A DNA stretch of 64,000 nucleotides, from the NCBI GenBank assembly GCA_016212105.1, contig JACRHJ010000007.1, positions 1 through 64,000 on the forward strand, given 5' to 3'. The position numbers and the translations under genes were made by a program. How positions within the stretch are numbered: the first letter of the stretch is position 1; every line of letters starts with the position of its first letter. This DNA comes from Nitrospirota bacterium (lineage in GTDB: Bacteria > Nitrospirota > JACRHJ01). Shown piece after piece: positions 1-64,000 of the stretch. The notes under the pieces were generated by a model. The model had not been told where the DNA came from, did not search any database, and saw nothing but the letters and a program-made list of their open reading frames with translations.

Positions 1-1
1 C

Positions 2-343
2 GCGTTCAAGAAGTTCGTCATCGTCGAGTACCCCAGGGCCGGCGTGCATTCCTTCGGGTTCCTTACCAAGGAGTGCAGCATAAGGAACGGGGGCGGTGAG
101 CCGGAGTTCTACTACACCGTCTACATCCCCACGAACCACGTCTACCTGGGCGACATAGCGATGTTCAAAAAAGAAGAGGTTACCGTGACCGACCTCACGA
201 TAGAGGACGGCCTGAGGATACTGCTCTCGGCGGGCATAGCCGCGCCGAGCGTCATCGAGAGGAGCAGGAACTACGCCGACATGGAAGAGCACCATGTGGC
301 CGTGGTGACGAAGGCTCCGGAGACTGGAGAAACCGCCCCTTGA
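2..343 (+). CDS. DUF502 family membrane protein, C-terminal part
   Basis: The 5' end lies outside the window; the open frame runs from base 2 to the TGA at 341-343. The visible part begins AFKKFVIVEYPRAGVHSFGF, the signature of the cytoplasmic half of DUF502 proteins, which have two N-terminal membrane helices (not visible here) and no firmly established function. The stop overlaps the TTG start of glmU by four bases (TTGA), so the two genes are probably translationally coupled. The family assignment rests on recognition of this motif; the role is unknown. Confidence 0.8.
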   Translation, partial: AFKKFVIVEYPRAGVHSFGFLTKECSIRNGGGEPEFYYTVYIPTNHVYLGDIAMFKKEEVTVTDLTIEDGLRILLSAGIAAPSVIERSRNYADMEEHHVAVVTKAPETGETAP

Positions 344-1731
344 AAGATATAGCCGTTATCGTGCTCGCTGCCGGGCTCGGCACGAGGATGAAGTCGAAGG
401 CAGTAAAGGTGCTCCACCCGCTCGCGGGACGTCCCATGCTGCTGCACACACTGGCTAACGTCATGGCGCTCAAGCCGGAGAAGGTCGTGGCCGTCCTCGG
501 ACACCAGTCGAAAGATGTCGCGAAGGTCCTGCCGGACGGCGTGATGACCGCGCTCCAGAAGGAACAGCTCGGCACCGCGCACGCGGCGATGACCGGCCTG
601 AAGAAGTTGACAGGCTTTACCGGCACGGTCGTGGTGGTCGCGGGCGACACGCCTCTGCTCGGCACGGACACCTTCCGGATGCTGCTCGAACGTCACAGGC
701 TGGCCCGTGCGGAGGTCTCGCTCCTTACCGCGCGCCTCACCGACCCCACAGGCTACGGAAGGATAATCCGGGACGAGGCCGGGGTCTCCCGCATCGTCGA
801 ACACAAGGACGCGAACGACTTCGAGCGGGCTATAGACGAGGTGAACGCCGGGACGTACTGCTTCGAGGCAGGAGCGCTCAAGGCCGCGCTCAAGCGTGTC
901 AAGTCCGACAACGTCCAGGAGGAGTTCTACCTGACGGACGTGGTGGAGATAACCCGCGCGCGTGGCGGCAGGGTACTGGGCGTCGAGACGGACAGGCCGG
1001 AGGAGGCGCTCGGCATAAACTCCCGCGCGGACCTGGCCAAGGCCGAAAAGACCGTCCGGGGCTGGATAAACAGGAAGCTGATGGACGCGGGCGTGACGAT
1101 GACCGACCCGGACACGACGTATATCGGCCCGGACGTGGTAATAGGCCGTGACACCATAATCCAGCCCGGCAACCATATAAGCGGGGATACGGTAATCGGG
1201 GAAGGCTGCATGCTCCTTCCCGGCAATATTATATCGGGCTCGGTTATCAAGGACGGCGTGACAATAAAGGGCTACTCCGTCCTGACGGACGCGGTGGTCG
1301 AGACCGGCGCGGCGGTCGGGCCGTTCGCGCATATCCGGCCGGGCAGCAGCATCGGGCAGGACGCGCGCGTCGGGAACTTCGTGGAGCTGAAGAAGACGTC
1401 TCTGGGCGACGGCGCGAAGGCGTCGCACCTCTCCTACCTGGGCGACGCGGAGATAGGCCGGGACGTCAACGTCGGCGCGGGCACGATTACCTGCAACTAC
1501 GACGGGTACGGCAAGTTCAAGACCGTCATAGAGGATTGCGTCTTCGTCGGGAGCGACACCCAGTTCGTGGCGCCCGTCAGGGTCGGCCGGGGTGCGGTTA
1601 TAGCCGCGGGCTCGACCGTCACCCAGGACGTCCCGGAGGACGCGCTCGCCATATCCCGCACCGCGCAGACGAACAAGCCCGGCTGGGCCGGGCGGAGAAG
1701 GGCGATCAAGGAGAAGAAGGGGAAGAAGTAG
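340..1731 (+). CDS. glmU: Bifunctional UDP-GlcNAc pyrophosphorylase / glucosamine-1-phosphate acetyltransferase
   Basis: GlmU acetylates glucosamine-1-phosphate and then couples it to UTP, giving UDP-GlcNAc for peptidoglycan and lipopolysaccharide. The 463-aa protein has the usual family length. The nucleotidyltransferase signature LAAGLGTRMKSK is at residues 9-20. The C-terminal half is a left-handed beta-helix with hexapeptide repeats and the acetyltransferase stretch GNFVELKKTSLGDGAKASHL. The start is TTG, fixed by the N-terminal motif and by the four-base overlap with the upstream stop. GlmS, which makes the precursor glucosamine-6-phosphate, follows after a repeat-filled gap. Confidence 0.97.
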   Translation: MKDIAVIVLAAGLGTRMKSKAVKVLHPLAGRPMLLHTLANVMALKPEKVVAVLGHQSKDVAKVLPDGVMTALQKEQLGTAHAAMTGLKKLTGFTGTVVVVAGDTPLLGTDTFRMLLERHRLARAEVSLLTARLTDPTGYGRIIRDEAGVSRIVEHKDANDFERAIDEVNAGTYCFEAGALKAALKRVKSDNVQEEFYLTDVVEITRARGGRVLGVETDRPEEALGINSRADLAKAEKTVRGWINRKLMDAGVTMTDPDTTYIGPDVVIGRDTIIQPGNHISGDTVIGEGCMLLPGNIISGSVIKDGVTIKGYSVLTDAVVETGAAVGPFAHIRPGSSIGQDARVGNFVELKKTSLGDGAKASHLSYLGDAEIGRDVNVGAGTITCNYDGYGKFKTVIEDCVFVGSDTQFVAPVRVGRGAVIAAGSTVTQDVPEDALAISRTAQTNKPGWAGRRRAIKEKKGKK

Positions 1732-2118
1732 GGCGCGCAACCCTCAAAACGCCCCCTGCCTGTCTTTGCGAGGAGCGACGCGACGCGGCAATCTCCTCCT
1801 TTAGCCCGTCATTCCCGCGAAAGCGGGAATCCAGGAAGTTCATAATTCCTGGACCCCGTGTCAAGCACGGGGCGACAAGATAAAAACAAGGGCGGGCACA
1901 GGGCCCCGCCCCTACATTAGAACAAGCAGGGCCGACACGCGGGTCGGCCACGATATGGAGTCCCCTCACCCTCAACCCCCTCTCCCGCGAGGAGAGAGGG
2001 ATTATATAAGGGCGCATTAAGCCGGCTGGTCATTGATTGAAAGTTTTTGGGCCGCCTTTTTACAAAAAGGCGGGACGTTGTCCTTTTGTTGTTTTACCCC
2101 CTGCGAGGTTTTCGTGAT
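1732..2118. repeat. Intergenic repeat cluster between glmU and glmS
   Basis: No gene is seen here. In order it holds an imperfect TTGCGAGGAGCG...GCGGCAATCTCC repeat (1761-1802), the CATTCCCGCGAAAGCGGGAA hairpin (about 1808-1838), a GGACCCCGTGTCAAGCACGG repeat (1846-1876), two GGGCCGACACGCGGGTCGGC-type dyads (1889-1918 and 1928-1949), a CCTCACCCTCAACCCCCTCT unit (1962-2012) and a CCGCCTTTTTACAAAAAGGC hairpin (about 2040-2076). Each recurs elsewhere in the window. The last one lies just upstream of the glmS start. Confidence 0.85.
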
Positions 2119-3951
<1,833 letters not shown>

Positions 3952-4372
3952 GGGCGACTGCTTGTCATTCCCGCGAAAGCGGGAATCCATTTGGGCATTT
4001 AAAGTCAAAATGGACCCCCGTTTTCACGGGGGTGACAGAACGTGCAGGCAAGCAAGGCGCCCAACATAGCTCGTCATTCCCGCCCCGGCTTTAGACATAC
4101 CGGGGCAGGCTCCAGCGGGAATCCAGGAAGTTGTTGGGGCCGGCATCGTGGTTTGTGCCTTGGTTGTAGCTGCCCGATTCATCGGGCGGTTTTAAAGGCG
4201 CCCCATAAATGGGGCAGCTGCAACTTAACATGTTGAGGCTATACCGACGTTCCACCCCGCGCCAGGGCGCGGGTCATATATTGCAATAAACTTGTGTACC
4301 CGGCGGAACAACCCCGGACGCCCTTTTCGGGCGATGCTTGTTGCGGGCCCGCAAAAGAAGAAAGGCAGCAAA
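3952..4372. repeat. Intergenic repeat cluster upstream of the helicase gene
   Basis: No gene is seen. A bipartite element (3964-4036) joins CATTCCCGCGAAAGCGGGAA to the complementary-type ACCCCCGTTTTCACGGGGGT. A diverged copy with an extended centre is at 4073-4131. A further dyad of GCCCGATTCATCGGGC type with a GCCCCATAAATGGGGC partner lies at about 4168-4222. The last 60 bases before 4373 form the 5' end of the helicase transcript. Confidence 0.75.
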
Positions 4373-6547
4373 ATGAAGTTCCTCGACGAGTTGAACCGGG
4401 AGCAGAGGCAGGCTGTTCTGCACGGTGAAGGTCCGCTCCTGATACTGGCGGGCGCGGGCAGCGGCAAGACCAAGACGCTTGCCAGCCGCATAGCCTACCT
4501 TGTCAGGAAGGGCGGCGTGGCGCCGCAGGAGATACTCGCCGTCACGTTCACGAACAAGGCGGCAAAGGAGATGCGCCAGCGGGTGGAGAAGTTCATCGGC
4601 ACGCCGTGCCGCGGGATGTGGGTCTCGACCTTCCATGCCGCATGCGCCCGCATGCTCCGGGAGCATATCGACCGGCTCGGTTACAGCAAGTCGTTCAACA
4701 TCCTCGACGCGGGGGACGCGGTCAACATGGTCAAGGCCTGCATGAAGGACCTCGGCATATCCGACAGGCTGTACTCGCCGAGGGACGTGACCAGCAGGAT
4801 AAGCGGGCTCAAGGGGAAGATAGTCACGCCGGACGAGTTCGCGGCCTCGGCCCAGCCGTTCGGGTTCGAGGGCAAGCTGGCGAAGATATACCCTGTCTAC
4901 CAGGAGCGCCTGAAGGGTGCGGGCGTCCTGGACTTCGACGACCTGCTTATGCTGACCGTCCAGCTCCTCCAGAAGGAGGAGGAGGTCCTGGAGATTTACC
5001 AGAAGCTTTTCAGGCACATACTGGTGGACGAGTACCAGGACACCAACCAGGCCCAGTACCGGATAGTCAGGCTGCTGTCGTCGAAGCACAGGAACGTCTG
5101 CGTCGTCGGCGACGACGACCAGTCGATATACAGCTTCCGGGGCGCGGACCTCAGGAACATCCTCGACTTCGAGAAGGACTACCCCGAGGCCTGCGTCGTG
5201 ACGCTGGAGAAGAACTACCGCTCCACGCAGAGGATACTCGACGCGGCCTGGTCGGTGGTGTCCAACAACCCGGCGAGGAAGCCCAAGAAGCTCTGGACCG
5301 ACAGCGGACACGGCGAGAAGGTCTGCTTCATGAAGGTCGCGGACGAGGCGGCCGAGGCGACTCAGATTGCGCAGGAGGTCAAGAGGCTCGCCAGGGAAGG
5401 CAGGCCGTTCACCGACTTCGCGGTGCTGTACCGGACGAACACCCAGTCGAGGACCATCGAGGAGGCGTTCAGGCGCGAGGGCGTGCCCTACGTCGTCATA
5501 GGCGGGATGAAGTTCTACGACAGGAAAGAGGTCAAGGACATCGTCACCTTCATGAAGGCGGTGAGCAACCCGATGGACTCGGTCAGCATGAAGCGCATCG
5601 TCAACACACCGCCGCGCGGCATCGGCGAGGCCACGATGAAGCTCGCGGGCCAGGCGGCCGGGCCTGACAACCTGCCGCTTATAGACTGCCTGGCGCGTCT
5701 GATGGACAACGAGACCCTCTCCGCCGGGCCCAAGAAGCGGATCGGCGACTTCCTTGCCATGTTCGAGGGCTTCGTGGAGGCAAAGGCCACGACGACCCCG
5801 TCCGCGCTGGCGAAGAAGATAATCGCGGACACCAAATACATAGAACACCTGCGCGAGAGTTCCGGAATCGAGGCGCAGGGCAAGGTGGACAACATAAAGG
5901 AGTTGATTGCGTCTCTGGAGGACTTCGAGAAGAACGCGGACGACCCGGCGCTCGAGGCCTACCTCCAGCAGGTCGCGCTCATAACCGACTGGGACACCAA
6001 GAAGGAAGGCACCCCGGCCGTCACGATGATGACGCTACACCTCTCCAAGGGCCTCGAGTTCCCGGTGGTCTTCATCACCGGGCTGGAGGAGGGCATCATC
6101 CCGCACTCGCATTCGCAGTCGGACGACTCGGAGCTGGAGGAGGAGCGCCGCCTGCTCTACGTCGGGATGACCAGGGCGAGGGAGAGGCTGTACCTGATGA
6201 ACGCGATGACCAGGCGTCTCGCCGGGCTCACGCAGTCGAACCGCGTCTCGCGCTTCCTCGAGGAGATACCCAAGGAACTCCTGTCGTGCAGGAACGTCGG
6301 CATGCAGAGGAAGCCGATAGCCACGGCGGACTGCTCGCCTGCCAGGTCGTCGGTCACACCCATGAAGCCGAGGATGGAGGGTGGCGGCTGCTACAAGTGC
6401 GGCGCGACCGTGTCGCACCCGGTCTGGGGTTTCGGCATCGTCGAGAAGACCGAGGGCAGGGGCGAGGAGATGAAGGTGACGGTGCTGTTCAAGAGCGTCG
6501 GCAAGAAGAAGCTGATGGCGCGGATGGCCAACCTCAGCAAGGGGTAA
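4373..6547 (+). CDS. pcrA: ATP-dependent DNA helicase of the UvrD/PcrA/Rep family
   Basis: This is a superfamily 1A 3'-5' helicase for DNA repair and replication restart. The start is taken at ATG 4373 (MKFLDELNREQ), where the family's Q-motif region begins; an in-frame start 27 codons upstream would add a repeat-like tail. Visible motifs are Walker A AGAGSGKTKTL (about residues 26-36), the DEYQDTN Walker B, QSIYSFRGAD, and the C-terminal VYVGMTRA-type motif VI (LLYVGMTRARERL). The 724-aa length fits PcrA. The tail (VTVLFKSVGKKKLMARMANL) resembles the Tudor-like PcrA C-terminal domain that contacts RNA polymerase, so pcrA is preferred to uvrD or rep. Confidence 0.93.
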   Translation: MKFLDELNREQRQAVLHGEGPLLILAGAGSGKTKTLASRIAYLVRKGGVAPQEILAVTFTNKAAKEMRQRVEKFIGTPCRGMWVSTFHAACARMLREHIDRLGYSKSFNILDAGDAVNMVKACMKDLGISDRLYSPRDVTSRISGLKGKIVTPDEFAASAQPFGFEGKLAKIYPVYQERLKGAGVLDFDDLLMLTVQLLQKEEEVLEIYQKLFRHILVDEYQDTNQAQYRIVRLLSSKHRNVCVVGDDDQSIYSFRGADLRNILDFEKDYPEACVVTLEKNYRSTQRILDAAWSVVSNNPARKPKKLWTDSGHGEKVCFMKVADEAAEATQIAQEVKRLAREGRPFTDFAVLYRTNTQSRTIEEAFRREGVPYVVIGGMKFYDRKEVKDIVTFMKAVSNPMDSVSMKRIVNTPPRGIGEATMKLAGQAAGPDNLPLIDCLARLMDNETLSAGPKKRIGDFLAMFEGFVEAKATTTPSALAKKIIADTKYIEHLRESSGIEAQGKVDNIKELIASLEDFEKNADDPALEAYLQQVALITDWDTKKEGTPAVTMMTLHLSKGLEFPVVFITGLEEGIIPHSHSQSDDSELEEERRLLYVGMTRARERLYLMNAMTRRLAGLTQSNRVSRFLEEIPKELLSCRNVGMQRKPIATADCSPARSSVTPMKPRMEGGGCYKCGATVSHPVWGFGIVEKTEGRGEEMKVTVLFKSVGKKKLMARMANLSKG

Positions 6548-6550
6548 TAA

Positions 6551-6585
6551 AGTCCGGCCGGCACGCATGCCGGCCGGACTCTCTC
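6551..6585. terminator. Bidirectional hairpin between convergent pcrA and arsM
   Basis: A perfect 13-bp stem (AGTCCGGCCGGCA at 6551-6563 with its complement at 6568-6580) has a four-base loop. It lies four bases after the helicase stop and 40 bases from the end of the converging arsM. The following CTCTCC is pyrimidine-rich but not a true T-run, so it is a likely rather than a certain terminator. Confidence 0.7.
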
Positions 6586-6620
6586 CTACACGCCACCGGT
6601 CTACGGATACGGCTACATAT

Positions 6621-7400
6621 TTACGGTTTTACCGCGAAGACCTTCATGCTCCTGAGTCCCAGGTCCGAGATATTGTCCTTCGTGACGATGCCGCACCCGC
6701 AGGTGGTCTCCGCGAGGAACGACGCGTCGTCCGAGGATATGACCTTCACGTCCGCGAAACCGGCCCCGTGGAGCGCGGCAAGGTAGTCGTCGGCGTGTAC
6801 CGCCCCGGAGACGCAGCCGGTGTAAGCCTCGACGCTCTCGACGACCGCCTTCGGCAGCTCCTTCGTCAGGACGATGTCCGAGACCATCAGCCGCCCGCCT
6901 GGTTTAAGCACCCTGAACGACTCCGAGAACGTCCTTGCCTTGTCAACGGAGAGGTTGATGACGCAGTTCGATATGACGCAGTCTACCGAGCCGTCATCCA
7001 CCGGCAGGTTTTCTATCTCGCCCTCGCGGAACTCGACGTTTCCGTAACCGCCGCGCACGGCGTTCTCCCGCGCGCGGGCGAGCATCTCAGGTGTCATGTC
7101 CACGCCGATTACCCGGCCCTCCGGCCCGACCCTGTTCGCGGCGAGGAACGCGTCGATGCCCGCTCCGGAACCGAGGTCAACCACGACCTCGCCGGGCTGA
7201 AGCATTGCGAGCGCGACCGGGTTCCCGCAGCCGACGCCCAGCACCGTGCCCTCCGGCAGGCCCGCAAGCTCGGCCACGTCGTAGCCTATGCTCGCCTCGT
7301 GAGCGTATTTCGGCTTGTCGCCGCTTCCGCAGCAGCCGCCGACCTTGCCGGTCGCTATATCCGAATATGTCTTCTGTACGTTAAGCTTTATCTCTTTCAT
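6621..7400 (-). CDS. arsM: Arsenite S-adenosylmethionine methyltransferase
   Basis: ArsM transfers methyl groups from S-adenosylmethionine to As(III), giving methylated arsenicals. The protein has a class I fold with [11 protein letters not shown] as SAM motif I (about residues 73-83). The cysteines expected to bind arsenic are visible at about C58, C146 (SNCVINL) and C196 (TGCVSG), with a C-terminal CGCG pair. An N-terminal GGCCGSG is typical of bacterial ArsM. ATG 7400 is preferred to GTG 7406 because GGAG sits seven bases upstream of it. It closes the arsenic gene set after acr3 and the redox genes, 150 bp downstream of the ccdA-like gene. Confidence 0.95.
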
Positions 7401-7444
7401 TTCCACTCTCCCTCTTGTACCGGAACTGGCCCCATCCTCTTTCT

Positions 7445-7467
7445 CCCCCTCTTAAGATAAGAGGGGG
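7445..7467. repeat. CCCCCTCTT palindromic repeat
   Basis: A 9-bp dyad (CCCCCTCTT with AAGAGGGGG, five-base loop) lies between arsM and the ccdA-like gene. Close relatives occur near 18280 and 33105. It could act as a weak transcription or mRNA-stability element inside the arsenic operon, but that is inference. Confidence 0.6.
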
Positions 7468-7551
7468 TCGGGGGGCGTTATGAAGTATCGCATATAACAC
7501 ACGGGACATCGCCACCGGGACAAGAGTTGGCCGGGCAATGATGCATGGCTG

Positions 7552-8241
7552 CTATACGGCGTACACCGCCACGACATAGATACCCACGCCGACCAGCAGC
7601 GCCCCGCTCGCCTTCTTGATGAATGAAGAGGCGCTGACCAGCCCCTTTGATCCTATAAAACCGTTGACGAAGCCCACGGACATGCCCGCGGCGAATATCA
7701 GGACGCAGTGGCCGAGGGCGTACACGAACAGGAGCGCGCCGCCGTATGCCACCCTGCCCTCGGACGCGACATACGCGATTATGACCGCGAGCGCGGGCGT
7801 CGCGCACGGTGATGAGACCATGCCGAATATGAAGCCCATCATGAACGCCCCGGCGAGCCCCCGGGTCTTGGGCTTTATGTCGGACCTGACCAGCGCGGGC
7901 ACCTCGAACAGCCCCATAAGCGAAAGGCCCATGACTATCGCCACGGCCGCGACGCCGGCGTAAAGCCAGACGCCCAGCCCTGCCATCAGCCCACCCAACG
8001 CGGACGCCGCGACGCCCAGCAGTGTGAAGTTCACGGACAGGCCGAGGATGAACGACAGCGAGTACAGCAGGGCCTTCCTCTTGTCGCCTCCGGAGTACCC
8101 GCCGACGTACCCTATTACGAGCGGTATGGTAGCGAGGACGCACGGGCTCGCGGCCGACATCAGCCCGCCCAGAAACGCCGCGCCGAACGCGAGGATGGGC
8201 TGTCCCTGGATGATTGCAGGTATGGCCTCGCCCCAGATCAT
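7552..8241 (-). CDS. CcdA/DsbD-type thiol-disulfide transmembrane protein
   Basis: This is an inner-membrane protein that should pass reducing equivalents from cytoplasmic thioredoxin to periplasmic thiols. It has about six hydrophobic helices. Two cysteines have the family's Pro neighbours: AASPCVLATIP near the N-terminus and VSSPCATPALA in the middle, matching the redox-active pair of CcdA. ATG 8241 is chosen because it overlaps the upstream thioredoxin stop as ATGA; a longer in-frame start at 8283 would lie well inside that gene. About 229 aa. Its place between a periplasmic thioredoxin and arsM suggests a redox relay dedicated to arsenic handling. Confidence 0.88.
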   Translation of the reverse strand: MIWGEAIPAIIQGQPILAFGAAFLGGLMSAASPCVLATIPLVIGYVGGYSGGDKRKALLYSLSFILGLSVNFTLLGVAASALGGLMAGLGVWLYAGVAAVAIVMGLSLMGLFEVPALVRSDIKPKTRGLAGAFMMGFIFGMVSSPCATPALAVIIAYVASEGRVAYGGALLFVYALGHCVLIFAAGMSVGFVNGFIGSKGLVSASSFIKKASGALLVGVGIYVVAVYAV

Positions 8242-8741
8242 TTGCATTTGGAACCCGGCGAGCAGGTCTTGCCGGTGGTGCAAGTCTTGCCTGTCGTGCC
8301 GAAGGCTCCGGAGCCTTCCGGCTTATCACGGGCGTCCGCCTTGCCCTGCGGCAGCGGCGTACCGCCTATGAACTTCTCGCAGTCCTCCATGGACATGAAG
8401 CCCACATGCCTCGACACCTCCCTGCCGTCCTTGTCGAGGAGCACCTGCGACGGTATCATCGTCGCGCCCATCCTCTGGGCGTACCCGCGTTCCTCGTCCA
8501 CGTGGACGAACACGACCTCCATCCGGCCCTTGTACTTCTTTGTCAGCGAGTCGAGCACCGGCACCATCATCCTGCACGGGTTGCAGGAGGTCTTGCCGAA
8601 GTCAATGAAGACAGGCATCCCCTTCGCCTTCGCGGCCTCGACCTTCGCCTGGCCGCTTCCGGCAAGGACGGCGGCGCCACATAGGGAAACCAGCGCGCAT
8701 GCGACAACGGCCGCCTTGATGACCTTCCACAGTGTATCCAT
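8238..8741 (-). CDS. Exported thioredoxin-like protein with cysteine-rich tail
   Basis: A 167-aa protein with a hydrophobic N-terminal signal (about residues 8-27) and a thioredoxin fold. The active site is CNPC at residues 53-56 (FGKTSCNPCRMM), with the cis-Pro in ATMIPSQ. The C-terminus carries a short repeat, TGKTC twice and then SPGSKCK, giving three extra cysteines. This tail is unusual and might bind metal or metalloid. ATG 8741 is preferred to GTG 8744: AGGAGG is seven bases upstream and it forms TGATG with the preceding stop. Its reductant is probably the CcdA-like protein encoded next. Confidence 0.9.
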   Translation of the reverse strand: MDTLWKVIKAAVVACALVSLCGAAVLAGSGQAKVEAAKAKGMPVFIDFGKTSCNPCRMMVPVLDSLTKKYKGRMEVVFVHVDEERGYAQRMGATMIPSQVLLDKDGREVSRHVGFMSMEDCEKFIGGTPLPQGKADARDKPEGSGAFGTTGKTCTTGKTCSPGSKCK

Positions 8742-8983
8742 CACATCTCCTCCTGTATGAGCGCCTTGACCCTGTCCGGCGACGGCAGCGGCATGCCCGC
8801 GTGCTTTACCTTCCCGTTGACCACAAGCCCCGGCATGGCCGTTACGTATCTCATGATCTCGGCGACGTCCGTGACGTACTCTACATCCGCCTCGACTCCC
8901 AGTCCGGCCACAGCCTCGTCTGCTAACGCACGCATCCTGTGGCAGTTAGGGCAGCCCGGCCCAAGTACCTTGATCTCCATCAT
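8741..8983 (-). CDS. Small thioredoxin-like protein (redox-active disulfide protein 2 family)
   Basis: An 80-aa cytoplasmic thioredoxin-fold protein beginning [14 protein letters not shown], with the CPNC redox site at residues 11-14 and the cis-Pro in [10 protein letters not shown]. No signal peptide. Its ATG at 8983 overlaps the acr3 stop (ATGA), with a GTGAGG ribosome site five bases upstream, so it is translationally coupled to acr3. In other genomes such proteins often sit beside arsenite exporters and are thought to act as small reductants; the substrate here is not known. Confidence 0.9.
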
Positions 8984-10056
8984 GCCGGCCTCACTCCCGA
9001 GACGTCGCAGGCCGCCGGCGCGAAGTACCTCTTCTTGAAGTACAAGGCGACGTTGACCAGGCCGATGAGCGCGGGCACCTCGACCAGAGGCCCGATGACC
9101 GCGGCGAAGGCCGCGCCGGAGTTTATTCCGAACACGGCTATGGCGACCGCTATCGCCAGCTCGAAGTTGTTGGAAGCGGCGGTGAACGACAACGTCGCGG
9201 ACTGCTCGTAGTTCGCGCCGACCTTCCTGCTCATGTAGAACGAGACGAGGAACATCACGACGAAGTATATCAGGAGCGGGACGGCTATTCGCAGGACGTC
9301 CAGCGGCAGACGGACGATGTATTCGCCCTTGAGCGAGAACATCACGACTATCGTGAACAGGAGCGCGACGAGCGTTATGGGGCTTATGCGCGGTACGAAC
9401 TCCCGCTCGTACCAGTCGCGCCCCTTGAGCCTGAGAAAGGTGAACCTCGTTATCATGCCCGCTATGAACGGAACGCCGAGGTATACGAAGACGGACTTCG
9501 CGACCTCGGACATCGTGACCTCGACGACCGAGCCGGAAAGCCCGAATACCGGCGGCAGCACCGTGATGAAAACATATGCGTAGACCGAGAAGAACAGCAC
9601 CTGAAACACCGAGTTGAACGCGACCAGCCCGGCCGCGTACTCCCTGTCCCCGCATGCGAGGTCGTTCCAGACGATGACCATAGCGATGCACCGGGCGAGT
9701 CCTATCATGATGAGACCCGCCATGTACTCCGGGTAATCCCTGAGGAATACTATCGCGAGGATGAACATGAGGACAGGGCCGACGACCCAGTTCTGGACGA
9801 GCGACAGGCCGAGGACCCGGTAGTCCTTGAAGACCCGTCCCATTTCCTCGTACCGCACCTTGGCGAGCGGCGGGTACATCATGAGGATGAGGCCGGCCGC
9901 TATGGGTATCGACGTAGTGCCGACCTGGAAGCTCGTGATAAAGCCCACCCAGCCGGGAAAGAGGTATCCGGAGCCGACCCCGGCCGCCATCGCGAGAAAT
10001 ATCCAGAGGGTCAGGTATCTGTCCAGAAAGGAAAGGCCCTTGACGACCGGGTTCAT
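8980..10056 (-). CDS. acr3: Arsenite efflux permease of the Acr3 family
   Basis: A 358-aa inner-membrane antiporter with about ten helices that expels As(III). The Acr3 hallmark [19 protein letters not shown] is at about residues 119-137, containing the functionally essential cysteine (C123), and the helix with [17 protein letters not shown] is also intact. The ATG at 10056 is preceded by AGGAGC eight bases upstream. It heads a tightly packed operon (acr3, small thioredoxin, exported thioredoxin, CcdA-like protein, then arsM). ArsR is encoded 445 bp upstream on the same strand, beyond repeat DNA. Confidence 0.96.
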
Positions 10057-10087
10057 AATTAATGCTCCTGGTTATATCGTCATATTA

Positions 10088-10253
10088 AGAGCTTATACGT
10101 AAATAAACCCGGCCCATTTCCGTCGTCCCGACCGAAGTGGAGGGACCCACAGTACGCCCTTGACCTTCAAGGCCAAAGTCAAAAGCAGGTCCCTCGACTT
10201 CGCTCGGGACGACAGGCCAATATGCTCCAATTGTTTATTTACGAATAAGCTCT
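10088..10253. mobile_element. 166-bp MITE-like element with 21-bp terminal inverted repeats
   Basis: The ends are AGAGCTTATACGTAAATAAAC (10088-10108) and, at 10233-10253, its reverse complement with one mismatch. Inside, GTCGTCCCGACCGAAGTGG and a matching arm near the far end also pair, so the whole unit could fold as one long hairpin. It carries no coding capacity. Its inner arms resemble repeats at 36254-36330 and 62418-62513. It lies 31 bp upstream of acr3, between that gene and arsR. Confidence 0.7.
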
Positions 10254-10500
10254 AAGTAAGGGTGGATTCCAATGCACGCGCTCTTGCTTGTCATTGCGAG
10301 GAGCCGAAGGCGACGCGGCAATCTCCTCCTTGTGCATTCGATTATGGAGGAGATTGCTTCGCTTCGCTCGCAAAGACAGTCAGGGCCGACATGCGCTTCG
10401 CTTGGTACGCCCCTGCATAGAGGCATGGTGGGCCGTGCCCACCCTACCGGCTGTATAATTTAATCCCCTCTCCTCGCGGGAGAGGGGTTGGTGTGAGGGG
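10254..10500. repeat. Repeat cluster between the acr3-side element and arsR
   Basis: No gene. It holds a back-to-back pair of the TTGCGAGGAGC...GCGGCAATCTCC repeat in opposite orientations (about 10292-10375), a partial GGGCCGACATGCGC...TGGTACG unit, a GGTGGGCCGTGCCCACC dyad and a CCCCTCTCCTCGCGGGAGAG dyad that ends at the arsR stop. Confidence 0.75.
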
Positions 10501-10851
10501 TTACCGTATCCCGCAGCATTTAGGTTTGGCCTTCTCCGCCATGAACGCGTCGAGCCGGGCCCTGTCGGCCGCGACCTTCTCGCCCGCGACGCGGGAGAGC
10601 GCGGTCGGCACGACCACGCGGGACATCATGTCGGAGAGGTCGAGGTCGTAATGCGTCCACCGGCCGTCCTTCCGGTCCTTTATCAGGCCCGCCCCCCTGA
10701 GGATACCCAGGTGGAACGAGATGTTGGGCTGCGTCATGTCCAGTGCGGCCGTTAGGTCGCAGACGCAAAGCTCGCCTTCTTCCAGCAGTTTGAGTATCCT
10801 CAACCGGGTCTCGTCGGACAACGCTTTGAAATATGCGGCTACATCTTCCAT
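10501..10851 (-). CDS. arsR: ArsR-family arsenic-responsive repressor
   Basis: A 116-aa winged-helix repressor released from DNA by As(III). The metalloid-binding motif ELCVCDL gives C29 and C31 at the start of the recognition region, followed by the helix-turn-helix (TQPNISFHLGILRGAGL, about residues 40-56). Two more cysteines lie at the C-terminus (KCCGIR). Its promoter and a dyad operator lie immediately upstream, indicating autoregulation. It belongs with the acr3 operon even though repeats separate them; acr3 may be read from this promoter or from its own. Confidence 0.95.
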   Translation of the reverse strand: MEDVAAYFKALSDETRLRILKLLEEGELCVCDLTAALDMTQPNISFHLGILRGAGLIKDRKDGRWTHYDLDLSDMMSRVVVPTALSRVAGEKVAADRARLDAFMAEKAKPKCCGIR

Positions 10852-10859
10852 TTACGCCC

Positions 10860-10883
10860 TCATATAGATGAACGTTTATATGA
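10860..10883 (-). promoter_or_regulatory. arsR: Candidate ArsR operator
   Basis: A perfect 7-bp inverted repeat, TCATATA (10860-10866) and TATATGA (10877-10883), has a 10-bp centre. It overlaps the -10 hexamer of the arsR promoter and ends nine bases before the start codon. AT-rich dyads of this size and position are typical ArsR sites, so autorepression is the likely role. Confidence 0.75.
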
Positions 10884-10908
10884 TAACCTCTGCCGCGTCT
10901 GATGTCAA
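10880..10908 (-). promoter_or_regulatory. arsR: Sigma-70 promoter of arsR
   Basis: Read on the minus strand, TTGACA (10908-10903) and TATCAT (10885-10880) are separated by exactly 17 bp, a near-consensus housekeeping promoter. The -10 overlaps the ArsR dyad. Confidence 0.8.
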
Positions 10909-10958
10909 CAGTTTATAATGACCATGTATAGACTGTGGTGCATATCATTGGCGTCTGG

Positions 10959-10964
10959 TATAAT
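10959..10964 (+). promoter_or_regulatory. -10 element of the sensor-kinase operon
   Basis: A perfect TATAAT lies 33 bases before the kinase start codon. No good -35 is visible at 16-18 bp (TGGTGC at 17 bp is poor), so the promoter may need an activator. It is divergent from the arsR promoter. Confidence 0.5.
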
Positions 10965-10996
10965 AGCAGGGTAACAACCAATGAGGAAGAACGAAC

Positions 10997-12487
10997 GTGC
11001 TCTACCGTATTACCGCGGCCCTGCTGCCCAGGGTGTTCTGGCTCTCGATACTGACGATGGCCGGCTGGACCGCGCTTATCGCGGCAAGCCTCTATGGAGC
11101 CATCGAGCGTCATCACGCCGAAACGCTGGAAAACGCCGCGGTCGAGGCGAGGAGCATATACTACCTCAACAAGGAGTACAGGAGCTGGGTGTCCGACCGG
11201 GGCGGGGTATATGTCAGGGTCACGGACGATTTCAGGCCAAACCCGTACCTGAAACTGCCCAAGAGGGACGTCACGACCACGGACGGCACGCAGCTTACGC
11301 TCGTGAACCCGGCCTACATGACGCGTCTCGTCTTCGAGTACGTCGGGAAGCGGTCGTCCCCTCCAATCATCAACCGGCTTGTCAGCACGAAATACGTGAA
11401 CCCGTTGAACGCGCCAGACGGCTGGGAGCGTGAAAACCTCGAACTCTTCGAGACGGGGTCCGTCGAGGCGAGCAAGGTGGTCACCATAGGCGGCGAGCCG
11501 TATCTCAGGTACATGAAGCCGTTTCTCACCGAGGACGGCTGCCTCAAATGCCACGGGAGCCAGGGCTACAATACCGGCGACGTTCGTGGCGGGATAAGCC
11601 TGTCCATACCGCTCAAGCCTTTCCTCGACGCGGAGGCAAGGCTCCGTGACAGCGCGATAAAACGCTACTTTGTGATATGGTTTATCGGCATAGGCATTAT
11701 ATCTTTTTACTCTATCGGGATTACAGCCGCCACCAGGCGCAGGATAGCGCAGAAGGAGGCGAAGCTGTCGTCCATGCGCCAGATGATGGTCGGCATGGCC
11801 CACCACTGGCGTCAGCCGATGAACAGGATAGGCCTCACGCTCCAGGGCCTGGACTCGGCCAGCAGGGACGGCGGCATCGACGTACGATACATAGACAACT
11901 CCGTTAGGCGTGCAATGTCCGAGCTGAACGCGATGTCCGCCGACATCAGCCTGTTCAACGCGACATTCAGGCCTGCCGGCGCGGCGGGCAGCGCGGCCGC
12001 GAAGGTCCCGCTGCGTGCCGTCTTCGGGGACGCCATGCTCCTGCTCCAGGAGAACGGCATAACGCCCACGCTTTCCTGCCGGGGCGGCGTCTTCGCCCGG
12101 CAGTGCCTCGACGAGCCGGTTTCCGGCGACGGACGGATGCTCGAGACCGTCATCAACACGCTTGCCGTCAACTCGGTCAACGCCATAAAGGAGCGTATAA
12201 TAAGGGGCGAGCTTCCCCCCGGCGGCGGCGTGGTGGATATTGAATGCACAATGCGCCGGAAGCGGCTGCGGCTCAGGATGACAGACAACGGCGGCGGCAT
12301 ACCCGCCGAGGTAATGGACAGGCTGTTCGAGCCGTACTTCACCACCAAGGACAAGTCCGTCCATTCCGGGACCGGCCTGTTCGTGGCGAAGACGATAGTC
12401 GAACAGTATTACGACGGGTCCATCAGGGTCCGGAACTCCGGAGACTCAGCCGAAATCCTGCTGGAGGTAATGATAGACGATGAATAA
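10997..12487 (+). CDS. Membrane histidine kinase with CXXCH (haem-type) periplasmic sensor
   Basis: A 496-aa sensor kinase. It has an N-terminal membrane helix (about residues 12-32), a periplasmic domain of the DUF3365/Tll0287 type containing CLKCH at residues 182-186, a second helix near 230-250, then the phosphoacceptor box (MAHHWRQPMNR, His about 269) and an ATPase domain with DNGGGIP and TGLFVAKTI. CXXCH is the covalent haem c attachment motif, so redox, oxygen or NO sensing is inferred. The start is GTG with GAGGAA upstream. It overlaps its response regulator by eight bases and diverges from arsR. Confidence 0.88.
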   Translation: MLYRITAALLPRVFWLSILTMAGWTALIAASLYGAIERHHAETLENAAVEARSIYYLNKEYRSWVSDRGGVYVRVTDDFRPNPYLKLPKRDVTTTDGTQLTLVNPAYMTRLVFEYVGKRSSPPIINRLVSTKYVNPLNAPDGWERENLELFETGSVEASKVVTIGGEPYLRYMKPFLTEDGCLKCHGSQGYNTGDVRGGISLSIPLKPFLDAEARLRDSAIKRYFVIWFIGIGIISFYSIGITAATRRRIAQKEAKLSSMRQMMVGMAHHWRQPMNRIGLTLQGLDSASRDGGIDVRYIDNSVRRAMSELNAMSADISLFNATFRPAGAAGSAAAKVPLRAVFGDAMLLLQENGITPTLSCRGGVFARQCLDEPVSGDGRMLETVINTLAVNSVNAIKERIIRGELPPGGGVVDIECTMRRKRLRLRMTDNGGGIPAEVMDRLFEPYFTTKDKSVHSGTGLFVAKTIVEQYYDGSIRVRNSGDSAEILLEVMIDDE

Positions 12488-12854
12488 CGGCAAGAAGGGC
12501 AGGGTGCTCATAGTCGAGGACGACAGGGACGAACAGGAGCTGATGCGGCGGTTCCTGGCCCGGGACTTCGCCGAGGTCTACACGGCGTCCAACGGCTGCG
12601 AGGGGCTGGAACTGTTCCGCCAGCACCGCCCCGGCGTGGTGGTCACGGACATCCAGATGCCGGAGATGGACGGCCTCGAGATGATAGAGCGGATTGCCGG
12701 GGAGGCCCCTTCCCAGCCGATAATCGTTGCCACCGGCTACGACGACGACGAGCACAAATCAGACAAGGCCTGGCATACATTCGTCAAGCCCATCAGCTAC
12801 AGGGACCTCTCGAAGGCGGTCGCAGCCTGCCTGGAGAAGTCCGGACATTCATAA
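12480..12854 (+). CDS. Single-domain response regulator
   Basis: A 124-aa receiver domain with no output domain. The acidic pocket is EDD near residues 13-15, the phosphoacceptor is Asp in VVTDIQMPEMDGLEM (about D57), and the conserved Lys is in FVKPIS. Its start overlaps the kinase stop, so the two form a pair. Without an output domain it probably acts through protein contacts or a phosphorelay. Confidence 0.92.
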   Translation: MNNGKKGRVLIVEDDRDEQELMRRFLARDFAEVYTASNGCEGLELFRQHRPGVVVTDIQMPEMDGLEMIERIAGEAPSQPIIVATGYDDDEHKSDKAWHTFVKPISYRDLSKAVAACLEKSGHS

Positions 12855-12890
12855 ATTCTCGCATTCACAAATCCAGTCAGCAGTTTATCA

Positions 12891-12937
12891 TTGACAAATA
12901 TGTTCTGATGTATAAAATAGGAATGAACGTTCATTCC
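12891..12937 (+). promoter_or_regulatory. tetR promoter with palindromic operator
   Basis: TTGACA (12891-12896) and TAAAAT (12913-12918) are spaced 16 bp. An 18-bp perfect palindrome, GGAATGAACGTTCATTCC (12920-12937), starts two bases after the -10 and covers the expected transcription start. Palindromes with a GAACGTTC core are classic TetR-family operators, so the downstream regulator most likely binds here and represses itself. Confidence 0.85.
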
Positions 12938-12952
12938 CAAATTAAATGCAAT

Positions 12953-13546
12953 ATGAAAATCACAAAGGCTGACAAGAAGGCGGCGGTTATCAGGGCCGCG
13001 CTCGAACTCATCGCGGAACGCGGCTTCCACGGCGCCCCTGCGGCGAATATAGCCGCGCGCGCGCGCGTCGGGGTCGGCACGATATACCGGTACTTCGAGA
13101 ACAAGGACGCGCTGATAGTCGGGATAATGCACGACCTGGAGGCACGGGTCGCGGCCAGGCTGTTCGACGAGGCCTACCTGAAGGACGGCACGGCAAGGGA
13201 GCGGTTCCTGCATATTTCCGGCGGTCTGCTAAACTATTACATGGACAACCCGCTCGACTTCAGGTTCGTGGAGCAGTTCATGAACTCTCCATATGGCGCT
13301 GCGTTCTGCCGGGACAAGATATTCGGCGAGCCCTCGACGGAAGGCGTGGCCGGCGCGCTCAGGAGGCTGTTCGAGGACGGCATGGACGGCGGGCTCGTGA
13401 AGCCGCTCCCGCTCCCGGTGCTGTTCTCGCTGTCGTTCGGCCCGGTGATGTTCATCATGCGCGACCACATACTCGGGCTCATCACGCTCGACGAGCCGCT
13501 GATGGACGCGACAGTTAAGGCTTGCTGGGACGCGATAAAGGCATAA
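12953..13546 (+). CDS. TetR/AcrR-family transcriptional repressor
   Basis: The N-terminal helix-turn-helix is clear: AALELIAERGFHGAPAANIA, then VGVGTIYRYFENKDAL. The rest is the variable ligand-binding domain. ATG 12953 (MKITKADKKAAV) is chosen over 12908 because the longer frame would translate through the operator. About 197 aa. It lies upstream of the RND efflux genes in the same orientation and probably controls them. The region before the efflux genes has no obvious second copy of the operator, so control may be by read-through. Confidence 0.9.
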   Translation: MKITKADKKAAVIRAALELIAERGFHGAPAANIAARARVGVGTIYRYFENKDALIVGIMHDLEARVAARLFDEAYLKDGTARERFLHISGGLLNYYMDNPLDFRFVEQFMNSPYGAAFCRDKIFGEPSTEGVAGALRRLFEDGMDGGLVKPLPLPVLFSLSFGPVMFIMRDHILGLITLDEPLMDATVKACWDAIKA

Positions 13547-13900
13547 AAGACGAAGTCCCGCCTTTTTGTAAGAAGGGGGCCCCCACCGCTTAGGCGAGGT
13601 TTTATCGAGCCTTAGCGCGGGGCGGTCGCCCAAAAACTATTCAGCTAACCGCCGTTGGCGGTATTATTAAACCGGCAACAATAAGCAAACTTCCTGGACC
13701 CCGTGTCAAGCACGGGGCGACGAACAAGCACACGTAATTCCCGCCCCGGTTTTAGGCATACCGGGGTAAACTCCAGCGGGAATCCAGGAACTTTCAATGC
13801 GCGTGCAACAAGTATAAACCAAAGTCACTGGACCCCCGCCTTCGCGGGGGTGACGTTGTTGCGTTTAAGTGTTTCCGCCCTAACAAGAAGGAGTCCCAAA
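13547..13900. repeat. Repeat cluster between tetR and the efflux operon
   Basis: No gene. A degenerate CCGCCTTTTTGTAAGAAGG unit (about 13555-13640), a small ACCGCCGTTGGCGGT hairpin (about 13648-13662), a GGACCCCGTGTCAAGCACGG repeat (about 13691-13722) and a bipartite CCCGCC...GGCGGG/ACCCCCGCCTTCGCGGGGGT element (about 13739-13855) fill it. The last 45 bases carry the adaptor ribosome site. An upstream in-frame reading of the adaptor gene through these repeats is not credible. Confidence 0.75.
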
Positions 13901-15097
13901 GTGTCATCCAAAACGTTGGTCATTACAGCCGTCCTGGGCGTAGTCCTCGCCGCCGGCGTCGTATCATGCAAACCCAAACCGCCGGCCGGGCCGCCGCAGA
14001 TGCCGCCCGCGACGGTCACGGCCGTCACGCTCTCGGCGTCGCAGGTTACAGTCACCGAGGACTATGTCGGCCAGACAGAGGCCAAGGACACGGTCGAGAT
14101 ACGCGCTCGGGTGGGCGGCATACTCGAACGCCAGGCGTTCGTTGACGGCGAGCGCGTCGTCAAGGGCCAGCTCCTCTACGTCATTGACCAGGAGACGTAC
14201 AAGGTCGCGCTCGCGTCCGCGAAGGCCTCGCTCGCGGCGGCGAAGGCCTCGCTCGCGCAGGCCAGGGCTAACGCCCTGAGGGCCCAGCAGGACCTGGAGC
14301 GGACGAAGCCGCTCGCGGAGGCGCAGGCGGTGAGCCGCCAGCAGCTCGACACGGCGGTCGCGGCCGAGGCGGCCGGCAAGGCGCAGGTCGAGGCGGCCGA
14401 GGCGGCGGTGAAGCAGGCGGAGGCCGCGGTAAGCCAGGCGGAGCTGAACCTGGCGTATACCGCGGTAACGGCGCCCAGGGACGGCGACGTCTCGGCGTCT
14501 CTTGTGCGCGCCGGCTCGCTCATATCGCCCGCAAGCACGCTTATGGCGACGCTTTACTCGCTCGACCCGATGTACATAAACACGACCGTCAGCGAGGAGA
14601 GGCTCCTCCAGCTCAAGCGGCAGTACGGCGCGGGCCTCGGCAAGGGCATCGCCTCCGGGCCTCCTGTAAAGGTGCTCCTCACGGACGGGAGCGAGTACCG
14701 CTTCCCCGGCAGGATAAACTACTTCGGCGCGGCTGTGGACAGGGACACCGGCACGCTTGCCGTGCGCGTCTCCGTGCCGAACCCGGACGGGTATCTGAAG
14801 CCCGGCCAGTTCGTGCGCGTGGTCTTCCCCGGCACGACGATCAAGGACGCGATAAAGGTGCCGCTCCAGGCGGTGCAGCAGATGCAGGACGTCAAGACGG
14901 TCCTGGTCGTGGGCCCCGGCAACGTCGTCGAGGCGCGCCAGATAAAGGGCGAGAACACCGTCGGCAACGACCTCGTCGTGGAGTCCGGCCTGAAGCCCGG
15001 CGAGACGATTATAGTAGAGGGCACGGCGAAGGCAAAGCCGGGCGCGCCGGTGAACCCCGTGCCGCCGGGCGCGGAACAGGCAGGCGGGCATGTTTAA
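13901..15097 (+). CDS. RND efflux periplasmic adaptor lipoprotein
   Basis: A membrane-fusion protein linking the inner-membrane pump to the outer-membrane channel. The start is GTG 13901, with GGAG seven bases upstream and a lipoprotein signal immediately after (lipobox VVSC, Cys about 23). The domains are in the usual order: barrel-sandwich hybrid (EIRARVGGILERQAFVDGE), a long alanine-rich coiled-coil hairpin (about residues 85-165), the second lipoyl half (LAYTAVTAPRDGDVSA), then beta-barrel and membrane-proximal domains. 398 aa, typical of AcrA. It overlaps the pump gene by eight bases. Confidence 0.94.
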   Translation: MSSKTLVITAVLGVVLAAGVVSCKPKPPAGPPQMPPATVTAVTLSASQVTVTEDYVGQTEAKDTVEIRARVGGILERQAFVDGERVVKGQLLYVIDQETYKVALASAKASLAAAKASLAQARANALRAQQDLERTKPLAEAQAVSRQQLDTAVAAEAAGKAQVEAAEAAVKQAEAAVSQAELNLAYTAVTAPRDGDVSASLVRAGSLISPASTLMATLYSLDPMYINTTVSEERLLQLKRQYGAGLGKGIASGPPVKVLLTDGSEYRFPGRINYFGAAVDRDTGTLAVRVSVPNPDGYLKPGQFVRVVFPGTTIKDAIKVPLQAVQQMQDVKTVLVVGPGNVVEARQIKGENTVGNDLVVESGLKPGETIIVEGTAKAKPGAPVNPVPPGAEQAGGHV

Positions 15098-18000
15098 CTT
15101 CTTCATAGACAGGCCGGTACTATCGTCGGTCATATCCCTCGTCATCCTGCTCGCAGGGGCGATAGCGGGCTTCGGCCTGCCCAAGGCCCAGTACCCGCAG
15201 ATAATACCGCCGCAGGTGCAGGTCTCGACGATATTCCCCGGCGCGAACTCGCAGGTCGTCACCGAGTCCATTGCCTCGCCGCTGGAGCAGCAGATAAACG
15301 GCGCGGACGACATGCTGTACATGGACTCGAAGTCGTCAAACGACGGCGCGTACAACCTGACCATAACGTTCGAGGTCGGCACGGACCAGGACCTGGCCGC
15401 GGTAGACGTCCAGAACCGCATCTCGATTGCGCAGTCCGCGCTCCCTTCGGACGTTATAAGGCAGGGCGTCATCGTGCGCAAGTCTTCGAGCGACTTCCTC
15501 TCGGTCATTTCGCTGACGTCGCCCAGCGGAAAGTACGACGCGCTGTTCCTGAGCAACTACGCGACGCTGAACCTTGTGGACGCGATAGCCCGCATAAAGG
15601 GCGTCGGCAGTGTGCGCGTCTTCGGCGCACGCGATTACAGCATGCGCGTCTGGCTCGACCCGGACAGGATGGCGCGGCTCGGCGTCACGGCGGGCGACAT
15701 AGCGAACGTCATCCGCGAGCAGAACGTCGTCGCCCCGGCGGGCCGTCTCGGCGTGCCGCCTGGACTGCCAGGCCAGCAGATGCAGTTCACCGCCACGGTC
15801 CAAGGCAGGCTCAAGGACGTCAAAGAGTACGAGGACATGATAATACGCGGCCTGCCCGACGGGCGGCTGGTGCGGATGAAGGACGTCGCGCGCATACAGC
15901 TTGCCGCGGTGGACTACTCGATTAACGCGGCGGAGGACGGGAAGCCCGCCGCGCTGGTCGGCATCTTCCTCCAGCCGGACGCGGACGCGCTCAAGGTGGC
16001 CCAGGCGGTCGAGAAGACGATGGCGGAGATGTCGAAGGGCTTCCCGGACGGCGTCGTATATGCCATGCCGTACTCGACCACTCCGTTCGTCACGGAGTCG
16101 ATGAAGGAGGTCGCGCTGACGCTCAGCATCGCGTTCCTGCTCGTCGTGCTCGTCGTGTACGTATTCCTCCAGTCGCCGAGGGCTACGCTCATCCCGATGC
16201 TCGCCGTGCCGGTCTCCATCGTCGGCACGATGTCGGCATTCGCCGGGCTCGGATTCTCGCTCAACATGCTGACGCTGTTCGGCCTGATACTCGCCATAGG
16301 AATAGTCGTTGACGACGCCATAGTCGTCGTCGAGGCGGTGCAGCACAAGATAGACGCGTTCGGCATGGACGCGAAGAAGGCGACAAAGGCCGCCATGTCA
16401 GAGGTCGGCGGCCCGGTCGTCGCAATCGCCCTCGTACTGTCGGCGGTCTTCATACCGGTCGCCTTCCTCGGCGGCCTGACCGGCCAGCTATACAAGCAGT
16501 TTGCCCTGACGCTCGCGGTCTCGGTGCTCCTGTCCGCGGTAGTAGCATTGACGCTCACGCCCGCGCTCTGCGCGCTCCTCCTGAAGCCCAAGATGACAGA
16601 GCACAAGTTCGCCGTGGCGAAGTGGTTCTTCGGCTGGTTCAACGGCTTCTTCGACCGGTTCCAGCGCGGGTACCACGCCTCTGTCGTAAGGTTCATAAGG
16701 CACGGCGCGCTCGTCATGCTGACATTCCTCGTCCTGGCCGGCGTGATGTACTTCATGGTGAAGACACGCCCGACCGGCCTCGTCCCAGAGGAGGACCAGG
16801 GCTACCTCATCTCCATCGTGACGCTGCCGCCCGCGGCCTCGCTGGAGCGGACTACCGCCGTCACCAACCAGATGCAGGCGATGCTGAAGGAGACGCCGGG
16901 CGTCGCCGGCTCTGTCGCCATCGCGGGCCTGAACCTCTTCACGTTCACGACGACGTCGTACAACGCGACGGTCTTCATAAGGCTCAAGCCGTGGGAGAAG
17001 AGGAACTCCCCGGACACCACCGCACGCGCGATTCAGGGCAAGCTGATGGGCATGCTGAACATGACGCTGAAGGACGCGAACGTCCTGGTCGTCAACCCGC
17101 CGCCGATCCGGGGCCTCGGCACGACCTCGGGCTTCGAGCTTGTCCTCCAGGACAAGTCCGGCGGCTCGGTCGAGAAGTTCAACGGGGTCCTGCACGAGTT
17201 CATCGGGAAGCTGTTCCAGGACCCCGCGGTCGGCTTCGCGTTCACGACGTTCGACACCAACATACCGCAGATAGAGTACGTCGTGGACAGGGAGAAGGTC
17301 AAGTCGCTAGGGGTGCAGCTCTCGGACGTATTCTTCTCGCTCCAGATGTTCCTCGGCGGCAACTACGTGAACGACTTCAACCTCTTCGGCAGGACGTTCA
17401 AGGTCGTGGCCCAGGGCGAGGCGGCGATGCGCGCCCACCCGGAGGACGTGAAACGACTGTACGTCAGGAACAACAAGGGCGACATGATACCGCTTTCCAC
17501 GCTCCTGAGCATAAAGCGCACAAACGGGCCGGAGTACCTCGAAAGGTATAACCTCTACCGGGCCGTGACGATCAACGGCGGGCCCAAGCCGGGGGTCAGC
17601 TCCGGCCAGGCGATCGCCGCCGTGGAAAAGCTTGCCGAGTCGCTCCCCGAGGGCTACGGCATAGACTGGACCGGCTCGACGTACCAGGAGAAGAAGACGG
17701 CCGGGCAGACCGGTTACATATTCCTGCTGTCCATCCTGTTCGTGTTCCTGGTGCTCGCGGCGCTGTACGAGTCGTGGACGCTCCCGGTCTCGATACTCCT
17801 CGTCATACCTTTCGGCGTACTCGGCGCGTTCTCCGGGCTGATACTGCGGGGCTTGGACAACAACGTATTCGTCCAGATAGGCCTCATCATGCTCATCGGC
17901 CTCGCGGCGAAGAACGCGGTGCTCATCGTCGAGTTTGCCAAGATCTCGCGGGAGCGCGGCATGGGCATCGTGGACGCGGCCATCGCCGGGGCAAGGCTCC

Positions 18001-18260
18001 GGCTAAGGCCGATACTGATGACGTCTTTCGCGTTCATATTCGGGACGCTCCCGCTCGCGGTAGCGCACGGCGCGGGCGCGGGCGCGAGGCGGTCGCTCGG
18101 CACCGCGGTCGTCTTCGGCATGCTGTTCGCCACGATGATAGGCATATTCATCATCCCGGTATACTACGTCGTGATCGAGAGCCTGAGCGAGAGGAAGAAC
18201 CCGTTCCGGAAGGAGAACAGTACGCCCAGGGAACAGGCACCGGGAGAGATGGGAGAATGA
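15090..18260 (+). CDS. RND multidrug efflux transporter, AcrB/HAE1 type
   Basis: A 1056-aa inner-membrane proton-driven pump of usual AcrB length. It starts MFNFFIDRPVLSSVISLVIL, as the family does. The paired aspartates of the proton relay are seen in GIVVDDAIVVVEAV and the matching lysine in GLAAKNAVLIVEFAK. Two large periplasmic loops follow helices 1 and 7. The adaptor upstream overlaps by eight bases; the outer-membrane factor follows after 267 bp of repeats. HAE1-type pumps usually export hydrophobic and amphiphilic drugs; the real substrate is unknown. Confidence 0.96.
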   Translation: MFNFFIDRPVLSSVISLVILLAGAIAGFGLPKAQYPQIIPPQVQVSTIFPGANSQVVTESIASPLEQQINGADDMLYMDSKSSNDGAYNLTITFEVGTDQDLAAVDVQNRISIAQSALPSDVIRQGVIVRKSSSDFLSVISLTSPSGKYDALFLSNYATLNLVDAIARIKGVGSVRVFGARDYSMRVWLDPDRMARLGVTAGDIANVIREQNVVAPAGRLGVPPGLPGQQMQFTATVQGRLKDVKEYEDMIIRGLPDGRLVRMKDVARIQLAAVDYSINAAEDGKPAALVGIFLQPDADALKVAQAVEKTMAEMSKGFPDGVVYAMPYSTTPFVTESMKEVALTLSIAFLLVVLVVYVFLQSPRATLIPMLAVPVSIVGTMSAFAGLGFSLNMLTLFGLILAIGIVVDDAIVVVEAVQHKIDAFGMDAKKATKAAMSEVGGPVVAIALVLSAVFIPVAFLGGLTGQLYKQFALTLAVSVLLSAVVALTLTPALCALLLKPKMTEHKFAVAKWFFGWFNGFFDRFQRGYHASVVRFIRHGALVMLTFLVLAGVMYFMVKTRPTGLVPEEDQGYLISIVTLPPAASLERTTAVTNQMQAMLKETPGVAGSVAIAGLNLFTFTTTSYNATVFIRLKPWEKRNSPDTTARAIQGKLMGMLNMTLKDANVLVVNPPPIRGLGTTSGFELVLQDKSGGSVEKFNGVLHEFIGKLFQDPAVGFAFTTFDTNIPQIEYVVDREKVKSLGVQLSDVFFSLQMFLGGNYVNDFNLFGRTFKVVAQGEAAMRAHPEDVKRLYVRNNKGDMIPLSTLLSIKRTNGPEYLERYNLYRAVTINGGPKPGVSSGQAIAAVEKLAESLPEGYGIDWTGSTYQEKKTAGQTGYIFLLSILFVFLVLAALYESWTLPVSILLVIPFGVLGAFSGLILRGLDNNVFVQIGLIMLIGLAAKNAVLIVEFAKISRERGMGIVDAAIAGARLRLRPILMTSFAFIFGTLPLAVAHGAGAGARRSLGTAVVFGMLFATMIGIFIIPVYYVVIESLSERKNPFRKENSTPREQAPGEMGE

Positions 18261-18527
18261 GGTAATAACACCCCCAGCCCCCTCTTAAACTAAGAGGGGG
18301 ATTATAATGGAAGCCCTCCCCCCCCAACCTCTCTCCCGCGTGGAGAGGGGGATGTAGGGTGGGCACCGCCCACCGCTTGTCATTGCGAGGAGCGCAGCGA
18401 CGCGGCAACCTCCTCCTTTGAACGTCATTCCCGCGAAGGCGGGAATCCAGGATGTGGAGACCCCTCACCCCCAACCCCCTCTCCCGCGAGGAGAGGGGGA
18501 TTTATAAGGGAAATGCCAGGAGACGAA
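18261..18527. repeat. Repeat cluster between pump and outer-membrane factor genes
   Basis: It contains a CCCCTCTTAAACTAAGAGGGG dyad (about 18280-18300), CCTCTCTCCCGCGTGGAGAG, a GTGGGCACCGCCCAC dyad, a TTGCGAGGAGCG...GCGGCAACCTCC repeat (about 18380-18418), the CATTCCCGCGAAGGCGGGAA hairpin and a CCCCCTCTCCCGCGAGGAGA unit. These could partly uncouple expression of the downstream channel gene. Confidence 0.75.
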
Positions 18528-19958
18528 ATGAAAATTTACAGGTTATTGTTGGTGATGTCGTTGCTCGCCCTGCTCGCCGGCTGCTCGGTCGGCACGAAGT
18601 ACAGCAGGCCCGCCGTGGACGCACCCGCGTCGTTCCGGGGCGCGGGGCCGGCCCCGGAGACCGGGGCGGTAAAGGCTTCGGCTGCGAAACTCGACTGGTG
18701 GAGGATATACGGCGACGAGACGTTGCAGGGGCTTATCAAGACGGCGCTCGAAAACAATTACGACATCCGCGTCGCCGCCGCGCGCGTCGAGGAGTTCCGC
18801 GCGCTCGCGGGCATCAGCAGGTCGGCGAAGTACCCGGTCGTCTTCGCGGACGCGAGCGCGTCCCGGACTCGAAGCTCGTCATCACGCAACGGCTCGGAGC
18901 CGGAGTCGAGCAGCTATCGTGCCGCGCTCGACGCGTCTTATGAGATTGACCTGTGGGGCAGGGTAGCGTCGCTGAACGAGGCGGCCCGCGCCGACCTTCT
19001 GACATCGGAGTATGCCGCCGAGGCGGTCAGGACATCGCTCGTGTCGGGCGTCGCCACGACGTACTTCAACCTGCTCGCATTGGACGAACAACTGGGGATT
19101 GCAAGCCGGACAGTCGCCAACCGCGCAAAGTTCCAGGAGCTGACGAAATCGCAGTTCGACAACGGGACGGTGTCCAGGCTCGAGGTCGACAGGGCGGGGG
19201 CAAGCCTCTCGTCGGCGAAGACCGCCATCCCCGACATCGAACGACAGAGGGAGCAGGCGGAGAACCTGCTCAGCACGCTGCTTGGCCGGAACCCCGGACT
19301 GGTTACACGAGGCAATGCCGGCCTCGCTGACATGCCGGTACCGCCTGAAGTCCCGGCCGGGCTCCCGTCCGAACTCCTCGAACGCCGTCCGGACATAAGG
19401 GCCGCCGAGCAGGCGCTCGTCGCGGCCAACGCCCGCGCAAACGCTACGGAGACGCTCCAGTACCCGTCTCTCTCTCTGACCGGCGACATGGGCATTGCGA
19501 GCAACACGCTGCACAACTTCCTTACGGACCCCTCCGGGGTATGGTCGGTCGCGGCCGCCATCCTCCAGCCGATATGGAACGCGAACCGGACCGGCTACCT
19601 TATAGAAGCAGCCGAGGCGAGGCGCGAGCAGGCGACGCTCCAGTATTACAATACGGTCATCCAGTCGTTCCGGGAGGTCTCGGACGCGCTCGCCGCGCGT
19701 GCGCGGTACGCCGAACAGTTGAAGGAGCAGGAGCGTCAGGTGGAGGAGCTTAGGTCCGCGCTCGGCAGGGTGAACATGCGCTACGAGGCGGGCTATTCGT
19801 CTTATTTCGAGGTGGTAGACGCGGACGCGGCACTCTTCGGTGCGGAGCTTCAGCTCGTCCAGTCGAGGCGGAACACGCTTGTCTCGCTGGTCCAGCTCTA
19901 CAAGGCGCTGGGCGGCGGATGGAGTGGGACGGTCGCGGACGCGGAGGCGCGGAAATGA
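18528..19958 (+). CDS. Outer-membrane efflux lipoprotein (TolC/NodT type)
   Basis: The third component of the efflux system, an outer-membrane channel. ATG 18528 has AGGAG six bases upstream and opens with a lipoprotein signal, MKIYRLLLVMSLLALLAGC (lipobox LAGC, Cys19). The ~476-aa protein has the two-fold repeated OEP architecture with long amphipathic helices. The LLERRPDIRAAEQALVAANA segment is characteristic of NodT/OprM-like proteins. Confidence 0.93.
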   Translation: MKIYRLLLVMSLLALLAGCSVGTKYSRPAVDAPASFRGAGPAPETGAVKASAAKLDWWRIYGDETLQGLIKTALENNYDIRVAAARVEEFRALAGISRSAKYPVVFADASASRTRSSSSRNGSEPESSSYRAALDASYEIDLWGRVASLNEAARADLLTSEYAAEAVRTSLVSGVATTYFNLLALDEQLGIASRTVANRAKFQELTKSQFDNGTVSRLEVDRAGASLSSAKTAIPDIERQREQAENLLSTLLGRNPGLVTRGNAGLADMPVPPEVPAGLPSELLERRPDIRAAEQALVAANARANATETLQYPSLSLTGDMGIASNTLHNFLTDPSGVWSVAAAILQPIWNANRTGYLIEAAEARREQATLQYYNTVIQSFREVSDALAARARYAEQLKEQERQVEELRSALGRVNMRYEAGYSSYFEVVDADAALFGAELQLVQSRRNTLVSLVQLYKALGGGWSGTVADAEARK

Positions 19959-20006
19959 CGGGCAAACACCCTCTCCCCTCGCGGGAGAGGGCCGGGCTGA
20001 GGGGGC

Positions 20007-21569
20007 CTACGTCCTCTCGATATGTTCCGGATGCCGCTCGCCGGTGAGTCCGAGCGCGACAAACAACCCGGCCATGACGGCATAACCCGCCACGAAAGGC
20101 CAGGTGGTCTCCGGGCCGTAGGCGTTGACGATGCCCGCCTCGGTAATGTTATACCCGTGCATCAGGCCGGTCGCGCTAATGGCCGAGGCCGCGAGCGCCC
20201 AGTACGCAGCCTGCCTGAACCTTCCCTCGACAAGCTCGACCGTCATCGCCGCGAGGATCATGGACGTGAATATGAAGCCTTGCTGGAGCGCTATCATACC
20301 CGCGATGGGGAACTGCGCCGCGAGCGGCGAGAGTCCCAGCGTCCCGATGCCCGTGCCGGCGGCGCGCAGAGCGGACTCCACCATCAGAAGACCCCAGGCG
20401 GCTATCGCGGGAAACAGCCCGACGACGACCGCTGGCGCGTGCCTGTGCGGCGTGACCTGAAACGCCTGGGACGCGATGATTATCGCTATCCACAGGAGTA
20501 TCGCCGCCCCGGCCTCGACAGGCACCAGCGCGGCCGAGAAACCCACCAGGCCGAGGAAACACAGCAGGCTCACGACCACGCCGTTCGCCACGGAGTAGCC
20601 CGCGCCCGCGCCCATCGCCTTCCAGCCCGGATGCCCTATGTATATCGTGGTCGGGAAGCATGAGCCGAAACATGCTGCGGCGATGGTGCCGATGCCGTTC
20701 GCTGCGAGCGAACTCTTCACGCTGTACGTGTCGCCCGCGGCCTCCGCGCTCTCCAGGTTCTGGAGCGAGCCGATGAGGTTGAACAGCCCCATCGGTATAA
20801 TAACCGGAAGGTAGGCGAGAAGGTAGCCGACGCCGAGCGAGTCCGCGAGCGCGCCGACGAAAGGTATGGGCGGGAAGAACTCGATGCGCGCCTTGGCGAC
20901 AAGCGCACCCGCGTCCATCCGCCCAAGCCCCCATGCGAGGGCGGTGCCCACGATGACCGCGACGAACCCGGCCGGTATGCCCCTGGGGAGTCTCAGCCGC
21001 CCAATGTACTGGAGGAATATGATGGCGACCGGGGCAAGCCCGACCATCGGGTCCCTGAATATCCTCAGGCAGAAGTCCATCGAGATGAACGCTATGGCGA
21101 TGCCCGCGAGAGTGGACAGGAGCGCCGCGCGCGGCGTTATGCGCTTCACCCAGCCCGCGACAAACGCGCCTCCGAGCTCTATCAGGCCGGAGCCGAGGCA
21201 GGCCGCAAGCCCCGCCTTCCAGGCAAGCTCCGGGTCTCCGGTCTGGCGGACGACCGGGAACATGACGAACAGGATGTATGCGAAAAGGGATACGGTGTTG
21301 ACGCCGTAGGGGAGCGCCGTGACGCCGGAGCGGCCGGTGCGGAGGGCCAGGGCGCGCGCCTGGAATGCGTAGAAGATGTTGCCCGCGAGCAGGCTTACAG
21401 CGACGCCTGGCAGGATGCGGCCGTAGACCAGGGCGTCCGGCATGCCGAGGAGCCCGCCGCACAGCGCGACGATGAGCAGGAGCTGGATGAGGTTGTCCAC
21501 GAACAGGCCGAAGAAGCCGTCGAGGTCGCCTCGTGTCCACCATGAGAACGCGCCGGTCTGGGTTGTCAT
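20007..21569 (-). CDS. NCS2-like permease (xanthine/uracil/purine transporter superfamily)
   Basis: A 520-aa protein with about 12-14 hydrophobic helices. The N-terminal GDLDGFFGLFVDNLIQLLLI and the SGVTALPYGVNTVSLFAYI segment resemble the NCS2/AzgA uptake family, where a polar half-helix contributes to substrate binding. Which solute it moves cannot be told from sequence. The ATG at 21569 has GGAG five bases upstream. It converges on the efflux genes, only 48 bases from the channel gene's stop. Confidence 0.75.
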   Translation of the reverse strand: MTTQTGAFSWWTRGDLDGFFGLFVDNLIQLLLIVALCGGLLGMPDALVYGRILPGVAVSLLAGNIFYAFQARALALRTGRSGVTALPYGVNTVSLFAYILFVMFPVVRQTGDPELAWKAGLAACLGSGLIELGGAFVAGWVKRITPRAALLSTLAGIAIAFISMDFCLRIFRDPMVGLAPVAIIFLQYIGRLRLPRGIPAGFVAVIVGTALAWGLGRMDAGALVAKARIEFFPPIPFVGALADSLGVGYLLAYLPVIIPMGLFNLIGSLQNLESAEAAGDTYSVKSSLAANGIGTIAAACFGSCFPTTIYIGHPGWKAMGAGAGYSVANGVVVSLLCFLGLVGFSAALVPVEAGAAILLWIAIIIASQAFQVTPHRHAPAVVVGLFPAIAAWGLLMVESALRAAGTGIGTLGLSPLAAQFPIAGMIALQQGFIFTSMILAAMTVELVEGRFRQAAYWALAASAISATGLMHGYNITEAGIVNAYGPETTWPFVAGYAVMAGLFVALGLTGERHPEHIERT

Positions 21570-21744
21570 AAGGGCTCCGATATCGTCAGGCTGTCTTTGC
21601 GAGGAGCATAGCGACGTGGCAATCTACTCCTTAAAGGCAGGGCCGACACACGGGTCGGCCCCTGCATAAAATCATTAACGGACACGAGAACGAGGCCCCG
21701 GTTATTTCTTGCCAGCCCCTAGTCCCTAGCCCCTAGCCCCTGTC
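21570..21744. repeat. Short repeat cluster
   Basis: A TTTGCGAGGAGCATAGCGACG repeat (about 21596-21632), a GGGCCGACACACGGGTCGGC dyad (about 21642-21662), then a small tandem of TAGTCCCTAGCCCCTAGCCC near 21720. Confidence 0.7.
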
Positions 21745-22677
21745 TTATTCTCCCACAAGCGCGAGAAACTCCGGGTCGTCCCAGTACCGCTCGAACTTGG
21801 CGTTGCCCCGGAAGTCCCTGGCGAGGCCGGGGTTGTCGGCAAGGAGCGAGTTCAGGAGCGTCAGCATCTCGTCCCTCATGCCGAGGAGCGCATACGCTCG
21901 GGCGGCGATGACGTCCGTCCTGTCCTTGTTCAGAAGGTCCATCAGGATTACCTCTGCCCCGGCCCTGTCCCCGTCCTTCGCCCGGAGCTGGAGGGTGAAC
22001 GCCTTGTTTATCAGTGCGTACCTGTAACCGGGGGCGAGCGCAAGCGAAGCGTCGAGGCATTCGAGCGCCTTGTCGTACTTCTTCATGCAGATGAGGGAGT
22101 ACGCCTTGTTATTCAGCGGCTCGGGCATCCGGGCGTTCAGCTTCACGGCCTTGTCGTACGCCTCGACCGCGTCGTCGTGCCTGCCCTGGTAGTCGAGCGC
22201 GAGGCCGAGAAAGTTGTATGCGGATGCTGCGGACTTGGGGTCGAGCCCGGCCGCCCTCTCGAAGCATGCCGCGGCCTCCTCGAACAGTCCGAGCTGGGAG
22301 CAGGCGTTACCCTTGTTGATGTACGCGAGGGCGTCGTCCGGTTTTACCGCGAGCAGCCTGTCGAACGCGGCCACGGCCTCCTCGTGCCTGCCGAGGTTGT
22401 ACAGCGCGACACCCTTGTTATTGAGCGCGATGACGAATCCGGGATGAAGCGCGACGGCCTTGTCGTACGAGGCAAGGGCGGTCTCGTACTCGCCCTTCCC
22501 GAAGAACCTGTCGCCGGTTTCGAGGTACTCCCGCGCGGCCCGTTCCTGCACGCCCGCCACGGCCCCGCCGGCAGGAGTTGTCGCGTCGCGGGTGTCCGCC
22601 TGCGTCTCGCATGCGGCGGGCGCGGAATGCATCGTCACTGCCGCGAGCGCGGCGAGTATTATTGCCAGGACCCTCAT
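21745..22677 (-). CDS. Exported tetratricopeptide-repeat protein
   Basis: 310 aa with a signal peptide (residues 1 to about 23, ending in AAC). At least five 34-residue TPR units span about residues 50-220, each with the Gly-Tyr-Ala pattern; examples are AYINKGNACSQLGLFEEAAA and AYNFLGLALDYQGRHDDAVE. The last 80 residues are helical and do not fit the repeat. TPR arrays mediate protein contacts, so this is probably a periplasmic or envelope scaffold. No neighbouring gene reveals the partner. Confidence 0.85.
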   Translation of the reverse strand: MRVLAIILAALAAVTMHSAPAACETQADTRDATTPAGGAVAGVQERAAREYLETGDRFFGKGEYETALASYDKAVALHPGFVIALNNKGVALYNLGRHEEAVAAFDRLLAVKPDDALAYINKGNACSQLGLFEEAAACFERAAGLDPKSAASAYNFLGLALDYQGRHDDAVEAYDKAVKLNARMPEPLNNKAYSLICMKKYDKALECLDASLALAPGYRYALINKAFTLQLRAKDGDRAGAEVILMDLLNKDRTDVIAARAYALLGMRDEMLTLLNSLLADNPGLARDFRGNAKFERYWDDPEFLALVGE

Positions 22678-22881
22678 AATGCTCTCCGAGATGTAATCTG
22701 CGCATAAAATCGCATAATTACGGGCCGGATGTCAAGGAAAAACAGACAGTTCCGGCCATGAAACCCGGCGCGCCGTCCCGCCGTTGCCGGCTGCGCCCGC
22801 CGGGCGTGACGCAGCCGAACGATACAATAATGCCGCACTCCACGAAACTAAAAAAATCCGTGAAAAATTCCACAGGGATGG

Positions 22882-22887
22882 TATAAT
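22882..22887 (+). promoter_or_regulatory. -10 box upstream of the hemerythrin genes
   Basis: A perfect TATAAT lies about 85 bases before the first hemerythrin. A weak GTGAAA is 16 bp upstream as -35. The rest of 22678-22971 holds no gene; it contains a GC-rich stretch and, at 22961, the GGAGG ribosome site of the first hemerythrin. Confidence 0.55.
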
Positions 22888-22971
22888 CGTAAACATTGAG
22901 TCATCCCTGAACGCCCGTACCGGGCAAGCATATTCATATCACCGTTTTAGAAGTTTCAAGGAGGTGGATTT

Positions 22972-23376
22972 ATGGCTGTGGAATGGACTGAGGACCTGTC
23001 GACTGACGTAGCCCTCATCGACGAGCAGCACAAGGAGATATTCAGGAGGGTGAACAACATGCTCGAGGCCTGCAAGACAGGCAAGGGCAAGGATGCGGTC
23101 AGCGGCATGCTGCTCTTCATGGAAGAGTATGTCGTGTCGCACTTCAAGGCCGAGGAGAAGGCCCAGAGGGAAGTCGCATACCCGCGGTATACCCAGCACA
23201 AGTCGATGCACGACCGCTTTCTCGAGGACGTCCAGGACCTGAAGGTCAAGTTCGAGGAGGAGGGTCCTACGCTCACGATGGTGCTCCTGACAAACAAGGT
23301 AGTGGTGGACTGGCTCGTCCAGCACATAAAGAAGACGGACAAGGAGTTCGGCCAGTACATGAAACAGTTCAAGTAG
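22972..23376 (+). CDS. Bacteriohemerythrin, copy 1
   Basis: A 134-aa four-helix bundle with a di-iron O2-binding site. All seven ligands are present: H20 (DEQHKEIFRR), H57 and E61 (SHFKAEE), H76 and H80 (HKSMH), H118 and D123. Such proteins store or deliver O2, or protect anaerobes from it. It is first of three tandem copies, 30 bp from the second, with AAGGAGG upstream of the ATG. The group probably shares one transcript. Confidence 0.95.
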   Translation: MAVEWTEDLSTDVALIDEQHKEIFRRVNNMLEACKTGKGKDAVSGMLLFMEEYVVSHFKAEEKAQREVAYPRYTQHKSMHDRFLEDVQDLKVKFEEEGPTLTMVLLTNKVVVDWLVQHIKKTDKEFGQYMKQFK

Positions 23377-23406
23377 CGCGCACCAAAAAATACGGGAGAG
23401 GGCAAC

Positions 23407-23811
23407 ATGGCCGCAGGTTGGACAGATGAGCTGGCGACGGAGCTGACACTGATAGACGAGCAGCACCAGGAGATATTCAGGCGCGTGGACGGCCTTCTCG
23501 ACGCATGCAAGAAGGGCAAGGGCAAGGCGGAGGTCGCGGGCACTCTCTCGTTCCTCGAGGACTACGTGGTGTCCCACTTCAGCGTCGAGGAGAAGATACA
23601 GAAGGAGAGTGGGTACCCGCTTTACGGCGAGCACAAGGCGATGCACGACCACTTCCTCTCCGAGGTCAAGGCGCTCCGGGAGCGGTTCGATAGGGAGGGC
23701 CCGTCTCTCGACATGGTACTCCAGACGAACCAGGTCGTCGTGGACTGGCTGATAAACCATATCATGAAGTCCGACAAGGCGCTCGCGGGGTATATCAAGA
23801 AGAACGGGTAA
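23407..23811 (+). CDS. Bacteriohemerythrin, copy 2
   Basis: Also 134 aa, with the seven di-iron ligands in the same positions as copy 1 (H20, H57, E61, H76, H80, H117-118 region, D123). It differs from copy 1 mainly in helix A and in the TLSFLEDYVV stretch. It has its own ribosome site (GGGAGAGG) before the ATG, 26 bp from copy 3. Identical length and register show recent local duplication. Confidence 0.95.
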   Translation: MAAGWTDELATELTLIDEQHQEIFRRVDGLLDACKKGKGKAEVAGTLSFLEDYVVSHFSVEEKIQKESGYPLYGEHKAMHDHFLSEVKALRERFDREGPSLDMVLQTNQVVVDWLINHIMKSDKALAGYIKKNG

Positions 23812-23837
23812 ACTTTATAGAGAAAGAGGTAACACTG

Positions 23838-24242
23838 ATGGCTATCAGGTGGACCGACGAGCTGGCGACCGGCCATGCTGTCGTGGACGAGCAGCACAGG
23901 GAGATATTCAGGAGGGTTGACACCCTCATCGAGGCGTGCAAGTCCGGCAAGGGCAGGGAAGAGGTCGGCGGGATGGTCGAGTTCCTCGCTGAGTACGTCG
24001 TGGACCACTTCAAGACGGAAGAGAAGCTCCAGAGGGAGAGCGGCTACCCGGAGTACCATGCGCACAAGGCCATGCACGACCAGTTCCTGGGCCAGGTCGT
24101 GTCGCTCCGGGAGCGGTTCGACGCGGAAGGCCCGACTATCACGATGGTGCTCAATACCAACCGTGTCGTCGTCGACTGGCTGAACCAGCACATAAAACAG
24201 TCCGACAAGTCCTTCGGCAGGTATCTGGCGCGGAGCAGGTAA
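23838..24242 (+). CDS. Bacteriohemerythrin, copy 3
   Basis: A third 134-aa hemerythrin with all ligands kept: H20 in DEQHREIFRR, H57/E61 in DHFKTEE, H76/H80 in HKAMH, H118 and D123. It shares the ESGYP motif before the third ligand with copy 2, so copies 2 and 3 look closest. An AAAGAGGT ribosome site precedes it. It ends the cluster; repeats follow. Confidence 0.95.
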   Translation: MAIRWTDELATGHAVVDEQHREIFRRVDTLIEACKSGKGREEVGGMVEFLAEYVVDHFKTEEKLQRESGYPEYHAHKAMHDQFLGQVVSLRERFDAEGPTITMVLNTNRVVVDWLNQHIKQSDKSFGRYLARSR

Positions 24243-24693
24243 CGGCCGGCGCCGATACTTGTCGGAGGCCGCTCACCGCCGGCACAATGGCGGAGACCCC
24301 TCGCCCCCAACCCATTGGCGGAGACCCCTCACCCCCAACCCCCTCTCCCGCGAGGAGAGGGGGATTATGGAAGAAACGCCCCCAGCCCCCCTGCCCCCCT
24401 CCCCCCCAGGTGGGGAGGGGGAAGATATGGTTGTCATTCTGAGCGAAGCGAAGAATCTGCCTGTATATGATCGACTTGCACGGCGCCCCGGCCTTAGGCA
24501 TACCGGGGCAGGCTCCGGCGGGAATCCAGGAATTTGTAGGGCGCGACGCCCCCGGCGCGCCGAAATTACAAGGGCGGACACAGAGGCCCGCCCCTACATA
24601 AAATCCTTCACGAACACGCCCCACGGTTTTTTCTTTAAATGCATCCCCTCCCCGTGTTATCCTTACCTGAAAAAACCAACAAGGTGACTCCCA
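24243..24693. repeat. Repeat cluster between hemerythrins and cupin gene
   Basis: No gene. Two copies of a CCCCTCACCCCCAACCC/CTCTCCCGCGAGGAGAG unit (about 24285-24365), a CCCCCCTCCCCCCCAGGTGG unit, a GTCATTCTGAGCGAAGCGAA repeat (about 24433-24470), an interrupted CCCCGGCCTTAGGCATACCG element (about 24483-24535) and a GGGCGCGACGCCCCCGGCGC unit. The last 90 bases are AT-richer and lead to the cupin start. Confidence 0.75.
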
Positions 24694-25056
24694 ATGTTCA
24701 TACGCGACCTGAAGGACCGCCCGGAGTTTCTCGCGGGCGACGGGACCGTCCTGCGCGAGCTGTTCAACCCGCTCACGGACGGCCTGAACCTGCGCTACAG
24801 CCTCGCCCACGCGCGTCTCGCGCCGGGGCTGACTTCGCTTTTGCACCGGCTTGCGACATCCGAGGTCTATTACATACTCGAAGGCGAGGGGCTGATGGAG
24901 ATAGACGGCGAGACACGCACCGTCACGCCCGGCCAAGCCGTGTACATACCGCCCGGCGCGGCGCAGCGTATCACCAGCACCGGGGCTGCCGAGCTTGTGT
25001 TCGTCTGCATGGTGGACCCGGCGTGGCGGGTGGAGGATGAGGAGATAATGGGATGA
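24694..25056 (+). CDS. Cupin-domain protein
   Basis: A 120-aa single-domain cupin. Motif 1 (SLLHRLATSEVYYILEGEG) supplies one His and one Glu; the usual second His is replaced (RLATSE). Motif 2 (PGQAVYIPPGAAQRI) lacks the normal His, with Gln at that place. So metal binding may be weak or altered. Function cannot be assigned; small cupins of this kind are often called mannose-6-phosphate isomerase-like. Its stop overlaps the next start as ATGA. Confidence 0.82.
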   Translation: MFIRDLKDRPEFLAGDGTVLRELFNPLTDGLNLRYSLAHARLAPGLTSLLHRLATSEVYYILEGEGLMEIDGETRTVTPGQAVYIPPGAAQRITSTGAAELVFVCMVDPAWRVEDEEIMG

Positions 25057-25475
25057 GCATGATAGCTCTCGAAATATTTCTCAACGGTGAAAAGCTGGTG
25101 ACGGCCGGGGCGGAAGATTGCGGTACTCTAAACGCGGTCGTCACGCTTTCAGGCAAGCTGGGCAATCTGGCTGAAAATAAATACTGGATAAACGAAGATG
25201 GCAGCCTCATTGAAAACGACCTCAGTCTTTGGGTAGCCGGTTCAAAATCGACACCCGAGGAAAGATGGGCCATGCTCTGGTGGATAAATTTCCAAGAATT
25301 GAATGTCGGCGATGTCTTAACTATAAATCTGATAGAGACAGATACAGTCGATGAGCCGATTTCCATAACCACGGAGGCAAACGCTGGCGGGTTCTCGGAC
25401 GAACGCGATATGTTCGAAAAAGTGAAGAAGAAATACTTCGAACTCAGGGACAAATACGAAAGCGTCGCCCAATAA
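25053..25475 (+). CDS. Uncharacterised protein, paralogue A
   Basis: 140 aa, not recognised. It starts MSMIALEIFLNGEKLVTAGA, continues to a TLNAVVTLSGKLG block, and ends in a charged helix (KKKYFELRDKYE). The next gene has the same three blocks, so the two form a local paralogous pair. No signal peptide or membrane segment. It overlaps the cupin stop by four bases. The base composition is clearly lower in GC than the neighbours, suggesting transfer. I have a vague memory of similar LNGxKxxTAG proteins in proteobacteria, without a function. Confidence 0.78.
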   Translation: MSMIALEIFLNGEKLVTAGAEDCGTLNAVVTLSGKLGNLAENKYWINEDGSLIENDLSLWVAGSKSTPEERWAMLWWINFQELNVGDVLTINLIETDTVDEPISITTEANAGGFSDERDMFEKVKKKYFELRDKYESVAQ

Positions 25476-25484
25476 GAGGATATC

Positions 25485-25901
25485 ATGATAGCGCTTAAAG
25501 TTAAACTCAACGGCAGAAAGATTACTACCGCAGGTACCGAAGACCTCAGTGTTTTGAACGCCAGCGCAACCCTGCGCGGAAAGCTCGGTTCAAAGACGCT
25601 GTGGACAGAAGACGACCCGCCGGAATGTAACAGGCTCAGGGTGGGCGGTCTGACGTCCAGGGGCGAAGGAAAAGACGACGAACATATTGATTGGGCCAAG
25701 AAGAGCTTGAAGGTGGGAGACAGTATCGAGGTCACAATACTTGAGACCAAAAAGGCAAACAAACCGATTTCTTTCAGCCCCGCGAAGAAAACATCCGAAA
25801 AAGAAGACGATGAACGCAGAGAGCGCGAGTGGTACGAATACGCCAAGTCACACTACTTCCGCCTGAAGGATAAATACGAAGGTACCGGAAACGCCGAGTA
25901 G
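25485..25901 (+). CDS. Uncharacterised protein, paralogue B
   Basis: 138 aa and related to the preceding protein. Shared blocks are MIALKVKLNGRKITTAGTED, LNASATLRGKLG, an LRVGGLTS segment, LKVGDSIEVTILET, and the tail YFRLKDKYE. The middle differs, with a Lys/Glu-rich linker before the tail. Nine bases separate the two, so they are co-transcribed. AT-richer than neighbours. Function unknown; the beta-rich core and conserved VGD turn suggest a small soluble domain. Confidence 0.78.
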   Translation: MIALKVKLNGRKITTAGTEDLSVLNASATLRGKLGSKTLWTEDDPPECNRLRVGGLTSRGEGKDDEHIDWAKKSLKVGDSIEVTILETKKANKPISFSPAKKTSEKEDDERREREWYEYAKSHYFRLKDKYEGTGNAE

Positions 25902-25946
25902 CTTTGGGTTGTCATAGTTTCTCTGTGCCTCTGCGGTGAAAAATAC

Positions 25947-26753
25947 ATGAGCAATAGCATCCCCCCCAAGAAAAGCCTCGGCCAGAACTTCCTCACGGAC
26001 GAGTCCGTCTGTGAGCGGATAGTGGACGCGGCGGACGTCGGCCCGCAGGACTCCGTGCTGGAGATAGGCCCCGGACACGGCGTCCTGACCCGCCGCCTCG
26101 CGGCCTGCGCGGGCCACGTCACCGCGATAGAGCTGGACGAGCGGCTGTTCGGCAAGCTAAGCCGCGAGCTGGCGCACCACGAGAACCTCGAAATCATACA
26201 GGGCGACGCGCTGAAGTTCCCGTACGAAGATCTTCCCGGCAAGGTAAAGGTCGTCGCCAACCTCCCGTACTACATCTCCACGCCGATAATATCGCGGCTG
26301 ATAGAGGCAAGGAAAAAAGTCTCTCTCATGGTGCTGATGCTCCAGAAAGAGGTCGCGGAGCGTATAGCCGCGCCGCCCGGCGGCAAGGACTACGGCTACC
26401 TGTCTGTCATGGTGCAGCTCTACACCGAGGCCGAGTCGCTGTTCGTAGTCCCGGCCGAGGCGTTCGACCCGGTGCCCAAGGTGGACTCCGCGGTCGCACG
26501 CCTGATTGTCCGTGGCGCGCCCGTCGCGTACTGCCGGGATTTCGCGCTTTTCGAGCGCGTGGTAAGCGCGTCCTTCTCCCAGAGGAGGAAGACGCTCAAG
26601 AACTCGCTCAAGGGCTCGGGACTCTTCACGGACGAGGGCGTCGCGCGCCTCGCCGACTCCGGCATAGACCCCATCCGCCGGGCGGAGACGCTCTCCGTGG
26701 CCGAGTTCGCGGCGCTTACGGAGTTTTTGTTTGAATTCCGCAAGGTTGCGTGA
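25947..26753 (+). CDS. rsmA: 16S rRNA dimethyladenosine transferase
   Basis: RsmA (KsgA) dimethylates two adjacent adenines in the 3' hairpin of 16S rRNA during 30S assembly. The 268-aa protein has SAM motif I VLEIGPGHGVLTRRL (about residues 36-50), the catalytic NLPYYIST motif and the C-terminal helical domain with FSQRRKTLKNSLKG. An N-terminal KKSLGQNFL is diagnostic. The start ATG has GGTGA upstream, within a short repeat-like stretch (TCTGTGCCTCTGCGGTGAAA). Confidence 0.97.
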   Translation: MSNSIPPKKSLGQNFLTDESVCERIVDAADVGPQDSVLEIGPGHGVLTRRLAACAGHVTAIELDERLFGKLSRELAHHENLEIIQGDALKFPYEDLPGKVKVVANLPYYISTPIISRLIEARKKVSLMVLMLQKEVAERIAAPPGGKDYGYLSVMVQLYTEAESLFVVPAEAFDPVPKVDSAVARLIVRGAPVAYCRDFALFERVVSASFSQRRKTLKNSLKGSGLFTDEGVARLADSGIDPIRRAETLSVAEFAALTEFLFEFRKVA

Positions 26754-26876
26754 TAATATAAGCTCCCAAATTCATTGAATACTTGGGCAGCGAGGACACC
26801 CGGCGACGGGTTAGCCCGTGATAAACGTTTGACTTGGGGCGACAGCCAGATAACAGAAACCTGAAAGGAAGATAGG

Positions 26877-28349
26877 ATGCCTGAGAACCGCCTGTATTTC
26901 GGGGATAATCTGAATATCCTTAGGGAATACATAAAAGACGAGTCGGTGGACTTGATATACTTGGACCCCCCATTCAATTCCAAGGCGGACTACAACGTCC
27001 TGTATCTGGAACCGACGGGTGAGCCGTCAAAGGCGCAAATAACCGCGTTCGAGGATACCTGGCATTGGACGGAAGAGACAGAAAAGACGTTCGCGGAAAT
27101 TATTAGCATTGCCCCGCCCAACGTTATCGAGATGATGCAATCCTTCATCCGTTTCATAGGCAAGAACGACGTAATGGCATATCTGACCATGATGTGCATT
27201 AGGCTGTTGGAGCTTAAGAGGGTCTTGAAGGATACCGGCTCCCTTTATCTGCACTGTGACCCTACTGCGAGCCACTACCTGAAGGTTTTGATGGACGTCA
27301 TCTTCGGCAAGAAGAACTTCAAGAACGAGGTCATCTGGTGTTATAGAAGATATACCGCCGTATCAAACCGCTTTCAAAGGCTGCATGACGTAATACTGTA
27401 TTATTCCAAGGGTGAAGACACAATTTTCAACTGTCCTCTTATCGCATATGGCGACAAGTCTGGAAAGATGGATTCCCATTACAAGCAGGACGAGGACGGC
27501 AGGTGGTTCCGTTGGCAAAAGCGCAAAGGCGAAGAACCTTACAAGATATATCTTAGCGAAGGCGTCAGACTTGGCGACTGGTGGGACATACCCATCATAA
27601 ATGCCTCGGCGAAAGAGAGACTGGGCTACCAGACGCAAAAACCGGAGGCTCTCCTTGAGCGAATTATCGAGGCGTCCTCGAACGAGGGCGACGTGGTGCT
27701 CGACCCGTTCGGTGGGTGCGGCACTTCCATCGCAGTCGCGCAAAGGCTCAATCGAAGGTGGATAGGCATAGACATAACGCATCTTGCGATTAACCTCATC
27801 AAGTGGCGGATGAAGCACATGTACTCTCTGAAACCCAGAGAAGACTATGAAGTAATCGGGGAACCGGAAGATCTGGCCGGTGCGGTCGAGCTGGCCACGA
27901 ACGACAGGTACCAATTCCAGTGGTGGGCGACGTCCCTTATAGACGCCCGTCCGTATATGGAGAAGAAAAAAGGAGCGGATACTGGGATAGACGGGCTGTT
28001 GTATTATCACGAGGATAAGGGCGTCGTTGGCAAGGCTATAGTCTCGGTAAAAAGCGGCAACGTCGGCGTGAAGGACATAAGAGATTTGGGACATGTCATC
28101 GAGAGGGAACAATCCGGGATAGGTATATTTATTACCTTGCACAAGCCGACTAGAAATATGAAAGAAGAGGCTGCGCGAAGCGGTCTGCATCATTCGGACG
28201 TATTCAAGAAAGACTATCCCCGCATTCAGATACTCACTATTGAAGACATATTGTCGGGCAAAAGGCCGAACACCCCTCCCGTAATTACGGTCTTCAAGAA
28301 GGCGCCGAGGGTCAACATGGTAGAGAATGGTTCATTCGATTTTGAATAG
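26877..28349 (+). CDS. DNA methyltransferase fused to a restriction-endonuclease-like domain
   Basis: A 490-aa protein. The N-terminal two thirds are a beta-class amino-methyltransferase: the catalytic DPPF (residues 30-33) precedes the SAM motif VVLDPFGGCGTSIAVA (about 273-288), and QTQKP is also present. Residues about 365-425 (GADTGIDG, then IVSVKSG, then IGIFITL) look like a Mrr-type PD-(D/E)XK nuclease core with D372 and K392 as probable catalytic residues. The methylated base (N6-A or N4-C) and target are unknown. It is AT-richer than neighbours and has no separate restriction subunit nearby. The ATG at 26877 has GGAAGATAGG upstream. Confidence 0.88.
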   Translation: MPENRLYFGDNLNILREYIKDESVDLIYLDPPFNSKADYNVLYLEPTGEPSKAQITAFEDTWHWTEETEKTFAEIISIAPPNVIEMMQSFIRFIGKNDVMAYLTMMCIRLLELKRVLKDTGSLYLHCDPTASHYLKVLMDVIFGKKNFKNEVIWCYRRYTAVSNRFQRLHDVILYYSKGEDTIFNCPLIAYGDKSGKMDSHYKQDEDGRWFRWQKRKGEEPYKIYLSEGVRLGDWWDIPIINASAKERLGYQTQKPEALLERIIEASSNEGDVVLDPFGGCGTSIAVAQRLNRRWIGIDITHLAINLIKWRMKHMYSLKPREDYEVIGEPEDLAGAVELATNDRYQFQWWATSLIDARPYMEKKKGADTGIDGLLYYHEDKGVVGKAIVSVKSGNVGVKDIRDLGHVIEREQSGIGIFITLHKPTRNMKEEAARSGLHHSDVFKKDYPRIQILTIEDILSGKRPNTPPVITVFKKAPRVNMVENGSFDFE

Positions 28350-28366
28350 ACGACAAGGAGCCTGAC

Positions 28367-30043
28367 GTGCAAGACATACAAAAAGACGCCCCCGCCCTGT
28401 CGGTAATCCCGCTCGGCGGCATAGGCGAGATAGGCCTGAACTCGACGCTGCTCGAGTTCGGCGACGACATGATGATGGTAGACTGCGGCCTGATGTTCCC
28501 GGACGAGGAGATGCTCGGCGTGGACATAGTCATACCGGACTTCTCGTACGTCCTGGAGAACAGGGACAAGCTGCGCGGTATATGCATCACGCACGGACAC
28601 GAGGACCACACCGGCGCGCTGCCGTACCTCCTGAAGGAGCTTGACGTACCAGTCTACGGCACGATGCTGACGCTCGGCCTGATACAGGAGAAGCTCAAGG
28701 AGCACGAGTTCGGCCACAAGGTCAGGCTCGTACCGGTGAAGCCGCGCGACATGGTCGAGCTTGGCTGCTTCAAGGTCGAGTTCATACGCGTGACGCACAG
28801 CATCGTGGACGGCGTGGGGCTTGGCATAGGCACGCCGGTCGGGAACGTCATACATACCGGCGACTTCAAGATAGACCCGACGCCGGTGGACGGTGAGCTT
28901 CTGGACTTCAACCTGTTTTCGGAGTACGGAAGGCGCGGCGTCCTGCTGCTGATGTCCGACTCGACGAACGCGACCAAGGGCGGTTTCACGTTCTCCGAGA
29001 AGGAGGTCCGCCGCGCCTTCGAGGACATATTCATAAAGGCGAAAAAGCGCATCATCATCGCCACGTTCGCGTCGAACATACACCGCATACAGCAGGCGGT
29101 GGACGTCGCCGCGATGTTCGGCCGGAAGATAATATTGAACGGCCGGAGCATGGTGAACAACGCGCGCATAGCGGCGGACCTCGGCTACCTGCACATACCG
29201 GACGGTATGTGGATGCAGCTCGAAGACCTGAAGAACATGAAGGACGAAGATGTCGTCATCATTACGACCGGCAGCCAGGGCGAGCCGATGTCCGCCATGT
29301 CCCGGATGGCAATGGACGAGCACAAGCAGATAAAGGTCAAGAAGGGCGACACGGTCATAATATCCGCGAAGATTATACCGGGCAACGAGAAGTCGATCGC
29401 GCGCATCATAAACCACCTGTTCATGAGGGGCGCTGACGTCATATACGAGAAGACATCGGAAATACACGTCTCCGGCCACGCGAGCAAGGAAGAGCTGAAG
29501 CTGATGCTGAACATCGTCAAGCCGAAGTTCTTCATACCGGTGCACGGCGAGTACAGGCACCTCATCTCGCACGCGAAGCTCGGTGCAAAGGTCGGCATAC
29601 CCGAGGAGAACATCTTCGTGATAAAGGACGGGGAGGTCGTCGAGTTTACAGAGGACACAGCGCGCCGCGCCGGTTTCGTCAACGCGGGACGGGTGTTCAT
29701 AGACGGAAAAGGCGTGGGCGACGTCGGAGACGTGGTGCTCCGGGACCGCATGCGGCTCGCGCACGACGGCATCGTCATAGTCATCCTCGGCATAGAGAAG
29801 CTCACCGGGAAGCTCGTCACCGGTCCGGACATAATATCGCGCGGCTTCGTCTTCGAGGACGCGTCCCAGGAGCTTCTTCTGGACGTGAAAGACGTCGTGA
29901 CCGAGGTGCTGTTCATGATGCCTGCGGAGTCCAAGTCCGAATGGTCGCTCGTCCAGACGAAGGTGCGGTCGTCTCTCAAGAAGTTCATCAAGAAGAGGAT
30001 GGACCGGCTGCCGATGATAATGCCGATAATTATAGAGATATAG
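28367..30043 (+). CDS. rnj: Ribonuclease J
   Basis: A 558-aa metallo-beta-lactamase/beta-CASP ribonuclease with endo- and 5'-exonuclease activity, used for mRNA turnover and rRNA maturation in species lacking or supplementing RNase E. The zinc motif HGHEDH is at residues 76-81. The N-terminal PLGGIGEIGLN and the later HVSGHAS and FFIPVHGEYRHL motifs are typical. It starts with GTG 17 bases after the methyltransferase stop, with AAGGAG upstream. Confidence 0.96.
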   Translation: MQDIQKDAPALSVIPLGGIGEIGLNSTLLEFGDDMMMVDCGLMFPDEEMLGVDIVIPDFSYVLENRDKLRGICITHGHEDHTGALPYLLKELDVPVYGTMLTLGLIQEKLKEHEFGHKVRLVPVKPRDMVELGCFKVEFIRVTHSIVDGVGLGIGTPVGNVIHTGDFKIDPTPVDGELLDFNLFSEYGRRGVLLLMSDSTNATKGGFTFSEKEVRRAFEDIFIKAKKRIIIATFASNIHRIQQAVDVAAMFGRKIILNGRSMVNNARIAADLGYLHIPDGMWMQLEDLKNMKDEDVVIITTGSQGEPMSAMSRMAMDEHKQIKVKKGDTVIISAKIIPGNEKSIARIINHLFMRGADVIYEKTSEIHVSGHASKEELKLMLNIVKPKFFIPVHGEYRHLISHAKLGAKVGIPEENIFVIKDGEVVEFTEDTARRAGFVNAGRVFIDGKGVGDVGDVVLRDRMRLAHDGIVIVILGIEKLTGKLVTGPDIISRGFVFEDASQELLLDVKDVVTEVLFMMPAESKSEWSLVQTKVRSSLKKFIKKRMDRLPMIMPIIIEI

Positions 30044-30294
30044 ATGCATTGTGATGTATAATATGACATGGGTGGGTAATTACCCTGCATGTCATTCCCG
30101 CGAAAGCGGGAATCCATTTTCATGCTTCAAGTCAAAATGGACCCCCGTTTTCACGGGGGTGACGATCAGGGCCGACACACGGGTCGGCCCCTACATGAAA
30201 TGCGGGTGCAATAAATTGCCCCCACTACAAAATTTGATAGAGGCGGATTCTTCGCTTCGCTCAGAATGACACCGTAAAGCAAAGGATAATACAA
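30044..30294. repeat. Repeat cluster upstream of thiG
   Basis: A bipartite CATTCCCGCGAAAGCGGGAA...ACCCCCGTTTTCACGGGGGT element (30091-30164), a GGGCCGACACACGGGTCGGC dyad (about 30168-30190) and an inverted GATTCTTCGCTTCGCTCAGA repeat (about 30246-30270). I looked for a TPP riboswitch and did not find one. Confidence 0.8.
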
Positions 30295-31071
30295 ATGGTC
30301 GAGGACATCCTTGAGATTGCAGGCATAAAGTTCCGCTCCCGTCTGTGGGTCGGCACGGGAAAGTACGCGTCTTTCCAGCAGACGAAGGAGGCGGTCGAGG
30401 CATCCGGCGCGGACGTCGTCACGGTCGCGGTCAGGCGGACGAACATCACGGACAGAAACTCCGAGAACCTGCTGGACTACATAGACCCCAAGGTCTACAA
30501 GATTCTCCCGAACACGGCCGGCTGCTACACCGCCGAGGACGCGATGCGGTACGCGCGTCTCGCGCGCGCGGCGGGCGTCTCGGACATGGTAAAGCTCGAG
30601 GTCATAGGCGACGAGCGGACGCTCTTCCCGGACAACGAGGCGCTCCTGTACGCGACGCGCGAGCTGGTCAGGGAGGGCTTCATAGTATTCCCCTACACGA
30701 ACGACGACCCGGTGATGTGCAAGAAACTGGAGGACGCGGGCGCGGCCGCTGTCATGCCGCTCGCCGCCCCGATTGGCTCCGGCCTCGGCATCCGGAACCC
30801 GTACAACATAAAGATTATACTCGAGACGGTGAAGCTGCCGGTAATCGTGGACGCGGGCGTCGGCACGGCGTCCGACGCGGCCATCGCAATGGAGCTTGGC
30901 GTGGACGCTGTACTGATGAACACTGCGATTGCGGCCGCGCGCGAGCCTATCATGATGGCGCGCGCGATGAGGCTGGGCGTCGAGGCCGGGCGTCTCGCGT
31001 ACATGGCCGGGCGGATGGGCAGGAAGCTGCACGCGGCTGCGTCCAGCCCCATCGAGGGGATGATTTCGTAG
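30295..31071 (+). CDS. thiG: Thiazole synthase
   Basis: ThiG forms the thiazole phosphate moiety of thiamine from DXP, dehydroglycine (or glycine imine) and the ThiS thiocarboxylate. The 258-aa TIM barrel starts [20 protein letters not shown]. The Schiff-base lysine is in KLEVIGD (about K100), and the phosphate-binding GIRNPYNI and [12 protein letters not shown] loops are present. It is the first gene of thiG-thiE-thiC, with AAAGGA upstream of the ATG. Confidence 0.96.
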
Positions 31072-31077
31072 GACAGC

Positions 31078-31719
31078 ATGGACTTCTGCTTTTACCTGAT
31101 AACCGACCGGCACGCGACCGCGGGCGGGAAGGGCATAGAGTACGTACTCGACAGGGCGTTCGAGGCCGGGGTAAGGGGCGTCCTGCTCCGGGAGAAGGAC
31201 CTGCCGGAGCGCGAGCTGCTCGACCTTGCGAGGCGCGTCCGGGAGCTGACCAGGCTCCACGGCGTCAGGTTCCTGGTCAGCGGGCTGGTGGACATAGCGC
31301 TTGCCGTGGACGCCGATGGGGTGCATATAGGCGGGACAAGCCTGCCGGCTCCGGCCGCGAAGCGGCTCATCGGCGATGACAGGTACCTTGCTGTCTCGAC
31401 CCATTCGCTCGCCGAGGCGAGGGCGGCCCAGGACGCGGGCGCGGACTTCATAACGTTCGGCCCGGTCTACAGTACGCCATCGAAGGCAAAGTACGGCCCT
31501 CCGGTGGGGCTGGACGCGCTCCGGGAGGCATGCAGGGAGCTGAGCATCCCGGTCTTCGCGCTGGGTGGGATAAATCCGGATAACGCGGCGGATGCGCTCG
31601 CGGCCGGCGCGTACGGCGTAGCGGCAATATCGGCGGTGATAGGCGCTCCGGACCCCGCGCTTGCCGTCCGTAATTTCATAGACACGATGCGGGGCTACAA
31701 GCTCGGAAGGGTGGTATAG
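31078..31719 (+). CDS. thiE: Thiamine-phosphate synthase
   Basis: ThiE joins the pyrimidine diphosphate and thiazole phosphate to thiamine phosphate. A 213-aa TIM barrel. It has LLREKDLPERELLDL near the N-terminus, GVHIGGTSLPA, FGPVYSTPSK and the ALGGINPDNAADALAAGAYG phosphate site. It lies six bases after thiG and its TAG is followed directly by the thiC start. Confidence 0.96.
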   Translation: MDFCFYLITDRHATAGGKGIEYVLDRAFEAGVRGVLLREKDLPERELLDLARRVRELTRLHGVRFLVSGLVDIALAVDADGVHIGGTSLPAPAAKRLIGDDRYLAVSTHSLAEARAAQDAGADFITFGPVYSTPSKAKYGPPVGLDALREACRELSIPVFALGGINPDNAADALAAGAYGVAAISAVIGAPDPALAVRNFIDTMRGYKLGRVV

Positions 31720-33006
31720 TTGACTCAGATAGAGAACGCGAGGAAGGGGATTGTAACGGCGGAGGTCGCGGCTGCCGCCGCGGCAGAGGGGCTCGCCCCC
31801 GAGTTTGTCATGAAGGGCGTCGCCGAGGGGACGATAGCGATAACGAGGAACCGCGTCCATAAAGGCATCGCGCCGCTCGCGGTCGGCAAGGGCACCCGCA
31901 CGAAGATTAACGCGAACATCGGGACGTCGCAGGGCAACTCTGACATAGAGACCGAACTGGCCAAGCTGCGCGCGGCGGTAAGCCTCGGCGCGGACGCGGT
32001 GATGGACCTCTCGACCGGCGGGCCGATAAAGGAGATACGCAGGAGGCTGATGGAAGTCAGCACCGTTGCCGTCGGCACGGTGCCGATATACCAGGCGGCG
32101 GTCGAGGCGGCGGTGGGCAAGGGCTCGATCATCGAGATGACAGCCGACGACCTCTTCGGCGTAATAGAAGAGCAGGCCGCGGAGGGCGTGGACTTCGCGA
32201 CCGTGCACTGCGGTATAACCTTCGAGTCCATAGGACGGCTGAAGGCCGAGGGCCGTATCTTGGACGTCGTGTCGCGCGGCGGCGCTCTGACCGTCGAGTG
32301 GATGGTATACCACGGCAAGGAGAACCCGCTGTACGAGCAGTTCGACCGCCTGCTTGTGATTGCGAAGAAGTACGACATGGTGCTGTCCCTCGGGGACGGG
32401 CTAAGGCCCGGCTGCCTCGCGGACGCGACGGACAGGGCGCAGCTGACCGAGCTTATCACGCTCGGCGAGCTTACCGACCGCGCCTGGGACGCGGGCGTCC
32501 AGGTCATCATAGAGGGGCCGGGCCATGTTCCGCTGAACCAGGTCGAGACCAACATAAAGATACAGAAGGAGCTGTGCAAGGGCGCGCCGTTCTACGTCCT
32601 CGGCCCGCTCGTGACGGACATCGCGCCCGGCTACGACCATATAACGTCCGCCATAGGCGGAGCGCTCGCCGGCATGGCCGGGGCGGACTTCCTCTGCTAC
32701 GTGACGCCAAGCGAGCACCTGCGCCTCCCGAATATCGAGGACGTGAAAGATGGCGTCATCGCGTCGAGGATAGCGGCGCACGCGGCCGACATAGCGAAGG
32801 GCGTGCCCGGCGCCATCGAGAAGGACATCCAGATGGCGAAGGCGAGGAAGGCGCTCGACTGGGACGCGCAGATAGCGCTCTCCGTAAACCCGGAGAGGGC
32901 GCGCGCGCTCCACACGCCGGGCGTCGGCGACGGCTCTGACGCATGCACGATGTGCGGCGAGTTCTGCGCGATAAAGCATGTGCAGGATTACTTCAAGAAG
33001 GACTGA
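31720..33006 (+). CDS. thiC: Phosphomethylpyrimidine synthase
   Basis: ThiC is a radical-SAM enzyme that rearranges 5-aminoimidazole ribotide into hydroxymethylpyrimidine phosphate. The C-terminal [4Fe-4S] motif is CTMCGEFC. At 428 aa it is the short form, without the long N-terminal domain of E. coli ThiC, as is usual in anaerobes. The start is TTG, immediately after the thiE stop, with GGAAGGGTGG upstream. ThiS and ThiF, needed for the sulfur donor, are not in the window. Confidence 0.96.
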
Positions 33007-33247
33007 CATCCGGCTGTCGCCCCGTGCTTGACACGGGGCCCAGGAAGTTCCCGCGCGAGAGAGAGGGAACAGCCGTGGATTCATAACGCCCCCCCAACCC
33101 CCCTCTTATCTTAAGAGGGGGGATTAAGAGGATGTCATCCTGAGCGGAGCGAAGGATCCGCTTGTATATAATATTTGTAGGGTGGGCCACGCCCACCGTT
33201 CGATAATGGTGGGCGCAGCCCACCCTACATTAGAGAGAACCCGCAAT
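33007..33247. repeat. Repeat cluster upstream of lolA
   Basis: It holds a CCCGTGCTTGACACGGGGCC repeat (inverse orientation), a CCCCCCTCTTATCTTAAGAG dyad (about 33094-33122), a GTCATCCTGAGCGGAGCGAA repeat, and a large dyad GTAGGGTGGGCCACGCCCAC (33179 on) whose other arm ends at about 33229, 18 bases before the lolA start. Confidence 0.78.
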
Positions 33248-33898
33248 ATGCGTAAAATATTTCTCTGCCTGCTTGCATTAATGCTCGCCGCCCCCTTCAC
33301 GGCCAACGCCATGACCGCGCCGGAGCTGGCCGCGAAGCTCCAGGCCGCGTACGACAAGACCACGGACATGAAGGCCTCCTTCACGCAGGTATCCGAGGTC
33401 AAGGCGATGCTGATGAAGAAGGAGTCCTCCGGGACGCTCATCATTAAGAAACCGGGGCTCCTGCGTTACACGTACAAGAAGCCCGAGAAGCAGGAGTTCA
33501 TAGTCCGTGGCGAGGACATGATAATGTACATGCCGGAGCAGAACCAGGTCGTGACCAAGAAGCTCGTGCGCGCGTTCATGGACAAGACGCCGTCCACGTT
33601 CCTCGCGGGCCTCGGCAGGATCACCGACTCGTTCAACGTGAGCATCCCCAGGTCCGGCGGGACTGACAAAAAAGGCAACCTGCTCCTGACCCTCACGCCC
33701 AGGGGCGACAGCATGGGCGTGAAGGAGATAGGCATGACGCTCGACCCCGCTACGTATGATATACTCGGGTACTCGTTCACGGACGTAAACGGCAACACGA
33801 ACGTCACGACGCTCTCGGGCATCAAGAAAAATACCGGGCTCTCGGACGGACTGTTCGATTTTAAAATTCCCAAGGGCGCGAGCGTGATGGCGCAGTAA
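33248..33898 (+). CDS. lolA: Outer-membrane lipoprotein carrier protein LolA
   Basis: LolA carries lipoproteins across the periplasm from the LolCDE complex to the outer membrane. ATG 33248 begins a clear signal peptide (MRKIFLCLLALMLAAPFTAN), then the mature domain starts MTAPELAAKLQAAYDKTTDM. The half-barrel includes TLIIKKPGLLRYTYKKPEKQ and GEDMIMYMPEQNQV, as in the family. The 216-aa length fits. An alternative start at 33182 would translate an intergenic repeat and is rejected. It confirms an outer membrane. Confidence 0.93.
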   Translation: MRKIFLCLLALMLAAPFTANAMTAPELAAKLQAAYDKTTDMKASFTQVSEVKAMLMKKESSGTLIIKKPGLLRYTYKKPEKQEFIVRGEDMIMYMPEQNQVVTKKLVRAFMDKTPSTFLAGLGRITDSFNVSIPRSGGTDKKGNLLLTLTPRGDSMGVKEIGMTLDPATYDILGYSFTDVNGNTNVTTLSGIKKNTGLSDGLFDFKIPKGASVMAQ

Positions 33899-34270
33899 AT
33901 TTGGTAGGGGCCGTACCAGGCGAAGCGCGTGTCGGCCCTAGTTGTCACCCCCGTGAAAACGGGGGTCCATTTTGACCTTTGATTGCGAAAATGGATTCCC
34001 GCTTTCGCGGGGATGACAGTGGTGAGGGCGCAATAAATTGCGCCCCTACAAGTGATCATATACAGGCAGATTCTTCGCTTCGCTCAGAATGACAACATGT
34101 TGTGCGGACGCGGATAGTAGTTGCCCGTCATTCCCGCGAAAGCGGGAATCCAGGGACTTTCGTTGCTATATCGACAAGTATAATATAAAGTCACTGGACC
34201 CCCGCTTTCGCGGGGGTGACGTCCAAATCTGATTCGTACAACATTTTCCATATTCACAAAGGAGGCTCCC
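33899..34270. repeat. Repeat cluster between lolA and the YajQ gene
   Basis: A GGGGCCGTACCAGGCGAAGC...GTGTCGGCCC unit (33903-33939), a bipartite ACCCCCGTGAAAACGGGGGT...ATTCCCGCTTTCGCGGGGAT element (about 33945-34018), a GATTCTTCGCTTCGCTCAGA repeat (about 34068-34095) and a second bipartite element (about 34129-34222). No gene; the ribosome site AAAGGAGG is just before 34271. Confidence 0.8.
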
Positions 34271-34768
34271 ATGGCTGCTGAAAGCTCTTTCGACATCGTC
34301 TGCAAGGTGGACATGCAGGAGGTGGACAACGCGGTGAACCAGGTCAAAAAGGAGGTCGCCCAGCGGTTCGACTTCAAGGGTTCGAAGTCCGACATCGTCC
34401 TCGACAAGGAGAAGGGCACGCTCACGCTGACCTCGGAGGACGACTTCAAGCTCAAGAGCCTCGACGACATACTCCAGTCGAAGATCATCAAGCGCGGCAT
34501 ATCCCTGAGGACGCTGAACTACGGCAAGGTCGAGCAGGCGGGCGGCAACTCGGTCCGCCAGGTCGTGACGCTCCAGCAGGGCATCCCGCAGGACAAGGCA
34601 AAGGAGATCGTCAAGATCATAAAGAACACGAAGCTCAAGGTGAACGCGGCCATCCAGAAGGACCAGGTGCGGGTCTCCGGCAAGAGCCTCGACGACCTCC
34701 AGGCGATAATCGGCCAGCTCAAGGGCGAGGACCTGGGCATTGACATGCAGTTCGAGAACTACCGCTGA
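34271..34768 (+). CDS. yajQ: YajQ family cyclic-di-GMP-binding protein
   Basis: 165 aa with the family's double ferredoxin-like fold: [20 protein letters not shown] at the start, [12 protein letters not shown], and [19 protein letters not shown] near the end. Members bind nucleotides, and several bind c-di-GMP and act as effectors with transcription factors. It is followed after 16 bases by a diguanylate cyclase gene, so sensor and synthase appear to be co-expressed. Confidence 0.95.
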
Positions 34769-34784
34769 GGACGGGGATACGGAT

Positions 34785-36245
34785 ATGCCGATAAAACGGA
34801 TACTCATAGTCGACGACGACCCAGACATCCTGAACGTCGTGATGGCGTCGCTACGGTCGAAGGACGTCGAGTTCTCCACCGCGTCAGACGGCGTCGAGGC
34901 GGTGGAGAAGGTGTTCGTCGAGATACCGGACCTGGTCATACTCGACGTCATGATGCCCAAGATGAACGGGTACCAGGTATGCCGCCTGCTCAAGAACGAC
35001 AGGAACACCTGGCAGATACCGGTCATCATGCTCACGGTCAAGGCCAAGGACAAGGACAAGCTCTACGCCATGTCCGTCGGGGCCGACCACTACATAGTCA
35101 AGCCGTTTCATGCCTCGGAGCTGAAGACAAAGGTGGCGGAACTCCTCGCCAGGCCGCGCAGGCAGGAGAAGTCCTGCCCCATAGAGAACTACCAGGGCGC
35201 GTCCGAGACCGGCATACTCTCCCGCGTCAACGCACTCCTCGACCGGAAGCTGCAGGAGATGACCTTCCTCCAGTACATGACCCGCACGATGATAAGCACC
35301 TTCGACGAGACGAGCATACTCGACACCGCGCTCCAGGGGCTGATGACCGACCTCGGCTACCACAGGGTGGCGATCTACATGCAGGAGGACGACGGGAACA
35401 TGCGGGTACGCGGCTCCGCCGGGTTCCCCAAGCAGGCGTACGGCCAGCCGTTCCGACTGGACGACGACGAGGCGCTCGCCACGCTGATGTCGAGGCGGGA
35501 GCCCGTGCTGCTCGATGGGGGCGGGGTAATCCTAAGGACGGACGGCAAGCCAGACGACTACAAGGGCGAACGGCAGCAGTGCGTCATCCCGCTCGCGGCC
35601 AGGCAGGAGATACGCGGCCTGCTGCTCATAGAGAGGCGCGAGGGCGAATCCCCCATATCCGAGGAGAGGGTCGGCGTCCTCCAGACGCTCGCCGTACAGA
35701 TGGCGCTCGCGCTCGACAATGCGGCGATGTACAAGGGCACTCTCATGCTGTCTATGACCGACGGGCTCACGGGGCTTTACAACTCCCGGTACCTGTACAC
35801 GAAGATCGAGGAGGAGATGGTGCGCGCAAGGCGCTACGGCCATCCGCTTACGCTGTTCATGCTCGACCTGGACCACTTCAAGGACTACAACGACGAGTAC
35901 GGGCACCTAAGCGGGGACGACGCGCTGAGGACAATCGCGCGCGTCCTGAGGAAGAACTCGCGCGAGACCGACACCGTGGCCCGGTACGGAGGCGAGGAGT
36001 TCTCGGTGATACTCCCGGAGACGGACATCGAGAAGGCCGCGACTCTCGCGGAACGCATCCGGGCGGCGGTCGAGGCGGAACTCATGGACCCCGGCGAGGG
36101 AAGGCCCAAGACTCACATCACCGTGAGCATCGGGGTCGCCAGCATGACGGAGTATGTGCGGAAGCCGGAGGAGCTTGTCAGGATGGCCGACAGCGCGCTG
36201 TACGACGCGAAGGCCGGGGGACGGAACAGGGTGTGCAGGTATTAG
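34785..36245 (+). CDS. Response regulator diguanylate cyclase (REC-GAF-GGDEF)
   Basis: A 486-aa PleD-like enzyme making c-di-GMP. The receiver has D10-D12 and phosphoacceptor D54 (LVILDVMMPKMNG). A GAF-like middle domain covers about residues 150-325. The cyclase domain has GGEEF at about 402-406, with the allosteric I-site RETD (RxxD) five residues upstream, so product inhibition is expected. ATG 34785 begins the receiver exactly (MPIKRILIVDDD); the longer in-frame start lies inside yajQ. No kinase is adjacent. Confidence 0.93.
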   Translation: MPIKRILIVDDDPDILNVVMASLRSKDVEFSTASDGVEAVEKVFVEIPDLVILDVMMPKMNGYQVCRLLKNDRNTWQIPVIMLTVKAKDKDKLYAMSVGADHYIVKPFHASELKTKVAELLARPRRQEKSCPIENYQGASETGILSRVNALLDRKLQEMTFLQYMTRTMISTFDETSILDTALQGLMTDLGYHRVAIYMQEDDGNMRVRGSAGFPKQAYGQPFRLDDDEALATLMSRREPVLLDGGGVILRTDGKPDDYKGERQQCVIPLAARQEIRGLLLIERREGESPISEERVGVLQTLAVQMALALDNAAMYKGTLMLSMTDGLTGLYNSRYLYTKIEEEMVRARRYGHPLTLFMLDLDHFKDYNDEYGHLSGDDALRTIARVLRKNSRETDTVARYGGEEFSVILPETDIEKAATLAERIRAAVEAELMDPGEGRPKTHITVSIGVASMTEYVRKPEELVRMADSALYDAKAGGRNRVCRY

Positions 36246-36409
36246 GTTTTATGTTGTCGTCCCGACCCATTCGGCTACGCTCAGGGCAGGCTCCGTGGAG
36301 GGACCTGCTTTTGACTGAATTGTTCTAATGTAAATCAGGGCGGGCACGGGGACCCGCCCCTACACAAAAACAGATTCCCCGGCTTCGCCCGGAATGACAT
36401 GCAAGAGCC
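36246..36409. repeat. Short repeat region downstream of two convergent genes
   Basis: It contains a GTCGTCCCGACCCATTCGGC unit of the type found inside the acr3-side element, part of a GGGCGGGCACGGGGACCCGCC dyad, and a few bases before the speA stop. Confidence 0.6.
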
Positions 36410-37876
36410 CTACCCCGCCTTCACCACCCCAATCCGCCCGTCCTCGGACAGGCCGTCCACGAAACCGCCCAAGCCCGACACACCGGTCAGGTATGTAATC
36501 ACTTCTTCCGTAATCACCTCGCCCGGCACAAGCAAGGGAATGCCCGGCGGGTAGACCGTGACTATCTCGGACGACAGGCGCCCGGCAGAGCCCTCGACCG
36601 GCGCGTACTCGTGCGCGGCGAAGAAGGCCTCCCTCGGCGTCAGGCCGTGGACGATGTTGAACCTCGGCAGGACCATGCCTGTGGTGGACGTGCCGTGCCT
36701 TGCCTTGGACTTCTCCGAAATGCTCTCCAGCGCGTCCACAAGCAGGTCGAGGTCCTCGTTCCTGTCGCCAATGCTGACGATGACGAGGACATGGAACGGG
36801 TCGGACATCTCTACCTGTATCCCGTACTCGAGGTTCAGGGTCTGCGAGACCTCGTAGCCGGACAGACCCATGCCGCTGACGTTTATTGCAAGCTTCGTCT
36901 CGTCCAGGCCGCCGAGCCCCTTGGTCATAACCGTCTCTTTGTCCAGGCAGTAAAGCCCCGGTATTTTGTTGATGTGCTCGCGCGCGTCGCGCGCGAGGGT
37001 AAGCGTCTTCTCCAGAAGTTTTTCCCCTTCGGTCGCCATCTGCATACGCGCGAGGTCGAGCGAGGCCATCAGTATGTACGACGGGCTGGTCGTCTGGACG
37101 AACTTGAGGACGCCCGCGAGCGTCCCGGCGTCGAGCCGCCCGCCGCGTATGTGCATCATCGAGGCCTGTGTCATCCCGCCGATTATCTTGTGCGTGGACT
37201 GCACGCACATGTCCGCTCCGAGCGACAGGGCCGACGGCGGCAGCTCCGGATGGAAGCCCAAGTGCGGTCCGTGCGCCTCGTCCACGAGCACCGCCATGCC
37301 GCGCTCGTGCGCGAACGGTATAATCTTCGACAGGTCGGCGCAGATGCCGTAGTAGTTCGGGCTGGTGACGAACAGCGTCTTTATCCAGGGGTGCGCCTCG
37401 ATTGCCGCCTTGACCGCGTCGAAGCTGACGTTCATCGTCATCCGGAGCGCGATGTCCACCTCCGGGTGTATGTAATGCGGCGTCGCCCCGGCGAGGATCG
37501 TGCCAGCGACGACCGACTTGTGGCAGTTCCGGGCCATGAGGATGCCGCTGCCCGGCCCGCACGCGGACATCACCATCGCGTGGTTGCCGACGGACGTGCC
37601 GTTGACGAGGAAGAACGAGCGGTCGGCGCCGTATGCCTTCGCCGCCAGCTCCTGAGCCTCCTTTATGACCCCGGTCGGCCGCTGGAGGGAGTCCACCTCG
37701 TCCAGCGTCGTCAGGTCTATCGAGAAGATCTTGTGGCCGACGTACTTGACGAAGCGCGTGGCGATGCCCTTGCCGGACTTGTGGCCGGGCGTGTGGAAGG
37801 ATATCTTCCGCGCCTCCGCGAGCGAGACCATCGCGTCGAAGAGGGGGGTCTTGTACTGGGTCGGGTCTATGGGCAT
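36410..37876 (-). CDS. speA: Orn/Lys/Arg decarboxylase family, probable arginine decarboxylase
   Basis: A 488-aa fold-type I PLP enzyme. PLP-binding Lys is K230 in QSTHKIIGG, and the cofactor Asp/His cluster is VDEAHGPHLG (about residues 198-207). FHTPGHKSGKG at the N-terminus is typical of the basic amino-acid decarboxylases. It follows speD and speE on the same strand, so decarboxylation of arginine to agmatine for polyamine synthesis is inferred. Lysine or ornithine cannot be excluded. The start is ATG 37876 with AGGA about 11 bases upstream; a TTG at 37900 is less likely. Confidence 0.9.
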   Translation of the reverse strand: MPIDPTQYKTPLFDAMVSLAEARKISFHTPGHKSGKGIATRFVKYVGHKIFSIDLTTLDEVDSLQRPTGVIKEAQELAAKAYGADRSFFLVNGTSVGNHAMVMSACGPGSGILMARNCHKSVVAGTILAGATPHYIHPEVDIALRMTMNVSFDAVKAAIEAHPWIKTLFVTSPNYYGICADLSKIIPFAHERGMAVLVDEAHGPHLGFHPELPPSALSLGADMCVQSTHKIIGGMTQASMMHIRGGRLDAGTLAGVLKFVQTTSPSYILMASLDLARMQMATEGEKLLEKTLTLARDAREHINKIPGLYCLDKETVMTKGLGGLDETKLAINVSGMGLSGYEVSQTLNLEYGIQVEMSDPFHVLVIVSIGDRNEDLDLLVDALESISEKSKARHGTSTTGMVLPRFNIVHGLTPREAFFAAHEYAPVEGSAGRLSSEIVTVYPPGIPLLVPGEVITEEVITYLTGVSGLGGFVDGLSEDGRIGVVKAG

Positions 37877-37901
37877 GGTTGTATTGTTCCTGTAAATCAA
37901 A

Positions 37902-37930
37902 AAGCGGCCCAGTTTTCACATGGGCCGCTT
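37902..37930 (-). terminator. Intrinsic terminator or attenuator between speE and speA
   Basis: Read on the minus strand, AAGCGGCCCA pairs perfectly with TGGGCCGCTT across a nine-base loop and is followed by TTTTTG. This lies 34 bases after the speE stop and about 26 bases before the speA start codon. It should end or reduce speD-speE transcription before speA. Confidence 0.8.
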
Positions 37931-37963
37931 CGGATTAAATCTGGGTTGCCGCGCGGCCACCCC

Positions 37964-38884
37964 TCAATTATACGTGAATATCGGCGCGTTGTCCTCTATA
38001 ATCAGCGTCTGGGCCTCGATGGCCTTGCGTATGTGCTTCGGGGTGGTCATGGAGTGCAGGTGGCACTCGCCGTCGTAGTACTTCAGCTCGCCATTTACGC
38101 GGCGGGCGATCATCTCGTCAATCTGGGCCGCCGTGAAGGCCCTCGGGTCGTTCTTCTTGGACGCCAGGGCGAAGCCCCACGGAAGCCCGAAGGACGGTAT
38201 GGCCGCCGGCATGGATACCACGTGCGGGAAGACCTCCTGCAAGGTCTTGTGCACGGCGGTAAGGTTCAGGAGCTTGCCGACCGCAGTCGTACCGGCCTGG
38301 AGCGCAATCGCGCCCTCGTCGGTCAGCCGGTCGTTTATCATCTCGTAGAACTCGCGCGTGTACAGAAGGTACGCGGGGCCCTCCTCGACCGGCTCCGAGA
38401 TGTCTATGATGATGACGTCGAACTTCTCGTCCGTCTCTTCCAGGTCGCGCCTCGCGTCGAGGAACTTCAGCTCGGTGCGCGGGTCGTCGAACGCGCCCGC
38501 GTGGTACTCGGGCAGAAGCTCCTTGCTCATCATCACGACTTCTTCGTCTATGTCCACCATGACCGCGCGCTCGACGGACTTGTGGCGGAGCGCCTCCCTG
38601 AGCGTCGCGCCCTCGCCGCCGCCTACGATGTAGACCTTCTTGGGCTCCGGGTGCATCAGCATCGCGGGGTGTACGAGGACCTCGTGGTATATGAACTCGT
38701 CCACCTCGGAGGACTGCATCTTGTAGTCGAGGACGAGGCAGCGGCCGTAGGAGCCGGTCTGCATTATCTCCATCTGCTGAAAAGGCGTCTTCTTCGAGTA
38801 CAGTATGGAGTTGATGCCGTGCATGTGACCCTCTTCGGGGGTCAGGTAATCAAGGAACCATTTGGAGTTCTTGGGTCCTGGCAT
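37964..38884 (-). CDS. speE: Polyamine aminopropyltransferase (spermidine synthase)
   Basis: SpeE transfers aminopropyl from decarboxylated SAM to putrescine. The 306-aa protein has YIVGGGEGATLREALRHKSV as cofactor site, VDIDEEVV, and the catalytic Asp in IIIDISEP. It overlaps the end of speD by 35 bases and lacks strong separation, so the two are one transcription unit. ATG 38884. Confidence 0.95.
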   Translation of the reverse strand: MPGPKNSKWFLDYLTPEEGHMHGINSILYSKKTPFQQMEIMQTGSYGRCLVLDYKMQSSEVDEFIYHEVLVHPAMLMHPEPKKVYIVGGGEGATLREALRHKSVERAVMVDIDEEVVMMSKELLPEYHAGAFDDPRTELKFLDARRDLEETDEKFDVIIIDISEPVEEGPAYLLYTREFYEMINDRLTDEGAIALQAGTTAVGKLLNLTAVHKTLQEVFPHVVSMPAAIPSFGLPWGFALASKKNDPRAFTAAQIDEMIARRVNGELKYYDGECHLHSMTTPKHIRKAIEAQTLIIEDNAPIFTYN

Positions 38885-39281
38885 GGTTTTCCTCCTCCTG
38901 TTCCGGCTTGTGGGGGAGCTTCTCGCCGCCCGTGGACAGGATGCCGCGCTTCATCTCGACAAGCGACATGTTCTTGCATTCGAACCGCTCGGCCAGGTAC
39001 GCTGCGGCGACTTCGGGTTTTATAAGGTCTCCGCAGGTGAACACGTCCACCGCGGCGTAGCCATACTCCGGCCACGTGTGTATGGACAGGTGGGACTCGG
39101 CTATGATGACCATGCCGCTTATCCCGAACGGGTTGAACTCGTGAAACGCTACCTCGACCACGGTCGCCTTGGCCTCGTTGGCCGCCGCCACCATGGCGCT
39201 CTGGACCTCGTAGAGGTCCTTAAGGATTTCCGAATTGCAGTCTTTCATCTCGACGAGCAGATGTTTACCTAAAGCGTGCAA
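38850..39281 (-). CDS. speD: S-adenosylmethionine decarboxylase proenzyme, prokaryotic SpeH type
   Basis: This enzyme self-cleaves to form a pyruvoyl group and decarboxylates SAM, giving the aminopropyl donor used by SpeE. The 143-aa protein starts at TTG 39281 (HALGKHLLVEMKDC), as the short SpeH family does; AGGAGG lies nine bases upstream. The processing site is ES|HLSIHTWPE (E62-S63), with the catalytic Cys in FTCGD (C83). An open frame extends upstream to 39344 but runs through the leader hairpin. The last 35 bases overlap speE. Confidence 0.95.
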   Translation of the reverse strand: MHALGKHLLVEMKDCNSEILKDLYEVQSAMVAAANEAKATVVEVAFHEFNPFGISGMVIIAESHLSIHTWPEYGYAAVDVFTCGDLIKPEVAAAYLAERFECKNMSLVEMKRGILSTGGEKLPHKPEQEEENHARTQELQMVP

Positions 39282-39310
39282 TCGATTACCCCTCCTTCTT
39301 TCTCCTGAAT

Positions 39311-39337
39311 GAGGACGGCCTTCATGAAACCGCCCTC
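39311..39337 (-). promoter_or_regulatory. speD: Leader hairpin near the speD ribosome site
   Basis: Minus-strand GAGGGCGG (39337-39330) pairs with CCGTCCTC (39318-39311), with one G-U pair, across an 11-base loop, about 30 bases before the speD start codon. It lies between the terminator-like hairpin and the ribosome site, so it may control access to either. Confidence 0.6.
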
Positions 39338-39344
39338 GTGACAT

Positions 39345-39391
39345 AAAAAATGGCGTGCGACTCCCCTAAAACACGGGGCAGTCTCCACGCC
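39345..39391 (-). promoter_or_regulatory. speD: Terminator-like hairpin in the speD leader
   Basis: On the minus strand GGCGTG, GACT and CCCC pair in order with GGGG, AGTC and CACGCC (39391-39352), a compound stem with a GA/G internal loop and a bulged G. It is followed by A and six Ts (39350-39345). It lies about 65 bases before speD, with no other gene upstream on that strand. It looks like an attenuator or riboswitch expression platform. Confidence 0.65.
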
Positions 39392-39656
39392 TGCGCATTG
39401 CCAGAACTGTCTTTACCAGGTTACAAAGCAATAAAGCCAGGCCGGACCGTATAGTCCTTATGTAAATTCATATACATACAGCAGCCTCGCCTTGATTGTT
39501 GATAAAATGCACTTGCAACCGGTGTAGAACTATATAGATTTTTTTCAAAAATGCAAGAGAAAAATGAATGCGGGGCTCATTATCTCCGGTATCCGGGAGT
39601 TGTTCAAGGATATTGATAGTTTAGCACTGGTTTCCGAATGTGTAAAGCGGGGGAAG

Positions 39657-39787
39657 AAACCTACCCCCACCCCAGCCCTCCCCCTTGCAGGGGGCGGGAG
39701 ATTTGTCGAGGCCGGTGTTATATATAATTCTTACTCGAATCTTCCCCTCCCTGCATAGGGAGGGGATAAGAGGGAAGGGTTGGTTTT
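39657..39787. mobile_element. MITE-like element, reverse orientation
   Basis: About 130 bp, from AACCTACCCCCACCCCAGCC to GGGAAGGGTTGGTT, bounded by imperfect ACCWACCC / GGGTTGGT ends. The inside is palindromic (CCTCCCCCTTGCAGGGGGCG and CCTCCCTGCATAGGGAGGGG). It is non-coding, and the same unit occurs five more times in the last 10 kb. The rest of 39392-39939 is AT-rich, with no gene. Confidence 0.7.
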
Positions 39788-39939
39788 CTGATGGCGTTTT
39801 CTGCTCTAATTTAATTACTTGCCACCGCTAACGTGTTGTGTTATTGTCGTTTTGTAGTTTAGTCAAGATGCGTAATGCTCTACCGAATCCTCATCAACCG
39901 CGCACTACTTACGCACATCCCACAAAGTGGAGGCTCGTT

Positions 39940-41947
39940 ATGCTGTCGCAGGCCTGGAACGTAATCAAAAGTGCGTTCATCATCTCTGCGCTATTCGCGG
40001 CAACCTTTTCCATATTCGGAGGAGAGGCGAGGGCCGGAGTTGACGCAGAGCTTCCGTATCAGACGTTGTGGACGAGGCAGATGGGGACCAGCGGCGATGA
40101 CCAAGCTTATGACGTGTCCGTAGACGGAGCCGGGAACGTATATATGACAGGTTATACCTACGGCGGACTGGACGGGAATACGAATGCGGGCATGTCAGAC
40201 CTTTTCGTACTCAAGTACAACTCCGATGGCGTACAGCAGTGGACGCGACAGTTGGGGACGGCCGCCGATGATCGTGCTCACGGCGTAGCCGTGGACGGCA
40301 CAGGCAACGTGTTATGTATGCGGGTATACAGAGGGTGGCCTGGACGGGAACATAAACGCCGGCTACAGGGATTTGTTTGTGGTAAAATACAGTCCTGATG
40401 GCGTGAAGCAGTGGACGAGGCAGATGGGAACAGAAGCTACAGATTATGCCGACGGGGTATCCGTGGACAGTTCCGGCAACATCTATGCGGCGGGACGTAC
40501 AGATGGCAGCCTTGACGGGAAAGCGAGTTCGGGTAACGCTGACCTGTTCATTGTGAAATACAACGGCAACGGTGTTAAGCAGTGGACGCTCCAACTTGGT
40601 ACGAGCGATTTTGATGTGGCATGCGACGTGGTCGTGGATAGTTCCGGCAGCGTCTACGCAGCCGGGTATACAGATGGTAGTCTTGACGGGAACACTAACG
40701 CGGGTGACCTGGATATTTTTGTCGTGAAGTACAACGGCGACGGCGTGAAGCAGTGGACAAGGCAGATGGGGACGCAAGGTGTTGATATTGCCTACAGCGT
40801 ATCCGCAGACAGTTTAGGCAATGTCTACGCGGCTGGGCAAGCAGATGCAGCACTTGACGGGTGCATTGGCGTGGGCGGCTTGGACCTTTTCGTCGTGAAG
40901 TTCAACAGCGATGGCATGAAGCAATGGACAAGGCAGATGGGAGCGCAAGCTGACGATTATGCCCACGGTATATCCGTGGATAGTTTCGGTAACGTCTTTG
41001 CGGCAGGGTATACAGGTGGTAATCTTGGCGGCAACACGAGCGCGGGCAGTAATGACCTGTTTCTCGCCAAGTTTACTCCCAATCTGCTCTCAACAATAAC
41101 CTACCCCACTGACGGCGCGTCGATATCCGGCACGGACGCGACTATTTCCGGCTGGTCTCTGGCGAGCAACGGCGTCGCCTACGTCATGGTCTCGACAGAC
41201 GGCGGGGCGTCCTGGCAGACAGCTTCCGGCACGGACCCGTGGAGCTTCCTCTGGAGCCTCCCGACCAATACCACATCCAACATCATCAGCCGGGCGTCAG
41301 ACACGCTGAGTAATGACGAGTCGCTGAAGCCGGGTATAATGGTTATCGTCAACAGGCCGCTCACGATAGACTCCCTCACGGCTGACCCCGCCAGCCCGCG
41401 GGCATACGGCACGGAGATAACCTGGACGGCGTCGGCCTCCGGCGGTACCGGCGACTACCTGTACTGCTACTACCGCAAGGGCCCTGACACCGGCAACCTG
41501 TATGTAAAGGAGCGCGACTGGGATGTCTCGGACAGCTGGGCATGGACGCCTGCAGCAGCGCAGGTCGGCACGAACTACATAAAGGTGAAGGTGAAGAACT
41601 CGGTCGGCGGCCTGCCTGTCGAGAGCTATACGTCATTCAAGGTCACGCCCGCGCCGCTGGCGATACAGAGCTTCGGCCCATCCCCTGCGAGCCCGAAACC
41701 GAGCGGGACGCTCATCACCTGGACGACGACGGCCACCGGCGGCTCGGGCAGCTACCTGTACAAGTACTGGCGCAAGGGGCCGGACACCGGCGGGTTGTAT
41801 GCCGTTGCGCGCGACTGGAACGCATCAGGCGCCTGGGACTGGACGCCAGACGCGGGGCAGGCAGGATATAACTACATCAAGGTCCAGGTCAAGAGCTCGA
41901 CCGGCGGCACCGTCCTGTACACCTCGCAGACGTTCAAGGTGCAGTAG
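39940..41947 (+). pseudogene. Exported beta-propeller (SBBP repeat) protein, frameshifted
   Basis: The reading frame starts at ATG 39940 (GGAGG six bases upstream) with a signal peptide ending near GGEARA. Six roughly 55-residue SBBP repeats follow (pattern VSVDGAGNVYMTGYT, then LFVLKYNSDGVQQWTRQLGT). After the second VDGTGNV the frame is broken at about 40312: one extra T shifts it by +1, and repeat 3 continues in the next frame to 41947. Beyond the propeller are an Ig-like domain and two tandem ~95-residue modules ending in FKV. Corrected length is about 668 aa. Base composition is lower in GC than the neighbours. It could be a pseudogene, phase variation or a sequencing error. Confidence 0.82.
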
Positions 41948-41967
41948 ACGAGGTATAATTTCCTGCT

Positions 41968-41996
41968 GGGCCGGCCTTCGGGCCGGCCCTTCTTGT
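41968..41996 (+). terminator. Terminator after the beta-propeller gene
   Basis: GGGCCGGCC (41968-41976), a TTCG tetraloop and the perfect complement (41981-41989), then TTCTTG. It lies about 20 bases after the stop. Confidence 0.8.
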
Positions 41997-42028
41997 TCGC
42001 GAGGTGCGAGGGTATGGGGATATACAAC

Positions 42029-42514
42029 CTACCTCTTGCACCTCTGGCAGACCCCCGACGGTTCCTCATCCTTCCCGTCCCCGGACATATCAACAGCGCG
42101 GTACCGTACGCGCCTGTTCTTCGACCAGACCGGCTCGCCGTCCCCGGTTACCGCTAGCTTCGTGTTTCCAAAGCTTATCGAGTTTACCATGCCCGGGTCG
42201 GCGCCCTTTGAGACGAGGTAGTCCGACACCGCCCTCGCCCTCTTCCAGCCGAGCGCCACGCTCTCCTTCTCCGGCGTCCTCTGTTCGTCGTAACCAGCGA
42301 GCAGGACCATCGCGCCGGGATGTCCCTTTGTCCAGGCGGCGAGCGTGTCGAGTTCCTTCATCGCAGCGCCGCTCAGCTCCGCGCTCTCCGCCGCAAAATA
42401 CACATCTCCCCAGACAGTGCCCTCCGTCCCGAATTCCGGGCCCGCGGCAAGCGCGGCCCCTGCCCACAACACGATAGTGAACACCAATGCCGATATGACC
42501 CCATGCCTGCCCAT
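42029..42514 (-). CDS. OmpA/Pal-like peptidoglycan-binding protein
   Basis: A 161-aa exported protein. ATG 42514 has AGGAGG six bases upstream and starts a signal peptide ending in AALA. The OmpA-like domain covers about residues 38-145: VYFAAESAELSGAAMKELDT, VLLAGYDEQRTPEKES, LGWKRARAVSDYLVSKGADP, and the NRRVRYRA end. It lacks a lipobox, so it is a soluble or beta-barrel-free periplasmic peptidoglycan binder. The tail ends in CQRC. Confidence 0.9.
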   Translation of the reverse strand: MGRHGVISALVFTIVLWAGAALAAGPEFGTEGTVWGDVYFAAESAELSGAAMKELDTLAAWTKGHPGAMVLLAGYDEQRTPEKESVALGWKRARAVSDYLVSKGADPGMVNSISFGNTKLAVTGDGEPVWSKNRRVRYRAVDMSGDGKDEEPSGVCQRCKR

Positions 42515-42611
42515 CGCCTTCCTCCTTTGCAACTTTATCAGGACGAACATTTTCTACTAATAATACCACCAATTCATTCTTTTCGCAGTGTCTCTGTATG
42601 GGCGGTGTTTC

Positions 42612-42647
42612 ATGAAAAAAGGCCCCATCCTCCCGGACGGGGCCTTT
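42612..42647 (-). terminator. Terminator downstream of the tetraheme cytochrome gene
   Basis: AAAGGCCCC and its complement GGGGCCTTT (42618-42626 and 42639-42647) are separated by a 12-base loop. On the minus strand they are followed by a run of Ts. It lies about 145 bases after the cytochrome stop; a CCTCCCTCCTTGTGGGGGAG repeat is between. Confidence 0.75.
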
Positions 42648-42791
42648 CTCATTTCTATGAATCCCCCTCCCCTCAGTCCCCTCCCGCGAGGGGAGGGGAT
42701 GAAAACACGGGGGTTCGTGCCTGGGGCCTCCAATTCTTCCCCCTCCCTCCTTGTGGGGGAGGGGGGCAGGGGGGCTGGGGGCGTCTCTACC

Positions 42792-43391
42792 TTACTTCTT
42801 CGCCGGCACAACCGCCGGGGCCGAAGCCGCTGCGCCCGCCATCTCGTTCACCGGCACGGAATACGCGCCCTTGACCTCGTCCATCGAGTCGAACACCTTG
42901 AGCGCGCCACGGTTGACGGACTTGTCCACCTTGGCCGGGTGGCAGAGGTCGCAGAACTCGGCCATGTTCTTCCCGCCCTTGGTGTCAACGCGCAGGTACT
43001 TGTGGTTCGGGTTCGACGGGTGCGGGTCGTGGCAGGAGACGCAGTCCATTATGCCGTCACGGAGCAGGCCGTCGGGCACGTTGGCGACCTTCTTGTTGAC
43101 CTTCTTGCCAAACGGGTGGGTCGTGTGCGCCGAGACCGGGAGTATGCCCATGCCGCCCTTGTCCGCGTCCGCGTGGCAGCCGAGGCAGAGCGGGGCGACC
43201 ATCTTGGACGACTTGTCGGAGCCGGCCGGCATCGCCTTGTCGTTCGCCTCCACCTCGAAGATTATCGGGGCCTTGGCGTAATGGATGTTGTGGCAGCCTG
43301 TGCACTGCATGCCGTCGTGCGCGCCGGACGCATACGCGGCGCCGGAACCCAACACAACAAATGCGGCGGTCAACAATACCTTCCTGAGCAT
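42792..43391 (-). CDS. Tetraheme periplasmic cytochrome c
   Basis: A 199-aa protein with a signal peptide (residues 1 to about 22, ending AYA) and four CXXCH haem sites: CTGCH 30-34, CLGCH 69-73, CVSCH 117-121 and CDLCH 147-151. No membrane anchor; the C-terminus is Ala/Pro-rich. It should carry electrons in the periplasm. The partner is not visible, as no reductase is adjacent. GGGAGG lies seven bases before ATG 43391. Confidence 0.93.
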   Translation of the reverse strand: MLRKVLLTAAFVVLGSGAAYASGAHDGMQCTGCHNIHYAKAPIIFEVEANDKAMPAGSDKSSKMVAPLCLGCHADADKGGMGILPVSAHTTHPFGKKVNKKVANVPDGLLRDGIMDCVSCHDPHPSNPNHKYLRVDTKGGKNMAEFCDLCHPAKVDKSVNRGALKVFDSMDEVKGAYSVPVNEMAGAAASAPAVVPAKK

Positions 43392-43710
43392 GTACGTACC
43401 TCCCGTGGAAAATGGTTAAACGGCGAAGAACTCGTGCGGATAAGCGTGACTTGCGCCTGACAGCCTACAATAGCGCCCCTTCCGTGTCAAGACGTTTTCG
43501 ATATTGGTTGCAAAAATTACAGGAAGGTAATACAATACGAAAATAAACATATAAAGTCCCGCCCTTTTGTAAAAGGGCGGCCCGAAAACTTTTATGGGCG
43601 GGGGCTTATGCCCCCGGCGCCTTCGGCGCTCCCCCAAAACCTGTTGGCTTTCTTTTGTGTTACTTTTCTTTCCCCCGAAAGAAAAGTAACGACTTTCCCG
43701 GAAGTGCCCG
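43392..43710. repeat. Repeats upstream of glcD
   Basis: An AT-rich start (cytochrome promoter region), then a CCGCCCTTTTGTAAAAGGGC hairpin (43554-43593) and a GGCGGGGGCTTATGCCCCCG unit. A perfect 14-bp hairpin, GTTACTTTTCTTTC with its complement (43659-43690, loop CCCC), ends 20 bases before the glcD start. Confidence 0.75.
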
Positions 43711-45084
43711 TTGGACAAAGACCTCATTAACGACCTCGCGTCGATACTCCCGGAAGGCTCCATCACGGCAGTCGAGGAAGAGCTGGTATGCTACGGCTCC
43801 GACGCGACGCGCGTCTTCGCGCGTCCGGACGTCGTCGTCCGGCCCACCGACGCGGACTCCATACCGGAGGTCATGATAGTGGCCGCGCGCCACGGGATGC
43901 CGGTCGTCCCGAGGGGCGCGGGCACGGGTCTTTCCGGCGGCTGCGTGCCCATTAAGGGCGGCATCGTCGTCTCCACCGAGCGGCTGAACCGCATCAAGGA
44001 GATTGACACGATAGACCTGGTCGCGGTGGTAGAGCCGGGTGTCGTGACGCAGGACATACACGAGGCGGCGGAGGCGGAAGGCCTCTTCTATCCGCCGGAC
44101 CCGGCGTCCTTCAAGGCGTGCACAATCGGCGGGAACGTCGCGGAGAACGCTGGCGGGCTGCGCGGGTTGAAATACGGCGTCACACGGGACTACGTCCTGT
44201 CGCTCAAGGTCGCCTTACCCGGCGGCGGCGTAATGGTCGCGGGCGGACGGACGCTGAAGAACGTCACCGGGTATGACATGGCGCGCCTCTTCGTAGGCTC
44301 GGAGGGCACGCTCGGCTTCATACTCGAGGCCGCGCTCAAGCTCATCCCTAAACCGGAGACGAAGGCCGCCTTCCTCACGGCTTACGATACGCTGGAGCAC
44401 GCATCCGAAGCGGTAGTCTCGATAGTGCGTTCCGGCGTCACGCCGTCCACGCTCGAAATCATGGACAGGGTGACTCTCGATGCGGTCGAGGCGTACCGTA
44501 ACACAGGCAACGAGGTGCGGCACGGCGCGCTGCTGCTGGTCGAGGTGGACGGCTCGGACGTCGAGGTCCGGCGTCAGGCGGACGCCCTCGACGCAGTCCT
44601 CGGGCGGACCGCACCTGCGGAACTTCGGCGCGCTACCGACCTGGCCGAGCAGGCCGCTCTCTGGGCGGCCCGGCGGTCTGCGCTTTCCGCGCTCGCGAGG
44701 GTGTCGCCGTCTGTTATACTTGAGGACGCTACCGTCCCCCGGAAGCAGATACCCGCGATGGTGCGGGCAATCGAGGGCATAGCGAAGAAATACGATTTAA
44801 AGATAGGGACGTTCGGCCACGCGGGCGACGGGAACCTGCACCCGACAATCATAACCGACCTGCGTATTGCGGACAACCGGAAGCGGGTCGAGGCGGCGGT
44901 CTCGGACATATTCGACGCGGCGCTCGCGCTCGGCGGGACTCTGTCCGGCGAGCACGGCATAGGCCTCGCCAAGTCGTCGTTCATGGAGCGCGAGCTTGGC
45001 AGGAGCGGCGTAGCCGTGATGCGCGCTGTAAAGGACGCGATAGACCCGAGGGGGCTGATGAACCCTGGGAAGATGTTCTTGTAG
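43711..45084 (+). CDS. glcD: FAD-linked glycolate/D-lactate dehydrogenase subunit
   Basis: A 457-aa VAO-type flavoprotein oxidising a 2-hydroxy acid. The FAD-binding domain has VVPRGAGTGLSGGCVPIKGG and NAGGLRGLKYGVTRDYVL. The C-terminal cap has FGHAGDGNLHPTII and GTLSGEHGIGLAKS. The start is TTG at 43711 with a GGAAG ribosome site. It is followed by a partner Fe-S protein after a repeat-filled 229 bp; GlcE is absent. Either glycolate or D-lactate could be the substrate. Confidence 0.92.
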   Translation: MDKDLINDLASILPEGSITAVEEELVCYGSDATRVFARPDVVVRPTDADSIPEVMIVAARHGMPVVPRGAGTGLSGGCVPIKGGIVVSTERLNRIKEIDTIDLVAVVEPGVVTQDIHEAAEAEGLFYPPDPASFKACTIGGNVAENAGGLRGLKYGVTRDYVLSLKVALPGGGVMVAGGRTLKNVTGYDMARLFVGSEGTLGFILEAALKLIPKPETKAAFLTAYDTLEHASEAVVSIVRSGVTPSTLEIMDRVTLDAVEAYRNTGNEVRHGALLLVEVDGSDVEVRRQADALDAVLGRTAPAELRRATDLAEQAALWAARRSALSALARVSPSVILEDATVPRKQIPAMVRAIEGIAKKYDLKIGTFGHAGDGNLHPTIITDLRIADNRKRVEAAVSDIFDAALALGGTLSGEHGIGLAKSSFMERELGRSGVAVMRAVKDAIDPRGLMNPGKMFL

Positions 45085-45313
45085 GGCGCGACGCCCCCGG
45101 CGCGCCGTATTTTCGGGTGTCATTCTGAGCGAAGCGAAGAATCCGCCTGTATAAGATAATTGTAGGGACGCAATTAATTGCGCCCGTCCGAATTATATAT
45201 AAGCAGATTCTTCGCGTTGCTCAGAATGACACCGTAGAGAAAAGGCAAGGGCCGACACGCGCTTCGCTTGGTACGGCCCCTACAGATTAGACGTATCGGT
45301 AACAGAGGTTTAA
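45085..45313. repeat. Repeat cluster between glcD and the Fe-S subunit gene
   Basis: A GGGCGCGACGCCCCCGGCGC unit, then GTCATTCTGAGCGAAGCGAA (about 45119-45152) and its inverse (about 45203-45232), and a GGGCCGACACGCGCTTCGC unit at about 45249-45283. No gene. Confidence 0.8.
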
Positions 45314-46561
45314 ATGTCCAAGGAACTCGAAAAACTCGCCGACCTCGTATACAAGTGCATCCGTTGCGGCGCGTGCCGCTCGGTCTGCCCGACGTTCGGG
45401 GAGGAGCTGTCCGAGACGGTGGTCGCGCGTGGCCGCATGGCGCTGGTCGAGGCTGTGATAGACGGCAGGCTCGACATGGGCGAGGCCTTCGAGAACACGA
45501 TATTCGGCTGCGCGATGTGCGGGGCGTGCAAGGCGAACTGCCCGGCTGGCGTAGACGTGCCCAAGGTCATAGAGGAGGCGCGCGCCGTCCTCGCCAAGGA
45601 GAAGGGCAGCCAGTCGCTCGCCCGCTACCTTGCAAGGCGCTCGCTCAAGGACAAGAAGGCGATGGACGGCGCGTTCGCGATGATGGCGCTCGGGCGGGCC
45701 TTCTACGCCCCGCTTGCCGCGACCCCGCTCGCGAAGTTCCTGCCCTACCAGTACAAGGACATGAAGCGGAACCTCCCCAAGATGCCCAAGAGGCCGCTGC
45801 CCAAGCGGGTGCCGGAACACTCCACGGTGGACAATGCGAAGGGCCGGGTGGTGTTCTATGCCGGCTGCGTGGTGAACTACGTCTACCCGGAGATCGGCGA
45901 GACGGCGGTGCATGTCCTGAACGCCGCCGGGTACGACGTCCGCATAATCAGGGACGAGTTGTGCTGCGGGAAGCCTCTGTCCTCGCTCGGCGAGATGGAC
46001 GCGTACAGGAAGCTCGCCGAGCAGGTCGTTGCGCAGTTGGAAGTGTCCGAGGCGGACGCTGTCCTCACGGCATGCCCCACTTGCGCCTTGACTTTAAAGG
46101 AGGATTACCCTAAAATCCTGCCAGACTCCAAGGGGGCGGCGGCGCTTTCGGACAAGGTCGAGGACGTCAACCGGTTCCTGACGAAGAACACGGACATCCT
46201 GAAGGGTATCGAGCCGATAGCATCGACGGTGACGTACCACGACCCGTGCCACCTGAACTTCGGGATGGGCATAAAGGCCGAGCCGAGGGAGATACTGAAG
46301 GCCGCGACGGGCGGCCTGGTCGAGATGGCCGGGGCCGAGAAGTGCTGCGGGTTCGGCGGGAGCTTCAGCTTCCTGAACTACGCGCTGTCCGGCAGGATTG
46401 CCTCGAAGAAGTCTGGTGCCGCGATTGCCACCGGCGCGGACATCGTCGCCACGGCGTGTCCTGGCTGCATGATGCATATGCGTGACGGGTTAAAGCAGGC
46501 GGGCGGGAAGCAGGAGGTCCTGCATACCCTTCAGATTATCGAGAAGGCATTAAAGAAGTAG
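45314..46561 (+). CDS. glcF: Fe-S/CCG-domain subunit of glycolate/D-lactate dehydrogenase
   Basis: A 415-aa protein with two [4Fe-4S] motifs, CIRCGACRSVCP (about residues 15-26) and CAMCGACKANCP (about 66-77). Two CCG domains follow: DELCCGKPLSS with CPTCALTL, and EKCCGFGGSFS with ACPGCMMHM. It passes electrons from the flavoprotein to the quinone pool or another acceptor. ATG 45314 follows an AGAGG ribosome site. Confidence 0.93.
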   Translation: MSKELEKLADLVYKCIRCGACRSVCPTFGEELSETVVARGRMALVEAVIDGRLDMGEAFENTIFGCAMCGACKANCPAGVDVPKVIEEARAVLAKEKGSQSLARYLARRSLKDKKAMDGAFAMMALGRAFYAPLAATPLAKFLPYQYKDMKRNLPKMPKRPLPKRVPEHSTVDNAKGRVVFYAGCVVNYVYPEIGETAVHVLNAAGYDVRIIRDELCCGKPLSSLGEMDAYRKLAEQVVAQLEVSEADAVLTACPTCALTLKEDYPKILPDSKGAAALSDKVEDVNRFLTKNTDILKGIEPIASTVTYHDPCHLNFGMGIKAEPREILKAATGGLVEMAGAEKCCGFGGSFSFLNYALSGRIASKKSGAAIATGADIVATACPGCMMHMRDGLKQAGGKQEVLHTLQIIEKALKK

Positions 46562-46922
46562 GGTGGGCTACGCCCACCGATTGTCATTGCGAGGAGCGCA
46601 GCGACGCGGCAATCTCAGCCTTTGCTTGTCATTCTGAGCGAAGCGAAGAATCTGCCTCTGGCTTTGTTGTTGCTCTGATACAATCAGGGCCGACACGCGG
46701 GTCGGCCCCTACATAAAATCAAGTTCCTGGATTCCCGCCGGAGTTTACCCCGGCATGTTTAAAGCCGGGGCGGGAATGACGGACTAAACCCCGGCGCGCC
46801 GGGGGCGTCGCGCCCTACAAGGGCCGCTGCTTACATCGTATTTCCTATTAAAAGTTCTTGGGCCGCCTTCTTACAAGAAGGCGGGGTTTATCATAGTCTT
46901 TCTCTTCAAGGGGGTCTTTGTT
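46562..46922. repeat. Repeat cluster upstream of the transaldolase gene
   Basis: GTGGGCTACGCCCAC (from 46563), TTGCGAGGAGCGCAGCGACG (about 46583-46620), GTCATTCTGAGCGAAGCGAA (about 46628-46660), a GGGCCGACACGCGGGTCGGC dyad (46688-46708), a diverged CCCGCC...GGCGGG element (about 46730-46785) and a CCGCCTTCTTACAAGAAGGC hairpin (46850-46888). No gene. Confidence 0.8.
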
Positions 46923-47570
46923 ATGAAGTTCTTCATCGACACGGCGAACATAGCCGAGATAAAAGAGGCGGTCAGCATCGGCGTTATAGACGGGGTCACG
47001 ACCAACCCGTCGCTGGTATCGAAGGAGGGCCGCGACTTCCGCGAGCTTCTGGCGGAGATATGCGGCATCGTGGACGGGCCGGTCTCGGCCGAGGTCGTGA
47101 GCCTGAACGCGCCGGGCATGGTATCCGAGGGCCTCGACCTCGCGGGCATCGACAAGGACAAGATAGTCATAAAGCTGCCGATGACCACCGAGGGTCTGAA
47201 GGCCTGCAAGCAGCTGACCGGCATGGGCATCAAGACCAACGTGACGCTGGTCTTCTCGGCCTCGCAGGCGCTCCTCGCTGCAAAGGCGGGCGCGACCTAC
47301 GTCTCTCCGTTCGTCGGCCGCCTGGACGACATATCGCAGACAGGCATGGACCTCATCGAGCAGATAGTCACGATATACGGAAACTACGGCTACGAGTCGC
47401 AGGTCATCGTCGCATCCATCAGGAACCCGATACACGTGGTCGAGTCCGCGATGATGGGCGCGCACGTCGCGACGATTCCGTTCAAGGTCATCGAGCAGCT
47501 CGCAAAGCACCCGCTTACCGACATCGGCATCGCCAACTTCCTGAAGGACTGGGAGAAGGTTCCCAAGTAG
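46923..47570 (+). CDS. fsa: Fructose-6-phosphate aldolase / transaldolase, TalC-like
   Basis: A 215-aa TIM-barrel of the short transaldolase family (MipB/TalC). It starts [20 protein letters not shown], has [16 protein letters not shown], and the Schiff-base lysine in VIKLPMT (about K85). It may serve as transaldolase in the pentose phosphate pathway or as a fructose-6-phosphate aldolase; sequence alone does not decide. The next start is three bases after the stop. Confidence 0.93.
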
Positions 47571-47573
47571 CGC

Positions 47574-47879
47574 ATGGAAGAAAAAGAGAAAGAGTTCCTG
47601 CGTAACCTCTACACGCTGGCGTCGGTTGGCATCAACATCGTCGTAGCAACGTTCATCGGGCTCATCATGGGCCGGCTGCTCGACGTCAACGTGTTCAAGG
47701 GGAAGACTGAGCCCTGGTTCACGCTGATATTCCTGCTGTTCGGGATTATCGCGGGCTTCAGGAACGTCTTCCAGATGGTCAGTGAGAAGGGCAGCAAGAA
47801 CATAGGCCCGGACGGGGAAGGAAGCGCTGGCGAGTACGACAGCCGTGGCGACGAGGACGACGACAGGCCGGGGACGTAA
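47574..47879 (+). CDS. atpZ: AtpZ/AtpI-type ATP synthase accessory protein
   Basis: A 101-aa protein with two hydrophobic helices (about residues 14-34 and 47-68) and an acidic C-terminal tail. The NLYTLASVGINIVVATFIGL and FRNVFQMV segments match the AtpZ family that accompanies F-type ATP synthase in many anaerobes, proposed to help Mg or Ca transport or c-ring assembly. It is immediately downstream of the transaldolase, not next to atp genes as usual. Confidence 0.8.
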   Translation: MEEKEKEFLRNLYTLASVGINIVVATFIGLIMGRLLDVNVFKGKTEPWFTLIFLLFGIIAGFRNVFQMVSEKGSKNIGPDGEGSAGEYDSRGDEDDDRPGT

Positions 47880-48036
47880 GTGGATACCCCTCACCCCCAA
47901 CCCCCCTTCGGCTCAGCTCAGGGCAGGCTCTCTCCCGCGAGGAGAGGGGGATTAGATATAATCCAATCCGGCATCAACGATTTGTAGGGGCCGACCTGCG
48001 TGTCGGCCCTGCCTTTATCATAAGGTGCAACGAACA

Positions 48037-48441
48037 ATGCTCCCGACCAACAAGAAACACATGATAAAGGTGCTGACGTGGGGCGGCGGTATTGCCGCGC
48101 TCCTCGCGGCGGCAAGCCTTGTGAAGTTCCCGGTTACGGTAGCTTCGGGCGTCGTTGCCGGGGCCGCGCTCGGCATCTTCAACGTGTACTCCATCGTGCG
48201 CCTCGTCGAGGCGCTCGCGGGCGCGGCGACGGCCGGGCCGGGCGCGGGCAAGGCATCGAAGGCGCTCGTAGGATTTGTCCACATGTTCAAGCTCGGCCTC
48301 ATCTTCCTCACGCTCGTCATGCTCGTCTACATGAAGCTCATCAACCTCTTCGGCGTCCTCGCGGGCTTCACGGTAGTCCTCGCGGCGAACCTCTTCGCCG
48401 GGATGGGCAGGCTGAAGGCCGACGCCGGCACGCCTGAGTAG
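48037..48441 (+). CDS. atpI: ATP synthase subunit I-like membrane protein
   Basis: 134 aa with about four hydrophobic segments, IKVLTWGGGIAALLAAASL first and LFGVLAGFTVVLAANLFAG last. The pattern fits AtpI, a chaperone for c-ring assembly. ATG 48037 is chosen over GTG 48025 because AAGGTG sits at ribosome-site distance. It is separated from atpZ by a repeat, and atpB does not follow. The assignment is from length, topology and proximity to atpZ. Confidence 0.7.
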   Translation: MLPTNKKHMIKVLTWGGGIAALLAAASLVKFPVTVASGVVAGAALGIFNVYSIVRLVEALAGAATAGPGAGKASKALVGFVHMFKLGLIFLTLVMLVYMKLINLFGVLAGFTVVLAANLFAGMGRLKADAGTPE

Positions 48442-48451
48442 GCCGCACCCC

Positions 48452-49258
48452 ATGCTCTCCAACACCTTCACAATATTCCCCGGCATAGGCGAACGCACCG
48501 AGAGGCACATCTGGAATTCCTGCGTCTTCACGTGGCGCGACTTCCTCGACAAGAAACGCATACCCGGCTTCTCGCCGACACGCAAGGACACGCTCGACCT
48601 GCACGTCCGGGAGGCGGAGGATATGCTCGACGCGGGCGACTTCGCCGGGCTCGGTCGGCTTCTCGGCCCGGGCGAGGCCTGGCGGATGTGGGACCTTTTG
48701 GCTTCCGAGGCTCTCTGTTTCGACATCGAGACCGACGGTAACCCGGCGTCTTCCGGGATGGTCACGGTCGCGGGTTTTTATTCTTGCGGCGAGTACAGGG
48801 CGTACATAGACGGTCTCGGCCTTGACGGGAGCGCACTGCGCGAAGAGTTCTCCGGGGCGAGGCTCCTGGTAAGCTATTTCGGGGGCGGGTTCGACCTGCC
48901 GTACCTGCGGGCCTGCTATTCCGGGCTGGAGCGGGAGATACCGCACTTCGACCTCTGTCCCGCAGGGCACCGCGTGGGCCTCAAGGGCGGGCTGAAGAAG
49001 GTCGAGATGCAGGTCGGCATACACAGGCCGTCCGAGGTCGAGGGCATGTCCGGGTACGAGGCGGTGCTTCTGTGGCGTGCGCACAAGGCAGGCGACGGGC
49101 GCGCGCTCGAAACCCTCGTCGGCTACAACCGCGAGGACACGGTGAACCTGCACACGCTCGCCTGGATAATCTACGAGAAGCTGCGGGATGCGACCGGCCT
49201 GCCGGGTATCATGGCGGCGCGGATTCCTGCGGACAGGGGCGAGAGGCCGAAGGCATAA
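48452..49258 (+). CDS. YprB-like ribonuclease H-fold exonuclease
   Basis: A 268-aa protein of the DEDD exonuclease superfamily. The catalytic acids are visible in CFDIETDG (motif I), the central FGGGFDLPYLR with HFDLC (motif II region), and YNREDTVNLH (motif III). It starts FPGIGERTERHIW, the helix-hairpin-like segment common in YprB proteins. The exact nucleic-acid substrate is not known. It begins 10 bases after atpI, so probably same transcript. Confidence 0.87.
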   Translation: MLSNTFTIFPGIGERTERHIWNSCVFTWRDFLDKKRIPGFSPTRKDTLDLHVREAEDMLDAGDFAGLGRLLGPGEAWRMWDLLASEALCFDIETDGNPASSGMVTVAGFYSCGEYRAYIDGLGLDGSALREEFSGARLLVSYFGGGFDLPYLRACYSGLEREIPHFDLCPAGHRVGLKGGLKKVEMQVGIHRPSEVEGMSGYEAVLLWRAHKAGDGRALETLVGYNREDTVNLHTLAWIIYEKLRDATGLPGIMAARIPADRGERPKA

Positions 49259-49557
49259 AATCCCGCCTCTTTGTAAAGAGGCGGCCCAGAAACTTTTGAA
49301 AGGTTTTAAAATCCGGCGGGCGAAGCTCGCCATAATTTGCCTTCCATCCCTATAGAGTCGAGGGGATGCAAGGGGGAACGCTTCCCCCTTGTCCGGGGGT
49401 CCAAGGGGGCGGAGCCCCATTGAAGGCGCGCGATACCCAAGAGAATACCCGGCATTTATCCGCCTGAAATATATTCAGCAACCCGCTCCCCGGCCCCCAT
49501 CCCGTCTTCCGCGAGTTTTATCTTGACTGCCGGGCCTCGCCGTCTTAAAATCATGAC
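49259..49557. repeat. Non-coding region with repeats
   Basis: A CCGCCTCTTTGTAAAGAGGC hairpin (49257-49298), a GGCGGGCGAAGCTCGCC dyad, and a GGGGGAACGCTTCCCCC dyad near 49370 followed by a GGGGGCGGAGCCCC unit. Their order looks like the decayed border of a longer repeat. The final 80 bases carry no recognisable signal. Confidence 0.65.
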
Positions 49558-50853
49558 ATGCTGAACATACTTGTCATATCAGACGACGCGCGCAAGGTCA
49601 CGGCGCTGTACAAGCCCGGCGACGTAGCTGTCGACGCGGAAGATACCGGCCGGCCGGCCGCCGGCGGCGACCTCCCCGCCGCGTCCGGATACGACGCCTG
49701 CGTCCTCGACCTCGACATGGACGGCTGGCGCGAGAAACTCGACGAGCTTCGCCAGCAGATGCCGGTCATCGCGTTCTCCATGCCGGATATAAAGAAGGCT
49801 GTCGAGGCGATGAAGGCCGGCGCATGCGACTACCTGGAGAAGCCGCTGACCTCCGAGTCGCTCGCGGAGGTCATCACACGCCACAAGCGGGAGCTGCTTA
49901 CGCACAAGTACGGCTTCGACGAGATAACCGGGACGAGCGTCCCGATGAAGGAGGTCTTCGGCCTTATAAAGAGGGCCGCGGCCTCCGAGAGCAACGTCCT
50001 CGTAACGGGCGAGTCCGGCACCGGCAAGGAGCTTGTCGCCCGCGCGATCCACAGGTGGAGCCCGAGGAGCGAGCGGTCGTTCATGAGCATCAACTGCGGC
50101 GCGATACCCGACACACTCCTCGAGTCCGAGCTTTTCGGTTTTGAAAAAGGCTCGTTCACCGGCGCGAACTACACGAAGAAGGGGCTGCTGGAGGTAGCGA
50201 GCGGAGGGACGGTCTTCCTCGACGAGATTGGCGACGTGTCCCCCATGTTCCAGATCAAGGTCCTCCGCGTCCTGCAGGAGGGCGAGATAATGCGGGTCGG
50301 CGGACAGCGCCAGATAAAGGTGGACGTAAGGGTTATCGCCGCGACCAACCGCGACCTCAAGGCCGCATGCCAGAGGGGCGCGTTCCGCGAGGACCTGTTC
50401 TACCGCCTGAACGTCATAAACATACACATGCCACCGCTCCGGGCGCGGATGGACGACATCCCCGTCCTCGTCCGGCATTTCATCACCAAGCACGCGGCGA
50501 AGAGGAAGGACATGGTCGTCAAGGGCGCGTCCACCGAGGCGATGCGAGTCCTGATGAGGCACGACTACCCCGGAAACGTCCGCGAGCTGGAAAATATAAT
50601 CGAACGCGCCATATCCTTCACCAACAGCCCGGAGATACTCCCCTCCGACCTCCCGGCCAGCCTGCGGGAGTCCGCCCCAACGGGCTTCGCCCCCTCGCCC
50701 AGGCTTAAAGACGCCATGTCCTCGGTAGAGCGGGACACGATAGTCCAGGCCCTCCGCGAGTCCGGCGGGAACATTTCCCGCGCGGCCGCATCCCTCGGCG
50801 TTTACCGCCAGCACCTCCAGCGCAAGATAAAGACCCTCGGCATAGCAATTTAG
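49558..50853 (+). CDS. NtrC-type sigma-54 activator with atypical receiver (orphan)
   Basis: A 431-aa enhancer-binding protein. The receiver is short and diverged (SDDARKV near residue 8, a candidate phosphoacceptor in VLDLDMDGW, D51, and a Lys in LEKPLT). The AAA+ domain has Walker A GESGTGKE, GSFTGA (residues 198-203) for sigma-54 contact, and RVIAATNRDL. It ends with a Fis-type helix-turn-helix (NISRAAASLGVYRQHLQRKI). No kinase is encoded beside it. Right after its stop lie TGCA dyads and a sigma-54 promoter, its likely targets. Confidence 0.92.
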   Translation: MLNILVISDDARKVTALYKPGDVAVDAEDTGRPAAGGDLPAASGYDACVLDLDMDGWREKLDELRQQMPVIAFSMPDIKKAVEAMKAGACDYLEKPLTSESLAEVITRHKRELLTHKYGFDEITGTSVPMKEVFGLIKRAAASESNVLVTGESGTGKELVARAIHRWSPRSERSFMSINCGAIPDTLLESELFGFEKGSFTGANYTKKGLLEVASGGTVFLDEIGDVSPMFQIKVLRVLQEGEIMRVGGQRQIKVDVRVIAATNRDLKAACQRGAFREDLFYRLNVINIHMPPLRARMDDIPVLVRHFITKHAAKRKDMVVKGASTEAMRVLMRHDYPGNVRELENIIERAISFTNSPEILPSDLPASLRESAPTGFAPSPRLKDAMSSVERDTIVQALRESGGNISRAAASLGVYRQHLQRKIKTLGIAI

Positions 50854-50854
50854 T

Positions 50855-50944
50855 GTTGCACTGCAACAGTTAGTTGCTACATGCACAACACCCCGCAAAC
50901 ACTCGCTTCGCGCCCCGCGACTGGTGCAACTACAAATTGCACCA
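50855..50944 (+). promoter_or_regulatory. Candidate enhancer sites: two TGCA-containing dyads
   Basis: GTTGCACTGCAAC (50855-50867) is a palindrome about a central C. TGGTGCAA (50922-50929) and TTGCACCA (50937-50944) form a perfect 8-bp dyad with a seven-base centre. They lie 140 and 60 bases upstream of a sigma-54 promoter, the usual distance for an NtrC-type activator's sites. Confidence 0.65.
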
Positions 50945-50994
50945 TATCCCCACCCCAATAGTATTATACCTGTATTATCAGCATGTTACGAGTT

Positions 50995-51009
50995 TGGCAC
51001 GGCTGTTGC
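50995..51009 (+). promoter_or_regulatory. Sigma-54 promoter
   Basis: TGGCAC (50995-51000), five bases, TTGC (51006-51009): a full -24/-12 match with GG-N10-GC. The next real gene is the 51-aa ORF at 51103, giving a leader of about 80 bases. Confidence 0.85.
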
Positions 51010-51102
51010 TATATACAATGGCATAAGACGAAATTGGAGCGCGATGCGTCAGGCATCAACACCCCCTCAACGTCGCGGGACGAAAACGCAGGAGGAAATG
51101 GC

Positions 51103-51258
51103 ATGAAGACCATAATGCAGAAGATCGAAGACATCTTTGTGGCTGTTACCTTCGCCGAGGCCGGGGAGCTGGAAGAGGCGAAGAGGCTCATCCGTGCATC
51201 CGAGGCGGCCGACCTTGCCGTGGAGGGCGAGGCCGAGGAGACGCTCGAGGCCGCCTGA
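51103..51258 (+). CDS. Small 51-aa protein under sigma-54 control
   Basis: Not recognised. MKTIMQKIEDIFVAVTFAEA opens an amphipathic, alanine- and glutamate-rich helical sequence ending ETLEAA. ATG 51103 has AGGAGG seven bases upstream, a strong signal, and a terminator follows the stop. The longer in-frame start at 50983 would be upstream of the promoter. A sigma-54 promoter, own ribosome site and own terminator argue that it is a real monocistronic gene. I have only a dim recollection of similar FAEAGE proteins in other anaerobes. Confidence 0.78.
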   Translation: MKTIMQKIEDIFVAVTFAEAGELEEAKRLIRASEAADLAVEGEAEETLEAA

Positions 51259-51273
51259 CAGGGCCGTCCACCT

Positions 51274-51304
51274 CTGGCGCGCGGGACCGTGCGCCAGATT
51301 TTTT
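51274..51304 (+). terminator. Terminator of the 51-aa gene
   Basis: CTGGCGC (51274-51280) pairs with GCGCCAG (51291-51297), ten-base loop, then A and six Ts. It lies 15 bases after the stop. Confidence 0.9.
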
Positions 51305-51345
51305 GCCCCAAATCATTCATGATAACAACATAAGAGCATAACTAT

Positions 51346-52086
51346 ATGTTTACAGATGAACGGGTTGACAGGGAGAGCCAGGAGAAACTCTACGTCCAGA
51401 TGTGCTCTATCATCAGGGGGAAGATAGAGAAGGGCGAGTGGACCTCCGGCGCTCAGATACCGACCGAGGACGAGCTGTGTAGGACGTACGACGTGAGCAA
51501 GGCGACGGTCAGGATAGCCATCGCCGAGCTTGCGCGCGACGGGTATCTGAAGAAATGGCAGGGCAAGGGGACGTTCGTCGGGAACCCCGGCCCCTGCCTT
51601 GGGATGGCTATGAAGACGAGGCTGACAGAGGACATGTTCGGAGAGGGGGTGTTGCCGAGAAAAGAGGTCGTGGAAAGACGGGTGATGGAGCCGGCCGAGG
51701 AGGTGATGAACACCCTGAGGTACACGGGTGAGGTCTACTATATCCTCGGCAAGAGGCTGGTCGGCGACGAGCCGGCATGCCTCGACGAGTCCTTCGTCCC
51801 GCTCGACATGATGCCGGGGCTGGAGGACGACGACGTCAGCGACTGTTCGTTCTACGACCTGGTGCAGCGGAAGGCCGTGAAGAGGGTGACCAGGGTCATG
51901 CAGAACGTCGAGGTCACGGAGGTGGCCGGCGAAAAGGCCGCGATGCTCGGGGTCGTGGACGGCACATCGGTGCTGCTGGTGCACAGGCTGTTCATCAGCC
52001 AGGAGGGCAGGCCGATAGCCTACACGAGGCTGTTCGGGAGCGGCAGGAAGTACATGATTCAGACGGAGTTCGACAGGATACGTTGA
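51346..52086 (+). CDS. GntR/HutC-family regulator with UTRA domain
   Basis: 246 aa. The N-terminal winged helix (EKLYVQMCSIIRGKIEKGEW, then TVRIAIAELARDGYLKK) is of GntR type; residues about 90-245 form a UTRA ligand-binding domain, ending FGSGRKYMIQTEFDR. It is followed after 32 bases by a TSUP transporter gene in the same direction, which it probably regulates. The ligand is unknown. Confidence 0.9.
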   Translation: MFTDERVDRESQEKLYVQMCSIIRGKIEKGEWTSGAQIPTEDELCRTYDVSKATVRIAIAELARDGYLKKWQGKGTFVGNPGPCLGMAMKTRLTEDMFGEGVLPRKEVVERRVMEPAEEVMNTLRYTGEVYYILGKRLVGDEPACLDESFVPLDMMPGLEDDDVSDCSFYDLVQRKAVKRVTRVMQNVEVTEVAGEKAAMLGVVDGTSVLLVHRLFISQEGRPIAYTRLFGSGRKYMIQTEFDRIR

Positions 52087-52118
52087 ACCAGGCAACGACG
52101 AAACTTTAGGAGGATATT

Positions 52119-53408
52119 ATGAGGAGCGTCCCGAGAAGGGTATACGATTTTCTGCATGCAGGGGCGGTAGCCCACGCGAAATGGGACTATGAAGTCTCGA
52201 TGAGCATAGTCAAGGAAAAGAAGCGGCTGTGGGTCCTGCTGCTTATGCTGATGCCGATACTTATTGTGTCCGTGGCCGGGGCGACCGACATGCTGGGCAG
52301 CAAGACGGCCTACGCGCCCGCGTTCTACTCGACCAACATATTCCTGATCTCCATAGCAATCGGCCTCTGCGCCGGCCTCATCACCGGCTGCATAGGCGCG
52401 GGCGGCGGCTTCATCATCACCCCGGCGCTCATGGCCGCGGGCGTCAAGGGCATACTCGCCGTCGGCACGGACCTGTTCCATATCTTCGCCAAGGCGATAA
52501 TGGGCACGACCGTCCACAAGAAGCTCGGCAACGTCTCGACCAAGCTGGCCGTGGCCTTCCTTGTCGGCTCCGCGGGCGGCACGTTCATAGGCGGCTACTT
52601 GAACAAGACGCTGTACGACTACGACCCGAACCTCTCCGAGGCCTTCATAAGCCTGGTCTACGCGGTGCTCCTCGGCTTCCTCGGCTTCTACGCCCTGATA
52701 GACTTCATCAAGGCCTCCCGCGCGGGCGGCGGCGGCGACGCGCACGGCGGAAGCTCGGGGCTGACGAGCCTTGCGGTCAAGGTCCAGTCGGTCAAGGTAC
52801 CGCCGATGATAGGCTTCGACGAGGACTTCGAGGAGGGCGGCAGGAAGATATCCGGCGTCATCGTCGCCATGGGCGGCGTGGTCGTCGGCTTCATGGCCGC
52901 GATCATGGGCGTCGGCGGCGGCTTCATCACCTTCCCGATGTTCGTCTACGTCTTCGGCGTCTCGTCTATGACGACGGTCGGCACCGACATCCTCCAGATA
53001 ATATTCACCGCCGGCCTCGCCGCGATAACCCAGTACGCCATCTACGGCTACGTCTTCTACACCCTCGCGATGGGCATGCTGCTCGGCTCGCTCATCGGCA
53101 TCCAGGTCGGCGCGCTCACGACCAAGGTCGTCAAGGGCATACACATCAGGGGCTTCTACGCGGTCTCCATCCTCGCCGGCTTCATAAACAGGGCCGCGAC
53201 GATACCCAAGAAGCTGGTGGACCTCGAGGTCATCAGCCTCAGCCAGGGCCTGGTCAAGGGCATAGAGACCGTCGGCAACGTCATATTCTGGGTGGTCGTG
53301 GCGGTATTCGCGGCCTGGGTCATAGGCAAGTTCCTCGCCAACGTCGGGAAGCTCCGGGGCGAGGACGAAGAGCACGTCACCGCGTCGCTCGCGAAGGAGG
53401 AGGCATAA
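52119..53408 (+). CDS. Sulfite exporter TauE/SafE (TSUP) family transporter
   Basis: 429 aa with about nine helices in two halves. Each half has the TSUP glycine motif, GCIGAGGGFIITPALMAAGV and MGVGGGFITFPMFVYVFGVS, each followed by VGTD. A hydrophilic loop (about residues 205-245, GGGGDAHGGSS) joins the halves. Members move sulfite, sulfonates or other organic anions. ATG 52119 has GGAGG five bases upstream. Its partner gene starts two bases after the stop. Confidence 0.9.
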   Translation: MRSVPRRVYDFLHAGAVAHAKWDYEVSMSIVKEKKRLWVLLLMLMPILIVSVAGATDMLGSKTAYAPAFYSTNIFLISIAIGLCAGLITGCIGAGGGFIITPALMAAGVKGILAVGTDLFHIFAKAIMGTTVHKKLGNVSTKLAVAFLVGSAGGTFIGGYLNKTLYDYDPNLSEAFISLVYAVLLGFLGFYALIDFIKASRAGGGGDAHGGSSGLTSLAVKVQSVKVPPMIGFDEDFEEGGRKISGVIVAMGGVVVGFMAAIMGVGGGFITFPMFVYVFGVSSMTTVGTDILQIIFTAGLAAITQYAIYGYVFYTLAMGMLLGSLIGIQVGALTTKVVKGIHIRGFYAVSILAGFINRAATIPKKLVDLEVISLSQGLVKGIETVGNVIFWVVVAVFAAWVIGKFLANVGKLRGEDEEHVTASLAKEEA

Positions 53409-53410
53409 CT

Positions 53411-54121
53411 ATGTTGATCAAGAACAAGAAACCGTTCAGTATGGGCGTCGTGCTCGCAATGACCTTCCTCGGCGTCCTGCTCATGATATTCTCCCCGGTA
53501 TTCAAGGGGCAGAACGGGCTGATGTTCGCGGACGACAGCTTCAACAAGCTGGCGAAGGGCTCGTCGTACTTCATACCCAAGGTCAACGAGAACCTGGCCA
53601 AGCAGGCCGGCAAGCAGTTCACCGCGACCGTAAAGTTTGACGACCCGGAGCAGGTGGAAAACACCGCGAAGCTCTACACGATGGCCGGCGCGACGGTCGA
53701 GGTCGCGGGCACGGAGCTGAAGATAAGCGGCGACCTCTCGTCCGTGCTCAAGAGCGCGGTAAACGACGCGGACGCGATGTACAACAACGACGGCGCGGCC
53801 GTCTCCGGCAAGTACGGCTACGACGAGAAGCAGGCGCTCAAGAACTGGCACTACTCGCTCGGCAAGGTCGAGAAGGGCATGAAGAGGGACCTGCTGGTTG
53901 CGGACGCCAAGGCCGTCAACGAGGTCATGAAGAAGGCGATAGAGCCGGGCTACAACTTCTACAAGATAGACGCGAACAAGGTCGCCGACCACGCGGGCAT
54001 GCTGACCGGCCTCCTGGTCTTCTACGTCGCGTACACCATGTGGTGGGGCTTCGCCATATTCTACCTGTTCGAGGGTATCGGCCTGACGATGAAGAAGTCC
54101 AAGGTAAAGAAGGAAGCGTAA
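53411..54121 (+). CDS. Membrane-anchored partner protein of the TSUP transporter, unknown
   Basis: A 236-aa protein beginning at ATG 53411 with GGAGGAGG upstream. One helix lies near the N-terminus (about residues 10-30) and one near the C-terminus (about 200-222). The roughly 170 residues between them are soluble, probably periplasmic. A much longer open frame exists upstream, but it lies out of frame over the transporter gene and is an artefact. It has no family I can name; the two-base spacing indicates a shared role with the transporter. Confidence 0.83.
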   Translation: MLIKNKKPFSMGVVLAMTFLGVLLMIFSPVFKGQNGLMFADDSFNKLAKGSSYFIPKVNENLAKQAGKQFTATVKFDDPEQVENTAKLYTMAGATVEVAGTELKISGDLSSVLKSAVNDADAMYNNDGAAVSGKYGYDEKQALKNWHYSLGKVEKGMKRDLLVADAKAVNEVMKKAIEPGYNFYKIDANKVADHAGMLTGLLVFYVAYTMWWGFAIFYLFEGIGLTMKKSKVKKEA

Positions 54122-54332
54122 AAGACACCCTCCCCTTGGTCCCCTCCCCTAAATGGAGGGGAGAATAAGGAAACCCTCACCCCCAACCCCCACTCCCACA
54201 AGGGGAGAGGGTGGCTATAGATGTACCCTCTCCCTTCAATGGGAGAGGGTGGCCCGGAGGGCCGGGTGAGGGATGGTTTACTGCTTGGGCTTGGCGGGCC
54301 GATGCGCTATCAGAATACACAGGGGGTAACCT
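54122..54332. repeat. Repeat cluster before the tandem Usp gene
   Basis: CTCCCCTAAATGGAGGGGAG, CCCTCACCCCCAACCCCCAC with CCCACAAGGGGAGAGGG, CCTCTCCCTTCAATGGGAGA and a GGCCCGGAGGGCC dyad. No gene. Confidence 0.7.
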
Positions 54333-55190
54333 ATGGGTAAGTACATGAAGATACTGGTCGCGGTGGACGGCTCCGAGTTCAGCAAGAGCGCCTTCCGGCA
54401 GGCCTGCCGCCTGGCCAGGGAGAACGGCCGGACCTTGACCGCGGTGATGGCGGTGCCCGCGCTCGAGGACCAGTTCGAGGTGCTCAAGCACCGTGAAAAG
54501 GCCGAGGCGGTACTCAAGGAGCTGAGCGAGAAGGTCATGGCCTCCATCAAGGCCATCGGCGACGAGGAGGGCGTGAAGACGGCCGTCAACATAGTGGACG
54601 GCGACGCGCACTCCGCCATCAGCGAGACGGCGGCCGAGGGCAGGCACGACCTCGTCGTCATGGGCAGGCGCGGCAAGACCGGCATCGAGCGCGCGCTGAT
54701 GGGCTCCGTCACGGCGCGTGTCATCGGCCACTCGTCTGCGGACGTCCTTGTCGTCCAGAAGAACACCGCGCTCGGATGGAAGAAGATACTCGTGGCAACG
54801 GACGGCTCCCGCCACGGAGACGCGGCGGTGGACAAGGCGATAGACCTCGCCAAGGCCTACGGAGGCGAGCTTGCGGTCGTCTCGGTCGTGGACGTCAACG
54901 AGGAGATATACGCCGAGGCGCCGGAGGCGGTCGAGGGCTTCGTCAAGACATCGCTCAAGGCGGTTGCCGCCGTGAAGGAGAAGGCCGAAAAGGCCGGCCT
55001 CAAGGCGGAGTCCGTCGTCAAGGAGGGCGAGGCATACCAGGCGATAGTGGACGCGGCGAAGGAGCTGAACGCGAACCTGGTCGTCATGGGCTCGCACGGC
55101 CGGACGGGCCTCAAGAGGCTCCTGATGGGTTCCGTGACCGAGAAGGTCATCGGACATATTCCATGCCCGGTGCTGGTGGTCAAGTCATAG
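54333..55190 (+). CDS. Tandem-domain universal stress protein
   Basis: 285 aa with two UspA folds. The ATP-binding loops are GRRGKTGIERALMGSVT (domain 1) and GSHGRTGLKRLLMGSVTEKV (domain 2), both intact, so this is an ATP-binding Usp. AGGGGGT precedes the ATG at 54333. It follows the TSUP pair and precedes a strong terminator; a shared stress or energy-limitation role is inferred. Confidence 0.95.
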   Translation: MGKYMKILVAVDGSEFSKSAFRQACRLARENGRTLTAVMAVPALEDQFEVLKHREKAEAVLKELSEKVMASIKAIGDEEGVKTAVNIVDGDAHSAISETAAEGRHDLVVMGRRGKTGIERALMGSVTARVIGHSSADVLVVQKNTALGWKKILVATDGSRHGDAAVDKAIDLAKAYGGELAVVSVVDVNEEIYAEAPEAVEGFVKTSLKAVAAVKEKAEKAGLKAESVVKEGEAYQAIVDAAKELNANLVVMGSHGRTGLKRLLMGSVTEKVIGHIPCPVLVVKS

Positions 55191-55215
55191 TACACTCGCA
55201 CGCACTTTGCTTACG

Positions 55216-55250
55216 CAACGGGCCGGCCGGTTGGCCGGCCCGTTGTTGTT
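55216..55250 (+). terminator. Strong terminator after the Usp gene
   Basis: A perfect 13-bp stem (CAACGGGCCGGCC, 55216-55228, with complement at 55233-55245), a four-base loop, then TTGTTG. It ends the GntR-TSUP-Usp region. Confidence 0.85.
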
Positions 55251-55257
55251 GAATATG

Positions 55258-55389
55258 ACCAACCCTTCCCTCTTATCCCCTCCCTGTGAAGGGAGGGGAA
55301 GATTGGTTGAAGCAGTTTATTATGTAAAATCTGGCCTCGACCAATCTCCCTCCCCCTGCACAGGGGGAGGGCTGGGGTGGGGGTTGGTT
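55258..55389. mobile_element. MITE-like element, copy with both ends
   Basis: About 132 bp from ACCAACCCTTCCCTCTTATC to GGGGGTTGGT, with terminal ACCAACCC / GGGTTGGT inverted repeats and two inner dyads (CCTCCCTGTGAAGGGAGG and CCTCCCCCTGCACAGGGGGA). Non-coding. Confidence 0.75.
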
Positions 55390-55400
55390 CAAGAACGAGC

Positions 55401-55490
55401 ACCAACCCTTCCCTCTTATCCCCTCCCTGTGAAGGGAGGGGAAGATTCGAGTATGAATTATATTGGGGAGGGCTGGGGTGGGGGTTGGTT
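55401..55490. mobile_element. MITE-like element, shortened tandem copy
   Basis: It repeats the same left half as the preceding element and the right end GGCTGGGGTGGGGGTTGGTT, but lacks most of the second dyad. The two copies are 11 bp apart. It ends about 22 bases before the kinase promoter. Confidence 0.7.
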
Positions 55491-55512
55491 CAACCAACCG
55501 CCAACAAATCTC

Positions 55513-55541
55513 TTAACATTTGGTTTTTTATAGGATATAAT
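55513..55541 (+). promoter_or_regulatory. Near-consensus sigma-70 promoter of the sensor kinase
   Basis: TTAACA (55513-55518), 17 bp, TATAAT (55536-55541). Transcription should begin about 55548, only two bases before the ATG at 55550, so the mRNA would be leaderless or nearly so. Confidence 0.85.
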
Positions 55542-55549
55542 TCCGGGCC

Positions 55550-57214
55550 ATGAACATACGCGGAAAGCTCTTCCTCGGTTTCGGCCTGTACGTCTTCCTG
55601 GCCGCGACCATAGGATACTTCACATATGCGGAGCTGAACGCCGTCAACACGCGGCTCACCTTCCTCGAGAACGCGGACGACGTGTCCATCACGATGCTCG
55701 AGGTAAGGAGGCACGAGAAGAACTACCTGCTGTACAAGAGCAGGGAGTCCCTGCCCGAGCTGCGGAAGAACGTAGACATACTGAAAAAGAACATCGAGAG
55801 CATAAAGGCCGAGATAATCGACGAGATCGGCGCGGACAGCTACTACCTGATGAAGAAGACCGTGGCCGGGTACGAGGGCTGGGTAGAGAAGGTCGTGGAC
55901 AACCACGAGCGGCAGGACAGGCAGGTGGAGCAGGTCAGGGAGGCTGGCAGGATTGTCGAGGAGAGGCTTTCCGGAAAGACGCTCCAGACGTTCCTCGTCC
56001 TCAGGCGGTACGAGAAAAATCTCATGTTGTACAAGGACGCGGAGAGCTACGGGACATTCAGGAGCACATATGTGTCCCTCGGCATCGGGGCGAGACCGGA
56101 GGCCGCGAGGTACAGCGCGCTCGTGAAGGACCTCTACAGGCTGTACCGGGAAGAGGACGAGTACATGGACAAGATGCGCTCCGAGGCGCGCGAGGTCCAG
56201 TCCCTGACAGTCAAGCTTGCAAGGGAAGAGAGGGCGGACATCGCCGCGACGCTCGACAGGTCGCGGGTACTCCTGCTGTTCGCGCTCCTCGCCATACTCG
56301 TCCTTGGCACCGCCGTCAACGCCGCGCTTTCAGCGAGCATAGCGAGGCCCATACGCGAACTGGAGCGGATAACGAGGAAGGCCGCGACCGGCGACTTCTC
56401 GGAGGCCATCGTCGTCGACGGGAGCGACGAGATCGCCTCGCTCGGGACGTCGTTCAACCAGATGGAGGAAAAGCTCAAGGACGCGCTCACCTCGCTTGAG
56501 GAGACGGTCAAGATCCTGATGGAGCAGAAGGACCGGCTGGTCGAGGCGGAGAAGCTCGCGTCCATAGGCATCCTCTCGGCGGGCGTCGCGCACGAGATAA
56601 ACAACCCGCTCACCTCGGTGCTGACGTTCTCGCACCTGATGCTTGAGGCCACTCCGGAGGGCGACCCGAACCGAGAGAAGCTTCGGATGATAGCGCGGGA
56701 GACGGAGAGGGCCAGGGTCATAGTACGCCAGCTCCTCTCCTTCGCCAAGGAGACCCCGCTCCGGCTTGTGGATATTGACATAAACCAGCCCGTGACCGAG
56801 ATACTGGAGTCGCTGGTCGAGCAGGAGAAGTTCAGCCAGATAGAGCTGGTCATGAAGCTGACCAGCGGCCTGCCGAGGATAAAGGCCGACCCCGGCAAGC
56901 TTGGGCAGGTCGTGCTCAACCTGCTCCTGAACGCTGTCAACGCCGTCACGCCTCCGGGCAGCATCACGGTATCCACGCGGGCAGAGGGCGGGTACGTCCT
57001 CCTGACCGTCTCGGACACCGGCTGCGGGATAGCGGAGGAGAACCTGGGCCACGTCTTCGAGCCGTTCTACACGTCCTGGAACGGGATGACGGGTACGGGG
57101 CTCGGCCTCGCCGTCAGCTACGGCATCATCAAGAAGCACGGGGGCACCATAAACGTCGAGAGCATGGTCGGGCAGGGTACGACCTTCACCGTGAGGCTGC
57201 CGATACATGGATAA
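55550..57214 (+). CDS. Membrane histidine kinase (HAMP, NtrB-like)
   Basis: 554 aa. It has one helix at about residues 7-27, a mainly helical periplasmic sensor domain with a repeated RRxEKNxLxY motif (EVRRHEKNYLLYKS and LRRYEKNLMLYKDA), a second helix at about 245-268, then HAMP, the phosphoacceptor GVAHEINNPL (H348) and an ATPase domain with GTGLGLAVSYGI. The helical sensor resembles four-helix-bundle chemoreceptor-type domains; its signal is unknown. It overlaps the regulator gene by eight bases. Confidence 0.92.
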   Translation: MNIRGKLFLGFGLYVFLAATIGYFTYAELNAVNTRLTFLENADDVSITMLEVRRHEKNYLLYKSRESLPELRKNVDILKKNIESIKAEIIDEIGADSYYLMKKTVAGYEGWVEKVVDNHERQDRQVEQVREAGRIVEERLSGKTLQTFLVLRRYEKNLMLYKDAESYGTFRSTYVSLGIGARPEAARYSALVKDLYRLYREEDEYMDKMRSEAREVQSLTVKLAREERADIAATLDRSRVLLLFALLAILVLGTAVNAALSASIARPIRELERITRKAATGDFSEAIVVDGSDEIASLGTSFNQMEEKLKDALTSLEETVKILMEQKDRLVEAEKLASIGILSAGVAHEINNPLTSVLTFSHLMLEATPEGDPNREKLRMIARETERARVIVRQLLSFAKETPLRLVDIDINQPVTEILESLVEQEKFSQIELVMKLTSGLPRIKADPGKLGQVVLNLLLNAVNAVTPPGSITVSTRAEGGYVLLTVSDTGCGIAEENLGHVFEPFYTSWNGMTGTGLGLAVSYGIIKKHGGTINVESMVGQGTTFTVRLPIHG

Positions 57215-58592
57215 GTTCAGGGCTATAATCGTCGACGACGAGCCGGGCATCTGCCTGGGGCTGAAGGCCATCCTCGAACTGGACGGCATCGAGGTCGTCA
57301 CGACCACGAACAGCCGCGAGGCCGAGGAGTTCATCAAGAAGAACAGCTACGACCTGGTCATCACCGACCTCAAGATGCCGGTAATGGACGGGATGGAGCT
57401 GTTCGACCGCGTGAAGGACCACGCCCCGGACAGCGTCTTCATCATGATAACCGCCTACGGCACGATCGCCTCCGCCGTGGACGCCATCAAGAAAGGCTTC
57501 TACGACTACATCCTGAAACCGTTCACGCCGGACGAGGTCAGGATACCCGTCAGGCGCGCGCTTGAGAAGAAGACTCTGGAACGCGAGAACGTGATGCTCC
57601 GCTCGCAGGTGGACGTCCGGTACTCGTTCCAGAACATAATCGGCGCGAGCCCGAGGATGGCCGAGGTCTTCCGCGTGATGCGGCATGCCGCCTCGTCCGA
57701 GAGCAACGTCCTGATTACAGGCGAATCCGGCACCGGCAAGGAGCTTGTCGCGCGCGCGGTGCATTCCAACAGCGTCCGGGCGAAGCGCGGCTTCGTCACC
57801 GTCAACTGCGGCGCGATACCGGAGGGGCTCATCGAGTCCGAGCTTTTCGGGCACGTCAAGGGCGCGTTCACCGGCGCGGTGGCGGACAAGACCGGCCTTG
57901 TGGAGAAGGCAGACCGGGGGACGCTGTTCCTCGACGAGATAGGCGAGCTTGCCACGCCGCTCCAGGTAAAGCTCCTGCGCATCCTACAGGAGGGCGAGTA
58001 CATGCGTGTCGGCGAGGCGGTGCCCCGGCACGTAAACGTCCGCGTCATCGCCGCGACGAACAGGGACCTGCGCAAGGCGATCTCAGACCGTGGCTTCCGC
58101 GAGGACCTGTACTACCGCCTGAACGTCATACCTGTCGAGCTTCCGCCGCTCCGGGAGAGACGCGAGGACATCCCGCTCCTTGTAAACCATTTCGTGAAGA
58201 AGCACGCCGCGCGCGCGCCGGAGAAGAACATCACCGGCGTGTCCAAGGAGTCGATGCACGCGCTGGTCGAGTACCACTACCCCGGCAACATCCGCGAGCT
58301 TGAGAACGCGGTCGAGTACGCCATAGCCTTTACCGCCGGGCCGATCATACAGCCGGACGAGCTGCCGCGCTACATCGTCGAGGGCGAGGCCATGTCCGCC
58401 GAGGCGCGCGCCATACCCATCATGCCGCTCAAGGAGGCCAAGGCCCAGTTCGAGAAGGGGCTGATCATGGCCGCGATGATCGAGTCGGGCGGGAACGTCT
58501 CCGAGGCCGCGCGGCTCCTGAACATTCACCGGCAGAACCTTCAGCAGAAGATACGGCTGTTGGGGATAGAGATGAAGGGGGATGGGGCGTAA
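57207..58592 (+). CDS. NtrC-type sigma-54 response regulator
   Basis: A 461-aa cognate regulator of the preceding kinase. It has a complete receiver (DD at 10-11, phosphoacceptor D54, Lys in ILKPF), Walker A GESGTGKE, GAFTGA at 219-224, and a C-terminal Fis-type helix-turn-helix (NVSEAARLLNIHRQNLQQKI). It should activate sigma-54 promoters, and the ones in this window at 60000 and 61267 are near. The orphan regulator at 49558 is similar throughout its AAA+ domain. Confidence 0.95.
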   Translation: MDKFRAIIVDDEPGICLGLKAILELDGIEVVTTTNSREAEEFIKKNSYDLVITDLKMPVMDGMELFDRVKDHAPDSVFIMITAYGTIASAVDAIKKGFYDYILKPFTPDEVRIPVRRALEKKTLERENVMLRSQVDVRYSFQNIIGASPRMAEVFRVMRHAASSESNVLITGESGTGKELVARAVHSNSVRAKRGFVTVNCGAIPEGLIESELFGHVKGAFTGAVADKTGLVEKADRGTLFLDEIGELATPLQVKLLRILQEGEYMRVGEAVPRHVNVRVIAATNRDLRKAISDRGFREDLYYRLNVIPVELPPLRERREDIPLLVNHFVKKHAARAPEKNITGVSKESMHALVEYHYPGNIRELENAVEYAIAFTAGPIIQPDELPRYIVEGEAMSAEARAIPIMPLKEAKAQFEKGLIMAAMIESGGNVSEAARLLNIHRQNLQQKIRLLGIEMKGDGA

Positions 58593-58768
58593 ACCTACCC
58601 TTCCTTCTTATCCCCTCCCTGTGCAGGGAGGGGAAGATTCGTTGAAGCCGAAAATTGTAGGGCGGGCATTGCCCGCCAATTTTTTGCTTCCGGTGTGTTA
58701 TACAGGGCGGGACGTGCTTGTCACGTTATGCGGGGCAGAAGGCGAGGGAACGGTGGGCGGTGCCCACC
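58591..58768. repeat. Repeats after the regulator gene
   Basis: A left half of the ACCTACCC element (58591-58649), GTAGGGCGGGCATTGCCCGCC, and a GGTGGGCGGTGCCCACCC dyad which runs into the stop codon of the following minus-strand gene. Confidence 0.75.
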
Positions 58769-59506
58769 CTACTGACTATCAAGAACAGCTTGCCCTTCGA
58801 CTACCTCATCCGGAGCGATATATTTTTTACTGATTACATTACCGTTCTTAGCGTTGATGAATATCAACCAGTTCTCCATTAGAACTTTGTATGCCAAAGT
58901 GTTATCGTAAATTACAAGCTCCTCTTCTGGTGGCCAAATTGCCGCATCAATAGGAATATTTAAAGATGCCCTACCGAGGTTCAATGCCTCTTCCGCCGTT
59001 ATAAGCGGCGTCGTGTCGATGTCGGGCGTGGGGACACCGCCAGAAGATATGCGGTCTATATCTCCTCCTTTATTGATATGGATGTTGACTATCTTTGACC
59101 ATATAGGCACCCCATTATATGTCTGCTGATAGTATACGTGAGCATCACCTTCTTTATGTTTGTCTGTACTGTCAAGTTTCAACTCCTTATTCGGGTTCTT
59201 CAACCCAAATGCATTCCTGTGTCTGTCAATGAAGTCGAGAACGGCCTCCACGACCGGTTTGCCCTTGTCGATTTTGAACTTGCCCTTGAGCTTAAATACG
59301 ACCTTATCCGACGACTCCGCCTCCGCATCCCCCTCCGACTCCTCAAGCAGCGCCTCCACCGCCCGCCGGTCCTGCGGCTTGCCGTGGATGATCCGCTTAG
59401 GCTTCACGCCGTCATTCTGCGTCCCCGCCTCTCCGGCGAACGCCGACGCCGACACAAGCACCACGAACAACGCCATGAGCATCCCGCCGATTCGCCCGAC
59501 CCGCAT
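58769..59506 (-). CDS. Exported protease-propeptide (FTP/PepSY-like) protein without catalytic domain
   Basis: A 245-aa protein starting at ATG 59506 with AGGAGG five bases upstream and a signal peptide ending in AFA. The remainder matches the propeptide of thermolysin-like M4 peptidases: DFIDRHRNAFGLKNPNKELK, HVYYQQTYNGVPIWSKIVNI, and a second half ending IFINAKNGNVISK. In M4 enzymes a catalytic domain with HEXXH would follow, but here the frame ends just after the propeptide, with the stop inside a GGGTGGGC repeat. It is either a truncated protease or a stand-alone inhibitor or chaperone. Low GC suggests transfer. Confidence 0.75.
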   Translation of the reverse strand: MRVGRIGGMLMALFVVLVSASAFAGEAGTQNDGVKPKRIIHGKPQDRRAVEALLEESEGDAEAESSDKVVFKLKGKFKIDKGKPVVEAVLDFIDRHRNAFGLKNPNKELKLDSTDKHKEGDAHVYYQQTYNGVPIWSKIVNIHINKGGDIDRISSGGVPTPDIDTTPLITAEEALNLGRASLNIPIDAAIWPPEEELVIYDNTLAYKVLMENWLIFINAKNGNVISKKYIAPDEVVEGQAVLDSQ

Positions 59507-59940
59507 ACAAGCCTCCTCTCGCCTTAACCTGAACAGCCCGCCGCCTTATTGTAATATATTGACGGACAGATTACATTCCAATAACATGGCGGCGCGAAAA
59601 ATAATTGGCTTCGACGATTCTCCCGCCCCCTGCACAGGGGGAGGGCTGGGGTGGGGGTTGGTTTGCATACGATAAACCTACCCTTCCCTCTTATCCCCTC
59701 CCTGTGCAGGGAGGGGAAGATTCGTTGAAGCCGCAAATTATAAGGAGAGAAAGCGATTTTGTAGGGGCCGCACCAAGCGAAGCGCGTGTCGGCCCTTCTT
59801 GCTCGTATGTAGGGGCAGGTTCCCGTGCCTGCCCTCCTCGTTTTTTCAGGCGTCACATTATTGCCCCGTATAAACTTCCTGGACCCCGTGTCAAGCACGG
59901 GGCGACAGCGCGTTTCCGCAGTATATTCTTGCACTCCAAA
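59507..59940. repeat. Repeat-rich non-coding region
   Basis: A right half then left half of the ACCWACCC element (59609-59733), a GGGGCCGCACCAAGCGAAGC...GTGTCGGCCC unit (about 59763-59794), a GGGGCAGGTTCCCGTGCCTGCCC dyad and GGACCCCGTGTCAAGCACGG (59879-59906). No gene. Confidence 0.8.
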
Positions 59941-59958
59941 TGCAGTTAAAAAACTGCA
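59941..59958 (+). promoter_or_regulatory. TGCA dyad upstream of the small Usp gene
   Basis: TGCAGTT (59941-59947) and AACTGCA (59952-59958) form a perfect dyad with an AAAA centre, 42 bases upstream of the sigma-54 promoter. It is a candidate activator site, comparable with the dyads near 50860 and 61390. Confidence 0.6.
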
Positions 59959-59999
59959 CCCGTCCTCGCAACCCCTTGTAAATTAACGAGTCACAAATG

Positions 60000-60014
60000 T
60001 GGCACGGCTTATGC
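60000..60014 (+). promoter_or_regulatory. Sigma-54 promoter of the small Usp gene
   Basis: TGGCAC (60000-60005), five bases, ATGC (60011-60014). The invariant GG-N10-GC is present, with A in place of the usual first T of the -12. The gene starts at 60077. Confidence 0.78.
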
Positions 60015-60076
60015 AATAGTACCGGGTATAGGCGGTTCACTTACCAACTTTTTATCAACGACGAGGGGGAAGACAA

Positions 60077-60508
60077 ATGAAGATCATGGTAGCTTACGAC
60101 GGCACACTACAGGCGAAGGATGCGCTCAGGTTCGGCATGGAGAAGGCGAAGGAGACGGGCGCCAAGGTGGACGTCCTGTCCGTGTTCGACTCCGGCCTGT
60201 ACATAGACACCGAGGCGTCTCTTGACGCGGTTGACGTTGCGCGCGCCCAGGCCGCGAAGTCCGTCGCCGACGCGAAGGCCATCATAAAGGAAGCGGGCAA
60301 GGGCGTGGACGTCTCGCTCTACACGGCCGAGGGCGACACCGAGACGGCGATACTCGATTTCGCCAGGGAAGGAAACGTCGACCTGCTGCTCTGCACTTCG
60401 AGGCAGAAGGGCATCATAGAGAAGTACAGGAAGGCCGTCGAGGCGCGCGGCAAGAAGGCCGCCGAGACGATGGAGTTCGGCGCGAAGGCCGCGGCAAAGG
60501 CTGCGTAA
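60077..60508 (+). CDS. Universal stress protein, single domain
   Basis: 143 aa starting MKIMVAYDGTLQAKDALRFG, the UspA N-terminal strand and helix. The later GxxGx9GS ATP loop is replaced by TSRQKGIIEKYRKAVEARGK, so it probably does not bind ATP as classical Usp proteins do. An Ala/Lys-rich end follows. GAGGGGGAAG precedes the ATG. It is driven by a sigma-54 promoter. Confidence 0.88.
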   Translation: MKIMVAYDGTLQAKDALRFGMEKAKETGAKVDVLSVFDSGLYIDTEASLDAVDVARAQAAKSVADAKAIIKEAGKGVDVSLYTAEGDTETAILDFAREGNVDLLLCTSRQKGIIEKYRKAVEARGKKAAETMEFGAKAAAKAA

Positions 60509-60517
60509 GATAATATC

Positions 60518-60645
60518 AACCCTTCCCTCCTGTCCCCTCCCTGTGAAGGGAGGGGAAGATTGGTGGAAGCCGGTAATCATGATAGCATGGCATCGACGAA
60601 TCTCCCTCCCCCTGCACAGGGGGAGGGCCGGGGTGGGGGTAGGTT
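60518..60645. mobile_element. MITE-like element between two small genes
   Basis: It has CAACCCTTCCCTCCTGTCCC at its left and GGGGTGGGGGTAGGTT at its right, with the CCTCCCTGTGAAGGGAGG and CTCCCCCTGCACAGGGGGAG dyads of its family. It ends 46 bases before the next gene. Confidence 0.7.
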
Positions 60646-60691
60646 CACCGACTCCCGGCTTTGGTTTCAAGTTGGAAATGGAGTAGAACAA

Positions 60692-60895
60692 ATGTCCGGC
60701 ACGGAATTCACATACTGGCAGATGCTGGCGGCGACACTGGCGATGCTGACCTGCTTTACCGCATCGACGGCCCCGGCCCTGGTCCGGGTGAGCATTTACC
60801 GCAGGCTGAAGAGGGACGTGATACCGAACCTGATAGGCGCGGTCCCGGGCGCGGCGCTGATATACTTCCTGTACATAGCGGGACGCATGATGTGA
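60692..60895 (+). CDS. Tiny membrane protein, 67 aa
   Basis: Starts at ATG 60692 (GGAG eight bases upstream; a longer in-frame start lies inside the preceding repeat). Two hydrophobic helices (about residues 8-27 and 43-63) flank a basic loop containing RVSIYRRLKRD. Function unknown. It lies downstream of the sigma-54-driven Usp gene and could be on its transcript. Confidence 0.68.
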   Translation: MSGTEFTYWQMLAATLAMLTCFTASTAPALVRVSIYRRLKRDVIPNLIGAVPGAALIYFLYIAGRMM

Positions 60896-60991
60896 TAGGG
60901 ACCCCCTCACCCCAACCCCTCTCCCGCCCCGCTCAATAGTCCGGGACAAGCAGGGAGAGGGGAATTAAGGGGAGACGAGGGAGCGGGGGGG

Positions 60992-61210
60992 TCAGCGGAT
61001 GTCGCGCATGTCGATGACGTAGTACTTCTTGAGCCGCTCGTCCAGCTCCCGGCTTATCCGCTCCTCACGCATCTTGCGTAGCCGGCGGCGGAGCCCGGCG
61101 AACTCCCTCCAGAGGCCGAGCGAGGAGTCCGGCATTGCGGCCGGGAGTGTCAGCGAGGTGAGTATGACCGCGAGGAACATGATATAATGGAGGCTGGACG
61201 CTGTTATCAT
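60992..61210 (-). CDS. Tiny membrane protein, 72 aa, sigma-54 driven
   Basis: It starts MITASSLHYIMFLAVILTSL, a single N-terminal membrane helix (about residues 8-25), followed by a strongly basic helix (REFAGLRRRLRKMREER) and ends YYVIDMRDIR. ATG 61210 has GGAG six bases upstream. A perfect sigma-54 promoter lies 57 bases before it on the same strand. It is not recognised. Between its stop and the preceding gene is one short CCCTCTCCC-type repeat. Confidence 0.72.
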   Translation of the reverse strand: MITASSLHYIMFLAVILTSLTLPAAMPDSSLGLWREFAGLRRRLRKMREERISRELDERLKKYYVIDMRDIR

Positions 61211-61266
61211 GGCTGGCTCCGTTGGTTACGGTTAGAACTGCTGCATGCTTATGGGGTGTATATAAA

Positions 61267-61281
61267 GCAAATACCGTGCCA
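61267..61281 (-). promoter_or_regulatory. Sigma-54 promoter of the 72-aa membrane protein gene
   Basis: On the minus strand TGGCAC (61281-61276), five bases, TTGC (61270-61267): a full consensus -24/-12. It drives the minus-strand small gene at 61210. Confidence 0.85.
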
Positions 61282-61388
61282 TCCATAACATATTGATATT
61301 GTTGCTTGTTATTTAGCACGGCGGATATGATGCAATTATGTGTTGCGCCTGATACGCGTATCCACCCCCGAAAACAGGGGTGAGGCAA

Positions 61389-61405
61389 TGCAACTATATG
61401 ATGCA
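61389..61405. promoter_or_regulatory. TGCA repeat in a divergent control region
   Basis: TGCA-N9-TGCA (61389-61405) lies between the divergent genes at 61210 and 61456. Several other TTGCG or ATGCAA half-sites are within 100 bp. It is comparable with the dyads at 50855-50944 and 59941. A candidate activator site, not proven. Confidence 0.5.
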
Positions 61406-61455
61406 GATGAAACAATGGATTGCGCATACGGCGCATCGAAGACAGGAGAGATGGT

Positions 61456-62238
61456 ATGAAGATGCTTATCGCATACGACGGGACAATTAACGCGAAGAAC
61501 GCGCTCAGGTACGGGCTGGGCAGGCTGAAGGCGGAGGGCGGGAGCGCGGTGGTGCTCCACCTGTTCCATTCGGCGCTGTTCGTGGACTACGGCGCGGGCC
61601 CCAATGCGGAGTCGATGGCGAGGGCGGAGTCGGCAAGGCGTCTCGCCGAGGCCAGGCGCATCGTGGACGAGGCAGGCGGCGTGCCCTGGGTCCGGTTCGA
61701 GGAGAAAGACGGCGAGCCGGGCGAGGAGCTGCTCGGGTACGCGGGCGAGGTCAGGTTCGACGTCATACTCGCCCCGGCCAAGTACGCATCGGTGTCCGAT
61801 ACCGCCCCATGCCCTGTCATAACCTTCCCCGGCACGATACTCGTGCCGGTGGACAGCACGGGCTACGGAGCCGACGCTATCGGCCGCATACTCGCCGAGG
61901 CCAGGGCGACCGGGTCGAGGGCGGTGCTCCTCGGCGTCCTCCCGGTACACATGTACGCGGCTTCCGAGTCGGCCGAGCTGAAGAAGGTCGAGTCCGAGAC
62001 TCGGGCGTACCTCAAAGAGATAGGCAAGGCGCTGAAGAAGGAAGGCGTGGAGACGGTCGAGGCTATGCGGCCCGGCTACCCGGACGAGGAGATACTTCGG
62101 GCTATGGACGAGTTCCGGGTCTCGATGGTTGTAATCCCGACCGCCGAGGACAGCCCGTCCGAGGTGGCGAAGGCGTCGAGCATGATACGCGAGGAAGAGG
62201 GCAAGGCTGGCAGGCGGATCCTGCTCGGGCAGCAGTAG
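61456..62238 (+). CDS. Tandem universal stress protein, degenerate
   Basis: 260 aa with two Usp-like halves. ATG 61456 (AGGAGAG upstream) opens MKMLIAYDGTINAKNALRYG, almost the same as the Usp at 60077. The second half starts at about residue 128 (TILVPVDSTGYGADAIGRIL). Neither half has the ATP-binding glycine loop, so a non-ATP Usp is likely. It diverges from the 72-aa membrane-protein gene and may share its regulatory region. Confidence 0.85.
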   Translation: MKMLIAYDGTINAKNALRYGLGRLKAEGGSAVVLHLFHSALFVDYGAGPNAESMARAESARRLAEARRIVDEAGGVPWVRFEEKDGEPGEELLGYAGEVRFDVILAPAKYASVSDTAPCPVITFPGTILVPVDSTGYGADAIGRILAEARATGSRAVLLGVLPVHMYAASESAELKKVESETRAYLKEIGKALKKEGVETVEAMRPGYPDEEILRAMDEFRVSMVVIPTAEDSPSEVAKASSMIREEEGKAGRRILLGQQ

Positions 62239-62615
62239 ATGCAATCCGGCGGTTAAACAGGCGGACTTCCTGGGCCCCGTGTCAAGCACGGGGAGACACG
62301 TAAACACCCGTCATTCCCGCGAAAGCGGGAATCCAGCGACTTTATGTAGGGGCCGACACATGGGTCGGCCCTCAGAGTGTTGACAAACCCCTGTTTCACA
62401 ATAACAGGGCAACGAAGACCGTCGTTCCGAGCGAAGTCGAGGAACCTACCTTTGACTTGGTTCTAATACAATCAAAGACTTACTGTGGGTCCCTCCACTT
62501 CGGTCGGGACGACGTCAGGCTTTCTGAAACGTCATCCAATTGTTTTGGGACTTTGTCAGCAGTCTGGGTGCCTACCTATGTGTCGGCCCTTCTGTCTGTT
62601 GACCTTCCGGGCCTT
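62239..62615. repeat. Repeat cluster before the hydrogenase-like genes
   Basis: GGCCCCGTGTCAAGCACGGG (about 62272-62298), a CATTCCCGCGAAAGCGGGAA hairpin (about 62311-62337), a GGGGCCGACACATGGGTCGGC dyad (about 62347-62372), then an element with the long arms GTCGTTCCGAGCGAAGTCG and GGTCGGGACGACG (62418-62513) like the inner part of the acr3-side element. No gene. Confidence 0.8.
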
Positions 62616-63380
62616 TTATTTTTCCGGAATCCTGCCAAGCAGCCGGAGCAACCCGTCGAGTATGGTCAGCGGGTGCGGCGGGCAGCCGGGGATGTACAGG
62701 TCCACCGGCAGCGTCCAGTCCACGCCGTCGCATACGTCGGGCGAGCCAATGTACGGCCCGCCGTTGATCGCGCACGCGCCGCAGGCGACGACGAGCTTGG
62801 GCGCGGGTATCGCCTCGTATGTAAGCCGTAGCGCCTCAAGCATGTTGCCCGATACCGGCCCCGTGACCCACAAACCGTCCGCGTGGCGCGGCGAGGCAAC
62901 GAAGGAGATACCGAAACGCCCCAGGTCCCAACCGATGGTGGACAGGACGTTGGTGTCTGCCTCGCAGGCGTTGCAGCCGCCCGCGCTCACCTCCCGGAAC
63001 TTCATCGACCTGCCGAACAGCGACAGCATCTTATTGTCCAGAGCCCTGGCAAGGACGCGCTCCGTGTCCGGCCCGACGACCAGCCCGTCCCGGGTGTTCG
63101 CCGCGAGCCGCCCGTCGTTCGTGAACGTAATAGCGCCCTTGGGGCAGGCCTCGATGCAGTTCGTGCAGAACAGGCATTTCCCCATGTCGAGCGAAAGCGA
63201 TGGTTTGCAGGATATGGCGCCGAACGGGCAGGCCTCGGCGCACTTTGTGCAACCATCTTGGCATGCGCCCGCATCGAGGCGCGGATACCCCCTGAACCGC
63301 TCCGGGAGCGTCATCGGCTCGTCCGGGTAGCGCGTCGTGCGATGCCCCTGCTTTATGCGTGCGCGTATGGCATGTATCAT
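62616..63380 (-). CDS. NiFe-hydrogenase-like small subunit fused to a ferredoxin domain
   Basis: A 254-aa protein. Residues about 35-95 form a two-cluster ferredoxin (CQDGCTKCAEACP, with an unusual first CX3C spacing, and CLFCTNCIEACP). The rest is a NuoB/HycG-type small subunit with its cluster cysteines in GGCNACEAD, VACGACAING and IPGCPPHP. This fusion resembles HyfI/HycG plus HyfH in group 4 complexes. ATG 63380 has AGGAG six bases upstream. The large subunit gene precedes it on the same strand. Confidence 0.88.
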   Translation of the reverse strand: MIHAIRARIKQGHRTTRYPDEPMTLPERFRGYPRLDAGACQDGCTKCAEACPFGAISCKPSLSLDMGKCLFCTNCIEACPKGAITFTNDGRLAANTRDGLVVGPDTERVLARALDNKMLSLFGRSMKFREVSAGGCNACEADTNVLSTIGWDLGRFGISFVASPRHADGLWVTGPVSGNMLEALRLTYEAIPAPKLVVACGACAINGGPYIGSPDVCDGVDWTLPVDLYIPGCPPHPLTILDGLLRLLGRIPEK

Positions 63381-63383
63381 CAC

Positions 63384-63522
63384 ATACTCCTGTTATTAAT
63401 CCGGCAATCAGGCAGGTCAACTTCCTGGACCCCGTGTCAAGCACGGGGCGACACCTACTACCCGTCATCCCCGTGAAAACGGGGATCCATTGTCTTTTGC
63501 ATATTCAATCGCCGAAGCAATA
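63384..63522. repeat. Repeats between the two hydrogenase-like genes
   Basis: GGACCCCGTGTCAAGCACGG (about 63427-63448) and a CATCCCCGTGAAAACGGGGA hairpin (about 63464-63489). The ribosome site of the small subunit gene is at the left end. Confidence 0.75.
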
Positions 63523-64000
63523 CTATAGGTCGAACCCGCAGTACGACAGGTTGAAACTCTTATTGCAGAGCGGGAAGTCTGAGATCTGCTGACCCCGTAG
63601 CGCCATCGCCAGGCCCGGCCAGTTGTGGAACGACGGGTCCACGACCTTGTACCGCGCGAAACGCCCGGCGTCGTCCGTGACCGCGACGTGGCAGACCTCG
63701 CCGCGCCAGCCCTCTGTCAGTGCGACCGCGATGTGCTCACCCGCGAGACCGTTACTCTTGCCCATGCATGCCCCGCCGGGCAGGTGCCGGAGCTGCTCGT
63801 CTATGAAGTAGAGCGACTTCTCCGCCTCCAGCCAGCGCACCAGCGTCCGAGCGTGCACGTCTCCGGTGGACGCGGTGGCGACTGGAATCTGGGCCATGCT
63901 GTATATGCCGAACGTGTGGTCCCGGCGCACGTCCATGTTCACGCCGCAGGCGCGCGCGGCCGGGCCGACGAGGCCAAGCTCGCGGGCGGCCTCGGCTGTC
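63523..64000 (-). CDS. Hydrogenase-like large subunit, C-terminal part
   Basis: The 5' end lies outside the window; the frame is open to base 64000. The visible 158 residues include LGLVGPAARACGVNMDVRRD and the C-terminus PSFHNWPGLAMALRGQQISD, ending NLSYCGFDL. In true NiFe hydrogenases a C-terminal DPCXXC binds nickel; here it reads DPSFHNW, so those cysteines are absent. This fits NuoD-like or energy-converting-hydrogenase-related (Ehr) subunits, which probably do not make H2. The N-terminal half, where the other nickel motif would be, is not visible. Confidence 0.85.
   Translation of the reverse strand, partial: TAEAARELGLVGPAARACGVNMDVRRDHTFGIYSMAQIPVATASTGDVHARTLVRWLEAEKSLYFIDEQLRHLPGGACMGKSNGLAGEHIAVALTEGWRGEVCHVAVTDDAGRFARYKVVDPSFHNWPGLAMALRGQQISDFPLCNKSFNLSYCGFDL

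Follow-up and report, generated by a model that had tools for sequence, protein, structure and literature searches.

A conserved leader terminator ahead of speD, possibly switched by ribosomes on a short leader reading frame

In the window, the whole stretch of 64,000 nucleotides of DNA analysed here, speD is preceded on the minus strand by a leader of about 240 nt, as measured from the predicted start site, and it is very likely that this element, in one form or another, is a leader terminator that acts on speD. The explanation that we favour, to which we give an even chance, is a cis-acting transcription attenuator of speD-speE that is switched by ribosomes on a leader ORF. The supported parts of this picture are the terminator, an upstream helix termed P_A, the fact that both are conserved through compensatory changes, and the operon context. 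The promoter with its start site, the translation of the ORF and the antiterminator are predicted, and we infer that the signal would be a polyamine, its precursor or SAM. Coordinates are collected in Table 1.

Table 1. The speD leader and its operon: features and the evidence for each (positions in the window)
Feature	Position	Strand	Composition and evidence
Predicted promoter	39529..39556	minus	TTGCAT-16-TATAGT; alignment with TTGCAA-16-TATA[G/T]T in L019, L024 and L111
Conserved hairpin P_A	39433..39493	minus	39493-39482 (AAGGCGAGGCUG) pairs with 39444-39433 (CGGCCUGGCUUU); covariation, hold-out search
Leader ORF (predicted)	39421..39477	minus	MYMNLHKDYTVRPGFIAL, then stop; Shine-Dalgarno GGCGAGG 7 nt before ATG; aligned with the sister ORF
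Candidate antiterminator	39389..39442	minus	39442-39438 with 39393-39389, 39432-39427 with 39402-39397; by inspection
Intrinsic terminator	stem 39391-39352, A39351, T39350-39345	minus	sequence, folding, terminator scan, covariation
Second hairpin	39311..39337	minus	GAGGGCGGTTT-CATGA-AGGCCGTCCTC; sequence
speD, S-adenosylmethionine decarboxylase	38850..39281	minus	AdoMet_dc PF02675 (1e-41), TIGR03330
speE, spermidine synthase	37964..38884	minus	PF01564, NF002010
Orn/Lys/Arg decarboxylase	36410..37876	minus	PF01276

A terminator at the head of a polyamine operon

Downstream of speD, on the same strand, lie speE and a gene for an Orn/Lys/Arg decarboxylase. The start codon TTG (39281-39279) and its Shine-Dalgarno sequence AGGAGG (39296-39291) are where an earlier note on this DNA had placed them; an alternative start of SpeD at ATG 39344, where the terminator ends, is unlikely, as it has no Shine-Dalgarno sequence and the relatives begin at L[H/Q]ALG. 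The compound GC-rich stem, made on the minus strand of GGCGTG-GA-GACT-G-CCCC and GGGG-AGTC-G-CACGCC and followed by an A and six Ts, likewise agrees base for base with what that note had described. A uniform scan across the 64 kb finds 12 sites that combine a hairpin with a T-run, and this one is the most stable of them (-25.9 kcal/mol). A simple terminator scan did not pick up 39391-39345, presumably because the stem is compound. Folding of the 129-nt hairpin region gives a z of -2.5, with 3 of 200 shuffles equally good, and that of the whole leader a z of -3.65, with none in 200.

As expected of an attenuator, this GC-rich hairpin with its T-run stands between a predicted promoter and the first gene, on the coding strand. 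The gene upstream of the leader is divergent in all five genomes, though its identity differs, and the terminator can therefore act only on transcripts begun in the speD leader; a role as terminator of that upstream gene is ruled out. Promoter prediction places the start of transcription near 39523. The earlier note had seen a possible undoing of its proposal in transcription that begins downstream of the hairpin; a search turned up no promoter-like site between the terminator and speD, and a conserved promoter-like element is found upstream. Elements of the TTTTTTCTTGCAA type also precede speD in other families. Farther upstream of the promoter, GC-rich repetitive or inverted stretches (CCCTCCC...GGGAGGGG; CTCCCGCCCCCTGCAAGGGGGAGGGCTGGGGTGGGGGT) of REP-like appearance occupy 39660-39780 of the window.

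The second hairpin exists at 39337-39311 as the earlier note had it, and its membership in the conserved element has to be given up: nothing corresponds to it in the sister genus (L019, L023, L024, L111), where the spacer from terminator to speD varies in length and sequence. We dropped it as a component of the switch. A further terminator lies between speE and the decarboxylase gene (37903-37932 of the window, minus strand; L081:4548-4585). Together with its flank (GCGGCCC...GGGCCG, TTTTTGATTTA) it is kept in L081 and L143 despite an inserted HicB-like ORF, and it is missing directly before the decarboxylase gene in L142 and L144. With a terminator in just two of four genomes, the idea of a second attenuator was abandoned and the site treated as an ordinary terminator.

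Conservation in a sister genus

The window's genome shares its class with only five others, which all belong to a single sister genus, and four of these retain the region upstream of speD (L019, L023, L024, L111). Their leaders follow the same order, with a promoter-like element, a short ORF that has a strong Shine-Dalgarno sequence, and then a GC-rich hairpin and its T-run; the promoter-like element (T-run, TTGCAA-16-TATANT) was read in L019, L024 and L111. Between the two genera speD is about 75% identical at the DNA level. A covariance model termed R2, made from the four sister-genus leaders alone with the window held out, matches the window's leader over its full length (39495-39342) at 31.4 bits (E 1e-6), against 16.3 bits for a sequence-only model of the same four rows, and this match is the single one across the 3-Mb genome. 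When 396 genomes of the phylum are searched with R1, the two-genus model, just five give matches, and these five belong to one family.

In the joint alignment, which is fitted to the model and comprises five sequences, four of them close to each other, standard pairs fill 94% of the pair cells and 11 pairs have changed on both sides, and no shuffle among 500 and no slid control approaches these figures. Covariation is thus present in the homologous leaders, where its lack would, according to the earlier note, have spoken against a regulatory structure. The terminator helix (helix 5) is 95% paired, with five pairs changed on both sides. In P_A (helix 1) 98% of the cells are paired, with one G-C to C-G exchange (C39489-G39437) and three one-sided changes. 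At the level of sequence comparison, compensatory changes therefore support two helices, the terminator and P_A upstream of it, and the element is kept in relatives in the manner expected of an attenuator. The hold-out search is a cleaner test of conservation than the pair counts, and conservation is a stronger argument than the folding statistics.

A leader ORF among the switching strands

P_A encloses the start of the leader ORF and buries its ribosome-binding site, pairing the Shine-Dalgarno region with a strand, CGGCCUGSCUUU, near the end of the ORF. This helix, the ORF with its buried start and the promoter, some 130 nt further upstream, were all lacking from the earlier note. The sister-genus ORF reads MSTSLHIKSALLG[L/R]PFR before its stop, and its ATG and Shine-Dalgarno sequence align with those of the window's ORF; the length is 17-18 codons across the genera, and 18 in the window. 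Codons 5-6 are TTA-CAT in both genera, TTA being rare (6 of 826 leucine codons in 15 long ORFs of the window) yet kept at codon 5. A comparable ORF with a Shine-Dalgarno sequence arises in 6% of shuffled leaders for the window and in 8.5% for L111, so that the presence of the leader ORF is suggestive, not proven. What is found is an ORF, predicted to be translatable, whose Shine-Dalgarno sequence and reading frame overlap the switching strands, as a ribosome-mediated attenuator would have it.

Three substitutions separate the four sister ORFs, two synonymous and one nonsynonymous. Between the genera the peptides diverge after residue 6 and the reading frame across CGGCCUGSCUUU shifts; a specific nascent peptide is therefore not conserved. 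A conserved C-terminal peptide, the mark of arrest peptides of the SpeFL or TnaC type, was not found in comparing the window (VRPGFIAL before the stop) with the sister genus (ALLG[L/R]PFR before the stop). What selection maintains seems to be the RNA of the leader and perhaps the existence of a translated start.

Folding of the nascent transcript with the ribosome footprint masked out indicates how the strands may exchange partners. Once an initiating ribosome has opened P_A, the ORF strand (GCGCUCCUCGG) is predicted to base-pair with the terminator's 5' arm with a probability of 0.79-0.88 in the four sister leaders, and a ribosome placed on codon 8 abolishes this pairing in all four. Without a ribosome the sister-leader probability ranges from 0.02 to 0.75, L019 already favouring the antiterminator (0.75). 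The pairing that corresponds to it in the window (GCCUG/CAGGC plus AUUGCU/GGCAAU) is weak, reaching 0.24 with P_A masked, and the energy of the duplex is not significantly above that of shuffled controls, which makes the antiterminator the least secure part of the proposal. For the sister genus, this modelling makes a mutually exclusive antiterminator likely.

Attenuation and its rivals

Under ribosome-coupled attenuation, transcription would start about 240 nt before speD and the intrinsic terminator (39391-39345) could halt it ahead of the gene. As long as P_A is formed, the CGGCCUGSCUUU strand would be unavailable as antiterminator, the terminator would form and the operon would be off. Loading of ribosomes on the leader ORF would open P_A and free a part of the ORF RNA to pair with the terminator's 5' arm, resulting in read-through, while a ribosome slowed in mid-ORF would block the antiterminator pairing.

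The earlier note had left the choice between attenuation and a riboswitch. Its first term is well supported, by the covariation and by the promoter-like site upstream; the second fares less well, having no Rfam family to match. As a riboswitch, P_A with its conserved apical part (UAUGNRUAYGARYUUACAUA) would serve as the aptamer, with spermidine, another polyamine or SAM as ligand; the ligand would stabilize P_A and block the antiterminator, turning speD off, and the ORF would be incidental. We regard this as somewhat unlikely. In its favour, the conservation of P_A and of the apical sequence goes beyond the peptide reading frame, the sister-genus leader is near-invariant over some 100 nt while the terminator loops drift, and spermidine riboswitches with intrinsic terminators do exist (PMC10853860). 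However, the 5' portion that the sister genus conserves is absent from the window, and the conserved bases coincide with the Shine-Dalgarno sequence, the ATG and the ORF. Rfam at gathering level returned no riboswitch, SAM-I and the other SAM families included, for the window and 20 related speD loci (a tRNA was returned), and at E up to 5 the leader gave chance matches only.

That a regulatory protein binds the P_A hairpin and chooses between terminator and read-through would fit a hairpin conserved together with its apical sequence, but there is no candidate protein, and the genome lacks a further copy of the element such as would hint at a regulon; we consider this quite improbable. We are equally doubtful of a partial terminator without regulation, whose only effect would be to fix the level of speD-speE. 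In the window, where the antiterminator is weak, P_A and the terminator can coexist, as such a device would allow; yet P_A, which a plain terminator does not need, is conserved along with it, with compensatory changes. Ribosome-coupled attenuation is the reading that we retain.

Other speD leaders of the phylum

Across the phylum speD leaders differ by family. In the family f10 (L117-L134; also L028-L030, L135-L139) an ORF of about 43-50 codons, with a Shine-Dalgarno sequence, an unconserved N-terminus and the invariant end LxxVWPKGFGLT before the stop, terminates 24-31 nt ahead of speD. The pattern WPKGFGLT occurs in 18 of 296 genomes, all f10 and once in each, and never in the reversed control; it is present in each of the six f10 genomes for which the position of speD was already known. 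The motif itself is fixed by the search pattern; in all 18 ORFs the stop directly follows the T, and most wobble positions vary. This peptide was absent from the protein families and the literature searched. From its sequence it is a candidate arrest peptide regulating AdoMet decarboxylase, and the arrested ribosome would cover the speD ribosome-binding site. An arrest motif shared by the window, the sister genus and f10 (VRPGFIAL, GLPFR, VWPKGFGLT) was considered and rejected, the three being loosely alike and at unequal distances from the stop.

The family f5 (L016, L017, L018, L020, L021, L025, L026, L088, L092, L095) has instead a covarying three-helix RNA (GGAGGCGGTGCTCGC ... GCGGGCGGAGAAGGAGG) in the last 165 nt or so before speD, with neither a terminator nor an Rfam match; it is a candidate translational, riboswitch-like element. 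Many speD transcripts of the Thermodesulfovibrionales type (L005, L014, L037-L053, L058-L071 and others) carry a small hairpin of variable sequence right after the predicted start site (for example AGGAGCGGTTGCTCCTT), 30-60 nt upstream of speD, and then a strong Shine-Dalgarno sequence. At other loci (L002, L004, L006, L009, L011, L035, L036, L054, L057, L087, L096, L100) a AAGGAGGTGA-like site, close to the full complement of the anti-Shine-Dalgarno, lies 50-90 nt upstream of speD with no ORF evidently starting there, and is perhaps a standby ribosome site or the sign of an unusual start codon. The f10 and f5 leaders lend support to the view that speD is controlled by its leader throughout the phylum, but each is an element of its own.

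Feedback control of S-adenosylmethionine decarboxylase is textbook regulation, for which eukaryotes use upstream ORFs. It is tempting, if still speculative, to propose that across the phylum ribosomes on small upstream ORFs report polyamine status and in this way set SpeD synthesis, through intrinsic-terminator attenuation in the window's family and through the C-terminally conserved arrest peptide LxxVWPKGFGLT (ending at the stop) in f10. If this were true, ribosome-on-uORF control of speD would be a bacterial counterpart, independently evolved, of the control that uORFs exert on AdoMet decarboxylase in animals and plants. The speD leader of the window, covarying and uncatalogued, lends itself to termination assays in vitro and to reporter tests, and with the other leaders of the phylum translational polyamine sensing can be tested directly.

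Relation to known systems

Ribosome-mediated attenuators of the trp type combine a leader ORF, alternative hairpins and an intrinsic terminator, all of which the speD leader appears to share. It differs from them in having no run of control codons and in burying the ribosome-binding site of its ORF within a conserved helix. In the open-access literature searched, no comparable bacterial speD attenuator or leader peptide was found other than the Gram-positive spermidine riboswitch. This variant of SAM-I, established in a few Gram-positive genera (PMC10853860), also controls polyamine genes with an intrinsic terminator; however, it has no described leader ORF and belongs to other phyla, and its SAM-I fold was not found in the speD leader. 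Control of a polyamine gene by a leader ORF is established for speF and orf34 (SpeFL) of Salmonella and E. coli, with the involvement of Rho (PMC6386406). Here the likeness extends to alternative RNA structures (translation of the speD leader ORF being predicted), whereas speF relies on Rho-dependent termination and sequestration of the ribosome-binding site, has no intrinsic terminator and differs in gene, peptide and RNA. Control of mdtJI by the uORF mdtU in the mdtUJI operon of E. coli is supported, again with Rho (PMC7815308); it shares with the speD leader a spermidine-linked gene, a uORF and premature termination, but it concerns an efflux pump, depends on Rho, is induced by spermidine and bears no visible sequence relation. 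In sequence and in structure the speD leader matches none of the speF, mdtUJI and spermidine-riboswitch systems; in logic it resembles them.
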